NCBI GenBank assembly: GCA_007121385.1
Contig: SKLV01000053.1
Span: 1-33,514, forward strand
Reading direction: 5' to 3'
From: Bdellovibrionales bacterium
Lineage (GTDB): Bacteria; Bdellovibrionota; Bdellovibrionia; Bdellovibrionales; UBA1609
DNA length: 33,514 bases
Position 1 is the first letter of the stretch, and each line of letters starts with the position of its first letter. The translations under genes and the position numbers were made by a program. The notes under the pieces were generated by a model. That model worked only from the letters and a program-made list of their open reading frames with translations. It did no database searches and was not told the DNA's origin. Of this stretch, positions 1 through 33,514 are shown piece after piece.

Positions 1-339
1 ATAAAAGGCCTGGTCCACCTGGGGAAACTGATGAACTGAACTGGCGAAAGAGGGGCTAAAATAAGTGACTGTGATCTGGCATTGAGGATGAACTTCTTTA
101 AGAGCCCTTATCAATGGCTTGGCATATTCAAACTCTCCACTGGCGGCATGGATAAGGAATCTCAGAGATTGGGGCGGGGCCTTTGCCGATGGGCCCTGTC
201 GCTGCTTCCATCGGCCCCAAAGCCCTTGTCGTATTTTGGGACTGATCAGGCTGCCGACAGTGAGGCTGAGCAAAAAAGCCAGGGGAAAGAGGAGTCCCCT
301 GTACAATGTGATTAAAAAATAGGCTTTTCCGCTTGTCAT
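1..339 (-). CDS. waaA: Kdo transferase (3-deoxy-D-manno-octulosonic acid transferase), N-terminal part, cut by window edge
   Basis: An open frame of 113 codons begins at an ATG (337-339) and runs off the left edge. WaaA-family enzymes transfer Kdo from CMP-Kdo to lipid A at the inner membrane. The first 30 or so residues form a hydrophobic anchor (LYRGLLFPLAFLLSL), as in WaaA. A beta-alpha-beta unit follows, with IHAASGEFEYAKPLIRAL at about residues 63-80; its Glu matches the catalytic Glu of the S-x-GE-F motif. ITVTYFSPSFASS at about 89-101 is the characteristic strand and loop of the family. It is divergent from acs across a 118-base gap. No clear Shine-Dalgarno sequence precedes the ATG. 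The identification rests on the N-terminal Rossmann domain only, because the CMP-Kdo-binding domain lies outside the window. Confidence 0.82.
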   Translation of the reverse strand, partial: MTSGKAYFLITLYRGLLFPLAFLLSLTVGSLISPKIRQGLWGRWKQRQGPSAKAPPQSLRFLIHAASGEFEYAKPLIRALKEVHPQCQITVTYFSPSFASSVHQFPQVDQAFY

Positions 340-396
340 ACTGACTTCAATCTATGAAAGCTTCGGGTCAAGCTCAACACAATTAAGCCCCATGTC

Positions 397-425
397 TTGA
401 AGCCTCTCTTTAAAGGATCTAGGAT
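397..425 (+). promoter_or_regulatory. candidate sigma-70-type promoter for acs
   Basis: TTGAAG (397-402) and TAGGAT (420-425) are separated by 17 bases. The predicted start, near 432, would give a leader of about 25 bases containing the strong AAGGAGGGG ribosome site of acs. Each hexamer matches the consensus at only four positions, so this is a candidate. The rest of the 118-base gap shows nothing else clear. Confidence 0.35.
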
Positions 426-457
426 TTCTCCTTGGTCCATAAAAAAGGAGGGGATCT

Positions 458-2422
458 ATGAGTGCTCACGGTCAACATCCAGAGGTAGTGGCTTTGCGTC
501 CTGAGTGGGTTCAGAGAGCCCATATCAATGAAGAGCAATATAAAAAACTTTATGCCGAGTCCCTCCGCAACCCAGAGGCTTTTTGGGCGGAGCAGGCCAA
601 GAGACTGTATTGGCGAAAAACTTGGGACCAAGTAAAGGACTGCTCCTTTAAAAAGCCAGTCCAAGTGCAGTGGTTTAAGGGTGGACAGTTGAATGTGAGT
701 GAAAACTGTTTGGATCGCCATCTGCCCGAACACAAGGATCGAGTGGCCTTTTACTTTGAGCCCGATGATCCCAAGGCTCAAACTCAAACCATCACCTATG
801 GAGAGCTCTTTGAAAGAGTTTGTCGTCTGGCCAATGTTTTGAAGTCTCAGGGGGTGAAAAAAGGAGATCGGGTCACGATTTATCTGCCGATGATTCCCCA
901 GGCTGTGGAGGCCATGTTGGCCTGCGCCCGCATTGGAGCCATTCACTCTGTGGTGTTTGCAGGCTTTTCTCCCGACTCCTTGGCCGGACGCATCGAGGAC
1001 TGTGAGAGCGCTTTCTTAATCACTGCTGATGAGGGCTTAAGGGGAGGTAAAAAAGTGCCCTTGAAGCTCAATGCGGACAGGGCTTTAGCCAAGGGCTTGG
1101 GGGTGAAAAAGGTCTTTGTGGTGAAGCACACAGGAGCCAGCGTTTCCATGCAGGAAGGACGAGATCTTTGGCTGAATGATTTGGTGGAGCAGGCCTCTGT
1201 GGACTGTCCGGCAGAACCCATGGACGCCGAAGACCCCCTCTTCATCCTCTACACTTCGGGCTCCACCAGCAAGCCCAAGGGAGTCTTGCACACCTCAGGA
1301 GGGTATCTTTTGTACACGGCCCTGACCTTTGAAGTGATTTTTGACTACCAGCCTAAGGACATCTATTGGTGTGCGGCCGATGTGGGCTGGGTCACAGGGC
1401 ACTCCTATATGGTCTATGGTCCTCTGGCCAACAGAGCCACTTCTGTGCTCTTTGAGGGGGTGCCCACCTCACCTACGGCCTCTCGCCTCTGGGAGGTGGT
1501 GGACAAGTATGAGGTGTCCATTTTGTACACGGCTCCCACTTTGATCAGAGCTCTGATGAAGGAGGGAGAGGAGCCGGTGCTCAAGACTTCCCGAGAGAGT
1601 TTAAGGCTTTTGGGCTCGGTAGGAGAGCCCATCAATCCAGAGGCCTGGTGGTGGTACCAACAGATGGGGGGGCGAGGACAGACCCCCGTTGTGGACACCT
1701 GGTGGCAGACGGAAACGGGGGGCATTATGATTTCCCCCCTGCCGGGAGCCACCCCTTTGAAGCCGGGTTCAGCGGCTTGGCCCTTTTTTGGAGTAGAAAC
1801 TGTGATTTTGAATGAGCAGGGCCAGGAGATTGAGGGGCCTGGTGAGGGTCTGCTCTGTATTAAAGACTCTTGGCCGGGACAAATGAGAACTGTTTATAAT
1901 GAGCATCAGCGCTTTGAAGACACCTATTTCAGTCAGTTTCCGGGATACTATTTTAGTGGGGATGGGGCTAAGAGGGATGCTGATGGATACTTGTGGATCA
2001 GCGGCCGGGTGGATGATGTGCTGAATGTTTCTGGTCATCGCATGGGCACAGCCGAAGTCGAGAGCGCTTTGGTGGCCCATGATCAGGTGGCTGAGGCAGC
2101 TGTTGTGGGTTATCCCCACCCCATCAAGGGTCAAGGAGTCTATGCCTATGTCACTTTAATTCACGATGTGGAGCCCAGCGAGGGCTTGAAAAAGCAGCTG
2201 GTGGATTGGGTGAGGGACGAGATTGGCCCTATTGCCAAGCCCGATGTGATTCACTGGGCTCCGGCTCTGCCCAAAACTCGCAGTGGTAAGATTATGCGGC
2301 GAATTTTGCGCAAGATCGCCGAAAACAAATTGAACGAGATGGGTGATACCAGCACCTTGGCTGAGCCTTCGGTGGTGAATGACTTAATAGAATCAAAGCC
2401 CCAGGCCCAACAGGAGGCTTAG
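458..2422 (+). CDS. acs: acetyl-CoA synthetase (AMP-forming)
   Basis: Activates acetate to acetyl-CoA through an acetyl-adenylate in the cytoplasm, feeding acetate into central metabolism. The 654-residue length is typical of Acs. The N-terminal ACS domain ([20 protein letters not shown]) is followed by the AMP-binding P-loop [11 protein letters not shown] near residues 263-273. The acyl-binding core has [10 protein letters not shown], and the C-terminal domain has [14 protein letters not shown]. The conserved lysine that is acetylated in regulated Acs enzymes is present in [11 protein letters not shown] near residue 610, so regulation by lysine acetylation is possible. The ATG has a strong AAAGGAGGGG site seven bases upstream. 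Its stop overlaps the stop of the convergent gene on the other strand. Confidence 0.96.
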
Positions 2423-4101
2423 CTGGTCTTTTTTTTATAAGCTTGGGTTGTCTGAAGCCGGAAATCTTTCAGGCTGCCAGTTAAAAAGGATTTGGCTGAA
2501 TAAACTCGAAATTTGTCCGCATCCTCTTGGCGAATGGCGAGGCTGTGGACATTCTTCTGCATCAGCCTTTCTTTTTGCTGTTCTAGTAGGTGTCGATCTT
2601 CTTTTAAGTACAGAAAGTATTTTCCATTTTTCTGCAAATGCAAATAGGCCTTAAACTCCACGGCGGTTTGTGGAGAGAGGTGTTCAACAGCTACAAGAAG
2701 CATCTCTCGATCTCGGCTTCTTTTCAGTTTTGGCAGAGGATCGGGGCTGGGGATAAATCCCACGCGCACCAGCTGGTGGTTGAAGTGAGAAGAGAGAGTG
2801 AAGGGAGAAGAGGATTGAAGCCAGGCCTCAAAGCTCAGGGGTGGAGTCTTCATGCTAAAGCTCTGGCTGACGTCGGCCACCAAGTCCTTGGCCAGAAGGC
2901 TTTGAATCAAGGCATCGCGCAGATCCCAGAGAAATTTTTCAGAGACTTCGTAAGGAGGTCCTGACTGGCCGATGACCACATAGCCCTGAAGACCTATGCC
3001 CTCGATGGGTAAGATTCCTAAGCAGTTCATTTGACTGAGGTCTCCAGCGAGGGAGCCCTCTTTGGGTTCCTCGCCCACCCGATCCAGGGCTGAGGACAAA
3101 AGCTCTGAGAGCAGGTTCTCAGACTCATTGGGGTCGCGGGCCGGATAAGGGTTAGAGAGGATGAGGGGGCTTGGGGCCGCTTCTCCTTGCCCAGGCTGAG
3201 GTAATCCTCTTTGGGAAGACAAGGACGTTTTTGGTCTTACAGAGTTATTCACAGCCTTCTTTTCTTGAGACTGGCGAAGGGGGGCTTTGTCAGAGCTCTT
3301 CCCAGCCGAGGACCCAGTTCCTCCTTTTGGGGAGGTGTTGGTTGACCTGTGCTGTGCTCTGATGGACTCATTCCCCGGCTCTTCGCCAAGGAGGGCCAGT
3401 AGAGCTTGAGTGTCCTGGTTGTCTTGGCTTTGAGACCCTGAGCTCCCGTCCAGGGTTGAGGGCTTGTTTTCGCTTAAGTGTGTGGAGGAGGGAGGGGGAA
3501 GGTCCTTGAGTCGACGACGCACTTTTTGTGTGTGAAGACTGTAGTTCTCCGAATGGACAGTGTCGTAGTTGGAGGGAGCAGAGCCCTGAATGATCAAGCT
3601 TTGACTTTCCGATGGCTTGTCTCCCAAAGAGCCACTCGTTTCATTCTCTCCCGTTGGTGAAGGGTTGTAGATGTCGGTGAGAATTTTGCGGATGGCCCTT
3701 TGTACGCTGGGGCCACTGGCAAAGCCGCCGATCTTGTGATCGAAGTGGGCTTTGTTCAGTCGCTCCAGAGTGAGGGCGTCGGCCTTTTCAGCAAAGCCAA
3801 TGCACTGAATGTTAAGGGTGTTTTTGAGCAAAGGGGGGAGCTTCAAAAGCTTTGGGTTGGGGTGATTCAGGGAAATGAGCACAAAGTCGGGGCGTTCTTT
3901 GAGAATAAATTGAATTGCCTCTCCTAAAGAGGACAAGATGGTGGTGGGCCAGCCCCGACGACTCAAAAAGGCGCCGGCCTGATTCATGGCCTCAGCTTTT
4001 TTGGCCAAGATCAAAATTTGGATTTCGAGGTCGTCCACATCCACGGAACCTGACATTGGAATCTGAGGACTTGAATTCAGATTTTGGTTTTGATCACTCA
4101 T
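2419..4101 (-). CDS. pseudo-receiver protein with low-complexity linker and C-terminal sensor-like region
   Basis: A 560-residue protein from the ATG at 4101. An in-frame TTG at 4125 is possible, but neither start has a strong ribosome site. Roughly residues 20-145 have the alternating strand/helix pattern of a response-regulator receiver. The position of the phosphorylated Asp at the end of strand 3 reads [11 protein letters not shown], so the acceptor appears to be lost. A Ser/Gln/Pro-rich linker covers about residues 150-330. The C-terminal half contains a GAF-like strand pair and helix (LQGYVVIG..., then [15 protein letters not shown]). It ends with a block ([12 protein letters not shown]..., [16 protein letters not shown]) resembling the small N-terminal domain found before some HD-GYP proteins, but with no HD domain here. 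A regulatory role in motility or c-di-GMP signalling is inference, supported by the sigma-28-like promoter upstream. Confidence 0.75.
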
Positions 4102-4161
4102 GTTGCGCGCCACATCACCAAACAATAAAAGTTTTGTCGACAGTGAACTGTTTTCAATAGT

Positions 4162-4188
4162 TTATCGGATTTTCCTTAAAAAACTAAA
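4162..4188 (-). promoter_or_regulatory. candidate sigma-28 (FliA-type) promoter for the pseudo-receiver gene
   Basis: Read on the minus strand, TTTAGTTT (4188-4181) is followed after exactly 11 bases by TCCGATAA (4169-4162). The enterobacterial sigma-28 consensus is TAAAGTTT-N11-GCCGATAA, giving 6/8 and 7/8 matches at the exact spacing. Transcription would start near 4155, about 55 bases before the ATG at 4101. The site lies between the stop of the NlpC/P60 gene and the pseudo-receiver gene, so it could serve only the latter. Confidence 0.5.
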
Positions 4189-4194
4189 AGGAAT

Positions 4195-4920
4195 TTACTG
4201 GGCGGGCATGAGGACTTTGGTCTGGAGCAAGGGGGGCTCTAGTACTCTTCGCGTCCAGGCCCAGCGCTGCAGGTAAGGGCCCTCAAGAGTGCGCCACTGC
4301 ACGCCCCCTTTGGCGGCATCCAGGACCCAGCCAGACCCCCCATAGAGGCCCACATGGGAGATGCGTTTTCGAGGCTGGTCCCAAAAAAAGAGGAGATCTC
4401 CGGGAGCCAGAGCCTCTTCGGGATCCAGTCGTCGGCCCGCTGTCAGGGACTGGGTTTCCACATTGGAGCTGAAGCGCAAGCCAAAGGCAAAATTGTAGGT
4501 CCAGGCTGTAAAGTTGGAGCAGTCCAAGCCTCCCATGGCAGGGATATGGCAGTGGGCGTAGGGCAGGCCCAAATAGAGTTGAGCGGCTGCCAGTAGGCGC
4601 TCTTGGGCCCACCTGATGGGATCTTGACCTGAGTCCAGTAGGACTTGCACTTTAGGGTAGGTGAGAGGACAGGGGCCAAAGCGTCCAAAGCAGGGGTGGT
4701 TCCAAAGATCTGGGGGGACTTCAGTCTGGGGAAGTCTGAGGCGCAGGGCAAAGTCCTCATGGGGGGTTTGGGCTGAAGTCACAATGAGGTTCGACGGCCC
4801 CTGACTTAAAAGCTGAAGGCAGTCAAAGGCCGGTGGGGAGCTGGCTAAGGCCCCAGAGCTGGATGCAAAAAAGAAGACCAGCAGCAGGAAGGCTGAGAGA
4901 TTGACTGGGGTGAATTTCAA
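4195..4920 (-). CDS. secreted NlpC/P60-family cell-wall hydrolase
   Basis: Probable exported cysteine peptidase or amidase acting on peptidoglycan. A signal peptide spans about residues 1-27 (hydrophobic LLLVFFFASSSGA, cleavage near ALA-SS). The NlpC/P60 domain fills the C-terminal half: YLGLPYAHC, then GLDCSNFTAW with the catalytic Cys at residue 134, and ISHVGLYGG with the catalytic His at 189. LDAAKGGV near 200-207 sits where the third polar residue is expected. The middle region (residues 40-105) is not recognised. The start is a TTG without a ribosome site. A TTGCCC-17-TAAAAA pair (4956-4928) ends seven bases before it, so a leaderless message is possible. No other in-frame ATG would keep the signal peptide. 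Confidence 0.85.
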   Translation of the reverse strand: MKFTPVNLSAFLLLVFFFASSSGALASSPPAFDCLQLLSQGPSNLIVTSAQTPHEDFALRLRLPQTEVPPDLWNHPCFGRFGPCPLTYPKVQVLLDSGQDPIRWAQERLLAAAQLYLGLPYAHCHIPAMGGLDCSNFTAWTYNFAFGLRFSSNVETQSLTAGRRLDPEEALAPGDLLFFWDQPRKRISHVGLYGGSGWVLDAAKGGVQWRTLEGPYLQRWAWTRRVLEPPLLQTKVLMPAQ

Positions 4921-5021
4921 GGCCCATTTTTTAAGGTATTGAGTTCAGAGGGGCAAGTGAGAGAGATGACACTTTGTCCCAACAGGATCTTAAGTCTCCC
5001 GCCCTCTCTCCAGCGAACAAA

Positions 5022-5051
5022 TTGACAAAGGCCCTGAGGTCAGACTAAAAC
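5022..5051 (+). promoter_or_regulatory. promoter of the tRNA-Gly gene
   Basis: A perfect TTGACA (5022-5027) is followed after 18 bases by TAAAAC (5046-5051), with a predicted start near 5058, just before the mature tRNA 5' end at 5065. The -35 match and the position make this the best sigma-70-type promoter in the window, although the -10 matches at only four of six positions. Confidence 0.55.
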
Positions 5052-5064
5052 TCTGGTTTCCTCT

Positions 5065-5140
5065 GCGGGAGTAGCTCAGTTGATAGAGCGTCGCCTTGCC
5101 AAGGCGAAGGTCGCGGGTTTGAGCCCCGTCTCCCGCTCCA
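5065..5140 (+). tRNA. tRNA-Gly (anticodon GCC)
   Basis: A complete 76-base cloverleaf. The acceptor arms GCGGGAG (5065-5071) and CTCCCGC (5130-5136) pair fully, the discriminator base is T, and CCA (5138-5140) is encoded. The D arm is GCTC/GAGC. The anticodon stem TCGCC/GGCGA encloses the loop TTGCCAA with anticodon GCC at 5098-5100, reading GGC and GGU. The T arm is GCGGG/CCCGT. No intron or insertion is seen. No convincing terminator hairpin follows before the convergent lipoprotein gene, whose stop is 58 bases away. Confidence 0.97.
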
Positions 5141-5198
5141 AAAAATATCAGATAGGTCCAGCGCATAGTACAACAAGGTTAGAAAGACAGAAGTTCGC

Positions 5199-5996
5199 CT
5201 ACTTACCTTTTTTCGCCAGTAAACGAGTCCCGACAAGTGTGGCTCCGACCCCAAGGCCTAATCCTAGGAGCAGCAGGATGGATTGCTTGAGTGGTGTATT
5301 GCGGGGTGTGGCAGGCACCGATGCGATTTGCCTTGGAGCGTACTTATTGTCTGGGCCTGAGGGATTTGCCCTATCTGTGGACGCCCAAAAACTATCACAG
5401 GGGTCCTTGAACCAGATGGTTTCAGAGAGAACTCGGCCATCTTCAAACTCTACAACTAAATTTTTTGGGCCTGGGGAAACTGCTGACCTGAAGTAGAGGT
5501 TATTCCCAGACCCACAGGTATGTTGCATGTTGTGAAAGTGGAAAAGATGCAAGGTGCATACGGGGAACTCTTCCTCCAGCATGGGTGAACAAAATCCTAC
5601 ATTAATAACTCTGGATGAATTAGGGTAGGCCAAAAAAATTCTGGTAGCCTGATCAAAATCACTTCCAGTCGCACGAAAGCTTAAACTTCTCATTCCTGAT
5701 CCCAAAGACGTAGTAGGTGGGCTTGGGTTAGAGGGCTCTATGGTCGCCAATATCTTGAGTCCGGGTTCATAGGTAAAGCTAAGTCCGTAAAAGCTCATTC
5801 CGTATCGTACATTGATGTTTTCGAGTCGTCCGTGAGGAGACTCGATCTGTTTGACCAAGTCTTCGTCAAGAGGCTCTTCGCTGGGAAGAGGTATCTGGTC
5901 CTCAGTTAGAAATTCATCAGTTACTTGAAATCCTGAGTTGCAACCGGTCAGTGGGAGAAATGTAATAAGAACAGTTGCAAGCAAAGAGTTTTTCAC
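5199..5996 (-). CDS. lipoprotein of unknown function with a C-terminal membrane helix
   Basis: I do not recognise the family. The start is a GTG with AAAAGGAG about six bases upstream. A signal sequence ends in the lipobox LTGC, with Cys19 as the expected lipidated residue. The body is rich in short beta-like stretches (for example RVINVGFCSPML, KNLVVEFEDGRVL) and has five further Cys, compatible with an Ig-like or beta-sandwich fold. Unusually, the protein ends with a strongly hydrophobic segment at about residues 238-259 (SILLLLGLGLGVGATLVG) and a short basic tail, AKKGK. It would thus be anchored at both ends, or the tail may be a sorting signal. The base composition is lower in G+C than that of its neighbours, and it sits beside a tRNA gene. 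Confidence 0.8.
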   Translation of the reverse strand: MKNSLLATVLITFLPLTGCNSGFQVTDEFLTEDQIPLPSEEPLDEDLVKQIESPHGRLENINVRYGMSFYGLSFTYEPGLKILATIEPSNPSPPTTSLGSGMRSLSFRATGSDFDQATRIFLAYPNSSRVINVGFCSPMLEEEFPVCTLHLFHFHNMQHTCGSGNNLYFRSAVSPGPKNLVVEFEDGRVLSETIWFKDPCDSFWASTDRANPSGPDNKYAPRQIASVPATPRNTPLKQSILLLLGLGLGVGATLVGTRLLAKKGK

Positions 5997-6023
5997 GTGG
6001 GCTCCTTTTCTAAACCTATGTTA

Positions 6024-6039
6024 AAACTAACTTTAGTTT
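6024..6039. repeat. inverted repeat upstream of the lipoprotein gene
   Basis: AAACTAA (6024-6030) and TTAGTTT (6033-6039) form a perfect 7-base inverted repeat with a 2-base centre, 28 bases before the lipoprotein start codon. TTGATA lies just upstream of it on the minus strand and could be a -35 element, so the repeat could be an operator. AT-rich dyads of this size also arise by chance. Confidence 0.35.
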
Positions 6040-6100
6040 ATCAACTACGAGAGCAGTTCATCAATTCTATTTAAACAACAAGACCTCTGTGCAGGGGGGG

Positions 6101-6118
6101 CAGAGCGAACTCTGTTTT
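6101..6118 (+). other. hairpin with four-base loop and T run in the pgsA-lipoprotein gap
   Basis: CAGAG (6101-6105), loop CGAA, CTCTG (6110-6114), then TTTT on the plus strand. Read on the minus strand the loop is TTCG, a loop sequence known for RNA hairpin stability, though here closed by G-C. It is preceded by a run of seven G on the plus strand. It could be a terminator for an unseen plus-strand transcript or a leader structure of the lipoprotein message. The remaining gap from 5997 to 6253 holds no gene that I can support. Confidence 0.35.
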
Positions 6119-6253
6119 AGTTAGAGGATAGGAATCCCGAGTAGGAGGTCACCCGATCCCCTAAAGGTCCCGCTGCATCGCGCTAAATATTTGAGTTTAA
6201 AGGATCACCCTTTCGCTCCAACTTAAACCTCATTTTCTGTAAATGGTTGAGGA

Positions 6254-6820
6254 TTAGCCTTTGGCTGGAGGCCCTTGATAGTATCCCCAAGTGTATTGGG
6301 CTCCAGAGGCCAGGCTAAAAATCACGCTGACCCAAAGACCCACATAGCCAATTTGCGCCAAGGGCAGAGAAAAAACAGGCTGATAGATCAAAAGGGCCGT
6401 CAGGGAGATCATCTGCAGAGCTGTTTTCCACTTCCCAAGAGGGCCTGCCGCTATAATTATGTTTTCGGCGGCCGCTGCTGAGCGCAGCCCGCCAATAAAA
6501 ATATCTCGGCCCAAGAGTAAAAAGACCAAGAGAGCGTCGACTCGTCCCAGGGAGAGCAGCATAAGAAGGGGGCCCAGGACGAGAATCTTGTCAGCGATGG
6601 GGTCCATAAGTTCCCCAAGAACGGATTGGGAGTGGTATTTCCTAGCCCAGTAGCCATCCAGCCAATCCGTCAGAGAGGCCAGGACAAAGAGGCTGGCTGA
6701 GAGCCAGTGGGCCCAATTCCCAGGTTGGATGAGAATCAGCATGATCACTGGGGCGATGGCGATTCGTGAAAGAGTGGCTATCATCGCCAAGTTTTTTTTC
6801 CAAGAGTGACTCAGGCTCAT
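6254..6820 (-). CDS. pgsA: CDP-diacylglycerol--glycerol-3-phosphate 3-phosphatidyltransferase
   Basis: Makes phosphatidylglycerol phosphate from CDP-diacylglycerol and glycerol-3-phosphate in the inner membrane, the committed step to phosphatidylglycerol and cardiolipin. The 188-residue length is normal. The CDP-alcohol phosphotransferase signature DG-x2-AR-x8-G-x3-D-x3-D is complete at about residues 54-78 (DGYWAR, then GELMDPIAD). Four or five hydrophobic segments follow the family pattern. The related phosphatidylserine synthase has the same motif, but length and the LTDWLDGYWAR context favour PgsA. The ATG at 6820 has no strong ribosome site. It is divergent from the gene at 6879, with 58 bases between. 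Confidence 0.9.
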   Translation of the reverse strand: MSLSHSWKKNLAMIATLSRIAIAPVIMLILIQPGNWAHWLSASLFVLASLTDWLDGYWARKYHSQSVLGELMDPIADKILVLGPLLMLLSLGRVDALLVFLLLGRDIFIGGLRSAAAAENIIIAAGPLGKWKTALQMISLTALLIYQPVFSLPLAQIGYVGLWVSVIFSLASGAQYTWGYYQGPPAKG

Positions 6821-6878
6821 GTTTCAAGATAGTATGGGGCTTTGGGAGTGAACACAAGTTCAGAAATGGGGAGGGGAG

Positions 6879-7559
6879 TTGAGAACTAAGCCTACAACTT
6901 GGGGAGCCCTGTGTTTGGGCTCTGTGCTCAGTTTTTGGGCTGGGGCTGAGGCTGAAGCTAATAGGGGAGAGCTGAACCAGGCCTCGGTTTCAGAGGTTTT
7001 TATGGATCCCCCCTTTTGGCAGGAGAGAGCTGGGGTCTATGAGAGAATCCAGAGACAGAGGGCCATTTTGGTCTCCGTGCGCAGCCAGTCCCATCAAGAG
7101 CATCGCCGGCTTCGGCTGCAGGGGGCTGGTCATGTGCGGGCCCCGAAAGACTTTGCCTTTGCGCGAGCCATTGACTTTGCTGAATTGCCCAAGGTCAGTC
7201 CTCATATTGTGGAGGCTCGCTACAATCCAGAGCGCAGCCACTTGTTTTTGCACACCAGGGCCTTCAACTACCACGCACGGATGCTCATTCACCTGAGCTT
7301 TCCTGGCCCTCAGGAGCTGAGTTCAGGTCAAAGGGCCATTGACTTGCAGATTTTAGAGGGAGTTTTTGCGGGGATGAGGGCTCGACTCCTATTTCACCCT
7401 GTGGAAGATCAAGTCACTGAGATTTCCCTGCGGGGCTTTTATGACTACCAGAGCTTTCCTATTCCCAGCTTTTTTGCCAGCTTTGGACTTGAGGTGGTCA
7501 TGCAAAGGGTGGCCTCTCGACTTCGTCAATATGTGGAGGATTCCTATGTCCGTGGGTAA
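6879..7559 (+). CDS. exported SRPBCC (START-like) fold protein, function unknown
   Basis: A 226-residue protein with an N-terminal signal sequence (GALCLGSVLSFWAGAEAEA) and a probable cleavage near residue 27. The remainder resembles the COQ10/polyketide-cyclase type of SRPBCC domain: FARAIDFAELPKVSPHIVEARY, then strands up to GMRARLLFHPVEDQVTEISL, and a long terminal helix (LEVVMQRVASRLRQYVED). This similarity is a pattern match by eye, so the ligand and role are unknown. The start is a TTG with GGGGAGGGG three to ten bases upstream. The 3' end overlaps the PilZ gene by 14 bases, so the two are probably cotranscribed. Confidence 0.72.
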   Translation: MRTKPTTWGALCLGSVLSFWAGAEAEANRGELNQASVSEVFMDPPFWQERAGVYERIQRQRAILVSVRSQSHQEHRRLRLQGAGHVRAPKDFAFARAIDFAELPKVSPHIVEARYNPERSHLFLHTRAFNYHARMLIHLSFPGPQELSSGQRAIDLQILEGVFAGMRARLLFHPVEDQVTEISLRGFYDYQSFPIPSFFASFGLEVVMQRVASRLRQYVEDSYVRG

Positions 7560-8280
7560 GAGTTTTAGCGATCGGCGCTTTCAGCGCATTCATCTGCATT
7601 GGGATGAGAGCTCAGCCTCAGAGGTGTTGGGAGTGAAGGCCCAGTTGAGCGCAAGTGCCGGAGGACCTGGTCAGCCTCTCAAAGTTTTTGATTTAGGCCT
7701 AGCTGGGGCAGCCCTGGAGCGCAGAGGGCTGGAGGTGCAAAAGGGCCAGACTTTAGAAGTTCAGTTTTTTTTGCCCACACAAAAGGAACCCATTCTCTGC
7801 CGGGCCGAAGTGGTTTGGTTGGGAGAAAAAAGTTTTGGCCTGCGCTTCGTGGGCCTGGAGCCAAAAGATAGGCTGACCTTCAATGACTACTTGCAAGACC
7901 AGCTGATTGGGGCGGCCCTCACCAAAGTGGACGGAAAGTTCTTTTCTGCCGATCTGGGGTGCCAGTTTTGGTATCATGGCCCAAAAGAGACCAATGTCTT
8001 TCTTTGGACGGAAGAGACAGGGGTGGATCAGGGGCCACGCTACTTGATTCACCGGGCAGAAATTCAACTGGATGAAGACTGGTTTTTCTATGACCGAGGT
8101 CAGTTTTTTTTAAGCCTGAAGGGAGAAGAGAGAACTCAGCTTGAGGCTGTTCATGAGCCTTTCTTTCGGCGCGTGATTCACCTACTCTCCCAGGTGCCCC
8201 AGCAGAGGGGTCCCTTGGGAGATTTGCTCAATCAATTGGTGGAGAGTCGTCCTCAATGGACTCAGGGAGGGGCATCGTGA
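7546..8280 (+). CDS. PilZ-domain protein with a degenerate c-di-GMP motif
   Basis: A 244-residue cytoplasmic protein. The start is chosen at 7546 because GGAGG lies six bases upstream and the longer upstream frame overlaps the previous gene. PilZ domains bind cyclic di-GMP through R-x3-R and [D/N]-x-S-x2-G. Here RRFQR (residues 10-14) supplies the first motif. The second reads D49-L-G-L-A-G54, with Gly in place of Ser, followed by a beta barrel (EVQFFLPTQ, CRAEVVWLGEKSFGLRFV). The C-terminal 110 residues have no recognised domain. Binding may be weakened or lost. The gene overlaps its upstream and downstream neighbours (the latter by GTGA), indicating one operon. Confidence 0.75.
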   Translation: MSVGKSFSDRRFQRIHLHWDESSASEVLGVKAQLSASAGGPGQPLKVFDLGLAGAALERRGLEVQKGQTLEVQFFLPTQKEPILCRAEVVWLGEKSFGLRFVGLEPKDRLTFNDYLQDQLIGAALTKVDGKFFSADLGCQFWYHGPKETNVFLWTEETGVDQGPRYLIHRAEIQLDEDWFFYDRGQFFLSLKGEERTQLEAVHEPFFRRVIHLLSQVPQQRGPLGDLLNQLVESRPQWTQGGAS

Positions 8281-8744
8281 AGGGGGCGGCCAAGGCCACC
8301 GAAGCCGAGTTGAGCCAACACTTTTGTCACTGCCACTTGGTTCACTACTACGAGACGGATGCCATGGGGGTGGCTCACCACTCCAATTACTTGAGATTTT
8401 TTGAAGAGACTCGGGTGGCCTGGCTGAGGGCCCGGGATTTGGGGGCTTATCATGCTCCACAAAAGGATTTTGTTCTGGCGGTTTTAGAGACAGAGGTGCG
8501 CCATCACCGGCCCGCTTTTTTGTTGGATGAGCTGCGAATTTATTTAGAACTTAAGTTCGAGAGATTGAAATTTCACTTTCGCTATGTCATTTTTTCCGAC
8601 AAATATCCCAATGAGCCTGTGGCCTGGGGGCGAAGCCTCCATATGGGCTTAGATCAACACTTTAAGGTTCAGCGGCCCCCGGTGGAGCTGATCGAAAAAC
8701 TGGAGAGAGAAAAATGGACAGAAACCTGGCCCTGGAGTTTGTAA
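8277..8744 (+). CDS. YbgC-type acyl-CoA thioesterase (hotdog fold)
   Basis: A 155-residue 4HBT protein expected to hydrolyse acyl-CoA thioesters in the cytoplasm. The family active-site block is clear at about residues 22-38: VHYYETDAMGVAHHSNY, with the catalytic Asp in ETD and the His that follows. FFEETRVAWLRARDLG then forms the long hotdog helix. In many bacteria a YbgC protein belongs to the Tol-Pal operon; here it lies between PilZ and glpX genes instead. The start is set at the GTG overlapping the previous stop (GTGA) because GGGAGGGG lies four to eleven bases upstream. An in-frame ATG at 8256 would give seven more residues. Confidence 0.85.
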   Translation: MKGAAKATEAELSQHFCHCHLVHYYETDAMGVAHHSNYLRFFEETRVAWLRARDLGAYHAPQKDFVLAVLETEVRHHRPAFLLDELRIYLELKFERLKFHFRYVIFSDKYPNEPVAWGRSLHMGLDQHFKVQRPPVELIEKLEREKWTETWPWSL

Positions 8745-9679
8745 GAATCACTGAAGCGGCCGCCTTGGCCAGTGCTCGATTTATGGGGCGTGGGGATGAA
8801 AAGGCGGCCGATCAGGCGGCAGTTGATGCTATGCGCAGGGCTTTTGACTCCGTGGATATTGCCGGTCGAGTGGTGATTGGTGAGGGAGAAAGAGATGAGG
8901 CCCCCATGCTCTATATTGGTGAAGAGGTGGGGAAAAGTCAGGAGGGATCTTTGGCTGTCGATATTGCTCTGGACCCTTTGGAGGGAACTACTATCTGCGC
9001 CAAGGGAGATGTGGGAGCTATTTCGGTGATCGCTGCCGCTGAGAAGGGCCACTTTCTCCATGCTCCCGATGTCTATATGGATAAGGTGGCCTGTGGTCCC
9101 CGTTCTGCCGGGGCCATCAGTATTGACAGCAGTCCAGAAGAAAACATCTCTCGAGTCTCTGAAGCTCTCGGCAAACCAGTGGCCGATATCACTGTGGTGA
9201 TTTTGGATCGCAGTCGTCACAGTGAGCTGATTCAGAGAGTGCGTAAAACCGGGGCTCGAATTCGCCTAATTGGGGATGGCGATGTCTCCGCAGCCATTGC
9301 CACTTGCTGGGAGGACTCAGGAATTGATTTGCTCTTAGGAATCGGGGGGGCGCCAGAGGGTGTGATCACTGCTGCGGCCTTAAAGTGTATGGGTGGAGAT
9401 TTTCAGGGGCGGCTGCTCTTTAAAAATGAGGAAGAGAGAGAGAGAGCCCGCAAGATGGGAGTGGAGGATATGAATCGCTCCTATAAGAGAGATGATTTGG
9501 CTCGGGGCTCTGTTTTGTTTTGTGCTACGGGAGTCACTGATGGCCCCCTGCTCAGGGGAGTGAGAACTCTGCCTGGACAAAAGGCCAAAACGGAGTCTGT
9601 GGTGATGCGCTCACAAACAGGAACCATTCGCTATGTGCAAGCTGAGCACAACTTCAACATTAAGAAGGCGGTGATCTAA
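8714..9679 (+). CDS. glpX: class II fructose-1,6-bisphosphatase
   Basis: Hydrolyses fructose-1,6-bisphosphate to fructose-6-phosphate for gluconeogenesis, using divalent metal ions. The 321-residue length fits GlpX. VVIGEGERDEAPMLYIGEEVG at about residues 55-75 and the metal site DPLEGTT (Asp87, Glu90, Thr92) are typical. GIGGAPEGVITAAALKCMGG near 213-232 is the substrate-binding block. The ATG is preceded by GGAGAGAG and lies 31 bases inside the thioesterase gene, so translation is probably coupled. With acs upstream in the window, growth on acetate would need this enzyme, but the two genes are far apart and not coregulated as far as can be seen. Confidence 0.95.
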   Translation: MDRNLALEFVRITEAAALASARFMGRGDEKAADQAAVDAMRRAFDSVDIAGRVVIGEGERDEAPMLYIGEEVGKSQEGSLAVDIALDPLEGTTICAKGDVGAISVIAAAEKGHFLHAPDVYMDKVACGPRSAGAISIDSSPEENISRVSEALGKPVADITVVILDRSRHSELIQRVRKTGARIRLIGDGDVSAAIATCWEDSGIDLLLGIGGAPEGVITAAALKCMGGDFQGRLLFKNEEERERARKMGVEDMNRSYKRDDLARGSVLFCATGVTDGPLLRGVRTLPGQKAKTESVVMRSQTGTIRYVQAEHNFNIKKAVI

Positions 9680-9680
9680 G

Positions 9681-9992
9681 TTGTCCCGTCAAATCGTAGT
9701 TTTCTGTTTTGACTGTGGTCAGCAATTGGGTTTTGCTGATCATGTGGGTTTTCGGGCCGAATGTGAAAACTGTGGGGCCGATGTCCATGTTTGCAAAAAC
9801 TGTCGCTTTTATGATCCCGGAGCTTACAATGAGTGTCGGGAGACCTCAGCGGATGTGGTCAAAGAAAAGGAGAGGGCCAATTATTGTGAGTACTTTGAGC
9901 CAGGAGCCCAAGCCGCTGGTGGCCTTTCTGAGGCTGAGAAAAAGAAGCAGGATTTAAAGGCAGCGGCTGAGCTTTTGTTTAAAAAGAAGTAG
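9681..9992 (+). CDS. small Cys-rich protein, probably zinc-binding
   Basis: A 103-residue protein starting at TTG one base after the glpX stop, with AAGGCGG upstream. Eight cysteines fall in C-x2-C pairs: Cys9/12, Cys28/31, Cys38/41, plus single Cys52 and Cys69. This is enough for two zinc sites of rubredoxin or zinc-ribbon type. The stretch CKNCRFYDPGAYNECRE and the later RANYCEYF look like a compact conserved module. The last 30 residues are charged and probably helical (AEKKKQDLKAAAELLFKKK). No signal peptide is present, so it should be cytoplasmic. I do not know a function, and cotranscription with glpX is likely from the spacing. Confidence 0.75.
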   Translation: MSRQIVVFCFDCGQQLGFADHVGFRAECENCGADVHVCKNCRFYDPGAYNECRETSADVVKEKERANYCEYFEPGAQAAGGLSEAEKKKQDLKAAAELLFKKK

Positions 9993-10021
9993 TTGGGTCA
10001 TTTTAAAAAAGGGGGATGACT

Positions 10022-11428
10022 GTGAACCGGGGGATATTGCTGGGGCTTATTTTATGGGGTGTGGGAGCCCAGGCCAATGTGGTGGGTGTGGACACACAAA
10101 ACTTTAACCCCACCACCAATGGTTTGGACTTTGTCACTGTTCACTCCTCTCAAGTTTTAGATCCGGGAATTTTCAACTTAGGCCTGTTTTTAAATTTTGC
10201 AGTCAATACCCTGCCTCAGTACGAAACTCAGAGCTCGCGCACGGACTTCTCCGATGTCCTGTTGTCCTCCGATGTGAATTTTGGGGTGGGACTAATGCGC
10301 AACTGGGATATTGGCTTCAGTTTTCCCGCGGTGATCTACCAAAATGTCAGTTCCAATATTGAGGGATCTCGTACCGAATTTTCGCAGATCGGATTTACCG
10401 AGGTCAGAGCCAACACCAAATATCGCTTTTGGCGCAACTCTCGGGAGACCACGGGAGTGGCCGGGGTTCTTTCCACCAATTTAAACTTAATTCGCAACAA
10501 TCCATTTATTGGAGAAAACGCTGGCCCCACCCTCAATATTGAGTTGGCCCTGGATCACCGTTTGGCCAGTGGCTGGGTCCTTGGATTTAATACGGGCCGG
10601 CGCTTTCGTCAGCCTGGCGACGCCATTGAAGAGGTTCCTGTGGTTCCCCTTCCGGACCAGTGGTTGGCCTCTGTGGCTGCGAGTTATATGATCAGTCGCT
10701 GGGACAGCAAGTTGATTATGGAGCTTTTTTCGGCCATTCCCGCCCGCAGCCAGTCTGAAAGTACTGATCGCGAACTGTCCACCGCGGAAATTCTCGTGGG
10801 GATGAAGAAAGACCTACGCCATGACATCGCCCTTCACTATGGAGCGGGGACTCGGGTGCTCAAAGGAACGGCCTCAGCAGACTGGAGAGTCTATACAGGA
10901 TTGAATTGGGCTATGGGTCCTCTCTGGGGCCGGGGTTCAGCCCGACAAGAGGACTCTGTCATTGTGAGGCGGCCCATATCTCCGCCGGCTGATGAGGCCA
11001 AGCCTTGGTCGCAGGAGGTTCGCTCTCAGCCTATTGATATAGGCCCTCAGGGAGACCCCTTTGTGGGTAAGCCTCAGGCGGCTCAGGAGGCCTTTGTGGC
11101 CCGAGACATCCTCTTCCGCTTTAATTCTGAAGAGCTGGATCCTCGGTTCACTCCCTATCTGGAGCGTATGCTCACCTATCTGAACCAGGGAGATGGCTAT
11201 AAGTCTCTGGTTATTGAGGGGCATACGGATTCAGTGGGCTCACCTCAGTACAATATGGCCTTAAGTTTGCGTCGAGCCCAAAATGTGAGAAACGAATTGA
11301 TCCGCCTCGGGGGGGATCCGCAGCGGATTCGGGCGGTGGGTAAGGGCCAGAATGAGCCCGTGGCCGATAACTCCAGCTACCAGGGCCGCGCCCTCAACCG
11401 CCGGGTGGAGTTTAAGGTGCAGTGGTAG
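10022..11428 (+). CDS. outer-membrane beta-barrel protein with C-terminal OmpA domain
   Basis: A 468-residue envelope protein. A signal peptide (GILLGLILWGVGAQA) precedes a region of about 290 residues with alternating strands typical of an outer-membrane barrel. A linker rich in Pro, Gln and Glu follows, then an OmpA-like peptidoglycan-binding domain over the last 110 residues. Its markers are DILFRFNSEELDP, the binding loop EGHTDSVGSPQYN, LSLRRAQNVRNEL and the terminal GRALNRRVEF. The role is probably to tether the outer membrane to peptidoglycan, and the barrel may also be a channel. The GTG at 10022 is chosen over the ATG at 10016 because AAAGGGGG directly abuts the ATG and is correctly spaced only for the GTG. 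The 3' end overlaps the convergent lipoprotein gene by 17 bases. Confidence 0.85.
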   Translation: MNRGILLGLILWGVGAQANVVGVDTQNFNPTTNGLDFVTVHSSQVLDPGIFNLGLFLNFAVNTLPQYETQSSRTDFSDVLLSSDVNFGVGLMRNWDIGFSFPAVIYQNVSSNIEGSRTEFSQIGFTEVRANTKYRFWRNSRETTGVAGVLSTNLNLIRNNPFIGENAGPTLNIELALDHRLASGWVLGFNTGRRFRQPGDAIEEVPVVPLPDQWLASVAASYMISRWDSKLIMELFSAIPARSQSESTDRELSTAEILVGMKKDLRHDIALHYGAGTRVLKGTASADWRVYTGLNWAMGPLWGRGSARQEDSVIVRRPISPPADEAKPWSQEVRSQPIDIGPQGDPFVGKPQAAQEAFVARDILFRFNSEELDPRFTPYLERMLTYLNQGDGYKSLVIEGHTDSVGSPQYNMALSLRRAQNVRNELIRLGGDPQRIRAVGKGQNEPVADNSSYQGRALNRRVEFKVQW

Positions 11429-13244
11429 CAAGAGAGTATCTCAGTCTGAGGCTGGCTCCGGGGATCTGAGCCAGCTCATTCATAGCCCGATCAGAAACCA
11501 AGATGTACTTGATATGCCCCTGTTGAGTTTGGAAAACAAGATCCTTGGCATTGAGGTTTCCTGTGTGAACTCCATTTTCCAGGATCTCCACTTGGAAGCT
11601 GCTCTCATCCACCAGCCCCAAGTGATCATCAAAGATCTGGAAGCGGTTATTGAGTCGCAACCTAAGGTCTGCGACTTGACCCAAAATGGCCAAACTCTGA
11701 TTGTACTGTCCATCTCCCAGCTCAATAGCCTGGCCTTGGGCTAGAGAAATCACCTCTAAGTAACCTCGGCCCACTTTTGAGGAGTCAACTTGCGAATTTC
11801 CTGGAGTGTGGAGAATTCCTGAGACGATCAGGGGGCGCTCTCCCACACGGCCTTTCAAAACATCGTAAACCATTTGTGGACTCAGATGCTGGTGCAGAGT
11901 TTCAGCTCTCTCATTCATCACCGGTTGGCGGCGCCCATAGGCATCGAATCCACTATAGGTTCCCACCACGCAGTACTGGGACTTGTGATTCACTTGGGGG
12001 GCAGGAAGAACATTGGGGGCATAGAAGACCTTAGGCAGGCTGTCGATCTCTTCGGCATAGCAGGCGTCTTGAGAGTCAGCGACAAAGATCACCGCTAGGG
12101 CCGCATTGGCGCGGAAGAAGCCGTAGTCATCATGGTTCTTCTTAAAGCGGTGGGGGTTTGTCAGGGCCTGATAGAGGCTGAAAAGACCCATATCTCCATG
12201 ACCCAGAGACTGGTCTCGTCCTTGAGAGGGAATCATATTAATTTTGGCGTTCAGGCGGCGCTGAATCTCAGTGAGGACTTGCTCGTCATTCATCCCTTGG
12301 CGTTTGAGGTCGGCGCTACGCAGGACAAAGTCGTCCCTTAGGCCCTGACTGTTTTGGCCGGTGTACTTAAACAGTTGAGCATGGGTGGGGCGATCATTTC
12401 TGGCATCGGGACCATTGGCTAATAGGACTCCCACATTGTAGTCCAAATACTCTTCTCGCCCGCTCCTGAGAACTCGGGGCAATTGGCGCACAAAAGAGTT
12501 CATTTGGCTGAGAATAGCTTGGCGCTGGGAGTCCATGGAGCTGGAGCTGTTGACCACAAAGAGGATGTCCAGCTGCTGAGTGCGTAGCTCTCGATCCAGG
12601 GGCCTTTCCACCACTTGCGGGGGGCGGGGAGTGACCACGGGGGGAGGAGCTGGTGTGGGTTGAGGTTTGGGGGTAGGTCTCACCGGAGGGGCCTCCACCA
12701 CAGGAGGAGGGGTGACAATAATGGGCTCCAGTTCAACCGGTGGGGGAGCGGGCACCTCTACACAGGGCTCGGGCTGAACAGGGCGCGGTGCAGGAGTCGT
12801 GGGTCGTACCTGCCTTTCCCCATGGCAAACAGAAAGGATATCCGGAGAGCGAATGTCGGTATCAAACCAAGTGACCACTCGTGGAGGCAGAGTGGGACCG
12901 CTGGGCACCGCAGTCGGAGGGGTCACCACCACCGGAGGGCGAGCTGGAGTTGTCGGCTGAGGCGGGGTCACCTCAATAATTTCTACGGGAGGAGGAGTAG
13001 GCCTCGGTCCCGTTGGAGGAGCGCCGGGGCCTATGGGGCCAACCGGGCGCGGTTCTGGAGAAGGCACAAGAACTGGGCTTTCTGAGCCCTCATCGGGTTC
13101 TGGTTGAAGGGCCTGACCCTCTTCTTGCTGTCTCTGAGTCTCTTGGATATGGGAGAACTCTGCCTGACTACAGGCGGTGAGGCCTAAAGCTAAACTCCAG
13201 CTCATTAAGATCATTGTGCCTTGGGGCCATTGAATAGGTTTCAT
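11412..13244 (-). CDS. proline-rich lipoprotein with a von Willebrand factor A-like domain
   Basis: A 610-residue exported protein. The ATG is preceded by GAGGAGAGG. A signal sequence ends in the lipobox LTAC with Cys25. Residues about 45-215 are dominated by Pro, Val and Thr and probably form an extended stalk; two Cys near the middle may form a disulfide. From about residue 218 a von Willebrand A-like fold begins (QLDILFVVNSSSSMDSQRQAIL). The first metal-site Asp of D-x-S-x-S is Asn here. Later LAVIFVADSQDACYAEE matches the second core strand of bacterial members. The family is associated with adhesion or protein assembly at the surface; the exact partner is unknown. A metal-independent role is possible given the Asn. 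Confidence 0.8.
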   Translation of the reverse strand: MKPIQWPQGTMILMSWSLALGLTACSQAEFSHIQETQRQQEEGQALQPEPDEGSESPVLVPSPEPRPVGPIGPGAPPTGPRPTPPPVEIIEVTPPQPTTPARPPVVVTPPTAVPSGPTLPPRVVTWFDTDIRSPDILSVCHGERQVRPTTPAPRPVQPEPCVEVPAPPPVELEPIIVTPPPVVEAPPVRPTPKPQPTPAPPPVVTPRPPQVVERPLDRELRTQQLDILFVVNSSSSMDSQRQAILSQMNSFVRQLPRVLRSGREEYLDYNVGVLLANGPDARNDRPTHAQLFKYTGQNSQGLRDDFVLRSADLKRQGMNDEQVLTEIQRRLNAKINMIPSQGRDQSLGHGDMGLFSLYQALTNPHRFKKNHDDYGFFRANAALAVIFVADSQDACYAEEIDSLPKVFYAPNVLPAPQVNHKSQYCVVGTYSGFDAYGRRQPVMNERAETLHQHLSPQMVYDVLKGRVGERPLIVSGILHTPGNSQVDSSKVGRGYLEVISLAQGQAIELGDGQYNQSLAILGQVADLRLRLNNRFQIFDDHLGLVDESSFQVEILENGVHTGNLNAKDLVFQTQQGHIKYILVSDRAMNELAQIPGASLRLRYSLATTAP

Positions 13245-13459
13245 TACCTCTCCTCAAGAGTTCGCGGTTCTAAAGTTCTCTCTCGTTGCTCTCTAGTGCA
13301 AAAACTGGGAAAGTCAGAGCGTCTTTGAGGAAGGGGGAAATAACTGCGTAATTACATGTATTTAAGCTGTCTCGCGGGGATGATGTGGCTGTACTTGGGG
13401 TTGGCAACATATGGTCACAGGGACAAAAATCGTCAATTTCACATCTCCTGAAGGGCCAC

Positions 13460-13488
13460 TTGATCCCCTTTGCTTTCGGGACTAGACT
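13460..13488 (+). promoter_or_regulatory. candidate promoter for the SRPBCC gene at 13507
   Basis: TTGATC (13460-13465) and TAGACT (13483-13488) are separated by 17 bases and sit just before the AAAGGAGAG ribosome site at 13495-13503. Both hexamers are four-of-six matches. The rest of the 262-base gap from 13245 to 13506 contains AT-rich sequence around 13340-13370 that could carry the promoter of the divergent lipoprotein gene, but no clear pair is seen. Confidence 0.35.
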
Positions 13489-13506
13489 TCAAACAAAGGA
13501 GAGAAT

Positions 13507-13938
13507 ATGTCCAGTGCAGAAACCAGTGAACTGTTCAATTGCAGTGTGCCTGAATTCTTTAAAATCGTGGCCGACTACGAGAGCTATCCCAAGTTTCTCA
13601 GTGAGGTGAAAGAGTGCAAAATTTTGGAAGCGAGGGAGCAGCAGAAGTTAGTGGAATTTCATATCTCCCTCATCAAGAGCTTTTCCTACAGGCTTTGGCT
13701 CAAGGAAGAGGCCCCATATAAAGTGAGTTGGGAGCTGGAGTCCGGGGATATTTTTAAACTCAATCGCGGCCATTGGCATCTAGAGGAGGAAGCTGAAAAA
13801 ACCAGAGCTCACTATTTTGTAGAGGCCAAGTTTAAGGTTTTTGTGCCCGGCCCGGTGGGTAAAGCCCTGGTGAATGTCAATCTCCCCAATATGATGAGTT
13901 CCTACCATAAACGAGTGCAGGAACTTTATGGAAAATGA
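13507..13938 (+). CDS. COQ10/RatA-like SRPBCC protein
   Basis: A 143-residue cytoplasmic protein of the START-like superfamily. The N-terminal strand and helices SSAETSELFNCSVPEFFKIVADYESYPKFLSEVKECKIL match the opening of the COQ10/RatA type (entry strand, then D-Y-x-x-Y-P-x-F). A curved sheet and the final helix (LPNMMSSYHKRVQELYG) follow. Relatives bind ubiquinone-like lipids or, in the case of E. coli RatA, associate with ribosomes, so the name alone does not settle the function. The ATG has AAAGGAGAG upstream. The end overlaps the next start by 11 bases, pointing to a two-gene operon. Confidence 0.8.
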   Translation: MSSAETSELFNCSVPEFFKIVADYESYPKFLSEVKECKILEAREQQKLVEFHISLIKSFSYRLWLKEEAPYKVSWELESGDIFKLNRGHWHLEEEAEKTRAHYFVEAKFKVFVPGPVGKALVNVNLPNMMSSYHKRVQELYGK

Positions 13939-14398
13939 TGGACGCCGTCCGAAATCACGATCCCAGTCCGCCTCAGAGGACTTTGACTTGACCGACCCTG
14001 AGCAGGGGGCCTCTGAAGAGGGGGTCAAGGTCCTTAAATTGTCAGAGGCCCTTAAAAAGGTGGTGGCTGCTGGTTTAGGGGCCGCCTTTATGACTGAAGA
14101 GCACATTCGTGCTCAGTTGAGTGAGGTCAAGCTACCTAAAGAAGTCCTAAATATGCTGTTGGCCAATGCGAGCAAATCCAAGGAAGAACTGGTAAAGAGG
14201 ATTGGCAACGAGGCGGTGAAGATGATCTCGAAGGTCGACTTTGTTAAAGAGGCCTCTCGCTTTGTGGAAGAGCATAAGTTTCGTGTTCAGGCAGAGATTG
14301 AGGTTATTAAGAAGGATGGGGCTTCCTCCCATTCCGAACAGGAAGCCTCAAGGGGTGAGTCTGAGTCCAAAAACTTCAGCCCACCCAGACAGTCCTGA
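13928..14398 (+). CDS. small helical protein of unknown function
   Basis: A 156-residue protein with an ATG inside the previous gene and AGGAA upstream. The first 35 residues and the last 25 are charged, Ser-rich and probably disordered. The core (residues about 38-130) is amphipathic helix: LSEALKKVVAAGLGAAFM, LPKEVLNMLLANASKSKEEL and FVKEASRFVEEHKFRVQAEIEV. There is no signal peptide. The regular Lys/Glu helices loosely recall polymer-granule phasins, but I see no decisive motif and do not claim that. Pairing with the SRPBCC gene suggests a joint role. The last 17 codons are antisense to the end of the leucine-rich-repeat gene. Confidence 0.7.
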   Translation: MENDGRRPKSRSQSASEDFDLTDPEQGASEEGVKVLKLSEALKKVVAAGLGAAFMTEEHIRAQLSEVKLPKEVLNMLLANASKSKEELVKRIGNEAVKMISKVDFVKEASRFVEEHKFRVQAEIEVIKKDGASSHSEQEASRGESESKNFSPPRQS

Positions 14399-15619
14399 TT
14401 GAGTTCGGGACAGGCTCTCAATGGGGTTCTGGTGCAAAGAAACTTTTTCTAGCTGGGATGAAAAAGCAAAGGCCTGATTGCCCACAGTGCTCACTTGATT
14501 TTTTTCCAGATTGACCTCTCTAAGAGAGTCAAGGCCCTCAAAGTAGAATCCTTCTAGATGTTCGATTTGATTTTGCCCCAGCTCCAGCTTTCTTAAAGAG
14601 TCCAGGCCCCAAAAGGCCCCTGGAATAAAGTCAGAAAGATGGTTCCCGTCAAGATGCAGGTTGAGAAGAGAATAGAGGCCGGCAAAGGCCCCCTGCTCAA
14701 TCCACTCGATTTGATTATTGGAGAGCCTTAAGCTGATAAAAGCTGTGGTGGAGTTGAGTCCTATAAATGTGTCGGCCCTCAGCTGTTGAATGAGGTTGTC
14801 AGACAGATTCAAAACGCTCAATTGATTGAGCTCCAAAAAAGTCCCAGACAGAATCTCACTGATCAGGTTGGCTGAGGCATTGAGGCTGGAGAGTTGGCTG
14901 AGGCCCTGGAGCATTCCTGGACAGAGGAAAGTGAGTTCATTGTCGGAGAGGTCCAGTCGAAGAAGGCGGTCAAGGCCCCTGAAAGACTGGGGTTGAATAT
15001 GGCGAATGTGGTTCTTTTGCAGATTGAGTACCCTTAGTAAACTTAAAGAGGCAAAGTTGTCTTTTTCCAGTTCTTGCAGCCAGTTTCCAGAGAGATCGAG
15101 TTCCTGCAGTCGATCTAAACTCTTAAAAGTCTGGGGATTCACCTTAAGCAGCCGGTTGTCGGTGAGCTTAAGGCTATGAACCCGGTCAAGGCCAAGAAAT
15201 ACTCCCCCCTCAAGTCTTTCAAGGGGTTGGCGAGAAATCTCTAAGAAGTGAAGGGCCGGCAAGCCTTTAAAGGCTCCGGGCTGGATCTGCTTAAGACCAT
15301 TTCCCACTAGGTGAATTCTTCTGAGGCTTTTCATGCCTGCAAAAGCCTTTGGAGGCAGGTTTTCCAGCTGGTGGCGGGGCGAAATGGTGAGAATGGAGAG
15401 GTTCTCGTAATCTTGTCTGGAAATCCGGTCACAGGAGTGACGAAGTTGATCGGCTAGAACCTGCCCGATGGGTCCGCGGTCGCAGACATTGATGGTCTCA
15501 GACCGCTCCAGTGAGTGGGTCAGGGGCATCCAACAGCTGCCAATGAGAATTCCCGCCGCACAAAGTGTCCTATGAAAAGCCTGAGCCCAGCAGGTTAAAG
15601 AGTCTAGCGATCCCCTCAT
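14348..15619 (-). CDS. secreted leucine-rich-repeat protein
   Basis: A 423-residue protein starting at the ATG at 15619, which has GAGGGGG upstream and a promoter ending just before it; a longer frame to 15694 would begin upstream of that promoter. A signal peptide covers about residues 1-36. A short Cys-containing cap (INVCDRGPIG..., HSCDRIS) is followed by 13 or 14 tandem repeats of about 24 residues of the typical form LxxLxLxxNxLxxLxxxxFxGLxx, for example LQELDLSGNWLQELEKDNFASLSL. One repeat carries three extra residues (GLNSTTA). Repeats of this typical subfamily are common in eukaryotic extracellular proteins and build protein-binding solenoids. A role in binding another cell or a surface protein is inference. 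Confidence 0.88.
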   Translation of the reverse strand: MRGSLDSLTCWAQAFHRTLCAAGILIGSCWMPLTHSLERSETINVCDRGPIGQVLADQLRHSCDRISRQDYENLSILTISPRHQLENLPPKAFAGMKSLRRIHLVGNGLKQIQPGAFKGLPALHFLEISRQPLERLEGGVFLGLDRVHSLKLTDNRLLKVNPQTFKSLDRLQELDLSGNWLQELEKDNFASLSLLRVLNLQKNHIRHIQPQSFRGLDRLLRLDLSDNELTFLCPGMLQGLSQLSSLNASANLISEILSGTFLELNQLSVLNLSDNLIQQLRADTFIGLNSTTAFISLRLSNNQIEWIEQGAFAGLYSLLNLHLDGNHLSDFIPGAFWGLDSLRKLELGQNQIEHLEGFYFEGLDSLREVNLEKNQVSTVGNQAFAFSSQLEKVSLHQNPIESLSRTQSGLSGWAEVFGLRLTP

Positions 15620-15635
15620 CGCAACCCCCTCAATA

Positions 15636-15663
15636 ATTAAAGTGTTTCCCCCGAAACGCTCAA
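15636..15663 (-). promoter_or_regulatory. candidate promoter for the leucine-rich-repeat gene
   Basis: On the minus strand TTGAGC (15663-15658) and TTTAAT (15641-15636, five of six consensus) are 16 bases apart. Transcription would begin about ten bases before the GAGGGGG ribosome site. This supports the start codon at 15619 rather than the one at 15694. Confidence 0.42.
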
Positions 15664-15702
15664 AAAAGCTCTCATAGACGAGTGAGTTTTGCAAATTGTT
15701 TA

Positions 15703-15735
15703 AAAGGCCATAGCTTTATCTATTAATCGGCCTTT
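15703..15735 (-). terminator. candidate terminator after the secreted protein gene at 15752-16405
   Basis: On the minus strand AAAGGCC (15735-15729) pairs with GGCCTTT (15709-15703) and runs into TTTT, 17 bases after the stop codon. The 19-base loop is long for an intrinsic terminator. An alternative stem GGCCAT/ATGGCC overlaps it, so two structures could compete. Confidence 0.4.
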
Positions 15736-15751
15736 GATGGCCAAGAGAATT

Positions 15752-16405
15752 TTAGGGACTCTTAACTTTTACCCTAAGCTCTGCTTCCAGAAGTAAGCCG
15801 AGGTCGGCGCGGTCAATGCCTTGAGCCTTCGTTGATTGTCGTTCGTTGCTGTAGTGTCGACTGTTCAAAAATCTGTGTGGAGGAATGGGCGAGGACACGG
15901 AACTCTCTTTCATGTACTGCTCAATAAAGCCAAAAAAGTTTTTCTGTTGAACTGGAAGGGTCTTGAGGCCCGCACTGAGGTAGGTGAGAAATCTCCACAG
16001 TCGAGGGTCTCGACCAGGAGAGTGGAGCTCCACCTGAGCCATTTCTTCAAGCTGTTGAATCAGAAAGCTTTGGACAGGGAAGGTTTGGGGGAAGCCAACC
16101 AGGCGAACCGCTAACCTTTGTAAGAACTCTTGGCGCAACAAGTGCTCTTCCAGCTCCTGTGCTAAAAACAGGTTCAACTCAGTGTGGACTCCATCCGAAT
16201 GGGCCGCTCGCTGCTCCTGGAGCTCAATAAGGCGCCGTTCGTTCTCCTGGAGGAGCTCTCGGGCGAAGGACAGAGGGGGGCTTGAAGTCCAGGCTTGCGG
16301 TGCGCTGAGGGAGTCGGGGCTAAAGAAAACGCACAGGGCCATAAGCTGTTTGATCAGCAGATAGCTCCAATGGTTGTTGATCAAAGTGAGCGGAGAATGC
16401 CTCAT
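15752..16405 (-). CDS. exported protein of unknown function
   Basis: A 217-residue protein with a strong AGGAGG eight bases before its ATG. Residues about 15-35 (YLLIKQLMALCVFFSPDSLSA) look like a signal peptide with a long polar start. The mature part is mainly helical and rich in Glu, Gln and Leu: FARELLQENERRLIELQEQRAA, LFLAQELEEHLLRQEFLQRLAVRLVG. A Ser-rich basic stretch lies near 170-195. I recognise no domain. It has its own likely terminator before the leucine-rich-repeat gene, so the two are probably separate units. Confidence 0.68.
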   Translation of the reverse strand: MRHSPLTLINNHWSYLLIKQLMALCVFFSPDSLSAPQAWTSSPPLSFARELLQENERRLIELQEQRAAHSDGVHTELNLFLAQELEEHLLRQEFLQRLAVRLVGFPQTFPVQSFLIQQLEEMAQVELHSPGRDPRLWRFLTYLSAGLKTLPVQQKNFFGFIEQYMKESSVSSPIPPHRFLNSRHYSNERQSTKAQGIDRADLGLLLEAELRVKVKSP

Positions 16406-16635
16406 CTGTTTTTCCTCCTAGAGGATAAATTAAGCAAGCCCTGGGCCAAGATCTAAAAGTGGAAATGTGAGTAAAAGCAGGTGGTTGATGAGCTTTCCTC
16501 AAATGGGATATTGGCTGCGGGCCCTTTTTGGGCACTCGTGTCGGAGTTGAGCCGGGAAGGAGTGGGGATCATTACGAGAGGGTGGTTAAGGGGTCTAAGC
16601 TTTTGCTGATCGCATAAGAAATGGATGAGGGCATC

Positions 16636-16664
16636 TGGATAATGGTTAAGAATCGAATTAGAGT
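16636..16664 (+). promoter_or_regulatory. candidate promoter for the Cys-repeat protein gene
   Basis: TGGATA (16636-16641) and TAGAGT (16659-16664) are 17 bases apart and lie 24 bases before the ATG, with GAGGGGG between. Both hexamers are weak. The rest of the 283-base divergent gap 16406-16688 holds a small GCCC-T5-GGGC hairpin near 16525 and nothing else I can name. Confidence 0.28.
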
Positions 16665-16688
16665 GAGGTCAAAGTTTGAGGGGGAAAC

Positions 16689-17255
16689 ATGAAGAATAGA
16701 GACAGGATTGGATTTAATTTTCTATGGGTTCTCGGCCTTGCAGGTCTGCTAACAGCTTTATCTTCGCTTCAAGGTCAGGCCGGGGTGGAGACTCAGATCT
16801 CAGCCACAGTGACCTGTTTTTTGGGGGGCTGCCTGCAGGAGGGTTGGCAGATTATTGACCATAGGCGGGGCCAGGTCTCCGAGGTGCGCTGCTTGGGCCG
16901 GAGCTGTGAAGAGGATGGCTGGTTTCATCAGGTTGTCGGAGGGCGAGCCGATCACTTTACTCAGTGTTTAGGTCGAGGTTGTTTTTTAGATGGCTGGCAA
17001 ATTTTTGATTTTGCCGCAAACCAATTGCAAGGAGAGGCTCATTGCCGGGTTCCAGTCGAGGAGGGGGAGGCCGAATGTCTTCGGGCTGGATGGGATGTTT
17101 ATAACCAGGTGGGTCAAATCTCGCACCGAGTGACCTGTGTGGGAGGAGATTGCCGAGAGCGAGGTTGGGATGTACAGGTAGTGGGCTATGGATTCCAAAG
17201 TGTCCGCTGTCAGTCGGGCGGCTGTTTTGAAAAGGGGTGGACTCTTAGACCTTGA
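16689..17255 (+). CDS. secreted protein built of six C-x4-C-x3-G-W repeats
   Basis: A 188-residue protein with GAGGGGG before the ATG and a signal peptide ending near QGQAG (residues 28-32). The mature part is six tandem units of about 25 residues, each with two Cys and an invariant Gly-Trp: Cys43/48-Trp53, Cys68/73-Trp78, Cys93/98-Trp103, Cys119/130-Trp135, Cys150/155-Trp160 and Cys174/179-Trp184. Unit four has a ten-residue, acidic insertion between its Cys. The twelve Cys suggest one disulfide per repeat in an oxidising compartment. I do not recognise the family. The last 68 bases overlap the longest tilS frame. Confidence 0.78.
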   Translation: MKNRDRIGFNFLWVLGLAGLLTALSSLQGQAGVETQISATVTCFLGGCLQEGWQIIDHRRGQVSEVRCLGRSCEEDGWFHQVVGGRADHFTQCLGRGCFLDGWQIFDFAANQLQGEAHCRVPVEEGEAECLRAGWDVYNQVGQISHRVTCVGGDCRERGWDVQVVGYGFQSVRCQSGGCFEKGWTLRP

Positions 17256-18264
17256 GCACCAGCTTCTAAAACAGCTCCGCGCTCTTTTTCCATCTTTGGC
17301 CCAGGCCAGGCCGGACTCTTTGCCCCCTCTGATGGTGGCTGTCTCTGGGGGTTTGGACTCCGTCGTCTTGCTCCATGCCTTAAGTCGGCTGAAATGTGTC
17401 CTATCACTGGCTGTTGCCCATGTTCACCATGGACCCAGCTCCCAGCCCCAAGTTCAGCTCTACCGAGACGAAGCTCAATCTTTTACAAGGGATCTCGCGT
17501 TAAATTATCAATGGCCGTTTTGGACCACAGGAAGGCAAGAGGCTGGGAGTAAAGAGGGGGATGCGAGCGCCTCTGAGGAGCTCAAGAGTGAGGCCAGTTT
17601 ACGTCGTTTTCGTTACGAGCAGTTGAGAGGCTGGGCTCAGCAGTGGCAAAAAGATTTGGGGGCGGAGTCGCCGGTGCTGATCGTGCTGGCCCACCATCTT
17701 GAGGATCTTCTGGAAACACGGCTGATTCGGCTGATTCGGGGTACCGGCTCTCGGGGTTTGGCTTCCATGGAGGTTTTAAAAGGAGATTTACTGCGCCCTC
17801 TACTGTCCATTTCGCGCAGTCAGCTTTTGCCTTACGCTCAGGCTCAAGGCCTCAGGTGGCTTGAGGACCCCTCCAATCAGCAGTTAAGCCCATTTCGTAA
17901 CTGGATGCGTCATGAGTGGCTTCCTCAGCTGGAAGCTCGGCGTCCAGGAGGCCTGAGATCTCTCGGTCGATCTCTGGATCAGCTGGCCTCTCTCAGCCAG
18001 TCAGCCAGGGGAGGTCTTGCCTGGTCAGCCTTTTTCACGGACCAGGGTCTTCGCAGAGTGCTTTTTGACTCGTTGCCTTATGAGTTCCGTTCAACAGTTT
18101 TAGTCGAGTTATTGGGGCGGCAAGGAGTCTCCTTCTTCACCTCGGCCCAGGTGGAGGAGGTCTCTAAGCTGTTATGGAGCCCAAAGAAATCTTTTACCTT
18201 TGAGATGTTAGGTTTGAAGTGGTCGGTCAGCCCAGACTGGATTTACGCCCACTCGCAAAAGTGA
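17188..18264 (+). CDS. tilS: tRNA(Ile)-lysidine synthase
   Basis: Converts C34 of the tRNA-Ile(CAU) anticodon to lysidine using ATP and lysine, so that the tRNA reads AUA. The PP-loop motif SGGLDS is at residues 53-58. AHHLEDLLETRLIRLIRGTGSRGL near 167-190 and the motif LEDPSNQ...RNWMRHEWLPQL follow the TilS pattern. At 358 residues it is shorter than the E. coli enzyme and has a reduced C-terminal region. The start is uncertain: ATG 17188 overlaps the previous gene by 68 bases with a poor ribosome site, and GTG 17200 or TTG 17227 are also possible. It is placed ahead of ftsH, an order known in several bacteria. Confidence 0.9.
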   Translation: MDSKVSAVSRAAVLKRGGLLDLEHQLLKQLRALFPSLAQARPDSLPPLMVAVSGGLDSVVLLHALSRLKCVLSLAVAHVHHGPSSQPQVQLYRDEAQSFTRDLALNYQWPFWTTGRQEAGSKEGDASASEELKSEASLRRFRYEQLRGWAQQWQKDLGAESPVLIVLAHHLEDLLETRLIRLIRGTGSRGLASMEVLKGDLLRPLLSISRSQLLPYAQAQGLRWLEDPSNQQLSPFRNWMRHEWLPQLEARRPGGLRSLGRSLDQLASLSQSARGGLAWSAFFTDQGLRRVLFDSLPYEFRSTVLVELLGRQGVSFFTSAQVEEVSKLLWSPKKSFTFEMLGLKWSVSPDWIYAHSQK

Positions 18265-18334
18265 ATCCCGTTGAGGTTAGGGGTCTCAGCGTGGTAGTCT
18301 CAAAAAGGCCTCACGTGGAGAAAGGAAGTCATTG

Positions 18335-20332
18335 ATGCGCTCTTCGCAAAAAACCCTGCTCATTTGGGCAATCCTGATTGTGACCGGTATTATGTTTTTT
18401 CAGATGTACGACACCAGTCGGCTGAACTTTGCTCAGGACTTTGATTATCCCAAGTTTATTGCAGCCCTGGACGAGGGCTTGGTGAAGTCGGTCACCTTTA
18501 ACCAGGACACTCGAGAGATCCAGGGTCAGTTCACTCCTGAAGGCGAGGAGCGATTTGGAGCTCCTGAGTTCAAAACAGTGGGGAATGTGGATGCTGAGGG
18601 CTATCGTGAGGTCAAAGACCGAGGAATAGTGCCCAACTATATCAAGTCTGACAACTCCCTGTTGACCTCCATGTTTATCAACTGGCTGCCCCTGATTATT
18701 ATTATCGCTCTGTTTATCTTTTTTATGCGTCAGCTACAGGTGGGCGGAGGCAAGGCCATGGCCTTTGGCAAGAGCCGGGCTCGCCTTCTCACTGAAAATA
18801 AGAACCGGGTGACTTTTAAGGATGTGGCTGGGGTGGATGAGGCCAAAGAGGATCTCACAGAGATTGTGGCTTTCCTCAAGGACCCCAAAAAGTTCACTCG
18901 GTTGGGTGGCCGAATCCCTAAGGGAGTTCTTCTTGTGGGTCCGCCGGGAACAGGAAAGACTCTTTTGGCCAGAGCGGTGGCGGGAGAGGCCAGCGTTCCA
19001 TTTTTCACTATTTCGGGTTCCGACTTCGTGGAAATGTTTGTGGGGGTGGGGGCCAGTCGTGTGAGAGACCTCTTTGAGCAGGGGAAAAAGAATGCCCCTT
19101 GTTTAATCTTTATTGACGAGATCGATGCTGTTGGTCGTCACCGAGGAGCCGGAATGGGTGGCGGTCACGACGAGAGAGAGCAGACGCTAAACCAGCTTTT
19201 GGTGGAGATGGATGGCTTTGAAAGCAATGATGGAGTGATTTTAATTGCCGCCACCAATCGCCCTGATGTTTTAGATCCGGCGCTGTTAAGGCCAGGGCGC
19301 TTTGATCGTCGAGTGATTGTCAACAAGCCAGATTTAAAGGGGCGGCTGCACATCTTAAAGGTTCACGCGCGTAAGACTCCACTGGCGCCGGATGTGAACC
19401 TAGACAATATTGCCAAAGGAACTCCCGGTTTTTCCGGAGCGGATCTGGAGAACTTGGTGAATGAAGCCGCTCTTCAAGCGGCTCGCAGCAATAAGCTGCG
19501 CTTGGAGATGGAGGACTTTGAGAAGGCCAAGGATAAAGTGATCATGGGGTCGGAGAGAAAATCTATGGTGATCTCCGAAAAAGATAAAAAAATCACAGCC
19601 TATCATGAGGCAGGTCATGCCATTGTGGGACGAAAGATGCCCATGATTGACCCTATTCACAAGGTCACCATTATTCCGCGGGGAATGGCTTTAGGCTTAA
19701 CCCAGACCCTGCCTGAAGAAGACAGTCTCAATCTCTCAAAAAATAAGGCTCACAGCATGATTGCCTTTATGTTTGGAGGGCGAGCCGCTGAGGAGCTGAT
19801 TTTTGAGGACTACACCACGGGTGCTGGAAATGATATCGAGAGGGCGACGGAGCTGGCCCGCCGTATGGTCTGTGAGTGGGGGATGAGTGAAAAGTTGGGT
19901 CCTTTGGCCTTGGAAAAAAGAGAGGGTCCGGTCTTTTTAGGCATGCAAAACACTCAGAGTCGAGACTACTCCGACGCCAAGGCCGAGGAAATTGATAAGG
20001 AGGTCTACAGCTTTGTGATGCGAGGCTATGATGAAGCCAAACAAATCCTTAAAAATAATATGGATGTGCTTCATCGTATGTCAGAGGCTCTTTTGGAGTA
20101 TGAAACGATTGATGCCGACGAGGTGAATTTGTTAATTGAAGGCGGCACTTTGGAGCAGCTCCGAACTCGTCGAGAAAGTTTACAGGAAAAGATTGATAAA
20201 GATCGCAAAGCCGCAGAAGAGGAAGAGCGTCTTAGGCTCGAGAAAGAAAAGGCTGAAAAAGAGGCTCGAGCCAAGGCCAAGTCAGGCAAAGGCGGCTCAG
20301 GTGATCCCGTGGGTGATCCCGTTACAGCTTAG
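18335..20332 (+). CDS. ftsH: membrane-anchored ATP-dependent zinc metalloprotease FtsH
   Basis: Degrades membrane and regulatory proteins as a hexamer at the inner membrane. Two N-terminal transmembrane segments (residues about 7-23 and 110-130) flank a periplasmic domain. The AAA module has Walker A GPPGTGKT (about 202-209), Walker [12 protein letters not shown] (near 258) and the second region of homology [20 protein letters not shown]. The zinc site HEAGH is at 424-428. The tail is unusually Lys/Glu-rich, ends in [10 protein letters not shown] encoded by a short direct repeat, and may be disordered. ATG 18335 is chosen over TTG 18332 because AAAGGAAG is six bases before it. The cdaA gene follows after 25 bases. 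Confidence 0.97.
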
Positions 20333-20357
20333 AGATTAAAGATGAAGGGGTGGGGAA

Positions 20358-21161
20358 TTGCTGCAAGCTCTTAACGAGACATTTAACGGGCTGGCTCTCC
20401 ACTTCCGTCCCCAGGATCTGCTGGACCTCTTTCTGGTTTGGTTGGTGGTCTACAGGGTCCTTCTTTTGACTCGACGGACAGGGGCTGTCCAGATCCTGTC
20501 CGGCATGGGTGTGCTGGCCATTGCCTATATTCTCAGTATCTGGTTAGAGTTGGTGACCTTTCACTGGCTCTTGGAAAAGTTTTTTTCCAATTTGTTTTTA
20601 ATCGTCGTGATTCTCTTTCAGGCAGAAATTCGTCGCGCCCTTGCTCAGATTGGAACTAACCCCTTTTTCACAGGCATATCTACAGTGGAGGAGACCCACC
20701 TGATTGAGGAGTTGGCTAAGGGAGCTGTTCAGTTGGCGCAAAAGGGTTATGGGGCTCTTATTGTCATAGAGAGAGAGATCGTCTTAGATTACTTTTTAGA
20801 GGAGGGGACAGAGGTGCAAGGCCGGATCAGCGCCGAGCTTTTGAACTCCCTGTTTCTACCATCCAGTCCCCTTCACGATGGGGCCGTGGTCATTCGTGGG
20901 GGGCGTATTCACTCGGCTGGTTGCTTCTTGCCGCTGAGTAAGAACCCCAGCTTGGATAAAAATTTGGGCACTCGGCATCGTGCAGCTGTAGGTTTAACTG
21001 AGGAGACAGATGCTTTTGTTTTAGTGGTGTCAGAGGAGAGTCACTCGGTGAGTATTGCCACAGGCGGGCAATTGATTTTTGATGTGGACCACGCCACAAT
21101 TCGGCAACACCTGTACGAGATCTACGGACTCACTTTTAGGGGTCCAGAGAGGAGCCGCTGA
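20358..21161 (+). CDS. cdaA: diadenylate cyclase CdaA (c-di-AMP synthase)
   Basis: Condenses two ATP to cyclic di-AMP. Three hydrophobic segments in the first 85 residues (DLFLVWLVVYRVLL, ILSGMGVLAIAYILSI, FSNLFLIVVILF) anchor it. The DAC catalytic domain follows, with DGA at about 173-175 in LHDGAVVIRGGRIHSAGC and RHR in GTRHRAAVGL near 204-210, both intact. The 267-residue length is typical of CdaA. The start is a TTG preceded by GGGGTGGGG. The stop overlaps the cdaR start by one base (TGATG). The cdaA-cdaR-glmM order is the classical Firmicutes cluster, in which GlmM and CdaR modulate the cyclase, and similar control is inferred here. Confidence 0.94.
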   Translation: MLQALNETFNGLALHFRPQDLLDLFLVWLVVYRVLLLTRRTGAVQILSGMGVLAIAYILSIWLELVTFHWLLEKFFSNLFLIVVILFQAEIRRALAQIGTNPFFTGISTVEETHLIEELAKGAVQLAQKGYGALIVIEREIVLDYFLEEGTEVQGRISAELLNSLFLPSSPLHDGAVVIRGGRIHSAGCFLPLSKNPSLDKNLGTRHRAAVGLTEETDAFVLVVSEESHSVSIATGGQLIFDVDHATIRQHLYEIYGLTFRGPERSR

Positions 21162-21565
21162 TGACTTGGCCTCAGTGGATCAGGGAGAGGGTTTTTGATA
21201 ATTTGTCCTATAAGCTTGTGGCCCTATTTGTGACTTTGATTCTTTGGGTGACCATGCTGGGTCGCAAGGAGATCGTGACCGAGTTTGACTTGCCCATTCA
21301 ATTTCTCACAAGTAGTACTCAAGTTTTATTTGGTGAGCCCTCGAATCAATGGGGAAGAGTTAAGCTTATTGGTGTGAGGAGTTCAGTGCGGCAATTTCAT
21401 CGCCGAGATGAGGCTCTTATTGTGGATCTGAGTCGTCTAGGATATGGAGATCACCGGGTCCGACTCACCAAAGAGGCTTTGGATTTGCCCTTGGGGTTGA
21501 GGTTGATCAGTATTGATCCGGAGGAAATAGATGTTCGGCTTGAAGCAAGACTGGATGGAGAATGA
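21161..21565 (+). CDS. cdaR: YbbR-domain protein, minimal CdaR
   Basis: A 134-residue protein with an N-terminal transmembrane helix (LSYKLVALFVTLILWVTMLG, about 15-34) and one YbbR domain facing outward: EFDLPIQFL, then VKLIGVRSSVRQF, ALIVDLSRLGYGDHRVRLTKEAL and LRLISIDPEEIDVRLE. Firmicute CdaR proteins carry several YbbR domains and regulate CdaA; this one has a single copy. It starts on the last base of cdaA and ends four bases before glmM, so it is certainly cotranscribed. The regulatory role is inferred from its position. Confidence 0.88.
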   Translation: MTWPQWIRERVFDNLSYKLVALFVTLILWVTMLGRKEIVTEFDLPIQFLTSSTQVLFGEPSNQWGRVKLIGVRSSVRQFHRRDEALIVDLSRLGYGDHRVRLTKEALDLPLGLRLISIDPEEIDVRLEARLDGE

Positions 21566-21569
21566 GAAA

Positions 21570-22928
21570 ATGAGGCTATTTGGCACTGATGGCATTCGTG
21601 GGACAGCTAATCGATTCCCCATGACTCCCGATGTGGTCCTTAAAGTGGGGCAGGCCATGGGTTATTTGTTGCGGAAGATGCAGAAGCCCAAAGGGGCCCA
21701 GCGCATGGTTTTAATTGGGAAAGACACTCGCCTTTCTGGATATATGCTAGAGCAAGCTCTATCCAGTGGGCTGAACTCCATGGGGATTAATGTCAATCTC
21801 ACTGGCCCTCTGCCTACGCCGGGAATTGGCTTTTTAGCCCGCAATATGAGGGCCGATGCGGGAATTGTTATCTCGGCCTCTCACAACGCTTTTTATGACA
21901 ATGGGATTAAGATTTTTGGGGCTGATGGCTTTAAGATTCCTGATTCCATGGAGAGAGAGATTGAGCGCTTGGTGAATGAAGTGGATTTGAATACTCTGTT
22001 GGCAGACTCCCGTCAGATCGGTCGAAGTCGCCGTATCGATGATGCAGCAGGAAGGTATATTGTCTATGTGAAGAACACATTCCCTTTAGAGCTATCACTA
22101 GAGGGCTTGCGCATTGTTCTCGACTGCGCCAATGGAGCCAGTTACCTGGCAGCCCCTGCCATTTTTGGTGAGTTGGGGGCAGAGGTCATTGTGCTTGGAG
22201 ATGAGCCCAATGGCTTCAATATTAACGATAAGGTGGGGGCACTTTATCCTGCCAAGACAGTCGAAGCCGTTTTGCAGTACCGGGCCGACTTGGGCATCAC
22301 TTTAGATGGAGATGCGGATCGAGTCATTATGGTGGACGAAAAGGGCGGCGTGGTGAATGGGGATCATATTTTGGCCATCTGCGCCGCCCACCTGGCCAAG
22401 AACAACCGCTTGGCTGGAAACACAGTTGTGGCCACGCAAATGAGTAATTTTGGTCTGGATCAGGCTCTGCAAAAGTTAGGAGTGCAATTGGTTCGCACAG
22501 ATGTGGGGGACAAGCACGTGGTGGAGTCCATGCGTCGCAATGGTTATAACTTAGGCGGGGAGCAGTCAGGGCATATAATTCACTTGGATCACAGCACCAC
22601 AGGCGATGGCTGTGTGGCAGCCTTGAATGTATTGGCTGTAATGCGCTCCGAGGGCAAGCCTCTCAGTGAGCTCAAGGAGATGATGGAGGATATGCCCCAG
22701 GTTCTGATCAACACTCGAGTCTCTCAGCGCAAGGACTTGACAGAAATTCCCGGCTATCAAAGTCTATTGGAAAAAATTGTTGGCGAATTGGGGCAAGAGG
22801 GACGCACTTTTGTCCGCTACTCAGGCACTGAGCCGGTGATCCGCGTTTTGGTGGAGGGCCGGGATAAGAAAAAAATTGGCCAATTTGCGGAAGAGATTGC
22901 AGGGCTCCTACAAAAAGAACTGAGTTAA
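21570..22928 (+). CDS. glmM: phosphoglucosamine mutase
   Basis: Interconverts glucosamine-6-phosphate and glucosamine-1-phosphate on the route to UDP-GlcNAc for peptidoglycan and lipopolysaccharide. The 452-residue length is normal. The opening MRLFGTDGIRG is typical. The phosphoserine loop is ISASHNAFYDNGIK, with Ser104 as the expected phosphorylated residue. The metal loop DGDADR lies near 246-251, the sugar loop is GEQSGHII and the phosphate loop is RYSGTEPVIRV. GGAG nine bases before ATG 21570 supports this start; ATG 21555 would add five residues. In Firmicutes GlmM binds and inhibits CdaA, and the adjacency here makes that link possible. Confidence 0.95.
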   Translation: MRLFGTDGIRGTANRFPMTPDVVLKVGQAMGYLLRKMQKPKGAQRMVLIGKDTRLSGYMLEQALSSGLNSMGINVNLTGPLPTPGIGFLARNMRADAGIVISASHNAFYDNGIKIFGADGFKIPDSMEREIERLVNEVDLNTLLADSRQIGRSRRIDDAAGRYIVYVKNTFPLELSLEGLRIVLDCANGASYLAAPAIFGELGAEVIVLGDEPNGFNINDKVGALYPAKTVEAVLQYRADLGITLDGDADRVIMVDEKGGVVNGDHILAICAAHLAKNNRLAGNTVVATQMSNFGLDQALQKLGVQLVRTDVGDKHVVESMRRNGYNLGGEQSGHIIHLDHSTTGDGCVAALNVLAVMRSEGKPLSELKEMMEDMPQVLINTRVSQRKDLTEIPGYQSLLEKIVGELGQEGRTFVRYSGTEPVIRVLVEGRDKKKIGQFAEEIAGLLQKELS

Positions 22929-22944
22929 TAGCTAAGGAGAGAGA

Positions 22945-24483
22945 GTGCGCCTGGCCACGGTGGATCAGAGTCGAAGGATCGATGAATTGTCTCAGTCCGC
23001 CTATGGATTGAGTGCAGAGATTCTTATGGAGTCGGCAGGAGCTCTTGCCGCTCGTGAGCTGGAGCAGTCTTACTTTCCAGAGCTTCTTGGAGGAGGCTCT
23101 GTGGCTGTGGTCTGCGGGCCTGGTCACAATGGGGGGGATGGACTGGTGCTGGCTCGCCATCTCTATTCCTCGGGACGGCGGAATATAACTATTTTTTTAG
23201 TTGAGCCCGATGGCGCACTTTCGGATCTCGTGCGTCAGCAAAGGGAACGCTGTGAGAGGCAGGGGTTAAAGGTGATTCCTCTGACTTCGCAAGAGGGTCA
23301 GCTCAGGGGAGCCTTGAAGAAGTTGTCTGAAGCGGCTCTCATTGTAGATGCTCTCTTTGGAATTGGTCTCTCTCGGCCTGTCACAGGGGTATTTTCAAAG
23401 ATTATCGATGCCCTCAACCGGTCAAGAGCTCCCGCGGTGAGTTTGGACTGCCCCTCAGGCTTGGACTGCAACACTGGGCAAAGTCTTGGGGGCTCAGTGA
23501 GGGCCTCTATGACCTTGAGTTTTGGTTTGGCCAAGCCAGGTTTTTTTGTCAATGAGGGACCCCTGCTACTTGGCCGTCTGAGAGTGTTGAGTATTGGCTT
23601 TCCGCCCAAGCTCTTGCGGGAGTTGGCCACCACTCATTTTTTGTTTTCCGAAAAGTTGGCGCGGCGTTATCTCCCAAGGAGAAAGGCAGCAAGCAACAAG
23701 AGTCATCATGGCCATCTCTTGGTGTTGGCCGGTCGAGAGGGTTTCTGGGGAGCCGGAGCCTTGAGCTCCGCAGCGGCCTACCGCATGGGGGCAGGCTATG
23801 TGACTTGGGCCAGTTTTTCCTCTCCCAGCGAGCAAATTCGCGAGATTCCAGAAGTTCTCACCGGGAGCGTGGAGGCTCAAGATCTGTGGGAAAGATCTTT
23901 TGCTGCAGCTGTGATCGGTCCGGGTCTGGGGGCAGGAAAGGCGACTGCCGATTTGATTTTACGATTGCAGGAATGGGGTGGTCCCGTGGTGGTCGATGCG
24001 GATGCCCTGACCACCTGCGTGGAGGAGTCCCTTTTTCCTCTGCCTCGCCACTGGGTCCTCACTCCCCATGCGGGAGAACTGTCGCGGATTTTACAGGTCT
24101 CCCCTCGCTCCATTGAGCAGCAGCGCTTCGAGGCGGCCATGGAGGCGAGTCAGCGCTGTGGAAGCCATGTCTTGCTCAAGGGTTTTCGCAGCGTCTTGGC
24201 CTTTGGAGATCGCTGTATGGTCATTCAATCGGGGAATTCAGCCTTGGCTAAGGCCGGGACGGGGGATGTGCTGGCCGGGATGATTGGGGGATTAATGGTT
24301 CAGGGGCTTGAGACATTGCCAGCTGCCGCCACGGCGGCCTACGTTCATGGCCGAATGGCCGATGATTGGGTGAGGTCGGGCCGCAGTCGAAGCTCTCTTT
24401 TGGCCTCTGATCTGAAGGATCATCTGCCTCAACTCTTGGGGCGCATTCAGGGAGGAAGAAGGGGGACTCTTGGCCCTACTTGA
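22945..24483 (+). CDS. nnr: bifunctional NAD(P)H-hydrate repair enzyme (epimerase and dehydratase)
   Basis: Repairs damaged NADH and NADPH hydrates. The N-terminal YjeF domain (about 1-220) has AVVCGPGHNGGDGLVLARHL and VDALFGIGLSRPVTG. The C-terminal carbohydrate-kinase-like domain (about 235-505) has LVLAGREGFWGAG, VVDADALT, LTPHAGEL and GNSALAKAGTGDVLAGMIGGL. The 512-residue length equals the usual fusion. The start is a GTG with AAGGAGAGA upstream. tsaE overlaps its end by 14 bases, the same pairing as nnr-tsaE in E. coli. Confidence 0.94.
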   Translation: MRLATVDQSRRIDELSQSAYGLSAEILMESAGALAARELEQSYFPELLGGGSVAVVCGPGHNGGDGLVLARHLYSSGRRNITIFLVEPDGALSDLVRQQRERCERQGLKVIPLTSQEGQLRGALKKLSEAALIVDALFGIGLSRPVTGVFSKIIDALNRSRAPAVSLDCPSGLDCNTGQSLGGSVRASMTLSFGLAKPGFFVNEGPLLLGRLRVLSIGFPPKLLRELATTHFLFSEKLARRYLPRRKAASNKSHHGHLLVLAGREGFWGAGALSSAAAYRMGAGYVTWASFSSPSEQIREIPEVLTGSVEAQDLWERSFAAAVIGPGLGAGKATADLILRLQEWGGPVVVDADALTTCVEESLFPLPRHWVLTPHAGELSRILQVSPRSIEQQRFEAAMEASQRCGSHVLLKGFRSVLAFGDRCMVIQSGNSALAKAGTGDVLAGMIGGLMVQGLETLPAAATAAYVHGRMADDWVRSGRSRSSLLASDLKDHLPQLLGRIQGGRRGTLGPT

Positions 24484-24937
24484 GTCAAAGAGAATCAAGA
24501 ATCTTGTGGAATTGGAGTCCTGGATAGGACTCAGTCTGATACCCGTTCTACTTGAGGCGGGTCCGCAGGTGGTTTTGTGTTTAGAGGGGCCCATGGGAGC
24601 TGGAAAGACCCAAGCTGTTCGCTTAATCTTGCGAAATCTTGGGGCTGAAGAGGATGTTCAGTCTCCCAGCTTTGCCATTCATAACCGCTATATCTTTTTA
24701 AGTGGACATGTGGACCATGTGGACCTCTTTCGGCTTGAAAATGAGGAGGAATTGGAGTCTACAGGGTTTTGGGACCTCTTAGCTCAGCCCAAAGCCTTTG
24801 TTCTTATCGAGTGGCCTGAAAGGCTGCCTGACCAGAGTCTGCCCATCCATTGGCGCCAGTTTAAACTGAAGGTGGACTTTGTGGAAGGCGATGTCAGTGG
24901 CTCTGAGCGAGAACTGCTCTTTTTTTCAATTCCATAA
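24470..24937 (+). CDS. tsaE: tRNA t6A37 biosynthesis ATPase TsaE
   Basis: ATPase partner of TsaB and TsaD, needed for N6-threonylcarbamoyladenosine at position 37 of ANN-decoding tRNAs. At 155 residues it is the normal size. Walker A GPMGAGKT is near 40-47. The family blocks SPSFAIHNRY, HVDLFRLENEEELES and VLIEWPERL are all present. The TTG start lies within the nnr gene and has AAGGGGG five bases upstream. TsaE provides the substrate modification for MtaB, encoded 6 kb downstream. Confidence 0.92.
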   Translation: MALLESKRIKNLVELESWIGLSLIPVLLEAGPQVVLCLEGPMGAGKTQAVRLILRNLGAEEDVQSPSFAIHNRYIFLSGHVDHVDLFRLENEEELESTGFWDLLAQPKAFVLIEWPERLPDQSLPIHWRQFKLKVDFVEGDVSGSERELLFFSIP

Positions 24938-24940
24938 AAA

Positions 24941-24973
24941 TGTCAGTGACAGTATTGCAAATGGTTTGCAATA
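24941..24973. repeat. two adjacent palindromes before the His-cluster membrane gene
   Basis: TGTCAGTGACA (24941-24951) is an 11-base palindrome with a one-base centre. Directly after it, TATTGCAAA (24953-24961) and TTTGCAATA (24965-24973) form a perfect 9-base inverted repeat around TGG. Together they fill most of the 45-base gap between tsaE and the next start codon at 24983. They could be paired operators or leader hairpins; a weak terminator role for tsaE is less likely because no T run follows. Confidence 0.6.
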
Positions 24974-24982
24974 AGCTGGTCT

Positions 24983-26905
24983 ATGTTCTTCCAATCTAGT
25001 CGCTCTCTGATCTGCTTTGTGATGGCGGTGGTGTTCTCTCTGTCTGGCCCTTTTCCGCAGGCTCAAGGAATGGATCTGGAGTCGTCACCCCAAGAGGCCC
25101 CCTTTAGTTTTTCCCGTCCAGCGCCCTTTTCCTTGGGAGACTCTGAGGCTGAATGGTTGGCTTCTGGGATTGACCTGGCTGGGGGAGCAGCCTCATCCTC
25201 CTCCCCAGAGCTTTTGATTGGAGGCTTTGTGGCCCTTGGCGCTGCTCTTTTGGCCAGTCTTTATTACAACTGGCTCAAAGAGAGGGATCAGCTTGATCTT
25301 CACAATAGGGACTCAGAGGGACTTCCCCCCTCGCATTGGTTAAATCCCCAGAATGTGGAGTCGGTGGGGAGTGGGGGAATGAAAGTCATCTCCAGCTACT
25401 CTGAGTTGGAGAGGGGTCTGGCTGAGGCCATTGAGGTCCTTAAACTCTATGAAAAGCAGTATTTGGCATCCGTTTTAAAAGGCCAGGAGAAGCCACCCTT
25501 GGACTGGGGAGACTCAGTGGCCTATTTAAACAGTCGTGGCTGGTGGCCGGCCTCCCATAAAATCGAAGCTCATAGTCAGCTTATTTTAGGGCCTTCTGGG
25601 CAGAGCGTTCAGGAGATGCTTTCAGCCTTGGAGTTTCGTCCTCAGCTCTTTAAAGCCCTAGAGAGCTCTGTTGTGATGGGTCCCTCAGTGTCGGGAGCTT
25701 GCGGGGCCCACTGCAATCATGATCATCAACACCATCACCACGAAGACCCAGTTTCTCCCTCCGCCCACAGTTCGGCCTTAAAAGAATTTTTTGCCCTAGG
25801 TGAGGTCGGTCGTTTCAGTCAAAATTTTTTAGCTCGAGTGGCTCTCTGGTCTGCTGGAGTGGCCAAGACTCTGCTTTGGGATTACACCCTAAAGCCATCT
25901 AAGGAGGCCCTCACCCACCCTCGCCAGGTGGGCCTAAAGCTGGCAGCGGGAAGTCGAATGTCTCGTCGGGAGAATCCGCTGAATGCCTATGTGGGGGGAA
26001 GTCTGGGCTTTGCTCTCTTTTGGGCCTACGAGGCCATCATTCATGGTGTTCTTCATATCCACTTTATGTGTAACCATGCCTTTCAATACTCTTTGGCGAT
26101 GAGTACGGCAGGAGCCGCCTTGGCTCCTATTCATCAGCTTAAACAGAGTGTTGAGCTGTTCTCCAGCCGTCTCAGCTTCAGTCAACGTCTGGCTTGGGTG
26201 AGTGACTTGCAAAAGGAGAAAAAGCTGGCTCAGAGGGCTAGGAAAAATTTATGGTTGGGCTCACGGGTTCTCAATCAGCGTGATTTTTTGGCCTCACATC
26301 ACAGTCATCTTTGGGCGCGAGACTTCGTCACTGAAGTGGAACTCTCTCCACAATGGTTTTTGTTAAGCCCACTTTTAAAAGCTCAAGGGGGGCGATCATT
26401 GGAGTCTGGAGGCCTTCTGAGTTCCCCCAACTCATCTCATCAGCAGATCTTGGATCTACGTGCGGAGCTGGAACTACAAATCCTCACTCTCAAAAAAGCT
26501 ATAGTCAGTATGGCCCTCTTGGCGCGATATGGGGGACGCTCCGAACTGGGGCCACTGCTTGACTCTCTTGGTTTTTTAAAGCGAAGCCTGGCAGCCTTGG
26601 AAGACCTAAAGCATTTATCTATTTTAAGGAGTGAGGAGTTCAGTTCAGTGAGTGGATTGAGCCCAGAAGACCTAAAGCTTTTGGAAAAATCATTGCGCCA
26701 TCAACTGCATCTTTTGCGAGAGCTGACCTTGGAAGGGCAGGTGGAAAGCGGGTCGGCTCAAGAGCTGTTTCGCAGCAGCAGGTCTTTAGCGCTGGTGTCT
26801 CAGTCCATGATTCGGGGCCAATGGGCAGATCCCATAAAAAGGGAAAAGCTTAAGGCTGACTTGATGTCAGACTGTGAGGTCTTACTTAAGCGGCCGCCTG
26901 GTTGA
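24983..26905 (+). CDS. exported or membrane protein with a histidine cluster, function unknown
   Basis: A 640-residue protein starting at ATG with no clear ribosome site. A signal sequence (LICFVMAVVFSLSGPFPQAQG) is followed by a hydrophobic helix at about 77-97 (LLIGGFVALGAALLASLYY). A metal-binding-like cluster lies at about 239-255: two Cys and eight His in ACGAHCNHDHQHHHHED. A second hydrophobic region near 335-375 is itself rich in His (YEAIIHGVLHIHFMCNH). The remaining 250 residues are helical and Leu-rich. I recognise no family. A role in binding zinc, copper or nickel is inference from the cluster only. The end overlaps the convergent gene by 20 bases. Confidence 0.72.
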   Translation: MFFQSSRSLICFVMAVVFSLSGPFPQAQGMDLESSPQEAPFSFSRPAPFSLGDSEAEWLASGIDLAGGAASSSSPELLIGGFVALGAALLASLYYNWLKERDQLDLHNRDSEGLPPSHWLNPQNVESVGSGGMKVISSYSELERGLAEAIEVLKLYEKQYLASVLKGQEKPPLDWGDSVAYLNSRGWWPASHKIEAHSQLILGPSGQSVQEMLSALEFRPQLFKALESSVVMGPSVSGACGAHCNHDHQHHHHEDPVSPSAHSSALKEFFALGEVGRFSQNFLARVALWSAGVAKTLLWDYTLKPSKEALTHPRQVGLKLAAGSRMSRRENPLNAYVGGSLGFALFWAYEAIIHGVLHIHFMCNHAFQYSLAMSTAGAALAPIHQLKQSVELFSSRLSFSQRLAWVSDLQKEKKLAQRARKNLWLGSRVLNQRDFLASHHSHLWARDFVTEVELSPQWFLLSPLLKAQGGRSLESGGLLSSPNSSHQQILDLRAELELQILTLKKAIVSMALLARYGGRSELGPLLDSLGFLKRSLAALEDLKHLSILRSEEFSSVSGLSPEDLKLLEKSLRHQLHLLRELTLEGQVESGSAQELFRSSRSLALVSQSMIRGQWADPIKREKLKADLMSDCEVLLKRPPG

Positions 26906-28295
26906 TTTTTTTAAAGCCCTGAATCAACTCGTGGGCCACTCGCTCGCTAAAGAGCATGGACTCCTCGGTGTTGGCGGAAATGTCTCCCAGACAGAGAAGG
27001 ACACCCAATAGATGGCCCTCCATCACTAGGGCCTGGGCCGTCACATGCTGAGGAATAGGGCTCACCCCACAGCTTTTAAAGAACTCCATGTTGGCGGGAC
27101 TCTCGACGACATAACCATGATAGGGCAGCTGAGTGCGATGGACGACTCGGAAAAGTGAAGGGGCATTGACGTCCACAGAGGGGAGGGATGAAATCTGAAA
27201 GCCCTTTTGCCACTTCCACACTTTCAACTGATTTCCCTCGAGCATAAGAATCATACTGAGCGCATAGTGTTTTTGCAGTTTTTGAAAGGCCCGGCCGGCC
27301 AGCTGATCATCCGAACCCGCTTCAGTCCATTGGGAGACCTGAGCTTGGTCCAAGTCGATCAAGCCTTGCAGGTCCGAACCTGGCCTTGAGGGAGGGGGTG
27401 GGGCTGCGGGAGCTGGATCCGGTGTGGGCATTGCCGCCACCGGGGCAGACTCTGCGGCAGGGGGCGGTTCTGGTGTTGCAGGAGCGGTCATGACTGCTGG
27501 AGCCTCAAAAGCGGGAGGTGGTGCCTCTTCTGGATGAGAGGACTCTGTTGGTGTAGAGAGGCCTTCTGGCTCCACATAGGTCATAGTGGGATTTATAGAG
27601 GAGCCGTCTAGGCCTGCCGGGGCCTGAGTTTCTGAGGGTGGCTGAGGGCTTTGGTCAAGACTAGCTGCTAAATCATCAAAGTTAAATCCCTGGTTGGGGC
27701 CTTTGGTGGCGGTGGAGGTGTTCAAGTCAAAACTCAAACTGAGCCCCTCTGGAGCCTGTTCCTGAGCTGAGACTTCAGGTGTTTCATCTGCAGGAGGGCT
27801 GAGGGGGGCAGCGGCTTCCGATTGGGTTGGAGGTGGCAGATCGGGTTTCTGTTCAGTGGGAGGAGGAGGGAGGTCGTTAAAGGACTTTTCCTGCACTTGA
27901 TAGTCTTGCCACAGCTGTTTAAGGTCGCGGTGTGAGGCCAGCAAATAACTCACTGGAAAGCTCCACTGAATGTCTTCAGGGGGCTCTACGCAGCCAACAA
28001 AAATCACTCCATCCCACTCGGCAAGAGGTAGAAGAGAGGGGGACCAGTTGGCCACACCTTGGATCTGTTGCCAGAGTTTGCGGTTGGGGTGTTCGTTCTG
28101 AAAAAAATCAGGTTTTAAGAGAGCTAAACCATAATGCTCCTGGGCCCACATGAGGTAAGTAGACACCTGGAGCTTTCCCTTCTCCAGAGCCCAAAAGGTG
28201 AGGGAATCTCCTCGAGGGAGCTGTTGTAGCCATTCCTCAACCTGGATCGGATTGATATTGAGGGCTTTAACCCATTCTTTATAGGAGCTGTTCAT
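26886..28295 (-). CDS. GAF-like protein with a proline-rich linker, function unknown
   Basis: A 469-residue cytoplasmic protein from ATG 28295, whose ribosome site is weak. Residues 1-130 form a compact domain with helices and strands; VSTYLMWAQEHYGLALLKPDFF loosely recalls the N-terminal domain of type II secretion or pilus ATPases. Residues about 140-310 are Pro, Ala and Glu-rich and probably disordered. The last 150 residues resemble a GAF sensor: a helix (LAGRAFQKLQKHY), strands LSMILMLEGNQLKVWKW, then ALVMEGHLLGVLLCLGD and a terminal helix. The overall plan is like the pseudo-receiver protein at 2419-4101. No catalytic domain is attached. Confidence 0.7.
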   Translation of the reverse strand: MNSSYKEWVKALNINPIQVEEWLQQLPRGDSLTFWALEKGKLQVSTYLMWAQEHYGLALLKPDFFQNEHPNRKLWQQIQGVANWSPSLLPLAEWDGVIFVGCVEPPEDIQWSFPVSYLLASHRDLKQLWQDYQVQEKSFNDLPPPPTEQKPDLPPPTQSEAAAPLSPPADETPEVSAQEQAPEGLSLSFDLNTSTATKGPNQGFNFDDLAASLDQSPQPPSETQAPAGLDGSSINPTMTYVEPEGLSTPTESSHPEEAPPPAFEAPAVMTAPATPEPPPAAESAPVAAMPTPDPAPAAPPPPSRPGSDLQGLIDLDQAQVSQWTEAGSDDQLAGRAFQKLQKHYALSMILMLEGNQLKVWKWQKGFQISSLPSVDVNAPSLFRVVHRTQLPYHGYVVESPANMEFFKSCGVSPIPQHVTAQALVMEGHLLGVLLCLGDISANTEESMLFSERVAHELIQGFKKINQAAA

Positions 28296-28336
28296 CTGAT
28301 GAACTCTTCGGTTGGAATGGACGAGGGCTTAAGCCT

Positions 28337-28364
28337 TTGAGTAAATAATGCTTCGCAATATATT
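28337..28364 (+). promoter_or_regulatory. candidate promoter for the desulfurase-mnmA-mtaB operon
   Basis: TTGAGT (28337-28342) and TATATT (28359-28364, five of six) are separated by 16 bases. The predicted start near 28372 gives a leader of about 30 bases to the ATG at 28402. The alternative ATG at 28348 would lie inside this promoter, which argues against it. Confidence 0.45.
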
Positions 28365-28401
28365 GAGGCCCATTTCAGTTCGTGTTAAAGAGTCTCAACT
28401 T

Positions 28402-29616
28402 ATGACGAACTTCCAGGGCCGGTCCTTTAAACCGGTGTACCTAGACCATAACGCAACCAGTCCTTTGGCTGCGGAGCTAAGGCCTTTGGCCTTGGAGTGG
28501 CTTGACCGCTGGGGCAATCCCAGCTCCATTCACCAGTGGGGGCGTGGGCCTAAGTCCATCATGAGAGAGGCGCGAAATCACTTCAGTCAGATGATTGGAG
28601 CCCACCCTCTGGAGGTTGTTTTCACCAGCGGCGGCTCTGAGGCCAATAACCAGGCCCTGAAGTCAGCCTTTTTTCATCTCAGCCGTCAGGGATCTGAGCG
28701 CCGTCAGTATTTGATCAGCGCCGTTGAACACCCCAGCGTGATGAAGACCATGGAGTTCCTGGCCGGCCTGGGAGCTGAGGTGCTGACTGTCCCAGTGAGT
28801 CGTCAGGGCCTTTTGGATTTGGACACTCTCCGCTCTTATTTGGGACCAAAAACAGCCATGGTCTCAGTGATGTATGCCAACAACGAGACGGGCCATATAT
28901 TCCCCATCAAAAAAATTTCCGAATGGGCTCATGAGGTGGGGGCTTGGGTCCACTGTGATGCAGTTCAGGCTCTGGGGAAAGTGCCAGTGGACGTGAAGAG
29001 CTGGGGGGTGGATTTGGCCAGCTTTTCAGGCCACAAATTTTACTCTCTCAAGGGGGCTGGGGCGCTTTATGTTCGCAAGGGCTTCCCTCTGGAGTCGCTG
29101 ATTCATGGGGGAGGTCAAGAAAGAGGGCGCCGAGCCGGCACTGAAAATGTATTGGCCATTGCGGCTCTCGGCCATATGGCTCGTCGTCGAGATCAAGTCC
29201 AAGACCAGTTTTTACGGCTGAGAGCCCTCCGAGATCAGATGGAAAAGGAAATTCTGAGCCAGATCTCGGGAGTCCGAGTGAATGGTCCAGACAATCTTCG
29301 TCTTCCCAACACCTCCAGTTTAATTCTCGACGGCGTGGACGGAGAAACTTTGCTGATGAACTTGGACTTGGAGGGTTTTGCGGTGTCCACGGGAGCGGCC
29401 TGCAGCTCTGGGAATCCTGAGCCCTCTCCGGTTCTCATGGCCATGGGCTTAACTCGGGAAGAGGCCCAAAGCTCCTTGCGCCTCAGCTTAGGCTGGGACA
29501 GCACAGAAGAGGAAGTGGAGAGCTTTGTTCGGGCACTTAAAGCTGTTGTTGAACGCCTGCGAAAAATCAAAAGAGAATCGACGAAGCTGGAGCAGAAGCA
29601 GAAGGAGAGGTTATGA
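28402..29616 (+). CDS. cysteine desulfurase, NifS/IscS type
   Basis: Pyridoxal-phosphate enzyme that takes sulfur from cysteine as a persulfide. The opening [11 protein letters not shown] is the family signature. The PLP lysine is Lys212 in [14 protein letters not shown], and the catalytic Cys is Cys334 in [14 protein letters not shown]. It is 404 residues long from the ATG at 28402, which is preceded by AAAGAG; an in-frame ATG at 28348 would add 18 residues without homology. mnmA overlaps its stop by four bases (ATGA), so the likely job is to supply sulfur for tRNA 2-thiouridine and perhaps for Fe-S clusters, including those of MtaB. Whether to call it iscS or nifS cannot be settled here. 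Confidence 0.92.
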
Positions 29617-30707
29617 TGGATCTAAAACAGTCTCGGCCCCGGGTTTTAGTGGCCATGAGTGGGGGAGTGGACTCCTCAGTGGCCGCGGCTCTTTTGGTGG
29701 AGCAGGGCTATGATGTCGTTGGTGTGACCATGCAGGTCTGGGACTACTCCGCCAGCAGCTGTGAAATCCAGGAGGGAAATGGGACCTGCTGTTCCAGTAT
29801 CGATGTGGATGATGCCCGCAGCGTGGCCGATCGCCTTGGTATTCCCTTTTATGTGATGAACTGCGAAGCCAAATTCAAAGCTTTTGTGATTGATGACTTT
29901 GTGAACTCCTATTTGGCGGGTCGCACCCCCATACCCTGTGTGAACTGCAACACCTACCTCAAGTTCGACCACCTGATTCAGAAGATGAAAGAACTCAATT
30001 GCGACTATTTGGCCACCGGCCACTATGCTCGGCTAGAGACTTCACCCACAGGCCGCTTGGGGATTGTCACCAGCTGTGATGACTGGAAGGATCAAACCTA
30101 CTTCCTGTTTACTCTCAATCCAGAGATTGTTCCCTTTTTAAAGTTCCCAGTGGGCCACCTCAAAAAAGAAGAGGTGCGAAGGATTGCAGAGGAGAAGGAT
30201 CTGGTGGTAGCCAAAAAAAAGGACTCCACCGGGATTTGTTTTATTGGCAAGTCCGGCTATCAGGGCTTTGTGGAGAAGCAGGCTCGACCCGAGCAGATTT
30301 CCCCGGGGCTGTTAAAGTTCTACCCCAGTGGTCAAGTTCTCGGAGAGCATGGGGGTATTCACCTTTTCACCTACGGTCAGCGCAAAGGGCTTGGGGTCTC
30401 TCATCCTAAGCCTCTTTATGTGGTGAAAATCGACCCCGACTCTCGCACAGTCTGGCTGGGGGAAGAGGAGCACCTTTACTCCCAGGAGGTGGAAGTGAGT
30501 CAGCTCAACTGGTTGGATGAGCTGATGGAGGGGGAGGATCTCAAAGTGAAAATTCGCTTCCATCACCCAGGATCAATGGCCCGAGTGGAGCGACAGGGAG
30601 AAAAGCTCAAGCTCAGCTTTAAGGAGCCTCAGCGCTCCATAACTCCTGGACAAGCGGCCGTGTTTTATCGTGGTCAGCAGTTAGTGGGTGGAGGGTGGAT
30701 TTTGTGA
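29613..30707 (+). CDS. mnmA: tRNA-specific 2-thiouridylase MnmA
   Basis: Adenylates and thiolates U34 of tRNA-Lys, -Glu and -Gln. The PP-loop is [15 protein letters not shown] at residues 14-28. The two catalytic Cys are Cys109 in PCVNCN and Cys209 in STGICFIG, matching the E. coli pair. ATGHYARL and KDQTYFLF are also diagnostic. The 364-residue length is normal. AAGGAGAGG precedes the ATG, which overlaps the desulfurase stop. The stop is shared with the next start (GTGA). Confidence 0.96.
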
Positions 30708-32050
30708 GTGAGGCCAATCAAGAGCTCAACTTTTCCATTCATAGCTTTGGCTGCAAAGTGAACACCTACGACAGTGGGCTCTTGGAGCAGAGACTGAAAA
30801 GTGCAGGTTGGCAGAGGGATGCAGGTTCAGGGCCTCGGGTCCATGTTCTGAACACCTGTGCGGTGACGGCTGAGGCCACCAAAGAGGCTCTGCGGCGCAT
30901 TCGCCGCATTAAGGCTCAGGATCCCTTAAGCTTGGTGGTGGTCACTGGCTGTGCGGCTCAGGTTGACACAGATCAATTCAGTGATTTGCCCGGAGCTGAT
31001 CTGGTGGTGGCCAACTCCCACAAGGGGGATTTGGTGGATCTCATTCGCTGTCACTATGCGGGAACGCTGAAGCAAAAAGTTTTTAAGTCTAATATTTTTA
31101 AAAAAGAGGATCTGGAGGCTGGTGGTGGAGAAGAGAGTCATCACACCAGGTCTTTCTTAAAGATTCAAGATGGCTGCAATTCCTTTTGCACTTTTTGTGT
31201 GATTCCCTTTGCTCGGGGTAAGAGTCGATCCATCCCCATTGATCAATTGGTTCAACGAGTGCGGGAGTTGGAGGGGCAGGGAGTGGCCGAAGTGGTCCTC
31301 ACCGGAGTGCATATCGGAGACTACTTTGATGACTCCATGGGGCAGGGGAAAGGCCTGGAGGACTTAGTGGAGGCCATCTTAAGGCAGACCAGGATGGGCC
31401 GCCTTCGCCTCAGTTCTCTGGAGCCCATTGAACTGAGTTCGCGGCTGCTTGAGCTATACTCTGACCCCCGGCTGTGTCCTCATTTTCATATGAGTTTGCA
31501 GAGTGCGGACACCAAGGTCTTGGCGGATATGAAGCGCAAATACGGACAGCCAGAGGTGGAGAGGGCGCTGACGAATATTGCAAAAAAGGTCAAGGGGGCC
31601 TTTGTGGGCATGGATGTGATTGCTGGCTTTCCCGGCGAGACCGATGCGGAGTTTGAGAACACCTACCAAGCTCTTAACAACTTGCCTTGGACCAAAATTC
31701 ACGTATTCCCCTACAGTGTTCGCCCGGGAACTTTTGCCGCTCGACGGCCGGAACTCCAGCTGCCAGCCGCAGTCATTGTCCAGAGGGCCTCTCGTCTGCG
31801 CCAGCTCAGTCATGAGCGCTATCATCAGGAGGCTCTCAATCAGGTGGGTTCGCGTAAGAAAGTCCTTGTCCTTCGCAGCAGTCGTCAGTCTACAGGGGTT
31901 CAGTCGGCTTTAGCTCGGGATTACTGGAATATCCAGCTGCATTCTCGGCAGGGGGATCTGCCTGTCGGGGAGGAGTTGGAGGTGCAAATTCAGGGTTACC
32001 ATCCACTGGGGAATCAGCGCATGGACAGCCCCCTGATGGCCCAGATCTAG
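30704..32050 (+). CDS. mtaB: tRNA t6A37 methylthiotransferase MtaB
   Basis: Radical-SAM enzyme that turns t6A37 into ms2t6A37. The N-terminal cluster Cys are Cys17 ([12 protein letters not shown]), Cys52 (NTCAVT) and Cys83 (VTGCAAQ). The radical-SAM triad is C-x3-C-x2-C at Cys158, 162 and 165 ([15 protein letters not shown]). A short TRAM-like beta domain ends the protein. The [10 protein letters not shown] opening and CAVTAEA distinguish it from MiaB. GTG 30704 is chosen over GTG 30695 because GGAGGGTGG is correctly spaced for the former. It depends on TsaE-type t6A synthesis and on sulfur delivery. Confidence 0.93.
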
Positions 32051-32065
32051 GGCTGTGCAGATAAT

Positions 32066-32084
32066 ACCCTGTGGCAGGGTTTTT
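32066..32084 (+). terminator. weak intrinsic terminator after mtaB
   Basis: ACCCTG (32066-32071) and CAGGGT (32075-32080) form a six-base stem with a TGG loop, followed by TTTT to 32084. It lies 16 bases after the mtaB stop. The short stem suggests partial termination, so some read-through into rnc is likely. Confidence 0.45.
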
Positions 32085-32102
32085 GTTGCGCGCCGCCGTC
32101 AC

Positions 32103-32136
32103 AAAAGGTACTTGGTAGTTTTTATAGGTACCTTTT
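32103..32136 (+). promoter_or_regulatory. inverted repeat in the rnc leader, touching the start codon
   Basis: AAAAGGTAC (32103-32111) and GTACCTTTT (32128-32136) are perfect nine-base complements around a 16-base loop, and the right arm ends on the base before the rnc ATG. The only AGG that could serve as ribosome site (32126-32128) lies at the loop edge and in the right arm, so folding would hide it. I see no good promoter pair in the 86-base gap. The repeat could be a leader hairpin that controls rnc translation or a protein-binding site. Confidence 0.55.
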
Positions 32137-32835
32137 ATGTGGGACAAGTATCAGTTTAAGGATCAACAACTCTTGCTGCAGGCCTTCACCCATCGCAGCT
32201 TTCACAATGAGCAAGGGGCTCAAACCCCTTCAGGCCACAATGAGAGACTGGAGTTTTTAGGAGATGCCGTTTTAGACCTGGGGCTCAGCGACTTATTGAT
32301 GCGTCAGCTGGCCTCCAGTCCAGAAGGGGATCTGTCCAAGATCAGGGCCAGCTTGGTTAACGAGAGAGTTTTGTCGGAACTGGCCCTGGAATACGGGATA
32401 GATCAGCGTTTGCGGCTGGGGCGGGGTGAGGCTCAGAGCGGGGGGGCGCAAAAACCCCGGCTGCTCTCCTCAGCCTTTGAGGCCTATGTGGGAGCTCTTT
32501 ATTTAGATGGGGGTTTTGATATGGCCATGAAGTTTATCGAGGAGTCCTTTTCCTCTCGACTGCAAAAAATTGATCCCTATCAATCCTTCAGTGAGGACTA
32601 CAAAACCCGGCTTCAGGAGCTGGCCCAACAGAGCTTCCGCCAGACCCCCACCTATGAACTAAAAAGTGAAGAGGGGCCTGCTCACGATCGGCTCTTTTCG
32701 GTGGTGGTGAGCCTACAGGGGCAGGGTTTGGCTTCAGGTCAGGGTAGGAGCAAAAAACAAGCGGAGCAAGAGGCGGCTCGCAAGGCCTTGGAGGCCTGGA
32801 GTCCAGCTTGGCCCAAACAGGATAAACATGAGTGA
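32137..32835 (+). CDS. rnc: ribonuclease III
   Basis: Cleaves double-stranded RNA, including the rRNA precursor. The 232-residue length is normal. The catalytic signature NERLEFLGDAVLDLGLSD spans about residues 35-52. A second acidic site follows in SSAFEAYVGALYLDGG. The C-terminal double-stranded RNA-binding domain (about 148-226) has DYKTRLQELAQQ, a central sheet and the final helix SKKQAEQEAARKALEAW. The ATG has only a weak ribosome site, part of an inverted repeat. It overlaps era by eight bases, the common rnc-era order. Confidence 0.95.
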   Translation: MWDKYQFKDQQLLLQAFTHRSFHNEQGAQTPSGHNERLEFLGDAVLDLGLSDLLMRQLASSPEGDLSKIRASLVNERVLSELALEYGIDQRLRLGRGEAQSGGAQKPRLLSSAFEAYVGALYLDGGFDMAMKFIEESFSSRLQKIDPYQSFSEDYKTRLQELAQQSFRQTPTYELKSEEGPAHDRLFSVVVSLQGQGLASGQGRSKKQAEQEAARKALEAWSPAWPKQDKHE

Positions 32836-33514
32836 TGAACAGAGGTCGAAAGACCAAAAATACAGAGCCGGCTTTATTGGTCTGGTCGGTCTCCCCAATG
32901 CGGGAAAAAGCACTCTCACCAATCTCTTGGTGGGGGAAAAGGTCTCTATTGTCACACCCAAGGCTCAAACCACTCGGCAAAGAGTCACGGGCCTTATCAG
33001 TGAGCCCTCAGGGCAAATAGCCCTGGTGGATGCTCCCGGAGTGATTGAGTCTCAGCAGGGTCTCAACTCCTACCTTCAGGACGAGTTTAAGGAGGTGCTG
33101 GCTCAAAGTGATGGACTCCTTTTGCTTTTGGCCAAGGACAGCTCCAACTTGGATTTGATAAAAAAAATGGTGGGAATGATCAAGGACAGCGGCAAGCCCT
33201 GGGCTGTGTTGCTGACTAAAACGGATCTGGAGCTCGGGGATCAGGCCCTGCTTCAGGTGGTGGAGGAGATCCAGGGTCAAGGACCGCCTTTTTTCTCCAT
33301 GTCCTTGCTCAAGCCCAAGCCCGCGGAAGTGAAGGCTTTGAAAGAAGCTCTGCTGCAGATGCTTCCTCTCAGTCCCTCTCCACTTTTTGATTCGGACATC
33401 TACACCACCCAGACCCTCAGGCAAATGGCCGCCGAGCTAGTGAGGGAAAAGGCCTTTGCCCTTCTTCACCAAGAGATTCCCTATGGCCTGGCTGTGCGGA
33501 TTTTGCGCTTTGTG
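32828..33514 (+). CDS. era: GTPase Era, N-terminal part, cut by window edge
   Basis: An open frame of 229 codons from ATG 32828 to the right edge. Era is a GTPase needed for 30S subunit maturation. G1 is GLPNAGKS (residues 21-28), and G2 lies in AQTTRQRV. G3 reads DAPG (68-71) in place of DTPG. G4 reads TKTD (130-133) in place of NKxD, and the G5 region reads FFSMSL. The overall order and spacing fit Era, and the context after rnc supports it. These substitutions may alter nucleotide specificity or affinity. The KH RNA-binding domain is mostly outside the window. Confidence 0.9.
   Translation, partial: MSDEQRSKDQKYRAGFIGLVGLPNAGKSTLTNLLVGEKVSIVTPKAQTTRQRVTGLISEPSGQIALVDAPGVIESQQGLNSYLQDEFKEVLAQSDGLLLLLAKDSSNLDLIKKMVGMIKDSGKPWAVLLTKTDLELGDQALLQVVEEIQGQGPPFFSMSLLKPKPAEVKALKEALLQMLPLSPSPLFDSDIYTTQTLRQMAAELVREKAFALLHQEIPYGLAVRILRFV

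Follow-up and report, generated by a model that had tools for sequence, protein, structure and literature searches.

The window, which is the whole 33,514-nucleotide stretch of DNA analysed here, carries a gene for a small, predicted secreted protein built of six cysteine-containing units (the hexarepeat protein). Downstream of it lie tilS and four genes that we take, from knowledge of their families, to be ftsH, cdaA, cdaR and glmM. The ribosome-binding site and signal peptide in the following list were read from the DNA and protein sequence.

16678-16684, plus strand: ribosome-binding site, GAGGGGG
16689-17255, plus strand: gene of the secreted hexarepeat protein, product of 188 amino acids (open reading frame call; conserved family)
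16689-16781, plus strand: Sec signal peptide, with probable cleavage near GQA (residue 31)
16806-16817, plus strand: N-terminal half-unit (TVTC), modelled as strand 8-12 and named A1, with putative pairing to B6
16815-16847, plus strand: unit 1, CFLGGCLQEGW
16890-16922, plus strand: unit 2, CLGRSCEEDGW
16965-16997, plus strand: unit 3, CLGRGCFLDGW
17043-17093, plus strand: unit 4, with acidic insertion, CRVPVEEGEAECLRAGW
17136-17168, plus strand: unit 5, CVGGDCRERGW
17208-17240, plus strand: unit 6, CQSGGCFEKGW
17235-17252, plus strand: C-terminal half-unit (GWTLRP), with which the protein ends, modelled as strand 152-156 and named B6
17188-18264, plus strand: tilS, tRNA-Ile lysidine synthase of the PP-loop type (Pfam PF01171, 6.6e-34; conserved adjacency; true start uncertain)
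18332-20332, plus strand: ftsH (open reading frame; next in the conserved cluster, cluster c2 in 11 loci)
20358-22928, plus strand: cdaA (DisA_N type), cdaR (YbbR type) and glmM (open reading frames; clusters c3-c5)

The purine-rich GAGGGGG ends 4 bases before the ATG, and similar purine-rich sites precede most of the homologous open reading frames. The signal peptide has no lipobox Cys, and the homologues have AxA-like sites immediately ahead of their first strand. The mature protein consists of the six units and nothing else. All 12 of its Cys lie inside the units (residues 43, 48, 68, 73, 93, 98, 119, 130, 150, 155, 174 and 179), and a Gly-Trp is found in each (residues 52, 77, 102, 134, 159 and 183). 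The pattern C-x4-C-x3-G-W is strict in five units, while unit 4 reads C-x10-C, with RVPVEEGEAE between its Cys. The period of the units is 25 residues except around unit 4, and approximately 14 residues separate each Trp from the next Cys. When the mature sequence was shuffled 200,000 times, no more than 4 units were found, as compared to the 6 observed. The earlier note had described six such units with a period near 25 residues, two Cys and a Gly-Trp in each, and an acidic insertion between the Cys of one of them, and this description was borne out throughout. Its view of the product as secreted, compact, repetitive and disulfide-rich is likewise supported.

Range of the family and gene neighbourhood

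Of the 47 genomes that make up the same bacterial family here, 12 gave relatives in a protein search, at 26-57% identity. In a profile search of the phylum, 24 of 369 genomes were matched, or about 23 after the removal of a spurious match in genome G054 (E 6e-4, locus L033), which was discarded because its frame lacks the repeat. Those carriers that have names are uncultured Bdellovibrionales metagenome-assembled genomes (MAGs). A narrow contig scan yielded four MAG loci and clearly missed many members, sampling beyond the phylum being thin; a search of viral contigs, plasmids and phages gave no relatives. Neither single proteins nor a profile gave a sequence match in Pfam, NCBIfam, PHROGs or the PDB, in keeping with the remark of the earlier note that the protein was of no recognised type.

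Conservation within the family is strict. An alignment of 14 members showed no variation in the 12 Cys or in the Gly of any unit, and the Trp was invariant in five units out of six; homologues keep the Gly-Trp of nearly every unit. Exactly six units were present in all 27 distinct full-length members; the three members with fewer units were all cut by the end of a contig or locus. The tail after the last Gly-Trp measured 3-7 residues in 26 of these 27. The insertion in unit 4 is common in this bacterial family and absent from most distant members, the surface loops vary between members, and some genomes carry paralogues. These results show that the gene is real and conserved, and that it belongs to an uncatalogued family in the Bdellovibrio phylum.

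Several variants were also observed. In longer paralogues (loci L037, L038 and L017), a helical, coiled-coil-like insertion lies between units 5 and 6 and Tyr or Phe often replaces Trp, the number of units still being six; two of these paralogues stand in tandem in one genome. In a distant bacterial family (L039-L044), unit 5 of every member seen keeps both Cys and has Gly-Gly instead of Gly-Trp.

The repeat gene was located directly upstream of tilS in 12 loci (one with two small open reading frames between them), including one locus from another family (L066) and one from another order (L076). The order that follows is tilS, ftsH and then, on contigs that extend far enough, cdaA, cdaR and glmM. 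In the window, the repeat gene shares its 3' end with the tilS open frame, and so it does in 9 of the 12 loci when that frame is taken from the first possible tilS start. Approximately half of the carriers lack this adjacency, and more distantly related carriers in the phylum have the gene elsewhere. Distances between hexarepeat proteins correlated with those between the corresponding TilS proteins (Spearman 0.72, Mantel p 0.0002), as expected under vertical inheritance with later losses. No diverged copy upstream of tilS was seen in the genomes examined that lack the gene; in these, the place before tilS is taken by a START-like (SRPBCC) gene or by other genes.

In the window the repeat gene is adjoined on the minus strand by a gene for a secreted-looking leucine-rich repeat protein (14348-15694; LRR_8, 8.8e-70), which is shared only with a sister genome of the same genus. 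Also on the minus strand is a divergently transcribed gene for a secreted-looking protein of 217 residues (15752-16405) with no Pfam match. Five loci have a relative of the latter close to the hexarepeat gene, suggesting that it may be a partner of the hexarepeat protein. A membrane protein of 76-91 residues is encoded upstream of the repeat gene in loci L053 (3333-3560, plus strand), L054, L056, L059 and L067; none was seen in the window. Farther away, an OmpA-type gene (10016-11428) is convergent with a minus-strand gene for a proline-rich, von Willebrand A-like protein (11412-13244; Pfam E 0.14 only), and the sole Rfam match in the window is a plus-strand tRNA gene (5065-5137; RF00005).

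Predicted fold and comparison with known barrels

Structure prediction, as proposed in the earlier note, was performed with AlphaFold2 on an alignment of five sequences and gave two confident models of a 12-strand meander, one for the window protein (mean pLDDT 90.2, pTM 0.80) and one for a homologue with 36% identity (pLDDT 92.6, pTM 0.83). In both, each Cys pair is preceded by a strand A, the Cys loop makes a short turn, and a strand B follows the Gly-Trp; in nearly every unit the second strand begins with the Trp. Neither model has a helix beyond the length of a loop turn. The chain starts on an A strand with no preceding B and ends on a B strand with no following A, so that the two unpaired terminal strands can close a ring. 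The fixed count of six units, together with these half-repeats at both ends, favors closure, and we consider it likely that the protein forms a closed six-petal ring or barrel rather than an open spiral.

Foldseek comparisons were only partly in line with this reading, and no match of either model in the PDB, or in BFVD, reached E 1e-3. The best PDB match of the first model was the tubby C-terminal-like/LURP-one-related protein 1zxu (At5g01750), a closed barrel of 12 strands (prob 1.00, TM 0.53/0.52, non-significant E-value of 0.03). The second model ranked it low, with a TM of only 0.23. The hexarepeat protein also differs from 1zxu in being exported, in having no sequence similarity to it, and in lacking, in both models, the central hydrophobic helix within the barrel. 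The de novo designed protein ZZ4 (PDB 9lx4) was a global match to both models, with a TM of 0.52 for the first and 0.50 for the second (prob 0.99), again with non-significant E-values. The literature searched on ZZ4 and on cysteine-rich secreted proteins of Bdellovibrio offered no lead. In BFVD, the matches were to giant-virus proteins (prob 1.00, TM 0.53-0.57).

A further likeness is to the beta-flower fold, which was described from predicted structures with no clear PDB match. It is a shallow, symmetric barrel whose 8, 10 or 12 strands form petals in a four-, five- or six-fold arrangement (Durairaj et al. 2023, PMC10584680). Aromatic residues at the strand edges point inward, hairpin tips carry a semiconserved [DNEQ]xxG motif, and the fold was likened to tubby-like barrels, with 1zxu named for comparison (PMC10584680). 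The hexarepeat family shares the 12 predicted strands and has six hairpin units in every full-length member. Its hairpin tips are moderately enriched in the [DNEQ]xxG motif, which was found at 40 of 97 tips; shuffles with Gly fixed gave 25.9 +/- 4.1. The excess is not independent, as the sequences are related. In contrast to the beta-flower, the hexarepeat protein has two additional Cys per petal and a cleavable signal peptide without a lipobox, and it has no C-terminal plug helix. The beta-flower families PF21784, PF21785 and PF21786 (clan CL0395) had no match in the genome at E 0.1, and hmmscan of the window protein and other members matched no Bflower model. Thus, the protein probably resembles a six-fold beta-flower, and may work like one, and we do not file it as a member of these Pfam families.

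Proposed role and alternatives

The genome gave one match to VKOR and two to the DsbA family; DsbB was searched for in the genome and was absent, VKOR being present instead. One DsbA match lies 274 bases from that of VKOR on the same contig and strand, and a 398-residue open frame was reported for both; VKOR and the adjacent DsbA are probably one fused oxidant. Because VKOR and DsbA-family proteins are encoded, an oxidising compartment is available. As far as the sequence can indicate, the export signal, the paired Cys and the oxidants expected for a disulfide-bonded exported protein are all present, and the bonds themselves are predicted.

In the explanation towards which we lean, the protein is an exported, disulfide-stapled six-fold ring that serves as a putative periplasmic binding module. 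The sequence and its conservation, the constant number of units, the 12 strands of the two models and the gene neighbourhood are shown; we infer that the ring closes, that the disulfides form and what the protein does. Sec would export the protein, which would be oxidised once outside the cytoplasm and would fold into a closed, roughly six-fold ring of 12 strands with six hairpin petals. Strand A1 (VTC) would pair with B6 (GWTLRP) to close the ring, as in six-fold beta-flowers and tubby-like barrels. On one rim, the short loop of each petal would be stapled by its C-x4-C pair, and the strand edges would carry the six conserved Trp. By analogy with tubby-like proteins, it is possible, and we propose this tentatively, that a hydrophobic ligand or an amphipathic helix is bound in the Trp-lined channel or at the rim of this rigid ring. 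The gene would be expressed together with the tilS-ftsH-cdaA-cdaR-glmM cluster.

The main rival to binding of a hydrophobic ligand or helix keeps the closed ring and makes it a multivalent secreted lectin or adhesin, whose six stapled outer loops would bind glycans of prey or matrix. Six-fold repetition, secretion, the variability of the surface loops and the paralogues in some genomes would all suit such a role, as would the setting, because the Bdellovibrio phylum includes bacterial predators. However, the housekeeping neighbours and the co-divergence with tilS are unlike those of typical fast-moving adhesins, and no lectin family was matched, and we regard a lectin as a doubtful candidate.

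An open disulfide-rich beta-solenoid, similar to MORN or choline-binding repeats, would differ in the fold itself, and it was a solenoid that the earlier note had suggested. In its favor are the tandem hairpin units with Gly-Trp and local Foldseek matches to MORN proteins, whose hairpin repeats have units of about equal size; by E-value, MORN proteins headed the list of the second model. In contrast to these local matches, global superposition on MORN structures was poor for both models (TM 0.18-0.27, rmsd above 10 A). MORN proteins are open rods that are not paired through Cys, and open solenoids usually differ in copy number, whereas the present family has the same number of units in every full-length member, half-units at its chain ends and no capping segments. 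Neither an extended rod nor a variable repeat number was found here; a solenoid is thus unsupported, and we consider it unlikely.

Binding of a metal, either zinc or an iron-sulfur cluster, by the Cys pairs in place of disulfides appears very unlikely. The C-x4-C spacing could supply two ligands per unit, but each unit has only these two Cys and no conserved His, no zinc family was matched above the cut-off, and the protein has a signal peptide for export from cells that encode oxidising machinery. A chance open reading frame or an assembly artefact, for which only the lack of a match to any annotated family would speak, is rejected with near certainty, given the phylum-wide conservation with 12 Cys kept, the shuffle test and the strong ribosome-binding site.

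A more specific form of the ring explanation can also be considered, in which a new family of stapled six-petal beta-flowers outside the cytoplasm, placed beside tilS-ftsH-cdaA-cdaR-glmM since before the orders split, would provide a putative periplasmic lipid or helix chaperone tied to envelope control by FtsH and CdaA; taken as a whole, we hold this to be quite improbable. If the exported, stapled ring is correct, a small six-unit beta-flower with no further parts would lend itself well to structural work, and its invariant number of units, together with its conserved neighbourhood, would give a way to approach the role of such rings. The protein also adds an uncatalogued family of envelope proteins to a phylum with bacterial predators.
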